64,000 nt of DNA from Fistulifera solaris (lineage: Eukaryota; Bacillariophyta; Bacillariophyceae; Naviculales; Stauroneidaceae): assembly GCA_030295235.1 (NCBI GenBank), contig AP026172.1, forward strand, positions 124,001-188,000. The letters run 5' to 3'. The translations under genes were made by a program, and so were the position numbers. Below, one piece after another: positions 1-64,000 of the stretch (position 1 is the stretch's first letter; each line of letters begins with the position of its first letter). Below the pieces are notes generated by a model. It was not told where the DNA came from and searched no databases. It saw only the letters and a program-made list of their open reading frames with translations.

Positions 1-419
1 TTCTCATTAATGTACTGAATGAGTAGCGGACACATTGATTCTTCTTTCATTGTTATAACGACAAAACTATCTTGAGGAGGTTTTCGGAACTTTTCAAAGT
101 CGATCGTTTTGTCAGGATACTTTTCTTGAGCCGCTTTCATCCAAGATGTGACCATTTTTGCCGTTTCTTTGTTCTTCATGAATTTCATGACATTATGCAC
201 AATCACTTTTCGATTTGAGAAATCCCAGTGTCGTTCGACTGTATTCTTTTCCGACGACTCTGTTTCCTTGACTTCCGATGCCGTCGTTTCTGCTAAAATG
301 GGCTCCTCTGTTGGGGACGAGGAAGACGCTACCGCATTCGCTCCTTCTTCCTGGTGTCCAATCTCCGCAGCAGTCAATTCCTCCATGATCTGAGTCATTT
401 GCTGTTTGACTTCTTTCAT
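1..419 (-). CDS. TRM2/TRMT2A-like tRNA methyltransferase N-terminal part (cut by window)
   Basis: An open frame runs leftward from an ATG at 419 off the window edge, giving about 139 residues. After an acidic, Glu/Ser-rich start there is a compact segment with the order KVIVHNVMKFM, a lysine-rich helix, then FRKPPQDSFVVITM. That pattern resembles the RRM-like region before the methyltransferase domain in TRMT2A-type tRNA uracil-5 methyltransferases. The catalytic domain would lie outside the window, so the assignment is tentative. A pyrimidine-rich tract ending in CAG (minus strand, about 451-470) lies just upstream of the ATG and looks like a 3' splice site, so an upstream exon is possible. 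I could not identify that exon. Confidence 0.4.
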   Translation of the reverse strand, partial: MKEVKQQMTQIMEELTAAEIGHQEEGANAVASSSSPTEEPILAETTASEVKETESSEKNTVERHWDFSNRKVIVHNVMKFMKNKETAKMVTSWMKAAQEKYPDKTIDFEKFRKPPQDSFVVITMKEESMCPLLIQYINE

Positions 420-1163
420 GCAGAAACGACTGTTTTGAAGAGTTTGATTGCTGAAAAAGAAAGAAATAACTTTTGCGATGCTTCGTTTTTGTTGTTATTG
501 GTAGCGATGGAGCTTTTTCTTGGTGTGGCGAAACGATGTTCTCGTTTTGTGATTCCAAATTCCTTGGTTCAATATAGGTTAAAGTGTTGACGACGACGAC
601 TCTCTTTCACCACGGCACGGCTGCATTGCGAGCCACATTGCAATTTATTCTCTTTTTACTTTACTCGATTGTTGAGCTGCACTTGTGCGGATCACAATGC
701 AGTTACGTTTAATAGCATTTACAAAAGCACCACCAATCATCTTGTCCGATCCTTGTGAATCGCTTTCGCCTTATCTTACTATACCTGGTAGAATTAAAAT
801 GTTTCTTCTCGCGTCACCACGACTGCATTTCAGTCATGAAATCTTCGTGCGGGACCGGTACTAAAAGGATCTGTGTTTCAATGATCCGGGAGACACGACA
901 GATACTTGTAGTCTACTGTCTACAAAAAGACACGCGCGATGCGATGAAGCAAAATTAGGCGCAAAAAAAACGCAATAGAAGAACACGACAAAAAAGCAAC
1001 CATCAATTGCTCATCATTACAAGCAAAACGATCCATTACGAAAGCTCTCTGGCCCTTTCAAGTGCATTTCCTTACGCATATTTTGTTCTGATTAGACGAT
1101 TGCGCACCGAGTAGATTGATTTTGAGCGAACAATAAAGAAAGAAACGAAATATTCGAAACAGA
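420..1163. other. Intergenic region between divergent genes
   Basis: This is the shared upstream region of the TRM2-like gene (-) and the PHD protein (+). Short open frames here show no family pattern. It carries one copy of the recurrent palindrome (818-838, arms CACGACTG / CAGTCATG) and a GACCGGTAC motif near 853. The possible 3' splice site of the left gene lies at about 451-470. I see nothing else. Confidence 0.6.
818..838. repeat. Recurrent palindrome copy 1
   Basis: Arms CACGACTG and CAGTCATG around CATTT. It belongs to a family of intergenic copies with core TGACTG-N5-CAGTCA. Confidence 0.55.
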
Positions 1164-4100
1164 ATGGTGGACGACATGTCAAAGACAAACGCGATTGTTG
1201 GTCCCGTCAGTCATGACGACAAAAACAACAGTCAGGAAGACCTCAAATCCATTAACCTCTTAATGTTGGATGAAAGGTCGATTACATCAACTACTTCTTC
1301 TTGCACTTGGTCAGACGCACAGGTCGTGAATGCATTGCGAAAAAAGAAAATGTCTCCGGCGACACAAACACTTTATCAGTTGTCACAAACAGTCGATCAA
1401 CTTGATTTACTTTGTAACAACTCGGTAATCGACTCTCCGGCTCAACGCAACGTTCGGTGCCCTCCCGAGTTCTCGCAGTATGAATTTTCGGTCGCGGCGA
1501 TTCTCGCAAATGCGGCGCAGTCGAAACATGAAAACGAATCCTATTACGAGAACGATGAAGAGGAAACACAGCTACAGCAAGACGAAAATGTGTCGAATCA
1601 AAAGAAAAGAAAGGGAGACAACTCACTGCTTTTCGACACGAGTTCTGTTTTGGTCCAAGCAGCCAAGGCACCGCGTCGTCGTGAAACGACTACGGAAAGC
1701 AACCGCAAGGTCGACGTACAAAAGAAACCATCGCGTGTGAAGCACAAAGTGCAGAAAAGCCAACCAAGTCAGCGCATTGTCAGCAAAGAGAAAAAACAAT
1801 CTGCTGCGCAATCGTCGACGCTGCCCAAAAAAGAATCCGCAGGGGTCGTATCGGAGTCAAAGCGTCGAAAAGTGGCGGGAAAGCGCCTCATCAAAGTGTT
1901 TCAGTCCATGCGACAAGCCGCGGAAGCAGAAGGGACCCATCACGGACACATTAAGCGACTCATCGAGTCGGGAGTTGTCACAAACGGCTGTGTTTGGAAA
2001 TATCAGCAACAGTTGTCGTCGATTTCTACTGCTGCCGAGTCCCAGAAGGAAACTAAAGCGAGAAAAGAAATCAGCCCCAAGAACACAAAACAGAAAGCCG
2101 TGTCGACAGCGAAAAGTAGTGCGAGAGTTCGTTCTTCGACTAAAGCACATTTTCCGGTCCCAGCCATCCAGCCAAAGAGAACACCGGTCAAACGCCCGAG
2201 TCCTCATCAACATCCCAAATCTAAAAGTGTTCAGCGGTTGAAAAACGACGGATCGGTAGCAAGAACGTTTCCTTCCATGCTACAAGCTTCTTTGATTACA
2301 GATATCAGTCGTCGAACTATTCGTGATTGTATCAAAGATCGTAACGAAAGAGACACAGATGGCTTTGGGTGGCGTTTGATGGAAACGGGAGACGAATTAT
2401 CTCCAGTAAACAGTGCGAACCAAGAGAAGACGGATCGATCACCAGACGACGAAGAAGTACCAAAAGATGCATCCAGTGACCAACTCCCAGCTTCGAAAAC
2501 ATCAAAGGCCACAGCAAACAAGAACGGTGAAAGAGGATCCCCTAATCAAGCTCTGGGCGATGACTGGAACGAAAAGAAAGCTTCAGATAGAAAAGAAAAA
2601 GCAATTCGATCAGTAGACGATTATCAAGAAGAAAATGTGCATCCCAAAAAACAAGCTCCGTCGGCGAGTCAAGCCAAGGCCGCAGTTGCCAAAACAAGTG
2701 AAAGTGTCTCTCCATTTTCAGCAATGGACAAGGTTAGCAAAAGAAGAAGCTTTTAAAAAGAGACGAGAAAGCAAACCGATCAGTAGAAGTAGAGCAGGAA
2801 GAAGAGGCGCCAACAAAGAAACAAGCTTCGTCGACGAGGAATGCAAAGGTAGGAGAAGAGAGCATAGGTGATCGCGTGAACAGCATCAACGCTCCTGACA
2901 ACGAACTGTCCGAACAAAGTCAAGATAAGCCAGAACTTCCATTTGATATACTTTTCGTCGACATCACTTCGACTGGCAAAATTGGATTGATGATTCGCAG
3001 CGTTTTCCCGAATAAACAAGTTCGCCTTTCCGTAGAAAAGTCAACGTCACTAAAAGTACACGAATACATCAAAGGATGCATCGTGGAATCTGTGAGGGAT
3101 GAAAGTCATTGCGGAAAAGTAGGCATTCGAGCTGAGGACAACTTGTTTCTTGTCGAAAAAATCGACGGGCATCGAGTGCTGAATGGAAACTACGACAAGA
3201 TCCTTCGGGCAGCCAGAAGTGAAGAAAGACCGATCAACCTTTGCATCGCGCGGCCTATTGTCGAGAAGCTCACATCGAAGATACAATCAGACACCGCACC
3301 AATAGAAACGAGTGCAAGGTCAAAATCAGAAGTGCCACAGTCGAAATCGGACTACGATGCCCCGTATTGTGCTTTGTGTAACGGAGGCGAAATGAAACAT
3401 CAAGTTCATCATGCATGGTGCAAACTGAACCCCCAATTCCACAAATCCGGAGCCCATGAAGTTCTACGACGAGTTACGGAAGGGATGAAATTGGGCTGTA
3501 CGGTTTGTGGAGAAGAGTTCCGAACAGGTCGCATTCAGAAAAATTCGGTTCACACGTCATTGTGCAGAGAAAATCAGAAGGTAATTTTTGGCGTAGAGGA
3601 GTTACCGCAGCACTCCGAAGCACAGTCGAATGTGAAGCATAAGGAGAAGAAATTAAAAAGCTCACACCCCGCAGCAGCAGCCGTTGAGACGCGGAACACC
3701 AATGAACCAACACTTAAGACCAAGCGTGGTCGCAGTGTCAAAGTCTCCGACAAAATACGAACTTCGGGTGCATACTTGTCGGACATTGGTCGAGATGGCA
3801 GTGACACTTCAGAGGACTTGGAACCGCAACGGAAACGAAAACCGGTGAGCGCCCTTTTCCGAGCGAAGAGATCTCCTGAAGCTGTACAAGACACAGTGCG
3901 AAGCACGTCGGGCTCTATTCAAAGTACAAAAGCCGCCGCTTCAAATCGAAGAAGTGCAGTAGATGTACCACGCTCCAAACCTAAACCGTTGTCAAATGAT
4001 GCTAATGCCCCTTGCGTTTCAGGGACAGAAAATAAGCAGAATGCATCTTTTGCGGCAGATTACACATCTGCGAGCGATGCAGAGTATGACGAATCCGGAA

Positions 4101-5697
4101 AACTTGCAATAATATGGGAGCCGTGTCCCGATCCTTGGGGCCAAAAGGGATACGTCGAAGGTGATATCGTTGTATTTTCCAACAAGGCTGGTATTGGGAG
4201 TGTCGAGACGGCTTTGCCGTCACCAAGATTTGAAATCGATCCACTATCTGGGTCTTGTCGCTACAGGAAGACGCATCACACGCCGAATGAGGGTTTTCAT
4301 GCACTTCTGCTACAAAGGGATCCTCAGTGCACTTTGTCGTGGGGATTTTCCGTTCAGCGGCACGAATTCGGGGGTGCGTGCTTGGTGTCATCCGTCGAGC
4401 CTATGTCGCCTGCACATGCAGCAGTATGTATTTGTGATTGTGATTTATGCACCAACTAGAAAGAATTACATCTCACCAGCCCATTGGCTTGCCCAGGTGT
4501 TTGTTGGAGCACACCATGAAGAACCTTCGATCGCGGCGCTTCGAAAGAATGACATGATACTGACCATCGACGGAAAGGAAGTGGGAGGAATGACGGTCGA
4601 GTCATTTCATCTGGCACTGGAACTTGCAGGATCTGAACTAATTCTCGTTGTTTCCAAGGTACAAAGGCCTGTTAGACAATCCGAAAACTCAAGAACGTCG
4701 TCTTCTATCAAACCTCGACAAACATATCAATGATCCCAACCGCCTTCATTGGGCCGATATTGGAGCAAGCGATTCATCGGCTTTTCAAGAATATCGCAAA
4801 CCCAAGGAAACGGAGCTCATTCACTTGTCATCTCCACTAAGTAACGCGCAAGTCCAGCCAAAACTCACGCCACCTGATAGCAACTCCATCAAGAGTGCAG
4901 TCCACCCTACCGGCAATCGAATCCGGATGCCAATTCTGTCAAACATGGCGAAAGAAAGAAAAGACCCGCCGATCACCAAGACAAACGTAAAAGACAGTTG
5001 CTCTCTTCCATCCATCAACAAGGTAGAGAATATTGCCGATCATGAGGAGGAGTCGACTCGTCGGAGTGACCAAGAAAGCGAAAGCGATTCTGAAATATCC
5101 AGTGTTGAACCGACTGATTTGCGATCCGTCCTGGACGAAGATTCCAGCAACAACGATGAATTTAGAGAAGATGGTAACGCCTGGTGCGGTTGTGTTTGCG
5201 GAAAAGAGCATCCAGCGAGGGGCAACTACTTCTGGATTCAATGTGAAGCGTGCTGTTCATGCTTTAATGTCTACCAAAAATGTGTTGGGTTCGGCAAGAA
5301 AGAGGCAGAAAACATCGAGCGATGGGCTTGTTGGGCATGTGGAGAGAGCATGTCGTTAGAAAGGAGTGACAAGTTGTCGGCCGGACCACAGAAACCTCAG
5401 CCGTTGAAACCCAAGCGGAAGCAACCGATCTCCGAAAAAGCAGCGCGTGACGTCGATATCGAGTCGATCGAATCCTCCGACGACGAAATCGTCCCCCAGC
5501 AAATCCATAATGTCGGTAGCCTCGTGTTTATACGAGAACACGCTTGGTCGGGTGTCAATAATCCAGAAGGAATTGCTCGCGTCACAGGAGTCCGGATGGA
5601 CGAGGAGGACGGGCGAGTGTACGACGTCAAATACATTGTTGGGCGATCGTCCAAGGGCGTTTTTGCGCGATACATCACGCCCCATACCTTTGACTAG
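1164..5697 (+). CDS. Large multidomain nuclear protein: NUMOD/IENR-like repeats, two PDZ-like domains, PHD finger, C-terminal chromatin-type domain
   Basis: I assemble one gene of roughly 1,430 residues from three frames. The basic, disordered N-terminal half has two helix-turn-helix-like repeats (FQSMRQAAEAEG and FPSMLQASLITD regions, about 245-285 and 370-410) resembling IENR/NUMOD motifs. Next come a PDZ-like domain (2936-3250), a Cys/His cluster (3364-3570), a second PDZ-like domain (about 4290-4650), a PHD finger (WCGCVCG, WIQCEAC, WACWAC; 5180-5350) and a C-terminal module (REHAWSGVNNPEGIARV, YDVKYIVG) common in diatom chromatin proteins. An intron at 4424-4496 rejoins the second PDZ. 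Near 2751-2760 (TTTTAAAAA) the frame slips by one base. The repeat RSVDDYQEE/PKKQA on one side and RSVEVEQEE/TKKQA on the other shows both sides are coding. A further frame change after 4658 is probably an intron ending near 4806. The role is probably chromatin reading; the partner is unknown. Confidence 0.65.
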
Positions 5698-6416
5698 TTG
5701 ATTTCGACCTGAACATGGCAAAGCAGCGGTAGTATCAAATGTAATAAGTCGGTTAGTCTATACTCAAGTACCTTTTTATACGTCCTCTTCGATCTTATGT
5801 GCTTTGTGCTGATGAAATGTTTGCTTACATCTTGTCACATCGCAGTCGGTGCGACTTGAAACGATATCTCTAAGGAGGGCAAGTGACGCACGCTAAAGAT
5901 GCTGCGTGTGGATCGAAGATACCAGTACTAGTCTTTAAGTAAAATTAATCGTTACATAGTCACACCCGTCCTAGTCACACAATCATACTTTGTTAGTAAA
6001 GTGTACTTGTACTTTTTTTGTGTTGTGTCGGCCAATGAATGGGCGGTGCGATGAACAGACGACAAACGGCGCGGCAAGCAAGCAAGTAAGCGCTGCCTCA
6101 CGCTCACCGCTCACGCCTCTCACAACTCACAACATACACAGCCTTTCTTTCCTCTTGTAACGATCTGCTGGTTGTTGTTGCGGTAGTAATTTTCACTTCT
6201 TTCTGCCGCGCATTCTCGTCGTTACTTCAGAACACAAGTTAGAAAGGTCCTGGCCACGATCCTTTGCTGAACTCATGTTTTGAAGTGTAAAGCGCTGTTA
6301 GAAGTTCGAAAAACAAGAAATCATCGCCGCTGTGCCGTTCCTTATTTACTGTGCATTTGATAGCGAAAAACAAATCAATACGCCGTATCTCTCTTTCCAA
6401 GCGGTGTGTTTGAAGA
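5698..6416. other. Intergenic region
   Basis: There is no convincing open frame. The stretch 6060-6140 is rich in CTCAC/CAAGCAAG repeats, and the last 200 bases are a typical AT-richer leader before LSM12. I see nothing that can be named. Confidence 0.6.
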
Positions 6417-7103
6417 ATGGCTACAACTAACGGCGCTAAGAATGCGGCAACTCCGTCAACAGCTCGCTTGGAAGCACGCTACCCCGTGAACACCTCGTGG
6501 GAGTTTGTGCTACAGTCGCAGGAGACAGTAGAGGGAATTATCTATTGCACCGATGACATGTCACAAACCGTCGTTCTGCAGACGGCACTATCTCATACTG
6601 TCCTAGCGTCGGAAATCAGATTGATTCACGCGGCGCATATTGTTCGAGCCACGCAGCAAAGACGGAAGACGCCACGGAAGGCATTCCGTTGTCGGCTCCG
6701 TTACCCAAAATTCAGAAGAAGGTACTCGAGGAACGAGAAAAAAAAGCGCTCAAAAGTGCAGAGGAGAGTCTTCGGCACATTAATGAAAAGGTGTGTGGGA
6801 ATGATTGCTGGTCTACGTCGTCGTTCCCTGCTGCAACACAATGCTCACTCTCTTTTCTCTATTTGTTATCCAAATCAGACTACTCCCAAAGGCCAAATTG
6901 TGTTTGATAAGCTGCTAAAAGCGTGCAGTGAAGCTGTTTGGAAAGGCGAATCCATCTTGGTACTCGGTCAAGTGCAAGTAGATCCACCGTACGGTCCGGA
7001 ACATTGCAAAATCTTGCAGAAAAATGCCTCGGGCAAGAAATCCTTGGACGACGGTAGCTTGGAACGCATTCAGAAGATTGTTGCCGCAGTCTCTTTATCA
7101 TGA
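6417..7103 (+). CDS. LSM12: LSM12 homologue (LSm domain plus AD domain)
   Basis: The corrected product is about 199 residues, close to human LSM12. Residues about 20-80 form an LSm fold (WEFVLQSQETVEGIIYCTDD, then SEIRLIHAAHI). A basic helix with EEREKKALKSAEESLRHINEK leads into the C-terminal AD domain (TPKGQIVFDKLLKAC, VQVDPPYGPEHCK, ERIQKIVAAV). An intron at 6791-6878 joins INEK to TTPKGQ in phase. Before it, the frame must gain one base at the AAA run 6658-6660; with it the sequence reads ATQQKTEDATEGIPLSAPL, so I take this as an assembly deletion. LSM12 proteins bind RNA and ataxin-2 and act in mRNA or tRNA metabolism; no more specific role can be read here. Confidence 0.85.
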   Translation: MATTNGAKNAATPSTARLEARYPVNTSWEFVLQSQETVEGIIYCTDDMSQTVVLQTALSHTVLASEIRLIHAAHIVRATQQRRKTPRKAFRCRLRYPKFRRRYSRNEKKKRSKVQRRVFGTLMKRCVGMIAGLRRRSLLQHNAHSLFSICYPNQTTPKGQIVFDKLLKACSEAVWKGESILVLGQVQVDPPYGPEHCKILQKNASGKKSLDDGSLERIQKIVAAVSLS

Positions 7104-7209
7104 GCGCGTTAGAGATAAACACAAAAGTGTAAAGGGCAAAGATTCTTCTTTTTAACTTCTAGTCTATTGTTCGATTTTGTTCGTAATGAGGTTGGGGCAC
7201 AGCATGCAG

Positions 7210-8249
7210 TCAGTGCGACAGAGCTGCTGCCTGCATTCGACTATAGTGCTCCGTACTGGTCAGCTGTTCAATCAGCACAGCATCGGAAGCGACCCAGGAC
7301 TGGTGATTTTTAGCGTCGTTGTCGTCGAGATGATTGGATATCTCGATTTCTCGGGGCGACAAATCAATATTCAATATTGTCAAACTCGAGTTGGGAATGG
7401 AGAGTGCGGGAACACCATTCTTGTTTTCAAAGCGTGCGTCGGGATGTTGTCGCAGTCTTTGCGTGCCCAGCAATCGTTCCAAAAAGATGCGCAACAAACC
7501 AGAATGCGAGATTACCAATACGTTAAGTACTTTGTCACCATCATTTGGGGTATCTTTGCTATCGTTGTCGCTATTATCCGGCACTACGTACCCACTCTCT
7601 TGCGCAGCATCTTCCATGACTTCGTCCAACCAGTCCGATACTCGACTCCATCCTTCCCCGGGTGTCTCGAACAGTGGAATCGGATCCATGATCCCCAAAC
7701 GCTCGCGTTCCGAAAAGGCTTCCATTTCCGACAATACTTTGGGTAAGCCTTCCCGAGCACCACGAGCCAGTTCTCGTAATCGCGGCTTGAAACGAACCGG
7801 TAGTATAGGAGAGTGTTTGTCGATAATCAATTGCGCTGTGTGCTGGGCTCGTGGAAGATCGGAGGAATAGATTCGCCAAAACGAACGATTACTTTCAGCG
7901 AGTTGCTCGCCCAGCGCTTTCGCTTGCTCCACGCCTTTGACTGTGAGTGGCTGTAATCATCCATAAAAGAAGAAATTAGCAGTTTATGTGCGAGCTGTAG
8001 ACACGTTGATTCATCAAACGCACCGAATCCGATTGCCCAATGACAATTTTTTTGAACGTTCGATTCCGTTTCTCCATGACGGATCAGATACAAGCGAAGA
8101 GATAAGCGACGTTGGGTTTGTTGCTTTTGCGGTTGAGACGTTGACAGATGCGGAACGGCATCGGATGACATTATAGCATAAAGGCCGATAAGTAAGAATA
8201 GCTTACAAGTCGCCCAATTCCGACGAAAAGGCACTCTTTCGACTTGCAT
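7210..8249 (-). CDS. Histidine phosphatase (phosphoglycerate mutase-like), membrane-anchored or secreted
   Basis: The corrected product is about 321 residues. The family signature YLIRHGETESNVQK carries the catalytic His. Further signs are the SDLPRAQHTAQ helix, the GEGWSRVSDWL segment and the second catalytic His in LVISHSGLLRI. An intron at 7951-8023 joins IGQSDS to PLTVKGVEQAKAL, the family's usual order. This join works only if the T7 run at 8047-8053 is really six bases, so I read one inserted base. The N-terminus has a hydrophobic stretch (KLFLLIGLYAIM, about residues 16-27), suggesting a signal anchor or organelle targeting. The substrate cannot be told from the sequence; fructose bisphosphatase-like and phosphoglycerate mutase-like enzymes share these motifs. 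Confidence 0.82.
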
Positions 8250-8761
8250 GTAAAGCAGCGATTGAGGATTAACCAGTATTAAAAAGGTAGCTTCAAATGC
8301 GAGATAAGTAACAAGAAAGAGGGTACCAGTACCTCCCTCGGAATAATCAACTCGTTTACTTGGCTATCATTTTTGTCGTTTTGCGTTCAAGACTCGGAAT
8401 GGATTTCCAGTCACGCCAAAAGGTCGCCTACATTGTACGACTACAGTGCACGGTGAGCTGCATGATATTCGAAAAGAAACGACGACTGAAAAAGTAAGTA
8501 AGCAGGCCTTGCAAATCGTAGTTTGCTAGAAGTTGAACGCATCTTATTTGTGCAATCTATTTTGATATAGAAGGAACATAGACTACGTCTAACTTCGATA
8601 TCGTGCGGCGTTTTTTTCACTCAACACTCAACCTCCTGTCATTGTTCTGGTTAAAGGGTTAAAGGTTCGTCCAACCGTGTTATCTTTAACCCTAAATAGT
8701 GAGTGAAAGTTATCCCTATCCCTACGAGTTTGGCGTCGATTTCTGAACGCTGCTTTTTATT
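8250..8761. other. Bidirectional intergenic region with a telomere-like inverted repeat
   Basis: This is the upstream DNA of the divergent phosphatase and GLE1 genes. At about 8655-8695 GGGTTAAAG and CTTTAACCC face each other across a 20-base spacer, followed by CCTAA. A half-copy of the recurrent palindrome (GGATTTCCAGTCACG, 8401-8415) is also present. No gene is visible. Confidence 0.55.
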
Positions 8762-11700
8762 GTGATTGTAATGCGAGCCAAAGCCAAAAACCTTGTTTAT
8801 GTAGTTTTGAATCCGCAAAAGGGTGGACCATTCCCTTTTAAACTGGGCAACATGGTTCGAATTTGCTTAGAAGATGAGACTTTCGATGATTCACTCCTCA
8901 ACAATGCCGAGTGGAATGTCTTGGAGACACCCAAACGGCGCAACGTCATACGTGAGCACACCCATCTTCATGAAAAGGAAGAAATAGCCGACGATGAACC
9001 TCTTCATCCTTTGGGATTTTCTTCACCCTCCTCGCAGGATCGAACGCGTTATTCTATGGAGGAAGAAGACGAAGAATCCTTGTTACGGTACAAACTGCAA
9101 TGGGGATATTTAAATGTCCGCAAGAATCAGCATCACCAGGATAAAACCACAGAGTGGATCACATCGAATGCGACGCAACATTATCCACCGTTGTATTCGT
9201 ATTTGGATGCCGAAACAGCTCCCACTTCGGCATTGTTGCGTTACGATTACCAGCAGAAACGTCATCAACAGGATTCTTCATCCGAAGATCCGATGGAGAA
9301 AATTACCATGTTATTGAAAGCATCCTGTGTGATTGTAGATGAAACTACTTTGTTATCACCAATTCGAGAAATTGAATCGATTCAGCAACAAATGATTCTA
9401 CCGCAACATGTACAGCAGCAGCGGGATTCTAAGATTCAACAACGCGTGGAACGCTATCGAGCCAAATTTGCGCGCGAGCAAGAAGAAGCGGCCCAGGCAT
9501 TAGCAAGTCTCTTGCAGCGTCAAGAAGCCAAAGCTCTGGAGATAGAGGAAGAACAGAAGCGATCGCAAGAGGAACAAGAGCGACAACAGCAAGCAGAAGA
9601 AAACGAAAAAAGGATTCAGGAAGCAAAACTGCACGAGCAAAAAGAGGAACAAGCCAGGGCAGCCAAGGAAGCGGCCAAGCAACAGGAAGAGCGACAAAGA
9701 GAAGCTTTGATGCAGAAAAGTCAAGAACCCGAGTACATTGGACGCGCTAAGAAACTTGTAGCCGAATTGGTACAGGTACGAGCATCTGTAGAGTCATTTG
9801 AAACATCCAAGGCAGTCAGCAAGCGGCGACTGGGTGTAAAGAAAGTTGCAAATGGAAAGGTCAATACGTTGACCGAAGATGCAGGCAAGGTTCGCAGTGT
9901 GGCTGCCGAAGTATCACAAGCTATTTCTGTATCAAGGGCCGAAGATGCAGAAGCAAAGCAAAGACTAGAGGCACAGGACCCGTCCGTCTCTGTTGAAATG
10001 ACTCGAGGCAAGCGCTACTTCTTGGACTTTTTATGCAGTAAAGCCATTGTTCGTGCACAGGCAGATGGATTCAATGGGTAAGTAGACACAGAATAATGCG
10101 AAACGGTCGAGTTTGTTTTGTAACTAAATTTATTTTAACAGACAACGCGGGGACGGGTTTCCATTGGCTTGTATGCTAACGCTTGTATCCGTCGACAACA
10201 AAGACATCAATCCGATTCTGGCAGCCCATATCTACACTGTATGTCCCGTGGCCATTCCGACACTTCCATCACCCGCAAAAGATGCTTCCGAAGATGAATT
10301 CATGGAAAGCCTGGGGATGCTCAGGGAGAAGAATGGAGAATTCGAGACGTTTGAAAAGTTTCTTTCACGGACAGAGGTAAGTTGCAAGAATACAAACATT
10401 GTTGTTCGTTAAATCAACGCTCTGACATTGATATTTACAGGGCATTATATCACTTATGGCAAACATAATGTCAGTGCAGCCATCAACGCATACGTTGATG
10501 GGTGGGAATGAAGGAGCAGTGAAATGGCTGTCTCGATTTTTAAAGTTACTCCCCGAAGCGCCAACTGCACCTCTCCCACTTTTAACAGCCCCCGTTCTTG
10601 ATGCATTCTTATCAGGCGCTGGTCATATGCTGGCAAACGTCCACGGGGAACGGTTCCGACAGTATCTTGACCTTATCTCAAATGATATTTTAAGTCGACT
10701 AGATGTTGGACCGATCGGAAAACCATCATCGATACGTTTGAAAAAAGACGATTGAAGGAGGATTTGAGAAATTTAAATCAGAGCTACCATCCAAAGCAAT
10801 TGCAGAGCTCTACCTTGCTGGGAGATCTGCAAGTAGCCAAGCATCGCACATTCTTCCGACACTATCTGTTTCACAGAAACTTATGGGACATTCTCCTTCT
10901 CAGCGACAATCCTCATCTTCATCATGGGCTTCGCCTTTCGGACCAGCAAGTGGACGATCCTCGCAAAGCTCGAATACATTTGGAGGCACATCTAGTACCA
11001 GTAGCAGCAATAGAGCTTCGTTCGGCGGACTCGGCAGCAACCAATCTGCTTTTGGATCCTCGACGACTAGTGGTAACTTACAAAATTCATTTGGAGGCCA
11101 GAACAGCAGTAGTCAGACCAAGTCGCCTTTTGGATTAGTATCCAACACCAAGCAGAGCCCATTCGAAAGTTCCGCAAACACCAACAGCAATCAGTCACCA
11201 TTTAGAGCACCTAGTGCCCAGCCAACGTTCGTCAGCCCTTTCGGCGCGACTAGTGGTAATAACCAATCCCCTTTCGGCGCGGCTACAAATTCGTTCGGAA
11301 ATCACCTCTCGCAGCAAGAGTTCGGCATGGACGAGGATAGCGGAGGATCTGCACAACAATCAGGCGGAATGTTTGGAGGTTCCGCTTCTGCTGCTTCTCC
11401 TTTTGGTAGTTCCAGTTTAGCATTTGGCGCTTCCGCAAATGCTACACCTTTTGGTGAACCGAAAACTGCAAACTCTCCCTTCGGGAATTCTTTTGCTGGG
11501 TCATCGCCATTAGGTGGCACAACATCGGCCCCCTCCATGACGAACTTGAATTCGAAACCCTTTGGCCAGTCATCACCCTTTGGACAATCGAATTCATCTC
11601 CGTTCGGTTCTTCCGGACAATCTGGAGGCGTTTTTGGAGCTGGATCGACATCCTCAACGCCTTTTGGCTCTACTTCGTCATCAAATACCAATCCATTTGG

Positions 11701-11979
11701 AGCGCCTTCTCAATCTGGGCCTTTCAACAATGCTGGGCCATTTAACCGACCCATTCATCGTAAAAACAACAATGGAGGTAAATCTATTTGCAAATTTTTT
11801 GCCCAAGGACGGTGTCGATTTGGCGACAATTGCCGCTTTTCCCACGACACGGGAGGCGGCGGCGGGGAGGAGGCTTTGCTCCAAACAACAATCCTTTCGG
11901 CGGAGGTCAGTCGAATTTTTTTGGAAGTAGCAACAACTCTTTTCAAGCAAACATGCCGTTTGGCGGACCGCGTCGATAA
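8762..11979 (+). CDS. GLE1: GLE1 mRNA-export factor apparently fused to an FG-repeat/CCCH nucleoporin (NUP42-like)
   Basis: The corrected product is about 1,029 residues. Residues 1-220 are divergent. Residues about 220-330 form a Glu/Gln-rich coiled coil. The GLE1 C-terminal helical domain follows (RGKRYFLDFLCSKAIVRAQ, HIYTVCPVAIPTLP, GGNEGAVKWLSRFLKLLP, HGERFRQYLDLI). Introns at 10078-10141 and 10377-10440 (64 nt each) splice in phase. In the raw sequence the frame ends at 10755 right after the A6 run 10741-10746. With five A's it continues as LKKTIEGGFEKFKSELPSK into some 25 FG motifs (PFG, SAFG, SPFG; 10900-11750), then a CCCH finger (CKFFAQGRCRFGDNCRFSH; 11788-11845) and a GFG tail. A second slip at G4 11864-11867 must be repaired to reach the tail and stop at 11979. 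If the first slip is real, GLE1 and the FG protein (ATG 10883) are separate genes. Confidence 0.72.
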
Positions 11980-12060
11980 GTATCGTAATAACTGAAAGAT
12001 TACGGCTACATTACAAACTCTATTTTAAACTTTTAGCATGGTATTTAAACACCATTAACG

Positions 12061-14592
12061 CTAGGGCTCACGAACTGGTATAGGTGTAGCAAGCCCGGAT
12101 AGCTTTTTGAACTGCTGATTAGCTCCGTCGGGATTTTGGATTCCAATCACAGCCATTTTGATGGTCTTGCCGATGGCTTTACCCAATGAACGTTTCGAAA
12201 ATTCGAAAAATACGGGAACTTCTTCCTTCTGTGCAAGGTCCAATATTTCTTGTAGTTTCTCGTCTAATGCACCGTATTCGTCGAGATTGTTGGCCATGAC
12301 CACCATTCGTACCTTGCGTGCTCGAATTCCACGAGCCACCTCCCGCAATCCCATTACGAGACGTCGTTTTGCTTTGGCGTTCTTGTCCTCGGCGGCTCTT
12401 TTCTGTAAGCGCATCAGCTCGGCCAACATTTCCATCAATAGTGGCTTAACTGTCTCATTCTTGGAAAGAATCGCGTAGTGGCGAGGTTGTCCGGAGTTTG
12501 GTATTTTTGGGACACGCTTACACTCAGCAAATCGTTCAGGAATGCGCTTATCCCCCCGAAAACATGGGCTCAATTACGTCGTTGTTCTGGTTGTCATTGA
12601 GCTCCATCTCAGAATCATCTGATCCAGAAGCAGCCGTTACCGATACTGTCTGTCCACCAATTACCATTCCATGAAATCCTGTCAGGGCTTTTTGTTTCTC
12701 TTCCGCGGACGTGTAATGAACCCATATTGTCTGCTCTTCAATATTCGCATCGATTTTCTCCACTACTCCAAATTGTTTGGCCAATTCTTCAATATCTACC
12801 ATACTTTCCTCAAGACAGTCTTCGTCTTCCAAGTCTTCTGTCGTTAAAACGTTACGCAGTACTACTACAAAGTCGTCGCCGTGCAACGATGAAGGTGACT
12901 TATTGACCCGTAGAACCTTCGCCAACAACTGATTACCCGACAACTTTACTTGATTCAGTTGGACGACAATGCGCTTGACGTCAAGCAAATTACCTGTGTA
13001 TTCCAACACGACACGAGGTGGTGATTCCTCTTTTCAACGCGGAGTGTTGCCAAAGGCCCGTAACTTGTCGCCAGCACACGAATATCATTGACACATTCCT
13101 CCAAACATTCATCATCCTCCAAATCATCATCCGTCAACACATTCCATAACCCAATTTCGTGTGATGTATCGGTTTGCGTCAAAGATGCTTGCTTTTCTTG
13201 AAATGCGCGTTCGCACCCTATTCGCCAATCGTCCTCTGTTTCGGATAGCAATCTCGATGTGTCATCCGACGGCGATAATGCCATCACCTGCAATTCCGCC
13301 CCGCCCAAATTTAATCCATTCCAAGCATGCTGCGCTTCCTCCGCCGACTGCGCCGTTTGAAATTGCACATAGACCGGACTCTCTTCTCGCCGCGGTAACC
13401 ATGTACGCTGCACTGTCCCAATTTTCTCGGCCATTTCCTGAAAGTTCTGACACAATTCTTGGTACTCATCATCATCATTGCAATCATCGTCGGCGGTCAG
13501 CCATCCGAGAACAGCAAGTGTCGTAAAGGAGTCCTGTTCTGGTTGCAACTTGTCTGGATTCTTCTGCCGCCATTGCCGCAATCGTTCTTCCAACACTTTT
13601 TTTCTTTAACGGCGAAAATTTCTTCCGTCGTGGTCGTATCCGTTGCCGTCCTTTCTGCGTAACAACCATTTTTCCTTCTTGCATCAGACGCAATAACGCA
13701 TGTTCTTGGCCGAGTGGCAAGTCGTTGGTATTTGAATTTGTTGTATTCTTTCCATTCAGCGCAGTTTGGGTCAAGCTGGTAGTAGTAGTATGCCGTGTCT
13801 TTGGGTGGGGCGGTGGTATCGGGGCGCTGGTTGGCTTATTCTTTGCATCCGACGAAATTGCTTTGGCATTTGTTGATTTGTTGTTGCTATTGTTGTTCGT
13901 CAATGGCGGACCGACAAGTTTCGGAGCGGCAGTAGTAGTTGTCGTGGTGGATGGCAATTTGGAAGCGTAAAACGTTGGAGCCGACGCGTTCAACTTGGTG
14001 GTGGTGGCTGCTATAGGTTTTGTAATTACGGTCGGCTTTGTAGCACTATGACTCGTAGGAGCTTGTAGAGCTGGGAAATCGGTTGCTTTCAATGCACTAA
14101 ATGGTTTTATTACTGGTTTGACCAGCGATGATGATGATGGTGGTGGTTCGTTGAGTGATCGTTTTTGCTTCTTCTTGACATTCTTATCCGGAAGATTATT
14201 GCTGTTGTTGGTCTTGTTGTTGTGATTCGGATTTGTTTGCGGCTTTTGTTTCTTGTTATTCTTATTATTGATATTCGTTTGCTTCTTGTTGTTTGTGTTA
14301 TTATGAACAGCCTTTTTCGGATGTTGCGAAGTATTTGTAGCTTTGTCATTGTTGTTGTGCTTGCTTTCCTGTGTCGTTGTAGTATTACTATTACGAAGAA
14401 GAACCGGCTTTTGTATTCACGCATCGGAGCACTTGCGGCTACACGATCCCATCCACTTCCTTGCGCCCAGGCGTTCTTGTTGATGTTGTTAGAATTTGCC
14501 GCCGTAATGTTCGGTTGCGAATGGTGATAATTACTGGAGGACGGTGCTGCGGAATCTGAATTTGTCGGTAGATGCTGTTGTTGTGACATCAT
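12061..14592 (-). CDS. SECISBP2: SBP2-like SECIS-binding protein with three UHM/RRM-like domains and an L7Ae RNA-binding domain
   Basis: The corrected product is about 843 residues. The N-terminal 300 residues are Asn/Thr-rich and disordered, with KATDFPALQA. A basic segment (MVVTQKGRQRIRPRRKKF, LKKKVLEERLRQW) precedes three UHM/RRM-like domains (about 13480-13270, 13150-12960, 12870-12640); two share the pattern NVLT-DDLED-ECLEE. The C-terminus is an SBP2-type L7Ae domain (AKRRLVMGLREVARG, VPVFFEFSKRSLGKAI, MAVIGIQNPDGANQQFKKL). This domain binds the SECIS kink-turn and recruits the Sec-specific elongation factor. Four one-base slips break the raw frame: T4 14409-14412, T7 13597-13603, T4 13031-13034 and C6 12552-12557. 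Each repair restores conserved text. The start at 14592 follows an upstream region without family sequence. Confidence 0.75.
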
Positions 14593-14923
14593 ACAAGCAA
14601 GGAATAAATTTACAAAGAGAAAGAAAATGGATCTATAAAAGGAATAATAAAGAATTACGGAGTACTCCATAATATTGTCATCATCGGATGTGACGATGTT
14701 TTGTTTTACTCCGGGGCTCCGAGCGGGGTATTCCATTCCTGTTACAAGCGTACCGGTACGTCATTAGGTTGGTCTATAATTAACCCGATACAACTTAGAC
14801 CTCGTAGGCTTTTCATTTTTCATTTCTCGCATTTTTATTTTTGTTACTCCGGAGTCCGGAGTACCAGGTACTCCGTTTTATTCCTTCGCTCCTTTCCACA
14901 AACAATTCCATGTCATAATTATC
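14593..14923. promoter_or_regulatory. Short divergent intergenic region dense in palindromes
   Basis: This 331-base region separates the SBP2-like gene (-) from the membrane protein (+). It holds ACGGAGTACTCC (14658), ACTCCGGGGCTCCGAGCGGGG (14708), GTACCGGTAC (14751) and the nested series ACTCCGGAGTCCGGAGT followed by ACCAGGTACTCCGT (14846-14876). The palindromes could be sites for dimeric regulators; this is inference only. Confidence 0.4.
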
Positions 14924-15526
14924 ATGTTCAATTCTTCTTCTTCTTCTCGTTTTCTTGGCAATTTTTCTCTGTGCTACCGAACTGTTCGACTATTATGTCT
15001 ATTTCTTGTTTTCGCCATCTTTTCGGCACCGACTTCGGCCTACCGCATGGGTGAACCCGTCGACACGACGTTGGCGTGGGACTCACAACCCGCGTTCCTG
15101 GCGCAAATGCCCCGATTCGCGATCCATTCACAAACTCAAATACAAGTTCCGTCGTCAGCACACTTTGTGACATTGTCGTTGGAAGATGGATTGTGGGGCT
15201 TGCCGGCAATCAAGTTAACCAGTTCATTGGAACGACTCGTCGTGGAGTTGGTGTACAGTGCTGGGGCAATTCAAGCCATTCACAGTGAACCTGTGTATCG
15301 GAACGAACAAGAAGACGATAGTAAACCAGCTTTCTTCACCGTAGAATATAGATGGATCGAAGAACCGCACGTGACACCCGAAGCCGGTCAAACAATCATG
15401 TTTCTCATTGTAGTTACGGTATCGGTGTGGATTGCATGGGCTGTATTGATGTCGACAGAAGGTTCTACCTTATCCGCCGAGCAAATACACCATTCGTCTT
15501 TTTCTGCCATTCCCAAGTATGAGTGA
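14924..15526 (+). CDS. Secretory-pathway single-pass membrane protein, unknown function
   Basis: The product is 200 residues with no introns. The N-terminus is a signal peptide with a long hydrophobic core (LLCLFLVFAIFSAPTSA, about residues 23-40) and a plausible cleavage after TSA. A luminal domain of about 120 residues follows (FVTLSLEDGLWGLPAIKL, LERLVVELVYSAGAI), then one transmembrane segment (IMFLIVVTVSVWIAWAVLM, about 162-180) and a short cytosolic tail. The likely topology is type I. I do not recognise a family. It is transcribed away from the SBP2-like gene from the same short upstream region, which need not imply a shared role. Confidence 0.6.
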   Translation: MFNSSSSSRFLGNFSLCYRTVRLLCLFLVFAIFSAPTSAYRMGEPVDTTLAWDSQPAFLAQMPRFAIHSQTQIQVPSSAHFVTLSLEDGLWGLPAIKLTSSLERLVVELVYSAGAIQAIHSEPVYRNEQEDDSKPAFFTVEYRWIEEPHVTPEAGQTIMFLIVVTVSVWIAWAVLMSTEGSTLSAEQIHHSSFSAIPKYE

Positions 15527-16307
15527 GACGAACAAACGATGATGCGAGGAACATGAACAAACAAGGAACTCGACTATTGAGAGAGAATGCATTAATATTC
15601 CGAGTGGCCAAATTGCCTACCAATAGTTGCGTGCGTACAATGATATCAACTCATAAAATAAGAAGAACGAAGGTGAAGTGATTTGGGTCATTATTTTGGC
15701 ACTTGTAGTGCTTTTCGAACGTCTCGTAGTAGGGAAATTGGTCAACAGATAGGGGACACCCGGATATCGGTTGCATCTTGAAAGCATCCAGTTTCTCAGT
15801 TTGATGGGCACCCATGGCTTGTTTACCGTGGTGAAAGTTTACGCTCTAAAAGTGGAAAGGAGGAACGATGCAACACTTCCAAAGTCTTCGCTACAATCAC
15901 GTTGGCACCCGTAGGAAATTATTTATCGTTGTAGTTGTAGGGGATACCCGGATTTATCCCATTCTCGTTTTCAATGCTAGTTTTAGGTATGAAGAGCGTT
16001 TTTTTTACATTTCCAGTTTCGTGAAAAATAATGATTATTGGATAGATGAATTGTAAGTTTGTTCTAAGTTAAGAGTTCTAAGAAGAATCCATTCTATTAT
16101 TTTAAAAAGCTCGAAGCCGCACACCTGTCACTGACGTCACCTCCATAACGTCCCATCGTGATCGGGTGAAAACGGATCGGGTGTTTCTGCGCCTAAACAC
16201 GGCAAGAGACGCATTCTAAAGCGTTTTATACTGGACCTCTAGTATTGCATTTCAAAACTATAGTGCAACCATTTTATTCAAACCATCGGATAACATAACG
16301 TAACAAC
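15527..16307. other. Intergenic region
   Basis: Only short frames without family patterns occur. Two similar motifs, GGGGACACCCGGATAT (15750) and GGGGATACCCGGATTTATCC (15940), lie 190 bases apart. A perfect CRE-type octamer TGACGTCA sits near 16132-16139, about 170 bases before the glutaredoxin start. Confidence 0.5.
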
Positions 16308-16950
16308 ATGAAATCCCTTCGATCTCTCCTTGTTGTCTTGTGCACGAGCACGTTTCTTGTAGAGGCTTTTCAGGTGCCTACACGACACTTGACGACGACG
16401 ACGACGACAACAACAACAACTTGCCGTCACATGTCATCGGAGGATTTCCTTCAAGAGACACCGGAAGGAACACAGGAACGTATTCAAAGTTTAGTAGAAT
16501 CACATCCCGTTTTGTTGTTTATGAAAGGAAGTAAATTGTTCCCGCAATGTGGATTCAGCAATACGGCCGTGCAGATTTTGCAGAGTTATGGAATCAATTT
16601 TCACACGGTTGGTGCGTGCAAACAGCAAGACTGATGTTGAACGAAAAATGGCAATCGAGGCTTTTGGACTCACCACTTTTATTTATTTCCTTTCGTTTCA
16701 GACGTTTTGTCCGACCAGAACATTCGAGAAGGTGTCAAAGTGTACAGTCAATGGCCCACCATTCCTCAATTGTATGGTAAGTTCAACATTATAAAGCTTG
16801 ACTCTTTTGTTGCATACCATCACCATCTCTCACATGGTCTTCATCATAGTGGCGGGGGAATTCGTCGGAGGAAGTGATATTATGATTGAAATGTATCAAT
16901 CGGGAGAACTTGGAGAAATGATTGAAAAGGCCAAGGCCGATATGATGTAA
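16308..16950 (+). CDS. Monothiol CGFS glutaredoxin, probably plastid-targeted
   Basis: The product is 159 residues after removing introns at 16612-16701 and 16777-16849. The active site is CGFS within [20 protein letters not shown], the mark of class II glutaredoxins, which bind a [2Fe-2S] cluster with glutathione and pass it on or sense iron. Further family signs are the TIP loop (QWPTIPQLY) and [19 protein letters not shown]. The N-terminus has a hydrophobic signal peptide ending LVEAFQVP. An aromatic residue after the cleavage point is typical of diatom plastid precursors, so a GrxS14-like plastid protein is likely. A threonine run (about 29-38) follows in the transit region. The splice joins HTV-D-VLSD and QLY-VAGEF are exact for the family. 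Confidence 0.88.
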
Positions 16951-17068
16951 TGCAGAGCAAGTATTGAAGCCATGGAGTAGGATAAATATAGTTGAAGAAA
17001 AGGAACAGAAAATCCAGAGTTGATTAGCATTTCCTAAATACACTCTTTGCGTTATTCCATTCTTTACT

Positions 17069-18351
<1,283 letters not shown>

Positions 18352-18960
18352 ATGAAAGTTAGCTCGCGAGCTGTTGCGCTAATCGTAGCCCTCTCGACGT
18401 TCAGTGCAAATGCCTACACCATCGCTACACCCCCGCCACCACAAAACATTGCAGTATCGGCTCCCTCTCTTGTCTTGGGTACAAGAGCATCGAGCCTCTC
18501 ATACCACCAGGAACTCGCATTATTGTCGACTTCCACGTGGCTTTCTGACGCAGCAGTTGTTACCGCTCAAACCCCAACCAAAGGAAATGTGGTAACGACA
18601 CCACTGCAATCCACCGAAGCATCTATCAGCATCACCAACCTCCAATTCGATGGCAAAGTTCCGACGACGGAATCGGATGAATATGTGGTTATTACCAACC
18701 GATCCAAGAGTCCCATGAATGTGGCGGGATACTACCTTTACGTTGCCAGCAACGGCACTCAAGGTGCTACGTTTACCTTTCCGGCCAACGCCGTGATTGC
18801 CCCCAGCGCTTCCGTGCGTGTCTACACGAACGAAATTCACAAGGAAACGGGTGGGTACAGTTTCAACTCGAAGAAGGCCATTTGGAATAACAAAGGTGGA
18901 TTGGCCGTCTTGAAAGATGCATCGGGTAGGAAACTCGGTGAATACAAATACAAGCCTTAG
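18352..18960 (+). CDS. Secreted lamin-tail-domain (LTD) protein
   Basis: The product is 202 residues with no introns. A signal peptide covers about residues 1-21 (VALIVALSTFSANA). A linker follows, then a single Ig-like lamin tail domain from about residue 90. Its marks are ISITNLQFDG, SDEYVVITNRSKSPMNVAGY, ATFTFPANAVIAPSASVRVY, AIWNNKGGLAVLKDASG and a final EYKYKP. Outside lamins, LTDs occur in secreted or surface proteins of bacteria and algae, often beside nucleases; here there is no second domain. The function is probably structural or binding and is otherwise unknown. The C-terminal lysines end the domain directly. Confidence 0.75.
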   Translation: MKVSSRAVALIVALSTFSANAYTIATPPPPQNIAVSAPSLVLGTRASSLSYHQELALLSTSTWLSDAAVVTAQTPTKGNVVTTPLQSTEASISITNLQFDGKVPTTESDEYVVITNRSKSPMNVAGYYLYVASNGTQGATFTFPANAVIAPSASVRVYTNEIHKETGGYSFNSKKAIWNNKGGLAVLKDASGRKLGEYKYKP

Positions 18961-19737
18961 AATGACAAGAAGTGGACGATGTCAGTCTTCCATTATCATA
19001 ACGACATAGACTATTAGATGCTAGATGTAAATCTAGAAAACATCATACACAAAATGCTTTCACTTTTTAGACGACAAACAATAAGTTAAAACCTTTAGCG
19101 CGAAGCTTCTGCTCATGAGACCGATACCTTTACTATAAATCCAAAGTGTTTTCGGGAGCCATGATGACTAGATTTCAGTCACGATCGAAATATGGGGAAC
19201 GATTGAAACGGCACAAGCAGGGCCACGAGTACAAGCAGAAGTTCATTAGTAAATGTTGGTATTTACGGTGTTGGTAGTAACTATCGACTCTCTTCAAAAT
19301 GTTGAAAGGCAAAAATACGAGAGCGATTCGAAAAGGGAAAACTATTCTGTTCGGCTTCTGGTCATGACTCGTTTTCAGAAGCCGAACGAGCCGTGACGCG
19401 AACCCATCTATTATTTTTTTTAGGAATTCGTGTCTTGCAAACCAGATAGTGAACAGTACGATCTGTGACGATTTCGCATGCTCTGACACCCGACTACGAC
19501 GAACGTATACTCGGTATTTGTCGCGATCATCACCTCGGACAGCCGACAGCTGTTCTTGAGAAAAACGTTTCCCGCCATTCACCAGCGCCGACGTACTTGT
19601 AGTATCCTCAAAATCGCATTTACTCCGTAGCATACAAGAGCGAGAGGAACTCATACATTTTGCGGTTCATTTCCTTGTGAAACTCACACACTCCAAAAAG
19701 AGCAAGACTTTCTCCTAACACGCCAGCAAAACCAAAG
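18961..19737. other. Intergenic region with one palindrome copy
   Basis: A 159-residue open frame on the minus strand (19175-19654) has no recognisable domain and I leave it uncalled. A copy of the recurrent palindrome (ATGACTAGATTTCAGTCACG) lies at 19164-19183. Confidence 0.45.
19164..19183. repeat. Recurrent palindrome copy 2
   Basis: ATGACTAGATTTCAGTCACG; same core with one changed base. Confidence 0.5.
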
Positions 19738-20274
19738 ATGAATGTAAAGACACTACAAGAAATAATATCCTATCGAAGAAAGCTGTGTCAAGAATGTTTG
19801 ACTCCCGAACTATTACAGCAAATCCTCGTACAGGTGACACGAAAACCGATCGTCGGTGACAATCCCTATCAACAATTTATGAATGTGTATCGTCAAAACT
19901 TGTTTCAAGCCGCCGATGAAACAGTGCAATGTTCGCGTCGTCGCAGAGCTTTGTGCACATTGCAGCAATTGAATCAAGCGATGGATGCTCGTGTCCGTGG
20001 CGGGAAATCATCGTCTGCGACGACGACGGCTCGTACTGTTTCGGTCCCTTACACCACAATTTCTTCTAGAGAAGAATTCTCGTTCGTGTCTTTAGAAGAA
20101 ATGGATGCCAACAAATCAAACACAACAAATAATAACAAAAGCAGCGATTCGATGATGATTCCTCAGTCTGTTACAATGATGACAACGACGCCCGTGTCGT
20201 CCGCCTTTCACAAAGCGACGAGACGCGTTTCGTTACCAGAAGTGGTCGATTGTTGCGATGAAGGAATCCTTTGA
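19738..20274 (+). CDS. Hypothetical protein
   Basis: The product is 178 residues with no introns and no signal peptide or membrane segment. The first 85 residues are mostly helical with a Cys pair (LCQEC) and QQFMNVYRQNLFQAADETVQ. The second half is Ser/Thr/Asn-rich and low in complexity, ending CCDEGIL. Codon choice and the strong start (ATG after an A-rich leader) suggest a real gene, but I do not recognise a family. It converges on the aminotransferase, 190 bases away. Confidence 0.5.
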   Translation: MNVKTLQEIISYRRKLCQECLTPELLQQILVQVTRKPIVGDNPYQQFMNVYRQNLFQAADETVQCSRRRRALCTLQQLNQAMDARVRGGKSSSATTTARTVSVPYTTISSREEFSFVSLEEMDANKSNTTNNNKSSDSMMIPQSVTMMTTTPVSSAFHKATRRVSLPEVVDCCDEGIL

Positions 20275-20464
20275 GGCAGCTGACGCGACATGGAAGGACA
20301 ACATTTCGATCTGCGAGCGCACTACTCACTTTAAAATGCCATTAGGTGTAAATGCAATGCCTTCAGCAATACTTTGAGCTCAAACAAGAAACAACTAGCA
20401 ACGTCTACATCCTTTTGCCATTCACTTCACTTTCATCTATCTAATAGAAATTATTCTTGCTGCT

Positions 20465-21856
20465 TTAGTAACCAAGTGCATCGTCCAATACGTACAAAGC
20501 CTTGTCTTGACGTTCAAAACCATCCAACAATTCGTCTTCTGTAATCACCAACGGAGGTGCTACATGCAAATGCGGAGGTCGCATCAAGCCAATCAACCCA
20601 TTCGCCGTGTAGGCTTTCTTGTATTCAACAAAGGCCTTGTCAATAACAGTATGCTGTAACTGCGGATTGGAGCCATCGGGATTGGCAACATCGAAACAAC
20701 CAAATAAGCCGATGCAGCGATACTGTTTGATGCAAGGATGATGTTCCGCCAGACGACGCATATTGTCTTCAAGAATCGGCGCCAATCGTTGCACGTGACC
20801 AATGATATCGTTTTGAATCAAATACTTGACATTCTCATAAGCACACGCCATGGCGACAGGATGAGCTTGGTACGTCGATCCCCAACCCAACGGATTGTCT
20901 TCAAAGTATTCCATAATATGTTGGCGACAGGCCGTCATCGACAAAGGTAAAGCGGCGGCGGTGATGCCCTTGGCGGCCGTCACAATGTCAGGAATGACGC
21001 CTTCGTTGTGCTGAAAGCCAAAGAGTTTTCCGGTACGACCAAAGCCGACCATGACTTCATCGCAATGCATGACAATGTTGTACTTGTCACAAATGGCACG
21101 AACACCTTGCATATACCCCGGTGGCGGCACAATGACACCTCCCCCACCAATCACCGACTCAAATTGCACCATGGCGACTGTATCGGGACCTTCATTGAGG
21201 ATTTGTTCTTCCAACATGTTGAGTGCCATTTGCGTCCGTTCTTCGGGCGTCGCGCCCGCCAAATCCCAAAAGAGCGGATTCGGATGAAACGCCTTGACAA
21301 AACCTGGTACATGATCCCCTCCATACCACCGACGAAAGTCTCCCGTCGCTTGTTGCGAGTTGGCCGTTCCGCCGTGATAACTGCGATACCAATTGATGAC
21401 CTTGTATTTTCCCGTGTATCGTCGGGCCATCATAATGGCGGCTTCATTCGCTTCCGATCCCGAAGAAGGAAAGACCATTCCTTGTAAATCCCCCGGTAAT
21501 ATATCGGCTATGAGTTGACTCAATCGAGCTCGCGTCTCACACAGACCCAAACCGCCGTACAGAAAGGGTAGTTGTGTCATTTGTTGCAAAGTTGCTTGCA
21601 AGACCGATTCGGGGAGTGAATATCCTACATTCGAGCAGACCGCTTGCGACGTCCAATCGAGGTACTGTTTGCCCTGATCGTCGTACAAGTAAACACCTTC
21701 TCCGTGCGTAATGAGAGGCGTGTTGTGTTTGGCCTTGCCCGGCGCCCACGTCATCATGACAGATTGACTCGTCGCATTGCGAATTTGTTCTGTCGACCAG
21801 GTTCCCATGGGTTGATCGTGTTCGGGAGATAATTTCAAATGGGAGTGATTGTCCAT
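20465..21856 (-). CDS. Class III (omega) aminotransferase
   Basis: The product is 463 residues with no introns, the usual length for the family. PLP-dependent class III marks are FPSSGSEANEAAIMMARRY (about 129-147), SYHGGT (159-164), the Asp in CDEVMVGFGRTGKLFGF (Asp-266) that holds the PLP ring nitrogen, and the Schiff-base lysine in TAAKGITAAALPLS (Lys-296). The AVCSNVGYS and STYQAHPVA stretches also fit. Relatives move amino groups from omega-amines such as taurine, beta-alanine or GABA to pyruvate or glyoxylate; the exact donor cannot be read here. No targeting peptide is visible, so a cytosolic place is likely. Confidence 0.88.
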   Translation of the reverse strand: MDNHSHLKLSPEHDQPMGTWSTEQIRNATSQSVMMTWAPGKAKHNTPLITHGEGVYLYDDQGKQYLDWTSQAVCSNVGYSLPESVLQATLQQMTQLPFLYGGLGLCETRARLSQLIADILPGDLQGMVFPSSGSEANEAAIMMARRYTGKYKVINWYRSYHGGTANSQQATGDFRRWYGGDHVPGFVKAFHPNPLFWDLAGATPEERTQMALNMLEEQILNEGPDTVAMVQFESVIGGGGVIVPPPGYMQGVRAICDKYNIVMHCDEVMVGFGRTGKLFGFQHNEGVIPDIVTAAKGITAAALPLSMTACRQHIMEYFEDNPLGWGSTYQAHPVAMACAYENVKYLIQNDIIGHVQRLAPILEDNMRRLAEHHPCIKQYRCIGLFGCFDVANPDGSNPQLQHTVIDKAFVEYKKAYTANGLIGLMRPPHLHVAPPLVITEDELLDGFERQDKALYVLDDALGY

Positions 21857-23237
21857 GACGCGCTGTTTTTCATTGTATTATTTGTGTATGTATATGTGTA
21901 TGTATATATGTGCGTGTGTGTGGGTGTCGAGTGCAGCGAGTGAGTTGGGGAAAGGAAAAATGTCACAGATCCCAGAAAAGGAAGACAAAGAAAGAGTCCG
22001 CGAAGAATCAGTCAAGAGTGAGTCAGTGTGTTATACAGTGCATTCGCGTGCATCGAAGGCTTTCTAAATAATCAATGTTCCTCTGAAAATACTCTCTTCA
22101 AACGTACCGACAAGGCAGGACTTTTGTGAGGCCAATGTTGCGATCCTTTGACGATCGCTCTACGCGTTGCTTGCTGCACGGCAGCTGTTGACAATTTGGG
22201 ATTCATTTTTGACGAAAGAATCGTAGGAACTGAATCGAAAGCTTGTTCTGGTAGGGAAAAGGGAGAAACAGAGATTTAGGAGAAAGAAGAACGACTTTTG
22301 TTGTATCTTTCGTTCTTAAGTAAGATACGTCGTCGTTGACGGCAAAAAGAATGAAAGCCTTCGAACAAAAAAAAAAGAAAAGGAACAAAACGATCGGGCA
22401 CACGTCACTTCAACGTCATCATCATGACAAGATTTCTTGACATGACTACCTGGTACTACTTGAACTCTTTTGGTGTACAAAGTAGAGAGATGGTGGGTCA
22501 CACTGACAGGAAGAGTGCGAAGGGAATGCCACGGATCGAAGAACCGCGCGACACGCGTGGAGCGACGAGATGAAAGAAAAGTCGATTGCACAAAGCACTT
22601 TCCGGTTCCTAGTTCCTAGTTTTGAGTTTTGAGTCCACATAACTTTAGCATTCTTATTTCATAGAGCGTAATATAGTAATTAATACTTTGATGTTTTCCG
22701 ACTTGACGTTATGGTAGGTCTCCTCTAGTTAAAGATAGGATAACGACTGTCCTTAAACACTAGTTTGCCGAAAACTTGATTTCCATTTGGTGACAATTGA
22801 GCTGTAGACAAGCGTTATCTGATCTGATCTCAGAGATGATCACAGATGATGCGACTAGTTTATTACACGCGTTGGAATTGCACAAACGGTGTCGTAGCTC
22901 ATGACTAAAAATCCAGTCGTGATGAAAAACGGACAACACTTTGGGTCTATACTGGTACCGGTAGTCAGATGGAAATCGGTTTTACGTGTTCGAAAAAAAA
23001 GCCGATACCTGGTAGCGATGATGCGATGGGTGTGAGAACGGGTGCTTTGTACAAGTACTTGTAGCTACTACCTGGTACTTATCAACAAATCGTTCGTTGT
23101 ATTTTGATTTTGTGCAAGGTATATTGTTGTTATCAAACATACCAGGTACCACAAGGTCCGGAATACTTAGTCGTGAATCATTTCTGTTGAATGGATTCTT
23201 TATCGTCACTCATTCATTCACTATTCGCACCTTCATC
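21857..23237. other. Long divergent intergenic region with GT microsatellite and palindromes
   Basis: A TGTATGTATATGTGTG-type microsatellite lies at 21885-21935 in the aminotransferase leader. A palindrome copy (CATGACTAAAAATCCAGTCGTG) is at 22900-22921. The 22945-23160 stretch is rich in TACTGGTACCGGTAG, TACCTGGTA and ACCAGGTACC. Short frames show no family pattern. Confidence 0.5.
22900..22921. repeat. Recurrent palindrome copy 3
   Basis: CATGACTAAAAATCCAGTCG followed by TG; opposite orientation of the spacer. Confidence 0.5.
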
Positions 23238-24313
23238 ATGTCATCATCATCATCATCATCTTCTTCTTCTTCCTTGCTTTCCTTCCAGTGGCAATTGCTG
23301 TCTCCCCAACCTGATCCAGAACACGGTACACCGTGTACCCGTTCTTCGCACGGTCTTTCTTACGTGAATCATCGTTTGGTGATCTATGGAGGTGAACATG
23401 TCGCACGAACGCCACTTTCCAACGAACAACAAGCCTTATGGGTGTGTCATGACAATCTACAACAATGGCGTTGTTGTGTCTCGACGACGAAAACTTCACC
23501 ACCACCACCACGCATTGCTCATGCGCAAGCTGTGCACCATCACGACATTTATATCTTTGGAGGACGTGCCGGAATTACCATGCAAGAACAAGCCATGAAT
23601 GATTTGTGGAAACTCAATTGTTCCGGTCCTCCCGGATCGGAATTCTGGGAAGAAATCAAAGATATGCAAGGAACACTTCCTCCGGCGCGATCCTTTCATC
23701 GTATGATCTGTGTCGGTGATGCCTTGTACGTTTTTGGTGGTTGTGGTGTCGGGGGACGTTTACAGGATTTGTATCGTTTCGATATTTTGACACAAACCTG
23801 GTCGGAAGGCCCGAACGCACAACTCGCGGGACGGGGTGGCCCGAATTTAGTAGCGTTGCAAGGAGGACGCTGTCTCCAAGTTGTTGCCGGATTCTGTGGT
23901 CACGAAACCAATGATGCACAAGTTTATAGTGTGGAAGAAGAACAATGGTTGGAACAGGGTGTCATGACACTATCCGAAATGCGTCCACGGAGTGTGTGTG
24001 TCGCCGGATCCTTTCCATCCTTGGGTGTCGCCGTCATCTTTGGAGGAGAAGTCGATCCTTCCGATCGTGGTCATGAAGGAGCCGGAGGATTTGCGAATGA
24101 TTTGGTCCTTTTGGATGAAGCGACGGGGGAATATCAAGAAACCATTCCGGCCAGTGAAACGGCGAAGGACTGGCCCGAAACGAGAGGATGGTCGGCAGGA
24201 GACGTTCATCAAAATGCGTTGTATGTATTTGGGGGACTTTCGGGGGATGATGCCTCCCCCGTCGATTGGATGATTTGTGGAAACTCGAGTTGGTACGTCG
24301 TAACGAGGAGTAA
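23238..24313 (+). CDS. Kelch-repeat protein
   Basis: The corrected product is about 358 residues. A serine run follows the start ATG at 23238. At least five kelch blades are visible: LVIYGGEH, DIYIFGGRAG with NDLWKLN, ALYVFGGCGVGG with QDLYRFD, VAVIFGGEVD with NDLVLLD, and ALYVFGGLSGDDAS. Arg and Trp positions between blades (RSFHRM, TQTWSEG) fit a beta-propeller. In the raw sequence the last blade is lost to a wrong frame after the C5 run 24256-24260. Adding one C restores RRLDDLWKLEL and a stop at 24313, so I take it as an assembly deletion. It resembles stand-alone kelch proteins and nitrile-specifier-like propellers; the substrate or partner is unknown. Confidence 0.75.
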
Positions 24314-24483
24314 CTATTGCATTGTCACGAACCGTTCGGGGAAATAAGCGTTTCTAGTTATATGTTGACCAAAGAAGATAATACGGAAAATATAACAGAT
24401 GAATGAACAGCACACCAATCTAGGACTGGTCGTTCCGAAGGTCCGTCCGTTGTATCTTCTTGTGTCATTGTCGTTCCCTTTCA

Positions 24484-25494
24484 TCACATGATCGGACATT
24501 CCTCGGATGCTTCCATTTTCGGTAAACCTGTCGCATCGTCCCATTGCAAACCCGGGGCAATGGTTTGTACAATATCATTCGGCGGCTGTCCGTATTCTTG
24601 CACATCTTGCATCAACGTCATGAGTTGTGTCGTATTGGTAGGATCCGTTTCGTACACGTGCACCAATTTTTGAAAGCATTGATATTGTTGACAGCGTTGT
24701 TGATATTCGTGTTCGGAAAGCGTCGATTTCTTTTCCTGTAACCAACTGGGAAAGGCGGTAGCGACTTGTTTCATGGGTTCGTACATGAGATCTTTGGCCA
24801 ATAATTGTTGCATCATGGATTCCACCAAGGCATCGGGACTATTGGTGGTGTTATTGCTATTGTTGTTGGAATCGTTACTATCGGGTACGCTCATGCTTTG
24901 CAATAACTGTTGCAACATGTCGTGAGGATCCATGTCGTCTTCGGTATCATCGTCTTCTGACATTTGCTGCTGTCGTTGATTCATATCTCCTACGAGTGCA
25001 TCAATGGCGTCGTGAATGCTCTCTTTTGGATTTGTCGCTTTCGTTTGTACTGTTTTGTCCTTCTTGTGGGTATCCCTACAACTCTTCGTCTTTGTCGGTT
25101 GCGGCGTGTTATGCGACAGATTGCTTTGCGGCGAAGCCATTTCGGCTAAGATTTGCGATTGCAATTGTTCCAACTGCTGTTGAATCACAGTCTCCGATGT
25201 CAGATCCGGAAAATCATCTTGCTGCTGCATTAATTGCAAAATGTGTTCCAATTCATGCAAAGGATCAGACGGTGGTCGCGGAGGACCGGCGACCGGTCCT
25301 GTTGTTGGTTGTGAAGTAACGTTTTTTTCGCTCTTTTGTGTTGAATTCGGAGAATCCTTTTGTGATACTTTAGTTAGTTGCGGTGGTTGCGACGCTTCTA
25401 CTTCTACTTTTACTTCATCATCGTCATCGTCGAGAGCATCCAGTGCGGCATCTAAAATGGCATCAATGTCGTCCTTCTGGTTCGAATTTGTCAT
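24484..25494 (-). CDS. PEX19: PEX19, peroxisomal membrane-protein receptor with a CaaX end
   Basis: The product is about 336 residues from the ATG at 25494; an in-frame ATG at 25533 would add 13 residues encoded by a GGAA tandem repeat. The N-terminus has the acidic DIDAILDAALDALDDD motif that docks to PEX3. The C-terminal domain that binds membrane-protein targeting signals is clear: MMQQLLAKDLMYEPMKQVA, FPSWLQEKK, then TLMQDVQEYGQPPNDIV. The protein ends CPIM, a canonical CaaX farnesylation box, as in yeast and human PEX19. It works in the cytosol, carrying peroxisomal membrane proteins. The middle is rich in Asn, Gln and Ser. Confidence 0.92.
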   Translation of the reverse strand: MTNSNQKDDIDAILDAALDALDDDDDEVKVEVEASQPPQLTKVSQKDSPNSTQKSEKNVTSQPTTGPVAGPPRPPSDPLHELEHILQLMQQQDDFPDLTSETVIQQQLEQLQSQILAEMASPQSNLSHNTPQPTKTKSCRDTHKKDKTVQTKATNPKESIHDAIDALVGDMNQRQQQMSEDDDTEDDMDPHDMLQQLLQSMSVPDSNDSNNNSNNTTNSPDALVESMMQQLLAKDLMYEPMKQVATAFPSWLQEKKSTLSEHEYQQRCQQYQCFQKLVHVYETDPTNTTQLMTLMQDVQEYGQPPNDIVQTIAPGLQWDDATGLPKMEASEECPIM

Positions 25495-26116
25495 TAGGAA
25501 GGAAGGAAGGAAGGAAGGCTTTGTAGTTGCCAATGCTTCTTCAAAATAGTTGATTCAATGTCGTCCTCTTGGCGAGTACGGTACCGTACCGGGTAGCAGA
25601 GTAAACGATGATTCTTTTATAAAAAAAAATAAATGAAAAATAATATTTTCGCGAATAGCAAGCAGAATGAAAAAGGCGACGCAATGCGATAACTGCGGGC
25701 TTTGAAGAAATAATGCAAGTGGAAGGAGAACAAGCAACACAATTTGTTCCAGTTTTATGCCATTATTCAAAACAGCACCAAGCGAACACAATATTATAAT
25801 AGTACGGTATGCTTGTGTTATTTTTTATGGATCAAGTGTTTTTCTTCACTATGAAGTAACTACTCCGTATTATTTGATGTTAACGAATTCCGGGACTCAA
25901 ATAAAGTTGAGTCGGGAAATGTACGGGTCACCGATAAGACAGTACCTGGTACCGGACGAAAAATTGGGGTCATCATACATCTTCACGCGTCGTTTCCGGA
26001 AAAAAAGACATTTTGCTTTCATTTTGCCCTTTTCTAATTTCTGATTATTCCTTCCATTGAAAGCCCTGTTGCTGTCAGCTTTTGCATCGATCTTCATTTT
26101 CATTGCTTAAGCAACC
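25495..26116. other. Divergent intergenic region
   Basis: It lies between PEX19 (-) and the glycosyltransferase-like gene (+). A (GGAA)n run sits at 25498-25516. Palindromic GTACGGTACCGTACC (25576) and GTACCTGGTACCGG (25945), and a TACTCCGTA motif (25861), are present. No further gene is visible. Confidence 0.5.
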
Positions 26117-27513
26117 ATGTGGACTTTATCGAACGCGTACAGGGCGAATCGATTGCGCGAAAACAGGCTTTTGCTAGTCCTATTTGTTCTTCCGTTTTTC
26201 GCGAATGCCGTCGACACAAATCATGCCGAAAAGTTAAAACAACACATTGATATGTTTGTACCTGTCCCAGAAATCCAAGTTTTAGGGCCTACAATATTTC
26301 CTAAACCAACAGACGTTATTGAAGACGGACAGCCCGCATTGAAACCATATTCCGGAAAGCACCGTCCCGATCAAGATGCCGTCTTTGCCTACGCTTCCGA
26401 ATACAAACTGGAGAACTACGTTACCTTTATTGAATCACTCCGCGCAACTGAATTCAAAGGAGATATTGTTCTCAGTGTCAGTCAACTCAATGTTGATGAT
26501 CCCCCGACAAAAACGTACCTCGAATCCGTTCCCAATCTCGTGCTGTACGTCCCGGAGCTCGTCTGTTACAACTTTGAAGGCGAAGCCGTTGAATCGGCCA
26601 AAGGAGGTATTCGTACCTGTCAGTGTCATCACTTATACGCTGATTCCAAGGGGACACCATTGAAGGACCCTCGTCCCGCTCGGACTATTGCGACCATCCG
26701 GTACGAACTATATTGGTTATGGACGCAAAACTATCACAAGGATCGATGGATCTTGTTAGTTGACGCACGTGACACATTCTTTCAATCGGATCCTTTTGCC
26801 AATGTGCCACGTCAAACAGATCCGTCACTTCGATCGGGCGTGCTTTATTTTTTTGGAGAAAATGTGGACGCTACACGCTTGGGGAAATCCAAATCCAATA
26901 ACAAATGGTTGACGAATGCGTACGGTGATATGGTGGCGGAAGCCTTGCGAGAAAAAGCCCACCATTTGTTCGGGAGCGACCTTGGGAGAACAAGTGGCGC
27001 TCGAAGCATATGCGCGGGCCATGTCGGCCGAGTACGATGATACACGCGTTGTACTCATGGGAGCGGATCAAGGTTTTCATAACTTTCTTTACTACAGTGG
27101 GAAATTGCGGTATGCACAGGCGATTCATGATATTGTCGTGTTTGATCAAGGGATGGGTAAGTATGGGAGTCGAGTGTTTTCTATGAAAATAGCTCGCTCC
27201 ACTCACTGCGTACGCATCGATGTTTGTTGTTTGATTTACAGGAATCGTCAATAACATGGGGGCTTTACGAACCAAGGAACTGGACGAATGGGGAAACGGT
27301 CATATTCTGAAAAAATTACCAGCCAATACACACGGAAAACCTAACTACGAAGTGCTCAATTGGGATGGAACAGTTTCTCCGGTGGTACACCAATTCGACC
27401 GACACAAGTTATTGTCGGATTACTTTTTCAAACAACGAACACATGAATTTATGATGAAAATTCGACAACGCGGAGGGAAGAAGCGTAGCTTAGAAATAGT
27501 AATGATTCACTAA
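26117..27513 (+). CDS. Putative Golgi/ER glycosyltransferase (GT-A-like, DxRD motif)
   Basis: The corrected product is about 436 residues. A signal peptide or anchor (RLLLVLFVLPFFANA, about 17-31) opens the protein. The domain has the GT-A order: DAVFAYASEYKLENYVTFI, ATIRYELYWLWTQNY, then ILLVDARDTFFQSDPF, whose DxRD probably holds the metal and sugar nucleotide. Later come ATLGEQVALEAYARAM and VVLMGADQGFHNFLYY. An intron at 27157-27241 joins QGMG to IVNNMGALRT in phase. One slip at the A5 run 26952-26956 (read as four) must be corrected to pass from AYGDMVAEALRE to KPTICSGATLGEQ. Similar sequences occur in diatoms and plants; the sugar and acceptor are unknown. Confidence 0.68.
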
Positions 27514-28279
27514 AAATCTCTTCAACTTGTGCGGCGAAAAATGACTGCACCATTGGGCTGATGAAGCATTATTTTTCGGCAAGTTGAAGGTTGTAAGCTA
27601 AAGGCGGCAGCTTCTGTGGTCAAACTCTTGAAGCTTTCTATCCTATCTTATACGCTGCATTTGCAATCTTTCAGTCGTCGAGGCTAAGAATCACATGAGT
27701 CTCTTCTAGAGACCTAGCTCCTACCGGTATCTGTTGACCTCTCACTCGAAATTTGCGTCATCTTCCTCGTCATGCGTCACTGTCGTTGTGATGAGTGGAT
27801 GAGTGATGATTCCAGTTTTCGGTTCTCTACTTATTGGCATCAGATACAGACACACTGGAACTTGAAGCGCCAGTTGCAGCCGACATCGCCGCAATTATGT
27901 ATCGGCATCCAAATGGTTGTCTGAAAAAGGATGTACTAATACATCAGAAACCATGAACAAGGGCCATGAATTGTATGTCCTGTCGATGTGTCTATGTGCT
28001 GTGCAATCTAACTTACTTAACGGAACGATCTTGTAAGCCACAATTGGTAATAATTAAGACACAGTTGCCATGCCTCGTCGGTACATTAGATGCAAGAGTG
28101 GACAGTAGACTTTTTCCAATTAGTTTCTAGCTCCCTAGATTTTTGCATCGCTTCGCTAGCGTCACGTTTACCTTTTTCAAAACGTTGGCGCTTTTCATCA
28201 CAATAAAAGCCGCGACAGAATCTCGTTCGTCATAGCTCAATCCTTCGCGTCTATTTACATCTACAGCTTTATTATCATC
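27514..28279. other. Intergenic region
   Basis: No open frame with family features is visible. A palindromic CTACCGGTA occurs near 27721. The last 100 bases form the leader of the next gene. Confidence 0.5.
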
Positions 28280-29111
28280 ATGGAAGCACCATCCTTAGCT
28301 CAAACGCACATGCAAGGCCCCCCTCGACGTGGCTGGCAGTGGCAAGCCGCTTAACCGGGAAGAATTAGAGGCGGTCAAGGTCAAACTCGCCGCTCTCGTG
28401 GAAGAGACAGGCGCCAAAGAGCCGATTCGTATGTTCATGGACGACGTTGAAGATTCGAACTGGCGTTTCGGAGGGAAACCCGATTACTCGCTCACCAACT
28501 ACAAGTTCCTTTCACAGCGTACTCGCCAGCATCCCGAAGGCAGTCTCGAAGTGACGGTTGAGAATTTGGTCAAGACGTGGGAAATGGAACGTTCTCACAA
28601 GCTCGATCCCAAGACACACCAGTCAGTGGATCAAGAAAAATTCCGCATCTCTGCCAACGGCGGGAAAGTCTTTGAGAACATCGAGGCCAACGAGGTCGGA
28701 AACTACAACGTCCTTCTCAACTCGTGTCCGGCCAACCTCTACAACGCGGCTGAAACGACTTGGGAACAGAGCCACGACAAGTTCCACGAAGCTTTTGCCG
28801 CCTTTCCCTGGGAAGTGTTGGATGTGTATTCTCCACCACCCAAGGTAGCTTTCACTTGGCGCCACTGGGGTGAATTCACTGGATCGTACGACGGAAATGA
28901 AGGCAAGGGAGAGTACGTCGAAATGTTCGGCTTTGCGACCGCGACCGTCAACGACAAGCTGCAATTGTGCGATGTCGAAGTCTTTTACAACCCCGAGGAA
29001 TTTATCAATGTTCTCCGTGGTGCAAAGACTATTTCGGAAGTGAACGCCGCGTGGAAAACGGGAGGGTTGCCCTTTCTCCTCAGCCAAGGCATGATGAGAC
29101 AGGAGAAGTGA
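28280..29111 (+). CDS. Pathogen-related-like protein with NTF2/SnoaL fold
   Basis: The corrected product is about 276 residues. The start ATG at 28280 gives MEAPSLAQTHMQGPLDVAG, but the C6 run 28318-28323 must be five bases to stay in frame. In the raw sequence the frame opens only at a GTG (28329). The body (WEMERSHKLDPKTHQSVD, FRISANGGKVFENIEANEV, then WEVLDVYSPPPKVAFTWRHWG and CDVEVFYNPEEFINVL) resembles the barley-type pathogen-related proteins, which have an NTF2-like alpha/beta barrel. No enzymatic role is proven for the family. Its codons are strongly biased, suggesting high expression. No targeting peptide is visible. Confidence 0.68.
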
Positions 29112-29575
29112 GGCACTCTTCTCACTGATTGTGTTTATACAAACAAAAGTTGAAACGTTCTACCAGCGCTTGATTTTAATTTGTATGATATAGGTCTAAC
29201 AAAATAAAGATACTAAAACTGCTTTTTGGTTCTTAAGTTCGTCTACTATCATTTTTTGTTGCTGCTTTCTACGATATTGAAATCTACTAATTTAATTGCT
29301 CTGTGGATGATTTTGTGCCGAACATGCTAGTCTTACAACAAAAGACCGTAGCAGGTTTAATTGTAGCCGAGATACATCCGACTGCTTTGGTCATGATTAA
29401 TGAGTGACTCCTCTAAACTTTTGTGCCTCACCGGTACCCGCTCTTCGAATGTCTTTTGCAAAAATATTGCCAAAAGCCAAAACCAAGACGATGGCGGCCG
29501 ACTAATATATGCCCATTCGATCATACGTCGTTAAAGCACAATTACTTCAATATTAAGCACCTTCATTCAAAAGAT
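29112..29575. other. Intergenic region
   Basis: This is AT-rich DNA after the pathogen-related-like gene and before CapZ beta. A CACCGGTACCCG motif lies at 29428. No gene is seen. Confidence 0.5.
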
Positions 29576-30569
29576 ATGGAAGCAGTACAATCAATACTTC
29601 AAAAATCCCCGCCAGCGGACTTGGAAACGGTAGGAACTGTTCGTTTTGTGTATTTATTTAGTTAATTTCTTCCGCGTCCTGGCTGAATGCCTTCGTATCT
29701 TTGACTCTTCCTTTTACGTTTTCCATAGAATTTAGAAAAGATCCGAACCAATGTCTTGAAAGACAACACCGATGCACTAGATTCCCTATCCAAGAAATAT
29801 CTCATTCCGTTGCAAGTGTGCCGTAGCGATGACCCCGGCGAACGGCCCTTTCTCAAGTGTCGATACAATCAGAAAGACGGCAAACACCGATCTCCTTGGA
29901 CGAATGCCCTGCACCCCAAGACAGACGAGCCGGAAGAAAGGGACGATTTCCGTTTGTTTGAACTTTCGTTCAACGAGGTGTGGGATGCGTACAAAAATTT
30001 GTATTATGGTCACGAGGCGGTGGGGAGTGTCTTTTGCGCGATACGTCCGATCAAAAGGTTTGGGTCCGTTTTCGGGAATGTTTGGTATTTACAAGAAAAA
30101 GTCGGGATGTGGTACATGGAATAGTGTCAGTATCGTTCACGTTGATAACGTTGGGAAAGACGATACGTTCGATTTCCGTAGTTACAAAGTCGAAACATCG
30201 GTATGGCTGGTGCTCGATGACGCTACTCTTCAAGACGGGGAGGAGATAAATACGAAGGAACAAGCCACAGACTCATTGAAAGTTGATCTCAGTGCCACTT
30301 TATCCAAAGAAGTGACGAAAGAACTGAAAATTTTGCCAAACATGTTGTTCGCCAGTCACGTTGAGAATATCGGAGAACTCATTGAAGCCAACGAAATGGA
30401 TTTACGGTCACAATTAGAGCGAGTGAGTATACCCAAATTAGTTGAAATGATGGATATGTTAATGAAGGAGAAAGAAACAAGCTTTCGTCCTCCGGTCAAT
30501 CCGCTCATGGGGATGATCATGGGTTCGGACATCCTAAAGAAGAAACTAGAAAAGCAAGGATCGAACTAA
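29576..30569 (+). CDS. CAPZB: F-actin capping protein beta subunit
   Basis: The corrected product is about 298 residues in two exons (intron 29630-29728, joining PADLET to NLEKIRTN). Family marks are PFLKCRYNQKDGKHRSPWTN, the GSVFLRDTSDQKG to FSGMFGIYKKKSGCGTW strand pair, and the C-terminal half with SATLSKEV, HVENIGELIEANEMDLRSQL and IPKLVEMM. CapZ beta pairs with the alpha subunit to cap actin barbed ends. Two one-base deletions lie close together: T4 30032-30035 and GG 30057-30058. The raw frame therefore stops at 30124, while conserved text continues in two other frames. The product is slightly longer than animal CapZ beta (about 270-280), at both ends. Confidence 0.88.
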
Positions 30570-30724
30570 TCGACTTTATCGCTCTCATTGGTCGTTGGAT
30601 TTATATAAATCATCAGCGATAAATGCGACATCAGTTTTTCATTGCATTAAAGCAATAAGATTTCATATTCGAAAAAACTCCATTATTATTACTGGTATAA
30701 ACAGGAAGAGAACGTTCGCATGCT

Positions 30725-31759
30725 TTATTCATCCATCCTTTGGTATTCGTCCTCCATTTCTTCGCCGTAAAAGCGTTTTCGCCCGCGTTCAATGTATCCG
30801 GAGGACCACCAGTGATTGAACTCATCAAACGAAATGCGACGGTCACTGTCGGTGTCAATTACGTTGAATGCTTTCAAAGTATAACGATCATCAAGTTCCA
30901 TTCCGAGATCCGCCAACAGAAGAGCAAACTCATGCGGAGCCATGTACCCGTCACCGTCCGCATCATAGTTGCTAAAGACCAGCAACAAGAAGGATTCATC
31001 GGCCAGAGAGTTGCGGAGGGCCGCGAACTTGCGAGATGCATGAACACCCACAAGGATGGCCAAAAGACCCACAGCTGTGATGAAGAAACCAGAGATCATG
31101 GTAATCGTCCACATTTGAGCAATATTCAGAACACCGGCAATGATGTAGAGAAGACCCCGGCCCCACACGAAGCGGAACATGTTGAAATTACGTGTAATAA
31201 TGTTGCGAAGATGTGCACGAGTACTGAGAGGATTTGTAGCCATGAAGCGTCCATCCAGAATTAGAATGAAAATACTCATAATGATCACACACATACCCAT
31301 CACAATAGCGTGGGCATTCCATGCATCGTCCTCCATGGCAAAACCGGCGAATGCTGTGCCTAGAAGACCCAGTGCACCGATGAAAGCCGGAATGCGGATA
31401 AAGGAGCTTCCCTCTTCCGCTTCGAATTTCCACTTCATCAAGTGACCGTTAAACAGACTATTGAGATGATTTTGTCTCGATTGTTCCATGTAAGCGGATT
31501 GCGCATCCTGTTCGGCTGATTCTTCTTCCCCGCGCGTGCTCGCTTCTTCTGCGTCGTACTGCGGCTCGTCTTCTTGCGGAGGATGATCGGCTATCATTAA
31601 ACCATTATTATCATCATCATTGGTTTCCTGCGTATATCCACCGTCTGATGCTGATCGCGTGGCATGATCCATTTGATGATTGGGATAATTAGCAGTGGAT
31701 GATACATTGTGCGTTCTGCGGCTGGTCATTCGTTCTTCTTCCTTTTGTTTCGTAACCAA
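30725..31759 (-). CDS. COPI-associated-type four-TM protein with two EF-hands
   Basis: The product is 344 residues with no introns. The first 110 residues are hydrophilic and acidic. Four membrane segments follow (FIGALGLLGTAFAGFAM, AIVMGMCVIIMSIFILIL, GLLYIIAGVLNIAQMW, MISGFFITAVGLLAILVGV), matching the COPI-associated protein family. The C-terminal tail has two EF-hand loops: DADGDGYMAPHEF and DTDSDRRISFDEF. Each has Asp at position 1, and the second is slightly unusual with Arg-Arg in the middle. It is likely a Golgi/ER-membrane protein that senses Ca2+ on its cytosolic face. Fusion of these two modules is seen in protists, but the role is unknown. Confidence 0.72.
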   Translation of the reverse strand: MVTKQKEEERMTSRRTHNVSSTANYPNHQMDHATRSASDGGYTQETNDDDNNGLMIADHPPQEDEPQYDAEEASTRGEEESAEQDAQSAYMEQSRQNHLNSLFNGHLMKWKFEAEEGSSFIRIPAFIGALGLLGTAFAGFAMEDDAWNAHAIVMGMCVIIMSIFILILDGRFMATNPLSTRAHLRNIITRNFNMFRFVWGRGLLYIIAGVLNIAQMWTITMISGFFITAVGLLAILVGVHASRKFAALRNSLADESFLLLVFSNYDADGDGYMAPHEFALLLADLGMELDDRYTLKAFNVIDTDSDRRISFDEFNHWWSSGYIERGRKRFYGEEMEDEYQRMDE

Positions 31760-32339
31760 CCCATTCTTTTGTTTTCCTCTTCAGAATATCCCGTTGCTAT
31801 GAAAGACAATGGATAAAATCTGCGGTGCTTACATGCAACTTGGCAGAACAATCATTCAAACAAAGGGAATACCTGCAGCGCGATTTCCGATAGCAGAGTG
31901 GCGATTGGCGAAATCATCGCGACAACTACATGCTACTGCTACATAGCTCAAATTTGAAAAATGGCAGGTAAAATTTGCCTATAAGTAAAACGTGAATGGT
32001 ATTGTGCCAACGATTGAGTACCGTTTTCGTTACGTTATTTCATTCCGGTGTTCCGTTCAGCGATTCGTTAGGCGAGCACCCACATTCACAGCGCGCGCGC
32101 AAAGCGCAACAATACAAATACGAACGAAGAGTTAGTGCAGTGTGCAGTGCAGTGCAGTGCAGTGTAGTGTTTGTAGTGACGAGGTAGGTGCACGTCAATC
32201 CGTCGAACGGCGGGAGGTCGAACTTTGCGTTGCCAAAAAAAACGTTCCCCGTTCTTCGTTGACTCATCGCAACCACAACAGCCCCTATACTTTGTATCTA
32301 TCTACCAAGTACGATTACTCCGTTCAAAAAACAAGAAAG
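31760..32339. other. Divergent intergenic region with AGTGC microsatellite
   Basis: A (GTGCA)n pentamer run with variants spans 32132-32170, in the probable leader of the GPx gene. A GCGCGCGC stretch lies just before it (32091). The nearby frame beginning at 32142 continues into GPx but is made of the repeat, so I do not use it as the start. Confidence 0.5.
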
Positions 32340-33004
32340 ATGATGAAGAAAGCATTGTTTGCTGTGCAAGACGCAACAACCCGAGTTCTTTACGGGAAGG
32401 AAAAACAAATAACAAAAATGAGTTTCTACGACTGCGTGGATCGCAGAATCACGGGCGAAGAAGTCAAAATGGGAGAGTTCGCTGGTAACGTTCTGTTGCT
32501 CGTGAATGTTGCTTCCAAATGAGGCTTGACGAAAGTCAATTATACCCAACTTCCTCAACTCGCCGATGAGTTTGGTCCTCGTGGCTTCAAAATTCTAGCC
32601 TTTCCTTGCAATCAGTTCGGTGCGCAAGAACCTGGCACTCCCGAAGAAATTCTGGCGTTTGTCAAAAATTCGATCCAGATATGGATAAGAAATTGGTCTT
32701 TTTGAAAAGGCCGATGTGAATGGTGCACATGCGCGTGAGCCTTATTCGTTCGTAAAGAAAATTCTTCCAGGTTCGGACGGATCGGTGGATATTCGATGGA
32801 ACTTTGGTAAGCAATCGTGCAACCCTGTGTTTTCACGTATCGTTATCTAGGTTCATTAACTCAAGTGCAATCATTATTTGCTTTCTAGTGGGAAAATTTC
32901 TCATTGATCACGAAGGAACGCCTGTGGAACGTAGCGGTGGAGACCCCTTTGAATTGAAGGACTCTATTGAGAAACTTCTTCAGAAAAAAGAGTCTGCCAA
33001 ATAG
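32340..33004 (+). CDS. GPX: Selenocysteine-containing glutathione peroxidase (in-frame TGA = Sec)
   Basis: The corrected product is about 194 residues with one TGA (32520-32522) exactly at the catalytic position: [20 protein letters not shown]. Downstream the GPx text continues in the same frame ([18 protein letters not shown]), giving the Gln of the catalytic set, and the Trp follows in DIRWNF. Two short deletions break the raw frame: A5 32664-32668 (restores [12 protein letters not shown]) and T5 32699-32703 (restores [12 protein letters not shown]). An intron at 32807-32888 joins RWNF to [17 protein letters not shown]. The lack of the dimerisation loop fits GPx4-type monomers that reduce lipid peroxides. 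The start could be 32340, 32343 or the ATG at 32418. A SECIS element should lie in the 3' UTR after 33004, but I could not fix one by eye. Confidence 0.85.
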
Positions 33005-33723
33005 AAAATTTGATGGTACGAATCTATGCCTCGTGCCAGTACTGGATTGATGTACAGAATAAAGGTGGCAAAGGACGAATGATGGTATTTACATTGTGTC
33101 AAATGCTTGAAAGATGATCTGACTTGAAAGGAATTATGCTGTTCTTTGGGTATGAATCTCGTGGTTTCTTGTCATTGTCCGAATTTCCTTTTCCATTGCT
33201 TTGTTCGGGGATGAACTCGACTGCTGCACGTTAATACAACTGGAGTAGATATTCAATCATGTCTAGTAGAATGATTGCATTGATCTTAGCGAACGGAGAG
33301 TAGATCGCGGTCGGAAAATAACATGATCGGATAGGTGTCTTTGCTCACACCTTTTTGTTCGTTCTACCTTCCTTTAAGCTACAACCGATTTAATCATTAC
33401 GAATCTATATAATGACCGATATTTTTGAAGCACGCCTCTTCTTTTTTACCTTGAAAATTCTTGTGGATCGAATTTTTCTCGCACTTGCCCGGAGTGGTAA
33501 AAAGTGGCCCGAGTGGTGTCTCAATCAAGACTGCATTTAGTCATGAGACCGGATTGTTTGTCGTTTCCTTCATTATTGTTTTTGTCGTTTCCCTTTCACA
33601 AACAAATATTCCTTTGTTGATTTTTAAAAATCTAGCGTGTTAGTCCGCGGAATGTAGGCAGTGAGCATCAGCACAGTGCGGACGTTCGACGATACAAATC
33701 AGTTGTTTCATTCAGTACCTGGT
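33005..33723. other. GPx 3' region and intergenic DNA
   Basis: This should hold the SECIS element of the GPx mRNA. ATGA motifs occur at several places (for example about 33082, 33113 and 33211), but none gave a clear quartet-stem-AA-loop by eye. A short hairpin AGGTGT/ACACCT lies near 33335-33355. A palindrome copy (AAGACTGCATTTAGTCATGA) is at 33527-33546. Confidence 0.45.
33527..33546. repeat. Recurrent palindrome copy 4
   Basis: AAGACTGCATTTAGTCATGA; one arm is shortened. Confidence 0.5.
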
Positions 33724-34151
33724 ATGCGTAAACGACGAATGGGCCATCCGGAGGGTGGCATCCTTCCACTTCATGGTGGAGATTTCAAATCATCCGAAAA
33801 TCGACGTAAGACGAGACGCTCTAAACAGAACAGGAAGTGTTTGATTACTCTGGGTGCATCTTTAAGCATCATGGGAATCATTGTGTGTGCTTTTATCCGA
33901 TTGAGTCCAAACAAGGCGTATGATTCGCTGAATCACATTCTCTGTGATGACGGAACTACTGTCTTGGGCCGTATCCATGATGACTATTGTGATTGCCCGG
34001 ATGGATCGGACGAAAAGCACACTTCCGCGTGTTCCCATGTACTAGTGCAAAGGGAACCTTTCGATGTCGTGATGATACTAACAAGTTATTGTTTCCTTCG
34101 AGGATTCTCGACGGCGTAAAAGATTGCGCCGATGGAAGTGATGAGTTTTGA
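33724..34151 (+). CDS. Small type II membrane protein with glucosidase-II-beta-like LDLa modules
   Basis: The corrected product is about 142 residues from the ATG at 33724. A basic cytosolic tail (RRKTRRSKQNRK) precedes one membrane segment (CLITLGASLSIMGIIVCAFI). The luminal part has two Cys-rich modules: CDDGTTVLGRIHDDYCDCPD followed by GSDEKHTSAC, and CRDDTNKLLFPS followed by GVKDCADGSDE. The DxCDCPDGSDE Ca2+-site pattern is that of the N-terminus of glucosidase II beta (PRKCSH). The second module appears only if the AAA run 34049-34051 gains one base. The protein then ends shortly after the second module, so it is not a full glucosidase subunit. It may be a small ER Ca2+-binding or adaptor protein. 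Confidence 0.62.
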
Positions 34152-34600
34152 TGGACGGAGAACTATTGCTGCATTACACATTGATCCGCATGGGGATGCT
34201 ACAAACAATGTTCTCTGCTCGAAATCATGGCACATCCCAAAATTTTGAAAGCCATTCGGCCATTGTCTGATTATTTGATTACATCCCTATGTACTGCCTC
34301 ATTGAATCAAACCATCAAACTATTTATGCAAGAAGCATAGTCCTTAAGTTAAAAGTTTCGTTGCATATAGACTGCACAACCTTAGCAAGACCTTGTACCA
34401 GGTAAACAAGTTTTCGTATCCTAGCGGTATTACTTTCTAACGAAAGAACACGTCACTCCAAGGAGATCCGTTGCAAGTTTCAAACCCGCGTGCACGTCGT
34501 TTTGCCACCATTCAAAAATCTCGTCCACCGACGACTACCAGTACCAGTAAAAGAACGACAAACATCAAAAAAGCAAACCGTTGCCGCGACTTCCTTGTGT
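34152..34600. other. Intergenic region
   Basis: No gene is visible between the LDLa protein and the histidinol dehydrogenase ATG at 34601. The open frame here is the in-frame leader of the latter. TACCAGGTA (34396) and CCAGTACCAGTA (34539) motifs occur. Confidence 0.45.
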
Positions 34601-35992
34601 ATGCGAAAGCCTATATCTTTCCTCGTTTCCATTTTTATCGTTTCGACTCGCTCATTTAGCATGACAGCAACAAACGGCAATCACATTCTTCAGCGAATTA
34701 CCCCGCAGGATGTCTCTATGGAAATTAAACATCCCGTCGATCCGCAAGCTCTCGAGCAAGCCACAGCTATTATCCAGGAACTCCGCAATGAGCAAGGAAC
34801 GGTGGCAGATGAATCGTTATTACAAGTTGCGAAGCGTCTAGGTGATATTCCGGCAGATGCTGCGTCGTGCATTGTCTCAAAAGAGGATTGTCGCGCTGCT
34901 TTCGAGGGTCTTTCGGAACAAGATCGGACAGCTCTCACCAATATCTACAATCGCGTCAAAGCCTTCGCTACGATGCAACGAAACAGTGTACAAGATATGG
35001 AAATGGACATTCCGGGAGGAAAAGCAGGTCACACGGTTTCCGCTTGTCGGGCCGCGGGTTGCTATGCTCCAGGTGGACGTTATCCTTTGCCATCTTCGGT
35101 CATTATGACGGCCGTCACCGCACGGGCCGCCGGTTGTGAAACGGTAGTACTCGCCAGTCCCCGACCGGCACCGATCACACTGGCGGCGGCGCACTTGGCT
35201 GGTGCCGACTTGGTCTTGTGTGTGGGTGGTGCGCAAGCGATTGCGGCCATGGCGTATGGCTCGGAAACGATACCGCGATGCGATGTCATCTGTGGTCCGG
35301 GCAATAAATGGGTGACGGCGGCCAAGTCGATCGTCAATGGACATTGTGGTATTGATATGCTGGCGGGACCTTCGGAAGTGCTGGTCATTTGTGACGACAC
35401 GGCGAACCCCACGGTGGTCGCGGCCGATTTGATTGCACAGGCGGAACATGACATTGTGGCACGAGCCATTCTCCTGTGTACTTCGCACGATATTATTGAT
35501 CAAGTAGATCAAGAAGTGATCAAACAACTGGAAAGCTTACCAGAACCGAACAAGAGCACTGCTGCGGAAGCATTGAAACAGAGTTTTGCTGTACTTTGCG
35601 ATAGTATCGAACAATGTATCAAGATATCGGACGACATTGCCCCTGAGCATTTGGAAATTCAAACGCGGGATGCTATGAAAGTTGGTCAATCTTGCATGAA
35701 TTATGGAGGGCTATTTGTTGGTGAGCACGCTGCGGAAGTTTTGGGAGATTATGGTGCTGGACCCAATCACACGTTGCCCACCGGAGGAACGGGGCGCTAC
35801 ACAGGAGGGCTAAGTGTTTTTAACTTTTTGCGCATTCGTACATGGATGAGAATTGATGATAAAAATGAAAGTCAATCTATGGTGGATGACAGCATCATCA
35901 TGGCAAGATTGGAAGGTTTAGAGGGACATGCTAGAGCTGCCGAGACAAGGAGTCTCACGAAAACACCAGCGTTTAAACAACCTAAAGTATAA
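34601..35992 (+). CDS. hisD: Histidinol dehydrogenase
   Basis: The product is 463 residues from the ATG at 34601. The first 20 (MRKPISFLVSIFIVSTRSFS) form a signal-like targeting sequence, so plastid import is likely, as for histidine synthesis in diatoms. The enzyme catalyses the last two steps of histidine synthesis, L-histidinol to L-histidine with two NAD+. Family marks are AGCYAPGGRYPLPSSVIM, GAQAIAAMAYG, CGPGNKWVTAAKSIV, DMLAGPSEVLVICD, the catalytic Glu-His in LIAQAEHDIVARAIL, DDIAPEHLEI, and the zinc-site His in GPNHTLPTGGTGRYTGGLSV. No introns or frame slips occur. The open frame extends to a GTG at 34490, but that part is poorly conserved. Confidence 0.93.
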   Translation: MRKPISFLVSIFIVSTRSFSMTATNGNHILQRITPQDVSMEIKHPVDPQALEQATAIIQELRNEQGTVADESLLQVAKRLGDIPADAASCIVSKEDCRAAFEGLSEQDRTALTNIYNRVKAFATMQRNSVQDMEMDIPGGKAGHTVSACRAAGCYAPGGRYPLPSSVIMTAVTARAAGCETVVLASPRPAPITLAAAHLAGADLVLCVGGAQAIAAMAYGSETIPRCDVICGPGNKWVTAAKSIVNGHCGIDMLAGPSEVLVICDDTANPTVVAADLIAQAEHDIVARAILLCTSHDIIDQVDQEVIKQLESLPEPNKSTAAEALKQSFAVLCDSIEQCIKISDDIAPEHLEIQTRDAMKVGQSCMNYGGLFVGEHAAEVLGDYGAGPNHTLPTGGTGRYTGGLSVFNFLRIRTWMRIDDKNESQSMVDDSIIMARLEGLEGHARAAETRSLTKTPAFKQPKV

Positions 35993-36700
35993 GTAGTTTG
36001 TAATGGGTGAAATAATTGGCGCATTCTGTATTTTGATGATGGTTGAGCTGCTCAAATGTAGAAGGTACTTCAATAAGATGATTCTAAGATTATGTACAAA
36101 ATAAGAAACATCAAGTAAGCCGAAATTTCCATTCACCAAACCTATTTAGGATACACCTTTAGCAAGGCACAAGCAGAATGGACTAGCCGTTGTCTTGTTT
36201 TTCACTGTCAAGCAAACTTTTCAGTTCATTGATTAGGGATAGACCTATTCAAGTAATTGTTTTCAGAAAATTGTAAATCGAGAGAGCTAGACCAGACCAT
36301 GCACAAAATAATAATGAACAAACCTTTGCAGGCGAGAAGTAGTACTTATTCTATACTGCGCCGCGTCTCCCTAGCCTCTGGACTCTAGTCGTCTCCTCTG
36401 TCGAGCTAGCTAGGGCCGAGACCATTTTTAAAACTAGTCCTTTAGAGTATTACTCTCTCGACTTGTTCATAACAAAGTAAGTCGCTTAATCCAGTCTTTC
36501 CTCTGGTTGTAATAAGATCAGGGGGACGATCGCGAAGGAAAAGCCTTAAGAATGCGGTTAGTCTAAGCAAAGCGCATGAGACCTAAAACCTGAATGGCAA
36601 ACCTCTACCGGGTACTTTTTGTACGCGTCACTCTTCCCTGGTACCGGTACCTGGTACGGTACTTTTACTTCTTGCCGGATAGAAAACACTTTTTAGGAGG
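35993..36700. other. Intergenic region
   Basis: It lies between the histidinol dehydrogenase and a small converging minus-strand gene. A nested palindrome GGTACCGGTACCTGGTACGGTAC lies at 36640-36663, the densest such cluster in the window. No gene is visible. Confidence 0.5.
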
Positions 36701-37195
36701 CTAATCGATTAAAACTGAAACACAAGACCAAGTACAGACAGGTTGATACAAGATTTCCGCTTTCTTAGTTGTGGGACTTGGATCATTCACCGTAAATTTT
36801 GGAAACACGTCAACGTACCAGGTATTGTGGACACGACATTGAAGCGTGACTGGGTGATAGTGTGAGGCAATTTCATTGAAAAATTCTGGAAGTTTGCATC
36901 GGTACGAAAAGTTCTGCAGTTCGCTGCGGAAGACAGTTCCTTGGTTCCTTGTCGACCCTAGGATGAGTTGGTTTTGGTTGCCTTGCCTTTCATTGCCTTT
37001 CTTTCGATCCAACTTCTCACGTTCAAACGCGAAGATCTCTTGATCCGAGTCATCAAAAGCTCATCCGCATAAAGCATCTTTTGCTCCAGTTCTTTGCCAC
37101 TGAAGAACGATAGTAGACGAATTAGAGAGAGCGTTATCGTGCAAGTCGAATTGATACAACAAACATTGCTCTTAGCTATACAATTTGACAGGGTC
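36701..37195 (-). CDS. Hypothetical protein, reading frame interrupted by one base
   Basis: Two overlapping minus-strand frames join into one coding stretch if the A4 run 37055-37058 (plus strand) gains a base. The sequence then reads YADELFDDSDQEIFAFERE, NQNQLILGSTRNQGTVFRS, FNEIASHYHPVTLQCRV, WYVDVFPKFTVNDPSPTTK and ends SVLID. With the start at about 37195 the product has about 164 residues; a later Met is possible. The second half has a folded, beta-rich look. I do not recognise the family. It is divergent from the gene at 37240 with little space between. Confidence 0.4.
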
Positions 37196-37239
37196 ATTGA
37201 AGGACTGCGCGTTTTTTCCCCTTTCAATACACTGTAGCC

Positions 37240-37998
37240 ATGTCCGACAAAGACGCACTGAGCGATCAAACTTGTCCTACTACTGCAGAATCGATAGAGT
37301 CAAGAGAACACACGCTTCATATGCGACGCTCTTCCTTTGTACAAACGCGCAGTATTTTAGTTATCCCGACTCACGAAGAGAGCTTGGATGAAGAAATAAC
37401 AAACGTTCTGCGGAGAGAAGCGCGTGAACGAAGAGATGAGAAATTTGAAAAGGCAATGATTGCGAATCAAGGAGTTACGTTTGATAGCATCACGATTCGA
37501 GATTATCCTATGACGGTAGGCGACAATCCGAGCGTATCATCCGGCCCTCCTCTTACCATCGAATGGGATCACATGAGTGAAGTTACTTTGTCGCTCGATA
37601 GTTACGAAGAATCTAAACCGGCTCCGAGAAATGGTCGAGAAATGATTGTGCCTCGGTTGGCGCGAGAGAAAATATTCCGCGACGCTGGGTTTTCATACAA
37701 TCAGTTGATCCGGTTGACGAAACCAGTCAATGTGGCTCGATTACAACGGCGAAAGACGCATTCTACACTTGGACTCAGTCCTTGGCTCGAAGTATACGAA
37801 AAGGCGACGCGCAAAGCCAAGAATGTAATCAGTCTCGGCAAGAAGAAACGAGAAGAAAAGGAATTTCTCAGACCATGGTTACAGCGGCCGGTTTCCCTGG
37901 ACCGCTCGACGGATGGTTCCACCAGTAAGCGCACTAGTTCCATGAGCGATGTATTAGAGTTTGAACAAATGCCAGAAAGCTTATTGATTCAGAGTTAG
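37240..37998 (+). CDS. Stramenopile-conserved protein, unknown function
   Basis: The product is 252 residues with no introns and no targeting peptide. A central motif (SITIRDYPMTVGDNPSVSSG, then PPLTIEWDH) and SLDSYEESKPAPRNGREMIV recur in many diatom proteins in my experience of such sequences. The GDNP-GPPLTI pattern marks this family, which has no assigned role. A helical segment REKIFRDAGFSYNQLIRLT follows, then a basic stretch with RRKTHSTLGLSPWLEVYEKA and KNVISLGKKKREEKEFLRP. The C-terminus is Ser-rich. I infer a soluble, possibly regulatory protein. Confidence 0.6.
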   Translation: MSDKDALSDQTCPTTAESIESREHTLHMRRSSFVQTRSILVIPTHEESLDEEITNVLRREARERRDEKFEKAMIANQGVTFDSITIRDYPMTVGDNPSVSSGPPLTIEWDHMSEVTLSLDSYEESKPAPRNGREMIVPRLAREKIFRDAGFSYNQLIRLTKPVNVARLQRRKTHSTLGLSPWLEVYEKATRKAKNVISLGKKKREEKEFLRPWLQRPVSLDRSTDGSTSKRTSSMSDVLEFEQMPESLLIQS

Positions 37999-38945
37999 CA
38001 ACTTCGCCTTTGGTTGCTCTGATGAAGACAAGCAAGATTGTATATTAAAAGGGCTTGCCCTAGCCCTTTATTTTGTAACATAATAATGCCTATAATCGAA
38101 GCTATTCCACGATGACCAAAGGTATTTTGAGTCTTTTACAGTTGACATACATTTACGTCGGCATCCTTTTCAAGGGAGATTAGTGTAGAAGGGGGAGATT
38201 CGCGACGTGAAAATCAATAGTCTAACACGAAATTCAGGCACATAGTGAGCCAGGGATAAATAAATAATATTCATGAATGCAACTCCATCATATATACGGA
38301 CCAAAGAGCTTCAGTAAGAAAGACCGTAAGACTATTTGGGAGAACTGAGAATGAAGTTGCTTTTGAGTCCGACAAATGAATCACATTTGGCTGGGACTTC
38401 ATAGTCGTGATCTTTTCCTCCGCTCCGCACGGTTGTTAATCAGCTCAAAGCAGCTCGTTCGGGAGTCCATGGTCTGAAGCAGCATTTATCTTACCCAATC
38501 GATTCTAAACGACGAAAATCGGTGCAAAGCGTGGTCTTTCATATTCACTGTTGCCACAAAGTGTAAATAATGACCTTTAGGAAGTTCCGGGACTGGAATT
38601 TAATTGAATCATCATCGGTAACCTTACTGTAAAGTTGCCCCCACAGATTAGAAGATACGGAGTACAAGTACCATAACGTTTCAATCATCATCTTACGGTG
38701 GCAGGCAAGACGGCCAGTGTCGAGCCAAGTTGAAACTTGAAACAGAAAGCTGCGGACTGTTTTTTCTTTCCGGACTACACCAGGTACACGACAGCAAAGT
38801 GTCATCCATTGCGAAGCAGAGAAGAAGGCAACCCTTTCCTTGTTTTATTGCGGTTCATCTTTTTAGATTCACAAAATCATCCTCTGCTGTGTTTCGTTGA
38901 AAGCGCTTTCGGCAAATGGTTTGAGGGATTACGAGTCTTTAAACG
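37999..38945. other. Intergenic region
   Basis: No gene is supported. A minus-strand frame at 38545-38805 shows no family pattern. A TACGGAGTACAAG motif (38655) and ACACCAGGTACACG (38777) are present. Confidence 0.5.
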
Positions 38946-40112
38946 ATGAACTCTTTGCTTTTCTTCTTTACCCTGGTTGCAACTTGTTCTTTATCCGCTG
39001 TGAATGCATGGACTGCGTCACCAACACGGTATCCGAAGCATTCTTTCACAAAACTGCACGAAAGTGTCGCGATTGATGGGATCGTTTCGATTTCGGGAGA
39101 AGCAGAACCGGAAAATCACGATGTCGATCATCTCTCTTTGAAGATTCATAACAATCTCGAGCAGGATATTGTCACACCGTTCGATATCGCACGGCGGAAA
39201 GTCTCGGATGTCCTGGAACAGTCTTTTCGTCCCGAAAACTTCTCGAAAGAAAAAAATATTTAATGCACTTCTTTTAACGGCGAGTTTCGGATTTGCCGGT
39301 TACACCATACTCAATATTGATAGCGGCATGACGCGAGGATGGACACAAAATGAAATTGCGATGCGCATCCCTCTCGACAACTGGAACAATTATGAAACAA
39401 GTTTAGCAGAAAAGCCAATCTATACGAAAACAATGATCAATGTTATCATATATCTTTTGGGTGACTGGCTCAGTCAAACAATATTTCAAAAGAAAAATGT
39501 ACTCGACTTTGATGCTGGCCGGACCTTACGGAACGGTTTTATTGGGTTGTGCTTTGGACCTCTGGTGCACGAATACTATCAATTTAGTGACACTATTCTA
39601 CCATTGGATAGTCCGAATCCTCTTTTGACACGAGTGGAAAAGATCGTTATGGATCAAACAATCTATTTGTCGGTAAAAGCGTCTATCTATGTGGCCGCTG
39701 TAGCGCTGTTAGGTACGTTGAATGGTGTGCGATCTTTCTTGTGAACAAAAACCATCACTCATTCTTATTTTGGGTGTTTGCAACAATAGCGGGTGAGTCG
39801 ATGGAAACGGCCAAGACAAATGTCAAGGAACGGATTGTGGGGATTGTCACGACGGCGTGGAAATTCTGGCCTCTCGTTCATTGCCTCACCTACACAGTAG
39901 TTCCAGCACAACACCGTATCCTGTGGGTGAACTGCGTAGATTTGTTCTGGAACGCTATATTAGCATCCATGACGGGCGCTAAGTCAAACAACAATTCTAA
40001 TGGTGATACCGTTCAGTCCGAAAAAGCAATTCAAACGAAGGTCCTGAGCTCCGCAATGCTATTGAAGCAAGAACTGGTTTCCGTCAACACCGAAGATTCG
40101 CTCTTTTCGTGA
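38946..40112 (+). CDS. MPV17/PMP22-family membrane protein, signal-peptide-bearing
   Basis: The corrected product is about 366 residues. A signal peptide (LLFFFTLVATCSLSAVNAWT, about 4-23) precedes a linker, then the four-helix MPV17 domain: WNNYETSLAEKPIYTKTMIN, YLLGDWLSQTIFQ, DAGRTLRNGFIGLCFGPLVH, VMDQTIYLSVKASIYVAAV, and AWKFWPLVHCLTYTVVPAQH with FWNAILASM. An intron at 39725-39789 joins TLN to AGESMETAK. The raw frame ends at 39263 in the A7 run 39250-39256; with six A's it reads KEKIFNALLLTASFGF and continues. The signal peptide suggests a plastid or other secretory-derived membrane instead of mitochondria or peroxisome. Family members are thought to form channels or aid metabolite balance. 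Confidence 0.75.
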
Positions 40113-40473
40113 ATTCGACAGGTACTTTGTTAGCCTCTTCTACGCTCGTGAGCACAAACAGTACGGTGGAAGTAATTAGCGGTGAAGAAGAATAGGGTTG
40201 TCCTCAACTGCGATTCCCCTCTGCGATTAAGTCCGCATGCACAAACGCATCACTGCAATGAACATCTTAGTATTGTAACTGTACTATTAATCTTTTCCTA
40301 TCCAACACCTCTGAACATGTCACGAACATAGTGATCCAAATAAGCTGTAGAATGTTTCTATTTTATTCTATTTGTTGATTTATCTACTGTTGCTTGTCGA
40401 CATTGATTTTATGCAAAAACTCGGGAAAGCGGTGAAGCATCGTCGATTGTACCATCCTCATCTCATTGACTAT
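40113..40473. other. Intergenic region between convergent genes
   Basis: AT-rich 3' flanks of the MPV17 gene (+) and the cyclin-like gene (-). Nothing else is seen. Confidence 0.5.
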
Positions 40474-41361
40474 TTACGCGGAGACAGCTTGTTCCAACGC
40501 CAAGGCGTCTTCGGCAATGTGTTCTGTCGCCATGGGAAGCAATGTTGTACGGAATCGACTCTTCCATATCAAAGAAAAGTCCTGTAGTTGCTCGGAACTG
40601 ACAAAGGTCCCTTGATCTCCCAGAGCACCCCGTACCCAGTCTACCATTTGCACGAGTTCGTTGTTGGGAATACCTAGTACCTTGCACATTTGGGTACGCA
40701 ATTGTTCGGAGATGGATGTGCCTCGATTGGATTCCACGGCTATGAGAACGGAGGCTACCAGGAGACGATGAACCGTGCGGGGCATGCAGTACGGACAGGG
40801 ACTATGCCCGTCACTACGCGGTGTCTCTACCGAGCAAGCCCGATCCATGAAAATCATCGCCAGAGCTAATTCTGTGGAAGACATTGTATCTTCAGAGTCA
40901 CTGCCGACGACAGACACCAGAGTGTGCAAGTACTGTGAAAGTTCGGGTCCCCATCGACGGGCACCTTTCGCGTTTCCTTCGTAAGGACGCTTCGCGTGAT
41001 AAACCGATATTGTATCAGAGACCGCGTTACTGGGATTTGGTGTAGATGCTATGCGATACACCGTTGCTTGACCTCCACGCAACGCATCTTTCGACTGGGG
41101 GAGCTCTTCCGTTTCGTCACGTATTCTTTGCACTCCAAATGCGTGTTGAGATGCCAAGAATAACCGGCGATTCATTTCGCCCGTCCATCGCAGAGCCAGT
41201 GCTACTTCTTCTACTTGATTTGGTAATGAGGAAGTTCTTCGTTGCAGATGCGGGAGGGGAATCTCTCGGACGCTAGATACCTCAGCTAAGGATGAGCTCC
41301 ACGAAGACGACAATAGCAGTAACGCGAAACATGATTTCGATAGGATTCTCATGATGATCAA
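40474..41361 (-). CDS. Cyclin-like (PHO80-type) protein with an N-terminal hydrophobic leader
   Basis: The product is 295 residues with no introns. The C-terminal half is a cyclin fold: LSQYLHTLVSVVGS, TELALAMIFMDRACSVE, then TVHRLLVASVLIAVESNRG and LGIPNNELVQMVDWVRGALG, the spacing of PHO80-like cyclins. Those partner PHO85-type kinases in nutrient signalling. The N-terminus is unusual: MRILSKSCFALLLLSSSWSS looks like a signal peptide, followed by a segment of about 100 residues without known features. A secreted cyclin fold is unexpected. Either a downstream Met is used, the leader is misread, or the protein has moved to a new place. No frame slip is visible nearby. Confidence 0.6.
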   Translation of the reverse strand: MIIMRILSKSCFALLLLSSSWSSSLAEVSSVREIPLPHLQRRTSSLPNQVEEVALALRWTGEMNRRLFLASQHAFGVQRIRDETEELPQSKDALRGGQATVYRIASTPNPSNAVSDTISVYHAKRPYEGNAKGARRWGPELSQYLHTLVSVVGSDSEDTMSSTELALAMIFMDRACSVETPRSDGHSPCPYCMPRTVHRLLVASVLIAVESNRGTSISEQLRTQMCKVLGIPNNELVQMVDWVRGALGDQGTFVSSEQLQDFSLIWKSRFRTTLLPMATEHIAEDALALEQAVSA

Positions 41362-41940
41362 TCTGTTCGTTCAAACTAGTAATGGGTTTGTTGTTGGGAT
41401 TATTGTGGCTTTTGGAGGGGGAATAAAAGGCGTTTATTCCGATTTCATGGCCAAATGCCCGATGCACGAAATTTTCAAACGCGGAGTCGCGCTACCCGAA
41501 ACGGCACAAACCTCCCCCGCGACTTGTCCGTTGAGCATCTGTTCCGGTACTCAAACAGTATTTGGTCGGAGTCTTGAAAATAATTTTGTTCGTGAGACGA
41601 CTCACTGTATGATGGAGTGTTGGAGAATGGGGTGCGAGTGTGACAAAGGCAGTCCAGAACATGGACAGTGGTTATGTTGAACTGTACAACAATACAAAGT
41701 ACACGAGACGATGAAAAGCACAACGACAATGACCAACGAACTCGAGTGCTTTTACTCGTAAGCGGATCTATGTTTTTATTCAACGAGAATACTGCGATTT
41801 CTTTACTTTCTTTTGATGCTAGATTTAATGAGTCGCATCATTTCCTTCATCTGCTTTTTTAAGGCATCAACGAAAGGGGGTTGTGAGTCTATTTAAGGAA
41901 CTTTATCAATAAGGGGACGATCAGAATTAGAAGTAAATAG
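41362..41940. other. Intergenic region with a doubtful small frame
   Basis: A 109-residue frame (41351-41680, +) starts within the leader of the cyclin-like gene and has a hydrophobic start plus several Cys (CPMHE, CPLSICSG, CECDKG). I see no homologue and consider it doubtful. Confidence 0.3.
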
Positions 41941-42190
41941 AGTAGCATGTGGTGTCTTTACGTGCCAAGAAAATATGGGCTTGTGGTGTTTTTGGGTTTT
42001 GTCCTCAGAAATTCTGGGGATGTGGCGTTTTGAAGTCACAGAAAATCTGTGTATTCAGTGACTTCACGTGCCCAGAATATCTGGGAACTGGGAACGTTGT
42101 GTTTTCACGTGTCCAGTAATTCTGGGTGTGTGTTTCGTCACCCCAGAAAATCTGTGAATGTTCTGATAACTTTACGTGCACTTTGAATCG
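41941..42190. repeat. Degenerate tandem array of palindromic CCAGAAWWTCTGG units
   Basis: Five or six units repeat within 250 bases. The core is a short palindrome: CTCAGAAATTCTGGGG, TCACAGAAAATCTGTG, GCCCAGAATATCTGGGA, TCCAGTAATTCTGGGT and CCCCAGAAAATCTGTG. Most are preceded by TTCACGTG or TTTACGTG and a TGTGGTGTTTT-like segment. The unit length is roughly 35-50 bases. The copies are degenerate, so this looks like an old minisatellite or a cluster of binding sites. Confidence 0.6.
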
Positions 42191-43543
42191 GAAAGTGACG
42201 ATCAGATCGGCGTGAAATTGAAAGGAAAACAAAAAAAAATACTTGGAGTAAAGATAGAAAGCCGTTCGACAGTTCGACAGTGAAATACAATGTGTCACAG
42301 GTTCAGCTTGTTAATTAAGTACCGTTTCAACTTAATTGAGAGCTTGTATTGATACTGGTCCGGAACGATGAATTCAGATGGCTGCTCTGCGAAGGCCAAA
42401 TGCTCGCTACGGTTCTGTAGAGTGGAGATAGACTAGCAGTGTAACTAGGAGCTCAACTGAATGTAATGACCTTTACCGATTTGATGGTATCGCCAGGAAC
42501 TGAGTTGGAGAGGCACTTTTAACATTACAAGGGGCCGAACATGGAATGTTGGTGGGTGGAGCTATTAAAACGAAAGGGGTAAATATTGCGCAGAGGCGAT
42601 CGACATCATTAGTTTTTGACGAGGTATCAGGCATGTCAGCTTCTTCGCTCATGCAATCCGTCCCACCAGTGGTCGCCGTTGCATCGTGGCCAGCAGCTGA
42701 GTGTTTGAATATAGTCTCACAAAGTCTTCACTAGTTTTCTGATTGACCGCAACAATTTGGGCTGAAGAGCAGTCGGATGTGGATGCAACAATTGAGTCAC
42801 AAAGCTCTATTCGACTTCAAACCAGATTTTTCATAGCTTCAATCATCTTCGTCTCATTGACAAGTTGATTCAGTTTCCTTTCATTGGTGTCCATAGGTCC
42901 AATGTCAGGTGCCTCGGTATCTTGGCCCATCCAGAAAAGTGGCTCATTGGGGAAACATCCGTCACAATGCACGGTCTACGCAAAGGGACACCGCATCATA
43001 TCGCGAAATTCCTCAAGGAGTATAGGTTCACAGAAAAAGCCTGCGTCGGATACTGGTAGGACGTAACCTGTGACCAGTCTCTCGAAAAGGTAAAATTGCA
43101 ACCTAGGAGATCTTTATAAGCCAGAACAAAGGCGTCGTTGGAAGCCAGACTGTCTAACTTGCTTTGAAATCTTACAAATAAAATGCTACTTGATCTACTT
43201 GCAGAATTTGAACGATAAAGGTCTAAACGACGTCTAAAGCCGTTGTTGTGCGATAAGGAAACCACAGCTTAGAGTATATCTTTCGTTGCGACTCCTCATG
43301 AGAACGCTTGGATAATTGTAGAAGAACAAAAAAATTTTAGGAGCTCAGCAGTTCCTTGAAAAGAGTAATAATCCCCGACTGGATTCAGTCACGAAAGATG
43401 AGACTCGAGTTGTTTTGATTTTTGACTCTTCAGGTACGAGAAGCGTCAACATAAAACCAATTGCTTTCGTTTTCGTCCAAGTTGATTATTACTCTTTGCC
43501 TGCAAGCTATTAAAACCAATATCAAGAAATACTCGTCGGTATT
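42191..43543. other. Intergenic region, possibly holding an old gene remnant
   Basis: No intact gene is seen. The minus strand between about 43000 and 42640 has coding-like text (PLFWMGQDTEAPDIGPMDTN, then LNQLVNETKMIEAMKNLV) broken by stops, which may be a decayed gene. A palindrome copy (CGACTGGATTCAGTCACG) lies at 43376-43393, about 150 bases before the MFS gene. Confidence 0.35.
43376..43393. repeat. Recurrent palindrome copy 5
   Basis: CGACTGGATTCAGTCACG; spacer is one base shorter. Confidence 0.5.
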
Positions 43544-45094
43544 ATGACGGCTTGTGTTCCTGCTTTCCGAGGGCCGCATGTTGTTACTTGCTGCTGGCTA
43601 GCCACCTTATTTCTGTTGCCGTCATCATCGAATGCATTATTTCTATCGACCAACCGGCGCTGCAACAGAAACGGCAAAATACCAATAAGAAGTAAAATTT
43701 TTCCTTCCATGTGCGATCGAAATGCGTGCTTCACGGAATTTTGGAGACTGAGAGGTGGAGCACTTTCAGATGATCATGAGAACAACGCATCCTCGTCGTG
43801 GAGAAAGAATCCGAATTCAACTCAGCGAGGCATGTCAGTATCATTGGCAGTGACATATCTAACTGTCATGGGAGCGAAGTGCGCCCTGCCGTCGGTCCTT
43901 TCTTTATTGACGGCGCCATCGACCGGACTAACTTTTCCAGTCGGAAAAGTGCCTTCCGAGCTGATTGCGAAACAACTCACGCTATCGACCATGGCTATAG
44001 CTGTCGGGAAATTAGTGCTAGGGCCGGTCATTGACTATTATGGCGGGGTCTTGTCTCTCAAAGTTGCCTTACTTGCACTGGCAGCGGCCATGGGAATCAT
44101 TTCATCGAGTCAGTCGTTTCATGTGTTCGCCGTGGCATGGATCTGTGTCGATTTCATCTTCAGCTCCTGTTGGGCAGCTTGCATTCATGCCATTCATCAA
44201 ACCTTCCCTTCTCAACAGTGGGCAACACAGATTGGATACCTGGCTGCGGCAGCGCGGACAGGGAATGCGTTGGCGTTCACATTGTTCGCGTGGGTACTAC
44301 ATATTGCCCAGCCGTTCACACGACAAGCTTGGAGGCCGGTTTTTGGCCTCGCGGCGATGTTGCAATTTGTACCGGTATTTCTCCTAACATTCTTTGGGGA
44401 TTCACCACAAACGCCCATTCATGTGGTACAAAGACCGACCTTGGTGGAATCATTGAAAACCGTTCGACACGAGGCGACGACAATAGATTTCTGGTTGCAA
44501 CTGATCAACCGATCCGCTCTGATGGTGTTTGCTTCATTTCTGCTCTTTATCCCAACGTTAATGACGCAAGTATACGGAACTACTCCTGCCGTAGCTTCTC
44601 AAGTCGGTTCTTTGTTTGCACTCGGGTGTCTATTGTCGGTAACAAGCGGATCGGCTGTATATCCCACCCTACCTTGGACGGGGAAGCTAAAAATGACGAC
44701 AGCGCTGTTGGTAACAGGCATATTTAGCTCAATGGGTCAATTAGGACATGTTTCTGGTTGGTGGAGATTAAACACGACAATAAGCTCGACGCTACTATTT
44801 CTATGGGGCCTGGCGGTAGCCATTCCGTTCTACCTTCCTTCGTCTTTGTATGCTCTTGCAAAAGGCCGATCTTCGGCAACCATCGTCGACATGTTTGATA
44901 TTGGCAGCTTCTTGTTGCTTTCGTTCTTCAATGGATACGTTGCAAGCTTGCGACACTCGGATCCAGCGGCGTGGGTAGGAACATTCCAGCTAACAACACT
45001 ATGTGCAATAACGTCGCTCTTTTCTCTATCGCTCAGTTACTGGAGAGAAGGACAAACAAAACGATACAGGACAAAAAGTATAAAATCTGCATAG
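43544..45094 (+). CDS. MFS transporter with an N-terminal targeting region
   Basis: The product is 516 residues with no introns. The N-terminus has a hydrophobic signal (CCWLATLFLLPSSSNALF, about 16-33) with an Ala-Leu-Phe end that recalls the diatom plastid signal, then a polar stretch to about residue 95. About 12 membrane segments follow, for example VSLAVTYLTVMGAKCALPS, KVALLALAAAMGIISSS, VAWICVDFIFSSCWAACIH and FGLAAMLQFVPVFLLTFFG. The loop KLVLGPVIDYYGG matches the MFS loop 2-3 signature. The fold resembles glycerol-3-phosphate/organophosphate antiporters, but the substrate cannot be named. Plastid-envelope placement is an inference from the leader. Confidence 0.75.
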   Translation: MTACVPAFRGPHVVTCCWLATLFLLPSSSNALFLSTNRRCNRNGKIPIRSKIFPSMCDRNACFTEFWRLRGGALSDDHENNASSSWRKNPNSTQRGMSVSLAVTYLTVMGAKCALPSVLSLLTAPSTGLTFPVGKVPSELIAKQLTLSTMAIAVGKLVLGPVIDYYGGVLSLKVALLALAAAMGIISSSQSFHVFAVAWICVDFIFSSCWAACIHAIHQTFPSQQWATQIGYLAAAARTGNALAFTLFAWVLHIAQPFTRQAWRPVFGLAAMLQFVPVFLLTFFGDSPQTPIHVVQRPTLVESLKTVRHEATTIDFWLQLINRSALMVFASFLLFIPTLMTQVYGTTPAVASQVGSLFALGCLLSVTSGSAVYPTLPWTGKLKMTTALLVTGIFSSMGQLGHVSGWWRLNTTISSTLLFLWGLAVAIPFYLPSSLYALAKGRSSATIVDMFDIGSFLLLSFFNGYVASLRHSDPAAWVGTFQLTTLCAITSLFSLSLSYWREGQTKRYRTKSIKSA

Positions 45095-45366
45095 AAGATA
45101 AACATGTTGAATTTTAAATATACTACTCCGTATCTTGTTACAAATTATCACCATTTCGTCATGTAACATTCGTCAAACCTAACTCGTTCCACAGTCATTA
45201 GGTGACGAAGCTATGATAAAACATTAAAAGCTCTCAAACACACACATCTTCATAGACTAGGCCATCATTCTTTCATCCCCTCCCTTTTGTCTCTCAATCG
45301 GGACTCGCATCATTCGTCCCTAGGCATGTCGAGTCCGGCGTATGACGCTTCTATTGTATTTGTCGC

Positions 45367-46668
45367 TCATTCCTTCGTCCGCTCGTTCTTATCGTCCTTG
45401 TGAAGAGTCAACTCGCCCATCTTTTGAATCGTCTCCAACAGAGTCGTTTTACCGCGGTCTCCTTTCTTCTCTGTCCCGGAACTTTCCTTCAATGGCACCA
45501 ATGGCGGGAATTCATCCGTTTTCTTTTTGCGAGACTTGCCACCCTTCCTACCCCGATACTGAGTTCGTCGGAAACGGGGATCTGGTGTAGACTCGTGAAC
45601 CGATGGTGCTACCGGAGTCTCCTCTAGTGGCTTCAACACAACGTCCTGAGGTTCGTTGCTGTCGCTCGCAGCAGAAGGAGCTCCCGACGGAGTCACGGGC
45701 GTAGGCGCATAAGCCCACGCATACACGGGTGTTGCGGTCGACGTAGGATACGGCACGGCCACCATTCCCTTTGCGCCGTCTCCAAAACGCTTGGCGGATA
45801 GGCGGTCGCATAGTAAACTTGTTCCCCCCTGTGGATACGCAATGGGCTGATACATCATCGTAGCCGGTGTGGGCGACGCTCCCATCCATTCACAGACCAA
45901 AGGGCCGCCGCCGCCGCGTTTGAAATTCCGTTTCGCGAGCATGTCCATGGACGCACGGGCCTCACTTTCCGTAAAAAAGCTCAATTTCCAAGTGAGTGGC
46001 ATGATCTTTTCCAGCGTTACGGGTACGATAGGAGTGAATCCTTCCGGAATGGTGCGATTCTCAAACGCCAACCACTTTTTCAAGAGCTTATCACCAATGG
46101 CATCGGGGACACCTTGGACCGTGATCCATACCTTGTGATCTTCCTCTTCGTCCGCGGAAGGATTGAGTGTACTCGCAAAGGACGTCGGAGAGACGGTTGC
46201 CAACGTCCGGGTCGACGCATCTTCGCCTGCCATCGTTTTCACGACCAGTTCCTGCGGCGGATACCCCACGAACCGTTGCGGAGTGTGCGGCGGAACGACT
46301 CCATACTGTACACGATAGTGCGGATGCACCAAATACATCCCCTCGACAAATACGGTGTGACTGTTCATGGCAACGGCCCGTCGCAACAGATTCGGATCCG
46401 CCGGAGGCAAGGTATATGGATCCGTATGATACATCACCGCCGGTCCCAAAAAGGTCTGCGCCACAATCTTCTTGATCATGGGAAACGACGCAATGACTTC
46501 GATGGGAACGGCTCCGTTGTTTTGATACAGCAGAGTGCGCAAGTAGTCATCACGACCTAAATTTTGCGGAGAAAAGTAAAAGTCAATCTGCTGTTGGAGT
46601 TGTTGTAACAAGAAATCGTCGGGAAAGCTCATTGTGGTAGGCGGAGAAGGACCGTGGTGCGTTTGCAT
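45367..46668 (-). CDS. La-motif (LARP-type) RNA-binding protein
   Basis: The product is 433 residues with no introns, converging on the MFS gene. The La motif is at residues about 17-90: LQQQIDFYFSPQNLGRDDYL, RTLLYQNNGAVPIEVIASFP, MIKKI. The segment SPQNLGRDDYLR is diagnostic. A second folded part (about 180-280: DHKVWITVQGVPDAIGDKLL, LTWKLSFFTESEARASMDML) looks like a divergent RRM. The C-terminus is low in complexity, with Pro/Thr-rich and Lys-rich stretches (RGRKGGKSRKKKTDEFPPL). LARPs bind 5' or 3' mRNA ends and control stability or translation. The start could be Met-13 (MSFPDDF). Confidence 0.82.
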   Translation of the reverse strand: MQTHHGPSPPTTMSFPDDFLLQQLQQQIDFYFSPQNLGRDDYLRTLLYQNNGAVPIEVIASFPMIKKIVAQTFLGPAVMYHTDPYTLPPADPNLLRRAVAMNSHTVFVEGMYLVHPHYRVQYGVVPPHTPQRFVGYPPQELVVKTMAGEDASTRTLATVSPTSFASTLNPSADEEEDHKVWITVQGVPDAIGDKLLKKWLAFENRTIPEGFTPIVPVTLEKIMPLTWKLSFFTESEARASMDMLAKRNFKRGGGGPLVCEWMGASPTPATMMYQPIAYPQGGTSLLCDRLSAKRFGDGAKGMVAVPYPTSTATPVYAWAYAPTPVTPSGAPSAASDSNEPQDVVLKPLEETPVAPSVHESTPDPRFRRTQYRGRKGGKSRKKKTDEFPPLVPLKESSGTEKKGDRGKTTLLETIQKMGELTLHKDDKNERTKE

Positions 46669-47557
46669 CTTTTGTGAATTATTTTCTAGTGTATTTTTTT
46701 AATGTTTATGAATATGTATCTGTAGAAATGCGAGAAAAAGAGGAAGTTCTTTGAGACGTGTGCTGTAAAGGTAAAAAAATACAAATCACAATGACATTGA
46801 CAAAAAGCGACCGGCAACAATCTCTCACATCTGTAGAAGCACTTACTGTTTTGCAAGGATTTTGAAAGAAAGTTGAAGCGAAAACGAGTTTTACAGCAGC
46901 AATGGGGTTCGTTGCAGATGCTATCTAGATGAACACAAGACGATCAATCGTGTCCAATCGTGACAATGCGAACACGAGCACTTGCAAGAAAGCGTTCCGA
47001 CAATGTTTTATATGAAGAAGAGAGAGATCAGTAAGCAGACCGAAACTATGAAATGAATGAAGGTGTTTCCAAGGAAGGGATGATACGACTGCTTGAGACT
47101 GAAACGAATGAGAAACAAGTGATCGATCTCAACCATCAATGAGAGGAAAAAGATGACAATGGGAATGACGTCGTGAACCGCGCGCTTTCCGTGTTGCGCT
47201 TTTCTGTACCTATCCAAACTCGTCCGCAAGAGTGTATTGTCGAGAATCAAGTACAAGCCACGGGAACGACAAGGAACCGAAAACGAAAGGGATGGCTTGC
47301 GCGCAGATACTTAGGCCAACGGAGAGCCTCGTGACATCAACAGCTGAGCTTCTACGGGCGCCAAGAGCGCCCGCCAGCACTTCAACTGGGAATGAATGAA
47401 TCCGAGATCGTGATTGAAAATGAAACAATGGTAACCAAGCTTGAACGTTCAGCTATGGTTAAGGACAGGATCACCCTCGACACTTGACACCATCGCTACA
47501 ATTGAAAAGTTATTTGGTAGGTTTGTTCTGTTTTTAACTATAAAATTTTAACGCTCT
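46669..47557. other. Intergenic region
   Basis: It lies between the La-motif protein and OXA1. Short minus-strand frames (47008-47256, 47210-47428) show no family features. I see nothing that can be named. Confidence 0.5.
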
Positions 47558-49042
47558 CTAACTCTTCCGCTTGACCTTGCGTTGGGGTACCGTCACTTTT
47601 GTTTTCGTACCTCGGGGTATTGAAGGAATGATTTTTGTTTCCGTCGGAAATTCTCCGCGATTGGCTTTTTCCATGACTTGGGGAGAGATGCTGGGCATGT
47701 ATTCACGGTCGAGCGTCGATGATTGCAATTTCATTTGGTGTTCCAGTTCTTGTTGCTGCAAAAGAAACTGCTCTTGCAATTGCCAAATGGGTGCCGATAT
47801 ACCATGAATAAAAGGACCGGCTGGCATTGGCATATTCATAGTCGGTGTACGTGGAATTTCATTGCCGAAGCGAAGATCCAAAGGCACGATTTTCCGCTTA
47901 CTGTTCTCCGTTCTCGCTACTCGAATGGATGTGGGTCGATAATTTCCAGCAAACGAAACTTCAAAATCACGAGCTAAAATACCGTGCTTGCCCAAAACAG
48001 GACCATCTCCCCGTAATTTTCGAGCTTCTTGTTCCAACTGTTTCAATTGAATGAATTTTTGTGCATACACGGCTTCGGGTGGTGGTGCCAATAGACTGGG
48101 TAGACCCACCAGTTGTCGAAAGGATTCGGTCCGTAGTGCCGCACTTTGGACCGCCGTATAAATAAAACTCGTTACCAAATAAATTTGTATGCCGGCAGGT
48201 AATTGAGAAGAAAAACAGGGCATGAACACTGCAAAAGATTGAAAAATATCTTTCAGCAAGGCAGCCGTGTCGGATTTGCTCGCCGCTTCTCCCGACAAGG
48301 TCCGCTTCCCCACCGCTACTTCGACATTCGCATACAAACACAAGCCCGCCAACACGGGCAATCCAAACCACGGATCTGGTTCGGTCAAATCCGGAATCCA
48401 CGCAATTGGAGCATCGACCAATTCCTGTGCGAGCGCCGGATCACGGCCATTGACGATTTTGCGTAAATCCGTCGACACATACCAAAAGATCGGTACTTGC
48501 AGCAGCGGACTTAGAAAAATAGCAAAGGGATGGATGTTGTGCAGTTTATAAATGCCACTGAGAGTGGATAAATTGGTCCGCATCAACGCGTATCGCTCCA
48601 ACACTGTCCCGCCCTGCTTGTCGCGTAATTTTTTTAGGTCATTTTGAAACAAGGTAAGTAGAAACTGCACCTCGGGGACCACTTTAGCAAATCGAGATGA
48701 TGTCTTTGCTCCGTAAATAACGACAGGGATGAGTGCGGTCCGCACGAGAACACTCATTACGGCAAAACAGGCCCAGTAAGGAACGTCTCCCGCATGCAAA
48801 AACTGCAACATGTAACCACTGCCGCCCCACACTGACACATTTTGTAACGCTTCGGGAACCCAAGAAGAGGTCGACATGTGTCGTGCTGGTTTATCTTGTA
48901 GTAAAGGCGAGTTCCAGAGCGGGGAAGAGGACAAGACGCTGACGTGTTGTGGGACGATCGCCCATTGCGCCGATCCGATGCGCCGTGCGGCAAAGCAAAT
49001 CATCGATTGTTGCGCTTTCGACGCAGCAGAGAGACGTATCAT
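47558..49042 (-). CDS. OXA1/COX18-type mitochondrial membrane insertase
   Basis: The product is 494 residues with no introns. The first 60 residues lack acidic amino acids and are rich in Ser, Ala, Arg and Gln, a mitochondrial presequence. The YidC/Oxa1 core has GDVPYWACFAVMSVLVRTAL followed by IPVVIYGAKTSSR, then IHPFAIFLSPLLQVPIFWYV, DPWFGLPVLAGLCLYANVEV and PAGIQIYLVTSFIYTAVQ, giving about five membrane segments. The enzyme inserts mitochondrially made and imported proteins into the inner membrane. The C-terminal 150 residues are basic and Gln-rich, as in OXA1 tails that touch the ribosome, ending KVTVPQRKVKRKS. Confidence 0.85.
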   Translation of the reverse strand: MIRLSAASKAQQSMICFAARRIGSAQWAIVPQHVSVLSSSPLWNSPLLQDKPARHMSTSSWVPEALQNVSVWGGSGYMLQFLHAGDVPYWACFAVMSVLVRTALIPVVIYGAKTSSRFAKVVPEVQFLLTLFQNDLKKLRDKQGGTVLERYALMRTNLSTLSGIYKLHNIHPFAIFLSPLLQVPIFWYVSTDLRKIVNGRDPALAQELVDAPIAWIPDLTEPDPWFGLPVLAGLCLYANVEVAVGKRTLSGEAASKSDTAALLKDIFQSFAVFMPCFSSQLPAGIQIYLVTSFIYTAVQSAALRTESFRQLVGLPSLLAPPPEAVYAQKFIQLKQLEQEARKLRGDGPVLGKHGILARDFEVSFAGNYRPTSIRVARTENSKRKIVPLDLRFGNEIPRTPTMNMPMPAGPFIHGISAPIWQLQEQFLLQQQELEHQMKLQSSTLDREYMPSISPQVMEKANRGEFPTETKIIPSIPRGTKTKVTVPQRKVKRKS

Positions 49043-49243
49043 GACACTATAACGGGGTTTCTCCTTTGCATTCGTCGGTAAAACAACTGTAATAGGTGCG
49101 AATAAATGTGATGGGATATGATGTTTCCAGTAAGTATGATAAATGATAAAGCAAAGGACGGCTAGTTTTTTGTGATCATTGCGGAGTGGTGTGTTCGAAA
49201 ATTAATTTCGTCGGTCAAGACAATGTCGCAGCCAGTATTACAG
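49043..49243. other. OXA1 leader / intergenic
   Basis: This short stretch separates the OXA1 start from the left end of the TIR element. Nothing can be named. Confidence 0.4.
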
Positions 49244-50390
49244 GTACTACCTCCGGGGGGCGATAATTGGCCCAAACCCCTTACACGATTCCCCCGTGTA
49301 AATCATTTCCTACTGACTTTCTACGTGAATCCACGTAGAGGAACAAGGACACACGGAAACTCAACGAACTCGATCGACCATGACACAATCAACTGAAGGA
49401 TGCATAAAATTAAGACGGAGCAACAACAAAGGATTATAACAATTGTCAATTGAAGCAAAGGGATACTGGAGGCGTTCCTTGAGGGTTGTTTGGAAGTATT
49501 TTGCGAAAAGAACAGAGCGAACGCTGGTGTTTATCGGTGAACGACGGTGAGCAATGACGATCGCGAGGGCAAGAGAGTTTGCTTCGCGAGACGCCTTCTC
49601 TGCCTTTTCCAACAGCCTTCCGAGGGCTCAAATAGTAACAATGCAGCAATCAGCAGCGTGAACAGGTTTTGGGGATATTAAGGAGTGTTTATTGCCGCAA
49701 AACTCTATTCGAAAAACGATGACGACGGCACAACCAATGACGATGGACTTTTAATGCTTCGCCACAAAAAAGGCCCCAGTCTCGGCAAGTTGAACTATCA
49801 GATGCTTTATTGTGGAAGAAATCGCTCTTATTGGGGGTATTTAAGTTGAAATTGCTAGGCTTTTCAAACACCAAAACAATCAACGTTCGCCCTCCAAAGA
49901 ATTGCATTGCTGACGAAAGGTTTCCATAGAGGCTTACATAGGTCCGTGTAATTGCAAGGAGAGAAGCGAAAATCAATAGGAGGGGTGTCTATAGGCGGAG
50001 CCGACTTTTTGATGAGGAATTTTGTCACGACAGGATATATTGCTTGCATGGAGGACAGCAACAAACACCTGCATCCGGCGTCGTCGTTGTCGTCCGTGTT
50101 GTGCTTCATCTTTCGGTCAAAACGAGAGAGAAAGACCGCGCCAGTGGACAAAACCGGGCACAAGAACTATAAAAAGGTTTTAAGGTCATGTTTACTTGCA
50201 TTTATTCATATTGAGTGGTTTGTATTGCCATGAAAATCACCATGGTGATGCCTCCATCGGTGTGTTAACACGTTGGTGACGGAGGGAAATTTTTGCCCCC
50301 TACGTAATATCACGTAGAATTTCAGTGCAAAAAAATTACACGAATTACACGAGCCACCGTGGGCCCATTATCGCCCCCCGGAGGTAGTAC
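49244..50390. mobile_element. Non-autonomous DNA transposon with about 95-bp terminal inverted repeats
   Basis: The left end (49244-49338) and the reverse complement of the right end (50299-50390) match along their whole length. The outer part GTACTACCTCCGGGGGGCGA is identical, then GGCCCA, CGTGTAA, and an inner CTACGTGAATCCACGTAG / CTACGTGATATTACGTAG. The inner part of each arm is itself a palindrome. The interior (about 960 bases) has only short frames on the minus strand, and I recognise no transposase, so it is probably a MITE or decayed element. I find no clear target-site duplication. The class cannot be named from the ends alone. Confidence 0.65.
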
Positions 50391-50418
50391 TATAGTCCGA
50401 AGTGCAGCCTCAATTTAA

Positions 50419-50442
50419 CCATGACTGGACTTTAGTCATGGG
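50419..50442. repeat. Recurrent palindrome copy 6
   Basis: CCATGACTGGACTTTAGTCA followed by TGGG, giving longer arms (CCATGACT / AGTCATGG). Confidence 0.55.
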
Positions 50443-50651
50443 CAAGGATTGTATCCGAAGTAGGGTTTCGAGTGCTTTCTCAGCTGTGCATCCAAACCAG
50501 CATTGCAATGGGATACTTTTACAAGAAGTGAAAGGTAGAAATTATTAATTACCAGGTACCGGTACCTTTGGGAATAAGTATCTACTATCACATCGTGCAC
50601 TGCTGCTATTGAAAGATTTTACTATGGTAAGAAGTGTTGTCTGTTTTTCAC

Positions 50652-50673
50652 CATGACTGGATTTCAGTCATGA
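50652..50673. repeat. Recurrent palindrome copy 7
   Basis: CATGACTGGATTTCAGTCAT followed by GA; perfect CATGACTG / CAGTCATG arms, the best copy. Confidence 0.6.
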
Positions 50674-50845
50674 GTACGGATCTGTTCCGCAGACACGCGC
50701 GCAACCGCGACGACCAGCAACCCAAAGGAGTATACTCCTTTGTGAGAAGCAACCAGCAGCAAAATCAATTAACCAAACTCATTTCTTTCTACATTCATGT
50801 GGGAGGAAACATAAATCAAACCAAAGTATTTTCACACAAATAAGA

Positions 50846-52172
50846 ATGACATCAGATTCATCTCTGGAATATTTGCGCCCCGAAGTCGCGGCTTTAAAGC
50901 GCAAAGTCGATGCCTTTGTCGAAAACGAATGCATCCCCGCCGAACAGGAGTTGGAAGCATTTATGGCAAATCGACACGGCCCTGATCGCTGGACGGCGAT
51001 TCCTCCCTGTTTGGAACGTTTAAAAAAAACGAGCGAAGCAATTGGGATTGTGGAATTTGTTTGTTCCGCAGCATCTGATCGAAAAATTGCCCGATCCTTC
51101 GTTAGGACCTTCCGTCCCCTTGACCTATCGTGAATATGGGATTGTGTGTGAATCACTCGGACGTTGTCCGGATCTAGCGCCTCAAGCGTGCAATTCGAGT
51201 GCACCAGATACGGGAAATATGGAAGTTTTGTTGGAATTTGGTACCCCACAGCAAAAGCAGAAATATTTGTTGCCGATGTTGCGCGGCGAAATACGATCGT
51301 GTTTTTTAATGACCGAACCAGCCGTGGCCAGTAGTGATCCTACTAATTTAGAGACGACATTGGAGAAATGCATCAACCAGATTACGGGACAGATCGAATA
51401 CACACTGCGAGGGCGTAAATGGTGGAGTACGGGGGCCATGGATCCACGCTGTCGTTTGGCGCTCGTGGTGGCTCGAATGCAAAATTCTAGTTCAAACGCG
51501 ACGAGTAGACATGGCGCGCATACCATTGTAGCAGTTCCTATGCCTCATCCGCAAGTGAAATTGGAGCGAGCACTGACGGTCATGGGATACGATGATGCTC
51601 CGTTCGGACATGCTCAAGTTCTATTAGACAATGTCAAACTTACTCCTGAGGACTTAATTTTGGGAGAAGGAAGTGGCTTTCGTGTTTCACAAGCGAGACT
51701 TGGACCTGGGCGTATTCATCATTGCATGCGTGCGATTGGTATGGCCACGCGGTGCTACGAATCTATGATCCGGCGTTCCATGGAACGAACTACGTTTGGC
51801 AAACCGCTGTGGCAACATGGCGGTTGTCAAGAACAAATTGCGGACTCGGTGGCCGACTTGCATGCCGCCCGTCTTCTCACACTGTCGGTGGCGGCCGCCA
51901 TGGACTCGGTAGGAGCGCAGAAAGCGCGCGACCGCATAGCGGTCATCAAAGTCGCGGTGCCAGAATTATGTTATCGGGTGATCGATCGTGCTGTACAAGT
52001 TCATGGGGGAGCGGGATTATCACAAGATTTCATATTGGCGAAAGCTTTAGCAGGATTGCGCTCGTTGCGCATCGCCGATGGTCCCGATAGTGTTCATCGT
52101 CGAACCATTGCCCTTTTGGAAATCAAAAAGGAAATGAACAAAAGAAAATCACAACAGAAGAGTCATTTGTAG
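50846..52172 (+). CDS. Acyl-CoA dehydrogenase (ACAD10/11-like), possible peroxisomal SHL end
   Basis: The corrected product is about 441 residues. Family marks are GLWNLFVPQHL, the substrate/FAD segment CFLMTEPAVASSDPTN, WWSTGAMDPRCRLALVV, GPGRIHHCMRAIGMATRCYE, then FGKPLWQHGG and AVQVHGGAGLSQDFILA. This set is typical of ACAD10/11-type enzymes. They oxidise medium or long acyl-CoA or branched substrates with FAD. The raw frame stops early (51133) because the A8 run 51022-51029 should be seven, giving LKKRAKQLGLWNLF. The C-terminus is KSHL; SHL is a known variant of the PTS1 signal, so peroxisomal import is possible. No N-terminal targeting peptide is visible, which agrees. Confidence 0.86.
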
Positions 52173-52783
52173 CTGTTGTTTGTTAGCATGTTTTTACACC
52201 CGATCAGAATGAGACTATGATTGAAGCGGCGAAAGATATGATCTTATCCTATCGCATGAGCATCAACAATTTTATGGTGTACTATACGATGTTGGAGCTA
52301 GATCTTCATCGAGGAAAGTAGAATGGATCAATTGCAATCATTTGGGATTTCATTTGGACAAAATCGCTCGAATACAGCATCAATAACGCCAAATAGTATG
52401 ACTATCATCCCATTGATCTTATGGAATCGGTTGCTTTCTTTTCAATAGATGTTACGTGAAGAGAGATTCATCTCTCAACTACAAAAGGATAATAAATTGG
52501 ATCCGGGATTGGCTTCAAACGTGACTCGTCGTCAATGAAGTCACTCAACACTACATTTGACTTGATAGTAAAACTTTTAGTGATTATTCCTTTCGTTGCG
52601 TCAGTTTTCATTTTTTATCGACAAAATGATGATCATGTGTTGTACTGAACATTCTTCTTCTGTGCCCAATAGTTCCTAGGACTTAGAATTCGAATCCAAA
52701 AAGCAATACAGACACAGGGTTATCGAAGCTTCATCAAACGAAAAGCAAGAGAAAGGTGAAAAGGAGGTGGCGATTTGAGTGGG
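52173..52783. other. Intergenic region
   Basis: AT-rich DNA between the acyl-CoA dehydrogenase and the MJ1316-GGQ gene. No open frame with features. Confidence 0.5.
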
Positions 52784-54356
52784 ATGTGGCGAGGTGTTTT
52801 CTCCATAATGTGGATGTTGTCACGTGCTTCAAAGGGACGTTCATTTCGAGGAGCTTTAAATATTGTTAGTACATCAAAGTCATGTACATGGATCCAGTCC
52901 TCTGCTTTATTATCAACCCATTTCAACTTTCGATGCATCGAATCATCAATACGCCGACCGTTGCCGCGCTGCTTCGTCGCGTCGAATGAGGATTCTGTAG
53001 AAACCTCGGTCGGTCACATGGCCAATTTGTACCAAGAATGGAGTCTCGAACAAGACCGGATGCTTTGGGAGTATCGCAACGAGCCCGTGAGTACCATTGC
53101 TGCTCGTCTGGGTAGAGGTCTTCGTGGTGTCGAAACGAGATTAGCCAAACTCAAAGATCCTTCTAGCAATGCGTACATGCGCTTGTTCAGTGATGATCTG
53201 GCGCTGTCGAATGAGAAAAACAATGGAAAGAAACCCAAATTTGTACCGGCGTCGGAAGTTTTACGTAGAATACGATGGGACGCGAGTTTGCCCAGCCAGG
53301 ACTTTTCCATACTCTATTACGATCGTGTCGAAGACGAAGTATTGGAAGCACCATTCGATGCCCCCAATACAAGTATTAAAGGAAAAGCAACGAACATAAT
53401 AGATGCCCTTCCGGAACACAGGATTAAAGGTATTAAATTCAAAGAGCAGATCGTATGGGATAGAGATCGCCGGTTAGATTTGGTGTTTTCGGCTCCAGGA
53501 ATTGCTCGCGTCATGGAGAGCTACGACGCTTGGAAGCAGGCACGTGACGCCGAGGAGGAAACGAATCGCAAACGACAAGCGGAAGTATCGTATCGACTAC
53601 AAAGTGCATTGGGTACAGAGCGGTTTACTGAGTTGAAAGAACTTTCGCGCGAAATTCAGACGACTGCTCAAAGAGAAGACAACATGCTGCTCATGCTGGA
53701 AGTTGAAAAATACGTGCAGGTAGCACTAACACTGTTTCGGCAGGCTCGGGAGAACCCTTCCAGTAGTCTAGCGCCGTCTTTGATTGCCATAAACGATTAT
53801 GAAGCACTGGATCAGCTTTCTGAAATTGTGGCGCTTTTACCTGATCCCCACTTGAAACCCGTCATTCTGACAGAAGTATTGCGAGCAATGAAGAAAGTAG
53901 AAGGCAAACCTGTGGAAAGTCAACCGAAGGATTTACCCGAAATCGATGAAGCCGATGTAGTTGAGACGTTTGTACGGGGATCAGGGCCTGGTGGGCAAAA
54001 GGTTAGTAATGATCGGCGTGTTACGTTTACATATCATTCTCGACCCACTCATTCCTCTCTGAATGCGCTATTGAAAGGTCAATAAAACCAGCAATCGCGT
54101 CTCCCTACTACATGTACCAACTGGACTGCGCGTAGAATGCCAAGACACGCGTTCATTGCAACAAAACCGGAAGATTGCTCGGAAGCGCTTGCGTTTAAAA
54201 CTAGACGAGTACTTGAATGGCAGTCAGAGCCGTACTAGCTTGGCCGCTCAAAAAGCTGCCGCCAAAAAGTTGAAATCCAAGGCAAGGAGTCGCTCGAGAC
54301 AAAAACAGAAACGTGAAGCAAACAACGATCCATCATCGGAGACAGTCGAAGATTGA
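52784..54356 (+). CDS. Fusion of an MJ1316 (RNA cyclic-end recognition) domain and a GGQ release-factor domain
   Basis: The product is about 498 residues from the ATG at 52784. The N-terminus is a basic, Arg/Ser-rich organelle presequence. A SANT-like segment follows (EWSLEQDRMLWEYRNE, IAARLGRGLRGVETRLAKL; about 85-130). Next is an MJ1316/DUF504-type domain (SEVLRRIRWDASLPSQDFSI, YYDRVEDEVLEAPFD, LPEHRIKGIKF, IVWDRDRRLDLVF; about 150-245). Then comes a helical middle, then a class I release-factor catalytic domain: GSGPGGQKVNKTSNRVSLLH, TGLRVECQDTRSL, NRKIARKRLRLKL. The GGQ motif hydrolyses peptidyl-tRNA. An intron at 54002-54077 joins GGQK to VNKTSN; without it the frame ends within the domain. 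It is probably a mitochondrial or plastid ribosome-rescue factor. Confidence 0.8.
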
Positions 54357-54644
54357 GAACATCGTTTTTGAAGTTGGTGCGACATCTGAGTAGGGACAAT
54401 TAGCAGCATAGAGGCGTTTCTCCATTTCGTGTTCTTTTCTCATTCCTCCTTCGAACTATCCACTTTTATGTACGATCACACGTGGAACTTGAGTGGAACG
54501 GCATAGTGAAGATACAAGATACACCCATCGAAGTTGCACGATACTGGTAGCGATAGATCTTTGGCTCTCCCATTTTTTCGCAATTTCTTCAACAAGAGAG
54601 ATTCGCTCAACTTGCAACAATACCTGCCATTGTCTCTTACAATT

Positions 54645-55232
54645 ATGTCCATCAAGAGAGACACCCTATTCGTTTGGGACGGAATCTTGGAGGTCAGAGA
54701 CGACGACAATGGCTGGTTTGATTGTGTTTGGTATGGAACGGTGACAGTGAACGAGAATGCTCCGGATCCCACACAAGTAGAAGCTCCCATTCGCAATGCC
54801 TTTAAATCACTTTGTGATTCGGAGTTGCAGTTTCGTGTCAATGGAAAAGCGAAACCAGTGGACGGAGTGCAAGACAGCAACCGCTTCAAGTCCTACGCAA
54901 TAGAGTTCACGGAAGGCGATGGTTGGGACTATGCGGGAAAGAAACACAAGGATACAGTCCACACTGTCCTTTCTGCACTGCAATGGCAAGGAAATCCCGA
55001 CAAACGTCTCAGCCTTTGCTTTGGCTGTGGCTCGAATGCAAACGGAAGTTTTATTTCCACGGGTTGGATGAGACCGGGTAACCGTATCACGTTGGCTCGT
55101 CGCTACGTGAACGATGAGCGAAATGATTTGAAATGTGAATCACTGCGTGAAAAAGTGCTCGAGCAGATTTATGATGAAAATAAAGATGAAATTGTTTTTC
55201 CTCCGTGGATGTGCGAGCTTTTCAATGCTTGA
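54645..55232 (+). CDS. Hypothetical protein, conserved-looking
   Basis: The product is 195 residues from the ATG at 54645 (an in-frame ATG at 54534 would add 37 less-structured residues). It is a soluble alpha/beta protein without signal or membrane segments. Visible patches are DTLFVWDGILEVRDDDNGWF, DCVWYGTVTV, KSYAIEFTEGDGWDY, LSLCFGCGSNANGSFISTGW and RPGNRITLARRYV. Charged residues are evenly spread, as expected for a globular cytosolic protein. I do not recognise the family. It lies about 290 bases after the release-factor fusion on the same strand. Confidence 0.6.
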   Translation: MSIKRDTLFVWDGILEVRDDDNGWFDCVWYGTVTVNENAPDPTQVEAPIRNAFKSLCDSELQFRVNGKAKPVDGVQDSNRFKSYAIEFTEGDGWDYAGKKHKDTVHTVLSALQWQGNPDKRLSLCFGCGSNANGSFISTGWMRPGNRITLARRYVNDERNDLKCESLREKVLEQIYDENKDEIVFPPWMCELFNA

Positions 55233-55834
55233 GCTTTGCTGGTCATTGCATGAAATATGTGGTATTACATATGTTACGCAGTAAATATAAGGATTCTTAG
55301 TTTGAGGAGGAATAGGTTTAGTTGAATGATAAAGCTTATCGCAGCCAGAAATTTAGACCTATTTGCAGTTCAATCCACAAACGCACGTCTTTGGTTTTGT
55401 CTTCTTTGTAAGCTCTATGGCGTCTCTCATTCTTCAATCAAGTCGTTCTGCACCTTGTTGCTTGTTGCAGTTTCGTGTCGGCAGAATTTCGTTCCCGGTG
55501 TTTCGCACATTCAGTACACACCACGTCCTATTACAAGTACATCCGTCTGCGACGACAATCAATCCCAGATCGTCTGATCGACGTCAGTCACTGCTCAGCC
55601 GTGCGCCCACAGCCCTCTCTTTTTTTTTCGCGTCCCCGACAGATCTTTTTCACGCAGGTTAAGCGGCCCAACAAAAGGTACTTGTACTTGTAAACGAAAG
55701 CAATCAAACATCCTAAGAACTCATTTGCTCTTTCGACTGCGGGTTTGTGAGTGTCATCGATCGCCCTTTCATATAGAAAAAGGGACTCATAAAAAGTTAT
55801 CACCATTACTCACAACATCAACAACAACAACCTC
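55233..55834. other. Intergenic region
   Basis: This is the leader of the LeuCD gene. A pyrimidine-rich stretch with CTCTCTTTTTTTTTCGCG lies at 55613-55630. Short frames show no family pattern. Confidence 0.5.
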
Positions 55835-58377
55835 ATGAGGTTTATAATCACTACCGCACTGTGTTACCTGATGCCAAGCGCTTCGGCCTTTGCCCCCTTT
55901 TCGACTTCTTCGCTTTCTTCCTCGACGGCTCGCTTTGCGACGGAACCACGCACCTTGTACGACAAGATCTGGGACGATCACATGGTCGATGATGATGGCA
56001 TGTCCTGTTTGATTTATGTCGATCGTCATTTGGTGCACGAAGTCACTTCCCCGCAAGCCTTTGAAGGTCTCCGTATGGCCAATCGCGGTGTCCGACGTCC
56101 CGATTGTACGCTCGTGACGGTCGATCACAATGTCCCCACCACGGATCGAACGGCCTTGATTGATGTGGAAACCTTCATTGAAGAGACGGCGAGTCGTACG
56201 CAAGTTTTGCAGTTGGAAAAGAATGTCAAAGACTTTGGTTTGAAATACTTTTCGTTTGCCGATGAGCGTCAAGGAATTGTTCATATTATTGGACCGGAAC
56301 AGGGTTTTACTTTGCCCGGTTGTGTCACAGTATGCGGTGATTCCCATACGGCGACTCATGGAGCGTTTGGTGCCTTGGCGTTTGGTATCGGAACCAGTGA
56401 AGTTGAGCATGTCCTGGCGACTCAGGTAAGTCGACCTTTCTTGTCGAATTATTGTTGCATTTAAAAATTTGTCTGACATTTTACCCACATGCGAACTTGA
56501 ATCAAAGACACTCCCCCAGACCAAGACAAAGAACATGCTCATTCGCGTAGACGGTCAGCTGGGAGAAGGCGTCACATCGAAGGATATCATTTTGCATATT
56601 ATTGGCGTCATCGGCACAGCCGGTGGAACTGGATATACCATCGAATTTGGAGGATCGGCGATTGAGAGTCTTTCCATGGAAGCTCGCATGTCCATTTCGA
56701 ACATGGCGATTGAAGCCGGAGCTCGTGCGGGAATTATTGCGCCGGATGAAATTACCTTCGAGTACCTTAAGGGTCGTCCCATGTGCCCGTCGGGAGACGA
56801 GTGGGATCGTGCTGTCGAGTATTGGAAATCGTTGCGTTCGGATGAAGGTGCCAAGTACGACGAAACCATCGTCATTGATGCCAAGGACATTAGTCCTACT
56901 GTTACTTGGGGAACCAGTCCGCAGGATGTGGCGCCCGTCACGGGAAATGTTCCTATGATTGCCGATGGAAACAGTGCTGCTCGACAGGTAAGCCATTGCG
57001 GCTGAATAAATGTGAGGTGACTGCTCGTTTCTCAGGCAAGTGTACTCATTTGTATGCTACTCTTTGCAGGCCGCTATCAAGCGATCTTTGGAGTACATTG
57101 GTCTGGAGGAGGGACAAGCTCTTGAAGGTGTTCCTGTAGATAAAGTTTTTATCGGATCTTGTACGAACGGACGTATCGAAGATATTCGCGAAGTTGCAGC
57201 TATAGCGATTGGACGAAAGGTTGCAGAAGGTGTTCACGCGATGGTGGTGCCTGGATCAGGTCTTGTGAAGAAGCAGGCCGAAGACGAGGGTTTGGATAAG
57301 ATTTTGATTGATGCTGGCTTCGATTGGCGCGAACCTGGCTGCAGTATGTGTTTGGCCATGAATGCTGATAAACTGAAACCGAAGGAACGATGCGCGTCGA
57401 CATCCAACCGAAACTTTGAGGGTCGTCAGGGCAATGGTGGCAGAACGCATTTGATGTCTCCTGCGATGGCGGCTAGTGCAGCGGTTGCTGGGGCTATTAC
57501 GGATGTACGAAAGTATCCATTTTTGGGAGATCCTTCTGCGGACCCTCGCAAGGCGTCGAAGCAGAGCCGCGTTTTCTCAACTGAGCAATATGTTTCTCCA
57601 GGAGCCGTCATTTCTCCGCCTGCCCCGTATTTGGCAAAGAAATCGAATTCCGGTGAAGTTGGTGGAGCGGCTGGTCTTCCACGTTTCGAGAGTTTGACTG
57701 GTGTTGCTGCTCCGTTGGATATTCAGAACATTGATACAGACATGATTATCCCTAAGGAGTTTTTGAAAACGATTAATCGCTCGGGCCTTGGATTTGCTGC
57801 CTTTGCTGAACTCAGATACGAAAATCCTGAGGAAGTTGCAACTGTAGGCGCTGAAGTTGCGAAACCACGCCCGGACTTTGTCTTGAACAAAGACGGATAC
57901 AAGTCGACAAAAATCTTGATTGCTGGTGATAACTTTGGTTGTGGATCCAGTCGTGAGCATGCGCCATGGTCCATCAACGACATGGGAATCCGGTGTATTA
58001 TCAGTACTTCATTTGCCGATATCTTCTACAACAACTGCTTTAACAATGGCATGCTTCCCGTGACTCTTCCAAGAGATCAAGTCGAAATCTTGTTGGCTGA
58101 CGCCGCGACGCCTGGAACGGAAATTACTGTCGACCTTGTTAACCAAAAGGTGGTTCGCCCCAACGGAGAGGTATTCCCTTTTGAAATCGATTCATTCCGC
58201 AAGCACTGCTTGGTCAATGGGCTTGATAAGATCGGCTTGACGCTTGAAAAGGGTGATAAAATTAAGACATTTGAAACGGCGCGCTCGGCGCAATATCCCT
58301 GGTTGGATGGTGCTGCCTTGAAGGTGCCTGATGTTGTCGCAATGTATCCTGGGGCTGGTTTCTGGGCTCGCAACTAA
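55835..58377 (+). CDS. leuCD: Isopropylmalate dehydratase, LeuC-LeuD fusion, plastid-targeted
   Basis: The product is 792 residues in three exons (introns 56426-56507 and 56988-57069). The signal peptide ends SASAFAPF, the classic diatom ASAFAP plastid-import motif, followed by a Ser/Thr-rich transit part. The LeuC-like large subunit holds the [4Fe-4S] cluster with Cys residues in FIGSCTNGR and GCSMCLAMN. Other marks are [27 protein letters not shown] and the substrate loop. The LeuD-like swivel domain follows in one chain: [34 protein letters not shown]. The enzyme isomerises 2- to 3-isopropylmalate in leucine synthesis in the plastid. Bacteria and plants use two subunits; fungi and this gene have them fused. 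Confidence 0.94.
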
Positions 58378-58544
58378 GCATCAGCGTGAAGAGTAACCAT
58401 GTTCGCTTCGCGAACACTCATATTAGACAGTTGAATTAAATGTTAAGCAATTAGATTCAAGTCTTTTCAGATCATGTTATGTACAAGGTGAGTGAAGGCC
58501 TACAAATCGAAAACCAGCAACATAGCGTCTGGACAAATTACTTT

Positions 58545-59963
58545 TCATTCCTGTGACTCCTCTTCCGACTCTCGTTTCATATATTCGGCTAAACCCCTCC
58601 ATATTACTGTAAAAAGTATTGATTGGAGGGCATTCGCAAAAATGCGTGTTCTCAGTCCTCTGCCGAACAGTCCTCTCCAACCATCTGTGGCTAGAATAAT
58701 CTCTATGACTTCCGAGTATGTAACACCGTGCTTCGATCCTAACGATTGTTTGGTAGTTTTGATGACACGCATGAAGTTCACAACTGTATCACTAACAATA
58801 CTGGCAATCAAACCAATCCCCGCGTTGCGAAGGAACGGGCGAGGAATGATAGCCTGGAGCCACTGACTATCATTTAGCAAATGATAGGTGTAAAACTGTA
58901 CCGCAATAGGCACAGTGAGCCAATTTAACAATCTCAAAATTGTCTGCGTCGGGGCCATTTGAAACTTACCCAGGGATAGTGTCCGAGAATTGCTGATACG
59001 CAGGTTGCCGTGGCTCCTTGGAACAGGACATCTATTCGACCATTTCGTAGACGCCGAATAAGACTTCGAAATCCTTCTACTGAATCTACCTGAAGTACTG
59101 TTTTCATCGTATCAATAGCTGAATGTTGCAGAGAGTGTAGAGAAGCAAGGCTGTGAGACTTTGAATGCTCAAGCAGCATATCTAAAAATGATAACCACAT
59201 TCTTTAACTCACGCATCAATATCATTCTCCAGAACCCTACAAAGATGGATGCCACAAAAGTTTTTCTCCCTGGTCCCCAATTCTGTGTGTAGGTCAAGCT
59301 CGCCATCAAAGAGTCCACCCCGTCATTTGCCGCCGTGCTGACAAATCGAGCCAAAGGTGCCTGGATGAGAGCAAAGAAGAATCCTCTGTACAATCGGGCG
59401 ATACCTCCTTCTCTCATCAACGTCTTGAATGCTTGTACAAACGTTGTTCCGTATCGATATTGATAATTGCTGATAGTGCGAAGCCACATGAGCGACGCCA
59501 CTTGAATCATGCCCGCGATCGCTCCTGGAATGCCACCTCCCAATCCCCGGCGACCGGCACTGATTAATATTTGATTCAAAGAACGCCGTTGCTGAGGTAC
59601 TATGTCGGCTTTGTCTGGCTTTCTTCGAACCCATCCGTTGTTTTCTTCGTTGCTTTCTTGTACAGATGCCGTGGCCGCCACAAACAGTAGGGGACAAAAC
59701 CGACAGGGGGCTTCATCGTAGGTCGACCATCCGGCGCTGGGAGACCGAGAACACCCATTCAACCAGCATAGCACCAGTACAAAGAATAAGTAAGATGAAT
59801 GAAATAATGCACTTTGTACTTTATTGCGTCTCCTTCGTATGAAGCGATTGGATGTTGGTGCCGAGGCTGCTGCTTTCTCAATCGATGAATGGCTCTCGCG
59901 GATTGTTCCTTTTTCTATCATTGTGTGTTGCCGTTTTGCCGCTGTATTGCCTTTCCTGTACAA
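58545..59963 (-). CDS. Mitochondrial-carrier-family (SLC25) protein
   Basis: The product is about 416 residues in three exons (introns 59119-59212 and 58896-58969, read on the minus strand). The first 130 residues are basic with one hydrophobic stretch. Carrier repeats follow: GAIAGMIQVASLMWLRTISN, ARLYRGFFFALIQAPLARFV, WRMILMPIDTMKTVLQVD (a carrier P-x-D-x-x-K signature made by the splice), LFQGATATCVSAILGHYPWF, and RNAGIGLIASIVSDTVVNFM followed by RVIKTTKQ. The splice joins ILM-PIDTMKT and YPW-FYTYHL are exact. It resembles the diatom branch of carriers with degenerate signatures. The transported substrate is unknown. Confidence 0.8.
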
Positions 59964-60492
59964 CTAACTTCGTTAACTTCGTTACTATCGTAAATTGTTG
60001 TTTTCACTCTTCAGGGTAAACGGTTGTCGCTCTTGTTGTTGCTTATCGTGAAGTTGAATCTTGATCTTTGTGAGTGCGAATGCAATCGATTTTCTGGTTT
60101 GTTTATTTCGCCCTTGGAGATGGGGTTTAAAACCAACTCTTCTTGCCATAGTAGACGAAAGTGCCATGTTGAGTGCTACTTGGCTCTAAGTGATTTTGAA
60201 TGATATCCGTTGAGCTTGTGTACAAAACAACTAACGTCCTATAAAAAAAGCCTCTACTATGGTGGAACAAACCATTTCTGCGATTTCACTGTCGGATCTA
60301 CACGGTTTGCACTTAAATATAACGCTTAAAGATACTGCTTAGCATTTGATTCGATTCATTCGTCTCATCACTGAACTGAAACACAAGAAACAAACAACAA
60401 AATCACATGCCACTTCGAGAGAAGACCTTTTTGTTTTGCTTTCGATTTTGATGCAACCGAACGAATTCACAATTCACAATTCACGCAACACC
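59964..60492. other. Divergent intergenic region
   Basis: Upstream DNA of the carrier (-) and the membrane protein (+). The open frame extending upstream of the ATG at 60493 contains tandem AATTCACAA repeats at 60465-60483. Nothing else is seen. Confidence 0.5.
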
Positions 60493-61423
60493 ATGAAATA
60501 CATCGTTTTCGTAATAGCTCTGATTGGGGCGGCGAAAGCTCTCGACGTTTCGATTGAAGAAGTCGTCTGCGATGAGTCCTTAGATGTGACGGCGATTATT
60601 CAAATGGAATGTAATGGCGGGCGACGATGTGCCTTTGGTTCTACTTCAAGACTTTATGGAACACGTAAGATTACAATATATATGATGTTTCTTGCGTTTT
60701 GTTGTCAAATATGAATGATTCACCTTATTCTGGTCCTCTCTATGATTGCATCGACAATCGATAGTTTACTACAAAGGCGTCAATTACTCCGGAATTCAAA
60801 ACAATCAAGCTTATTTCTCGGTCGATCTCAAATTCTTGACACTAGAATATAAGCCCTTTGAAATGAGGCAATTTCAACTTTGCCATGGAAGCCTTGTGCA
60901 AGGACAAGACAGCCAATCCGCGTGTCCCGCCGATGGAACATATATGTATTCTATTTCGTACAAATTACCTGCCGCAGGTGGCGGTCATCCCGTGTGGTTA
61001 GCCAGTGGATTTCAGGGAAATGGAGTTATTCGAATGTATGCGGAACAAGATGAACGAATGTTAATCGGGGAGTGTCACTTACGGCTCAAGACGTATGTCA
61101 CGCGGACGGACGAAAACACATTCGGACCGCTCGTAACGCCGAGTGCTGCAGTCACGCTAGGAATTGTTTCGGCGTTCATGGCTTTGGTCGGACTTTGTTG
61201 TTGCTATTCGCGGTGCTGTGTTCGACGAAGAATGAAAGTACAGGATGCCGTCTCGGAAAATGAATCACTGTTCACGCGCATGGAAGATGACAAGATCATT
61301 ACCACAGCTCGACCAACCAAAACGAACGAATTCCAACATTTATCCGACACGGAAAGCGCTTCTACAATATCGAATCTCAACTCGCCTAGAACACAGAAAA
61401 CGCTGCAAATGCCTCTCATGTAA
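60493..61423 (+). CDS. Secretory-pathway membrane protein, unknown function
   Basis: The product is about 276 residues in two exons (intron 60665-60764, phase 1, joining RLYGT to YYKGVNYSG). A signal peptide (YIVFVIALIGAAKALD) starts at the ATG 60493. The luminal part has Cys residues spaced for disulfides (VVCDESLD, MECNGGRRCAFG, QLCHGS, SACPADG) and an Ig- or lectin-like beta pattern (AYFSVDLKFLTLEYKPFEMR). One membrane segment follows (AAVTLGIVSAFMALVGLCCC), then a Cys/Arg-rich and acidic cytosolic tail ending QMPLM. This is a type I receptor-like architecture. I do not recognise the family; the ligand is unknown. Confidence 0.65.
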
Positions 61424-62672
61424 CTCTATCAGTCGTTTCGATTGTTCATTTTTAATAACGATAAACATTGTCATACCGTAACCGGATAGTTGAAAAGATG
61501 AAGCAAATAAACAAAGCAATTGTAAGATAATGTTGCATCACACACAACGGAACGGCAAGGAATGATTACACAAACGTCAAACTTCATGATTGAAATCGAG
61601 TCACGATATGCCTAAGGAATATATTATGAAGGGGCGACAATCAAAAAGGTACACTAGCTGTTCTAATTATTCTTCGACGGAGCTATAATCAACAAACAGC
61701 TCGTCACTGATGGATATATTTTCTTCAAAGCCATCGCAACGCCGTCACTCTTGGTCCGAACATTCACTTAAGAAAGTAAAAGGAGCATTCTTTTTCGCCA
61801 GCCTGCACACCCCACGCAAGATCATTCATGAAATGCAATCCCATCCGTAGGGCATATTGTGTTCCACCCCATGCGTCAATATCCATGAATTAGGGACCGT
61901 CACAATGGGGCAAGATACCGATCTTGTTTACCTTCCCAGTAGTATCCAATTGTTTGGTCGATTTTGAAATCTCTATCAGTGAACAGTCCTTTTCCCGCAA
62001 GTTTGATTGTCGAGTTTTTTACCTTGAACCGCGGTAGTTATAAAGGATTACCACGACAATCTAATTGTATTGTTTCTGATAGGACTTCCAGCTCTTCGCC
62101 TTGCGAGCGATCAAAACAAATGCAATCGTCGTTAATACTCCGTAGTTTGCTTGTGTCACATGACTGAAATGCAGTCACGCAAAAAAGTCGCTTACACTTT
62201 AGCCTATAGATATCTGGAAAGCACACCCTTCATGCTTGCTTCAGGAGAATAATCGACAAAAAATTATCAATCAGTGATTTGTTTGGATTGTCTCCAAGAT
62301 TAAGGTCGAAATGCTTCGTTACTTGTTCAACTCACCAAACTGTTTTATTGGCTGTTGCTCTCCATGTTTGTCGACGTTCGCTGGTGATGAACTTGTCACC
62401 CTAACTCTAACGCAGTCGCTTGTCCAGGGTTAGAGTTAGAATGACGTACTTTTTGGTAAGATGATGACGTTTGGGAGGTCCACTATCACTCAGGAAGTAG
62501 TCTTGGCGCTTGATGGATGGCCAAGAGTGGATCGGCTATCGTCCGCAAGGAGGACTCGCTTTTGCAACGTACGAACACCTCCGCGAAGATGCCAACCGCC
62601 GTCACAACATGATTCGGACGAGATCTTTGAAGTTTTAAGAGGCAAACATCAGTTTTTAAGCTATATAGCACG
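61424..62672. other. Long intergenic region with telomere-like inverted repeat and palindrome
   Basis: A palindrome copy (CATGACTGAAATGCAGTCACG) lies at 62159-62179. An inverted repeat with telomere-like arms (ACCCTAACTCTAAC / GGGTTAGAGTTAG) lies at 62397-62440. The TACTCCGTA motif occurs at 62137. Short frames have no family features. Confidence 0.5.
62159..62179. repeat. Recurrent palindrome copy 8
   Basis: CATGACTGAAATGCAGTCAC followed by G; opposite spacer orientation. Confidence 0.55.
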
Positions 62673-64000
62673 ATGAAGTTCTCTGCAGGCGTTGTTTTGA
62701 CACTTTTGGTGTCGCCGGCTTCGACATTCGTGCAAAGGCCTTCATTAGTATTTCAGACGAAGCGGCCAACCTTCCGACATGATCGAAAGAGCAACAATCG
62801 GTCGAGCCAATTGCACGCCGTTGAAATTGCGAATGTTTTCACTGCAATTGCGGTGGATCCTGAAGTAGCGACAGCAGCGGCTAACTCGCTCGGTTTGTTA
62901 GATGTAGCCGTCTTTCTCGTGCCTTTGACGGCGTTGGCTGCGGGTGCATCAGCAATTTCCCAACGTGATCTCATTCGCAGTGAGATTGATACTACCGAGA
63001 GAACGTTAGCCGAAACAAAAGCTCTTTTGGAAAAGTCGGATCAAACTATCAAGGTAAGAGAGGAAGTAGTTGATGTGACATGAAGTTCTATTGATACTTA
63101 CTTGCTGTTTCCCGATGTGATGCCTAGATATCGTTTGCTACCGCCGCAGCAACCTTTGCTTTGGCGTTCGCCTATGAACTCGGTGTTATATCAATCCCAG
63201 AAACGCCATCGTCTTCGGTATCTTCGTCATCGGAAGTAAATAGAGTGACAAAAGCACAACAAGTGTCAGAAACGAAGGCGCCATCGAAGATTGCTTCACC
63301 CAAGCCGGTGGAGCCCCAAAAACAATTGCCGAAGTAAAAACAGAAAAGCCGAAAGCAACGTCGGATCTGCGTGCTATCCCCCCTGTGCCAGCGCTCGAAA
63401 AGGGACCCGACAACTACGATGCGCTATTTGATAAACTAATCGCACCCAAAGCCGACGAAAAGGTAGAAGCAAAAGAAGCGGTAGTCGATCAACCAAAAGA
63501 AAAGGAGGAATTGTCGGAACAACAACCCAAGGAGGGTATTGTTGATTCACTCCTTCCCAAAGCAAAGGAAGAGGCAATTGTAGAGACAAAGGATGAGCTT
63601 CCGAAAAAAATGCTAAACGAGGTTATCCCCGAGCAGATTAAAGAGCAAGGTGGAGTAGTCAATTCGCTCACGTCAAAAATCAGCGATGCCAAGGACAGCC
63701 CAAAAGAATCTAAAACGGAGACACCTAAAGAGAAAGAAGGGTTAGTCGATTCGCTTATGTCAAAGCTAAACGAAAATACTAAAGAAGAGACAACGCAAGA
63801 ATCTCCCAAAAGTGCGGCAACAGAACAGGCAAAGCCTAGCGAAGAGTCAAAGGAAGCGACAGAAGATGTTGTCACGGAACTCCCAAAAGCCGAGGTCGCA
63901 AAAGCAGAAACGCAAGAAGTGAAGAAAATTGAAACAAAAGTAGCAGAGGAAGAAGTGAAAAAGACTCCAGAGCAAAAGCCGACCGAAGCAGCAAACGATG
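62673..64000 (+). CDS. Plastid-targeted protein with a repeat-rich acidic C-terminal tail (cut by window)
   Basis: At least 417 residues are visible and the frame runs off the right edge. The N-terminus is a signal peptide with a PASTF-VQRP end and a basic transit part, as in diatom plastid precursors. Two hydrophobic segments lie at about 87-105 (VAVFLVPLTALAAGASAIS) and after the intron (ISFATAAATFALAFAYELGV), with a coiled segment between. The intron is 63054-63127. The raw frame stops at 63336 because of the A5 run 63318-63322; with six A's it reads EPQKTIAEVKTEKPKATSDL. The tail is Glu/Lys-rich and repeats a motif: YDALFDKLIAPK, GIVDSLLPKAKE, GVVNSLTSKISD, GLVDSLMSKLNE. It could tether or scaffold partners at a plastid membrane. 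Confidence 0.68.

Follow-up and report, generated by a model that had tools for sequence, protein, structure and literature searches.

A GLE1 gene with an FG-repeat and CCCH zinc finger tail in the diatom Fistulifera solaris, interrupted by probable assembly errors

This analysis concerned a 64,000-nucleotide stretch of the genome of the diatom Fistulifera solaris (contig AP026172.1, positions 124,001 to 188,000; hereafter the window), in which a GLE1 coding region is followed directly by FG repeats and a CCCH finger, and the question it raises is whether these belong to one gene or to two. As printed, the GLE1 frame (frame 1 of the window) stops at 10753-10755, and the +1 frame after a run of six A's, an open reading frame at 10742-11995, encodes the FG repeats and the finger. 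Lin et al. 2018 (PMC5998080) describe Gle1 of humans and fungi as the activator of DDX19/Dbp5 at the cytoplasmic face, and Nup42 as a partner whose short motif stabilises Gle1 and anchors FG repeats beside it. The best explanation of the present locus, to which we give a probability of about 0.9, is a single gene, GLE1 with a built-in FG and CCCH tail, whose frame breaks, as printed, come from assembly errors.

Layout of the gene and its homeolog

A second GLE1 copy was found on contig C19 of the 51.7-Mb, 61-contig assembly. The alignment of the window with the C19 stretch comprised 47,809 columns, divided among 18 pieces of 78-91% identity, and such a pairing fits the presence of two subgenomes in F. 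solaris; several CCCH genes were also paired, on C1/C2, C3/C4, C5/C6 and C36/C37. Fistulifera solaris is allodiploid. At the junction, the GLE1 frame of the C19 copy stays open into the FG repeats, and its run of A's is five long instead of the window's six. The F. solaris protein FisN_6Hh409 (P0001), a single chain of 993 aa, is contained exactly in the C19 copy (993/993 residues, in six runs). The downstream frame over 10748-11850 has no stops in either homeolog, and the other two frames have 5 and 21 stops in the window and 2 and 19 in C19, a contrast greater than chance would give.

Coordinates of the window copy are collected in Table 1. A first-pass annotation had placed the start at 8762, which is too early: the first Met of P0001 matches the ATG at 8852, and the upstream stretch is poorly conserved in the homeolog, with many indels between the two, so that ATG 8852 is the better start. 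The end given at the same time, 11979, is reached only past a second frame change that had been overlooked; left uncorrected, the printed FG frame continues into unrelated sequence as far as 11995. The 37 residues that lead up to the first Met of the FG part had been read as coding text; most of them belong to the closing segment of the GLE1 domain, and they are not a linker. The first frame break thus falls within GLE1's own domain. Both 64-nt introns have GTAAGT donors.

Searched alone, exon 2 scored 36.8 bits with PF07817, above the Pfam cut-off of 24, and exon 3 scored 18.2 bits, under the same cut-off; a PF07817 match is also precomputed for P0001. The finger of the window gene matched zf-CCCH_4 at 7.9e-12 (Pfam). 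In the predicted structure of P0001, residues 287-609 fold-align with residues 384-694 of human GLE1, matching the solved GLE1 C-terminal fold. The GLE1 domain and the finger are ordered in this model and nearly all of the sequence between them is disordered. The homeolog reading frame holds 23 FG dipeptides, one more than that of the window.

Table 1. Features of the GLE1-FG-CCCH gene in the window (positions of the 64,000-nucleotide stretch)
Feature	Position	Strand	Basis
Exon 1: N-terminal region, coiled coil, start of GLE1 C-terminal domain	8852..10077	+	Start Met is P0001 N-terminus; GT donor at 10078; open frame; long helix in P0001 model
Intron 1, 64 nt, GT-AG	10078..10141	+	Sequence; spliced frame as in P0001
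Exon 2: GLE1 domain	10142..10376	+	PF07817, 3.5e-9
Intron 2, 64 nt, GT-AG	10377..10440	+	Sequence; spliced frame as in P0001
Exon 3: GLE1 domain end, FG repeats, CCCH finger and short FG tail; printed with two one-base frame changes	10441..11979	+	C19 homeolog; P0001
A6 run, first frame change; A5 in homeolog	10741..10746	+	Homeolog alignment
GLE1 domain, last segment, in second frame (P0001 residues T584 to about 609)	10748..10825	+	Fold alignment; dN/dS 0.13 over 10748-10861
FG-repeat region, predicted disordered	10886..11780	+	22 FG in open frame; pLDDT <50 nearly throughout in P0001; dN/dS 0.26 over 10862-11780
CCCH zinc finger CKFFAQGRCRFGDNCRFSH	11786..11848	+	Pfam; no amino-acid changes relative to homeolog; ordered in P0001 model
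G-rich tract, second frame change, common to both homeologs, absent from P0001	11851..11873	+	Homeolog and P0001 comparison
FG tail, ends PFGGPRR and stop	11874..11979	+	Matches P0001 and consensus of 45 chosen fused relatives

Occurrence of the fused chain among diatoms

Three protein searches supplied 148 distinct clusters (all 103 of 103 hits, the best 120 of 174, and all 36 of 36, overlaps being counted once). Among these listed clusters, at least 128 have a single chain in which GLE1 is followed by five or more FG and these by a CCCH finger. Three more combine GLE1 and a CCCH finger with fewer FG between them (P0136, P0141 and P0145), most of the FG of P0145 coming after the finger, and 17 are without a CCCH finger. 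In 10 of these 17 the GLE1 match ends early, and they are taken for gene models cut short; another three carry FG repeats but end before the finger is complete or reached, P0032 and P0079 stopping inside one, which brings to 13 those that are apparently truncated. In the remaining four (P0009, P0023, P0039 and P0072) GLE1 is matched in full but an FG tail is absent, although another frame of P0039 could encode a finger. P0009, a diatom-like GLE1 of 850 aa encoded on a 539-kb contig, ends in unrelated sequence that has two FG and no CCCH finger; either its gene model is faulty or the tail has truly been lost. Clusters without a finger count against the best explanation.

Named members with the fusion include Epithemia, Seminavis, Nitzschia, Mayamaea, Cylindrotheca and Pseudo-nitzschia, as well as Cyclotella, Stephanodiscus, Thalassiosira, Skeletonema and Ditylum. 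Four proteins with transcriptome (MMETSP) names (P0011, P0037, P0042 and P0132) each have GLE1, FG repeats and finger, and the joined chain is therefore seen in RNA; P0068, also from MMETSP, ends before the finger. The first-pass annotation had pointed to other diatom GLE1 proteins as a check, and had named diatom homologues that are always two genes as the outcome that would speak against a fusion. Fused relatives proved instead to be the rule among the proteins found, in pennates and centrics both, and judged from these sequences the fusion is conserved across the two groups. Neither named non-diatoms nor named radial centrics occurred among the matches listed from the three protein searches, which depend on 5-residue words in common and on limits of length; in two of them, no more than about 8,000 candidates were scored per search.

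The number of fingers varies. Two CCCH fingers follow GLE1 in 64 of the 131 listed clusters with GLE1 and a finger (P0005, P0015, P0043 and P0083, for example), the first of them standing soon after GLE1 in some of these proteins and shortly before the last in others.

Frame breaks and the alternatives to a single gene

The claim that the slip in the A6 run is a sequencing or assembly error is well supported: the C19 copy reads through with A5, P0001 is one chain, and the assembly is rich in frame breaks. Comparison of the window with C19 gave 36 indels whose length is not a multiple of three and which are flanked on each side by at least 45 ungapped bases; many of these frame-breaking indels lie in runs of one base. 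By thresholds of our own setting, 13 of the 36 have coding-like changes in their flanks and a frame kept in one copy only, six breaking the window and seven C19; a looser version of the count gives 15. The C19 GLE1 copy itself has frame changes at residues 204/205 and 258/259 of P0001, each through a missing base (window positions 9480 and 9639), and a third at residues 956/957, in the G tract. P0001 shows none of the three and is otherwise identical. Since breaks occur in both copies and those of the C19 GLE1 are missing from P0001, they are a property of the assembly. Further one-base breaks were seen in the window at 6657, 13030, 24256, 39249 and 51021, in coding stretches that are intact in C19.

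The second break of the window gene, in the G-rich tract, differs from the first in that both homeologs are one base short relative to P0001. A systematic error of sequencing or assembly seems to be the cause, and because the break is present in both homeologs only P0001 and the conserved tail argue for an error here. P0001 and the consensus drawn from 45 chosen fused relatives both end in PFGGPRR, and a PRR terminus is found in 29 of these 45 and in 73 of the 128 fused clusters among the matches listed.

Comparison of the homeologs gave a dN/dS of 0.098 (about 0.10) before the first break (99 codons), 0.13 just after it (38 codons, 10748-10861) and 0.263 in the FG part (306 codons, 10862-11780). 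The ratio was zero in the finger (25 codons), with no changes at 59 nonsynonymous sites, and 0.61 in the short tail, where 35 codons hold only about 8 changes. The weaker constraint in the FG part and the tail is as expected for disordered FG sequence, although the ratio of the tail counts against the best explanation. On these ratios selection carries on across the first break.

It could be supposed that the sixth A is real and that the window holds a decaying homeolog of the fused gene, with the C19 copy the working one. The A6 break is indeed confined to the window copy, but the constraint just described extends past it, although part of this may predate a recent break, and the assembly breaks the two homeologs in six and seven places, including the three C19 GLE1 breaks that P0001 lacks; decay is accordingly an improbable explanation. 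Even less can be said for two genes, one for a GLE1 that stops at 10755 and one for an FG/CCCH protein that begins with the Met at 10883. Such a pair would take the frames exactly as printed, but it would leave GLE1 without the last part of its conserved domain, and the homeolog, P0001 and at least 128 of the 148 listed clusters have one chain. The frames could also be joined by a short intron, from GT 10705 to AG 10747, or by programmed frameshifting. A 43-nt intron has a length that gives the correct frame change, and A6 is the type of run on which ribosomes can slip, but the real introns here are of 64 nt with GTAAGT donors, the homeolog needs neither device, and the residues that the intron would remove are present in P0001, so that both are as implausible as two genes. 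With the homeolog in one frame, P0001 in one chain and these residues retained, two genes, the 43-nt intron and programmed slippage were all rejected. The fusion proposed by the first-pass annotation is thus real, on the evidence of the C19 frame, the P0001 chain and the fused diatom clusters.

Relation to NUP42 and to mRNA export

Compared with human GLE1 and yeast Gle1 (PF07817), the diatom chain is longer by about 380 residues, which comprise the FG repeats and the CCCH finger. It resembles the arrangement with NUP42, NUPL2 or yeast Nup42 (Rip1) in having FG repeats near GLE1 and, as in animals, a CCCH finger, and differs from all of these in that the tail shares the chain of GLE1 and is not bound to it through a C-terminal motif. 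Animal NUP42 has a CCCH finger at its N-terminus. The finger follows the FG region in the window gene and its homeolog, the reverse of the animal order, and at least five FG precede the last finger in 128 of the 131 listed clusters with GLE1 and a finger.

The description of the tail as NUP42-like is therefore fair for its presumed function but goes too far if homology is meant, given the order of the finger and a search for a GLE1-binding motif in which the P0001 model (a single chain, built on an alignment of 45 sequences) had no ordered segment after residue 616 except the finger. A PDB sequence search with the divergent relative P0136, taken to E values of 10, matched no Nup42 chain. The PDB is not known to contain more than short Nup42 pieces. 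These weak negatives, together with the finger order, would suit a diatom GLE1 that gained an FG stretch and a finger independently, its likeness to NUP42 being convergent and no NUP42 having been captured. On the other side, FG repeats, a CCCH finger and a GLE1 partner are exactly the NUP42 set, homology fades fast in disordered tails, and the Nup42 pieces in the PDB are short; independent gain is a serious possibility, at somewhat under even odds.

A separate gene with FG repeats and a finger was sought in the whole assembly, where CCCH fingers were located in at least 8 places by PF18044 and at least 21 by PF00642. About 3 kb around each of 28 CCCH loci (L012-L039, several overlapping) was checked for FG, and no second FG and CCCH gene was found, the other finger-bearing loci having at most two FG in the frame of the finger. 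The search covers finger-bearing genes; the Nup42 of yeast has no finger.

The GLE1-Nup42 partnership, which acts in the last step of mRNA export, may have become one obligatory polypeptide in diatoms, through a fusion at least as old as the common ancestor of pennates and Thalassiosira-like centrics. There would be no separate Nup42, the helicase activator would carry the FG site and the RNA finger in a fixed 1:1 ratio, and the motif by which Nup42 elsewhere joins the two would have been lost as unneeded. We put this history forward tentatively, at close to even odds. The joined FG repeats would keep the export receptor NXF1/Mex67 near the helicase activator, the disordered stretch between GLE1 domain and finger serving as a flexible tether on which export receptors dock, and the CCCH finger would contact mRNA. 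Such docking in cis is somewhat more likely than not. That diatom GLE1 would activate the helicase, that receptors and RNA would be bound as described and that the tail would replace Nup42 are what we infer for its function; no experiments on diatom GLE1 were found in the open-licence PMC literature, among the matches listed.

That two parts of the mRNA export gate are fused in nature lends independent support to a place for FG repeats right beside GLE1. With the anchoring built in, diatoms offer a ready test of the two roles, stabilisation of GLE1 and anchoring of FG repeats, that Lin et al. (PMC5998080) give to Nup42. Pore inventories that seek Nup42 as a separate gene could overlook its role in diatoms. 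The main text of PMC2951903 does not contain the word Nup42. The architecture is already visible in databases, where the same fusion appears as diatom 'mRNA export factor GLE1' (UniRef) and 'GLE1-like protein/CCCH-type zinc finger' (JGI); a paper describing a GLE1-FG-CCCH fusion was not found in the open-licence PMC literature, among the matches listed.

Three neighbouring genes in the window were assigned domains. An anticodon-binding (AD) domain (PF09793) is encoded at 6414-7103 on the plus strand, in a frame broken at 6657. The minus strand carries a member of the histidine phosphatase superfamily, branch 1 (PF00300), at 7213-7956 and an L7Ae/L30e RNA-binding domain (PF01248) at 12064-12573, next to an open reading frame that is broken at 13030.
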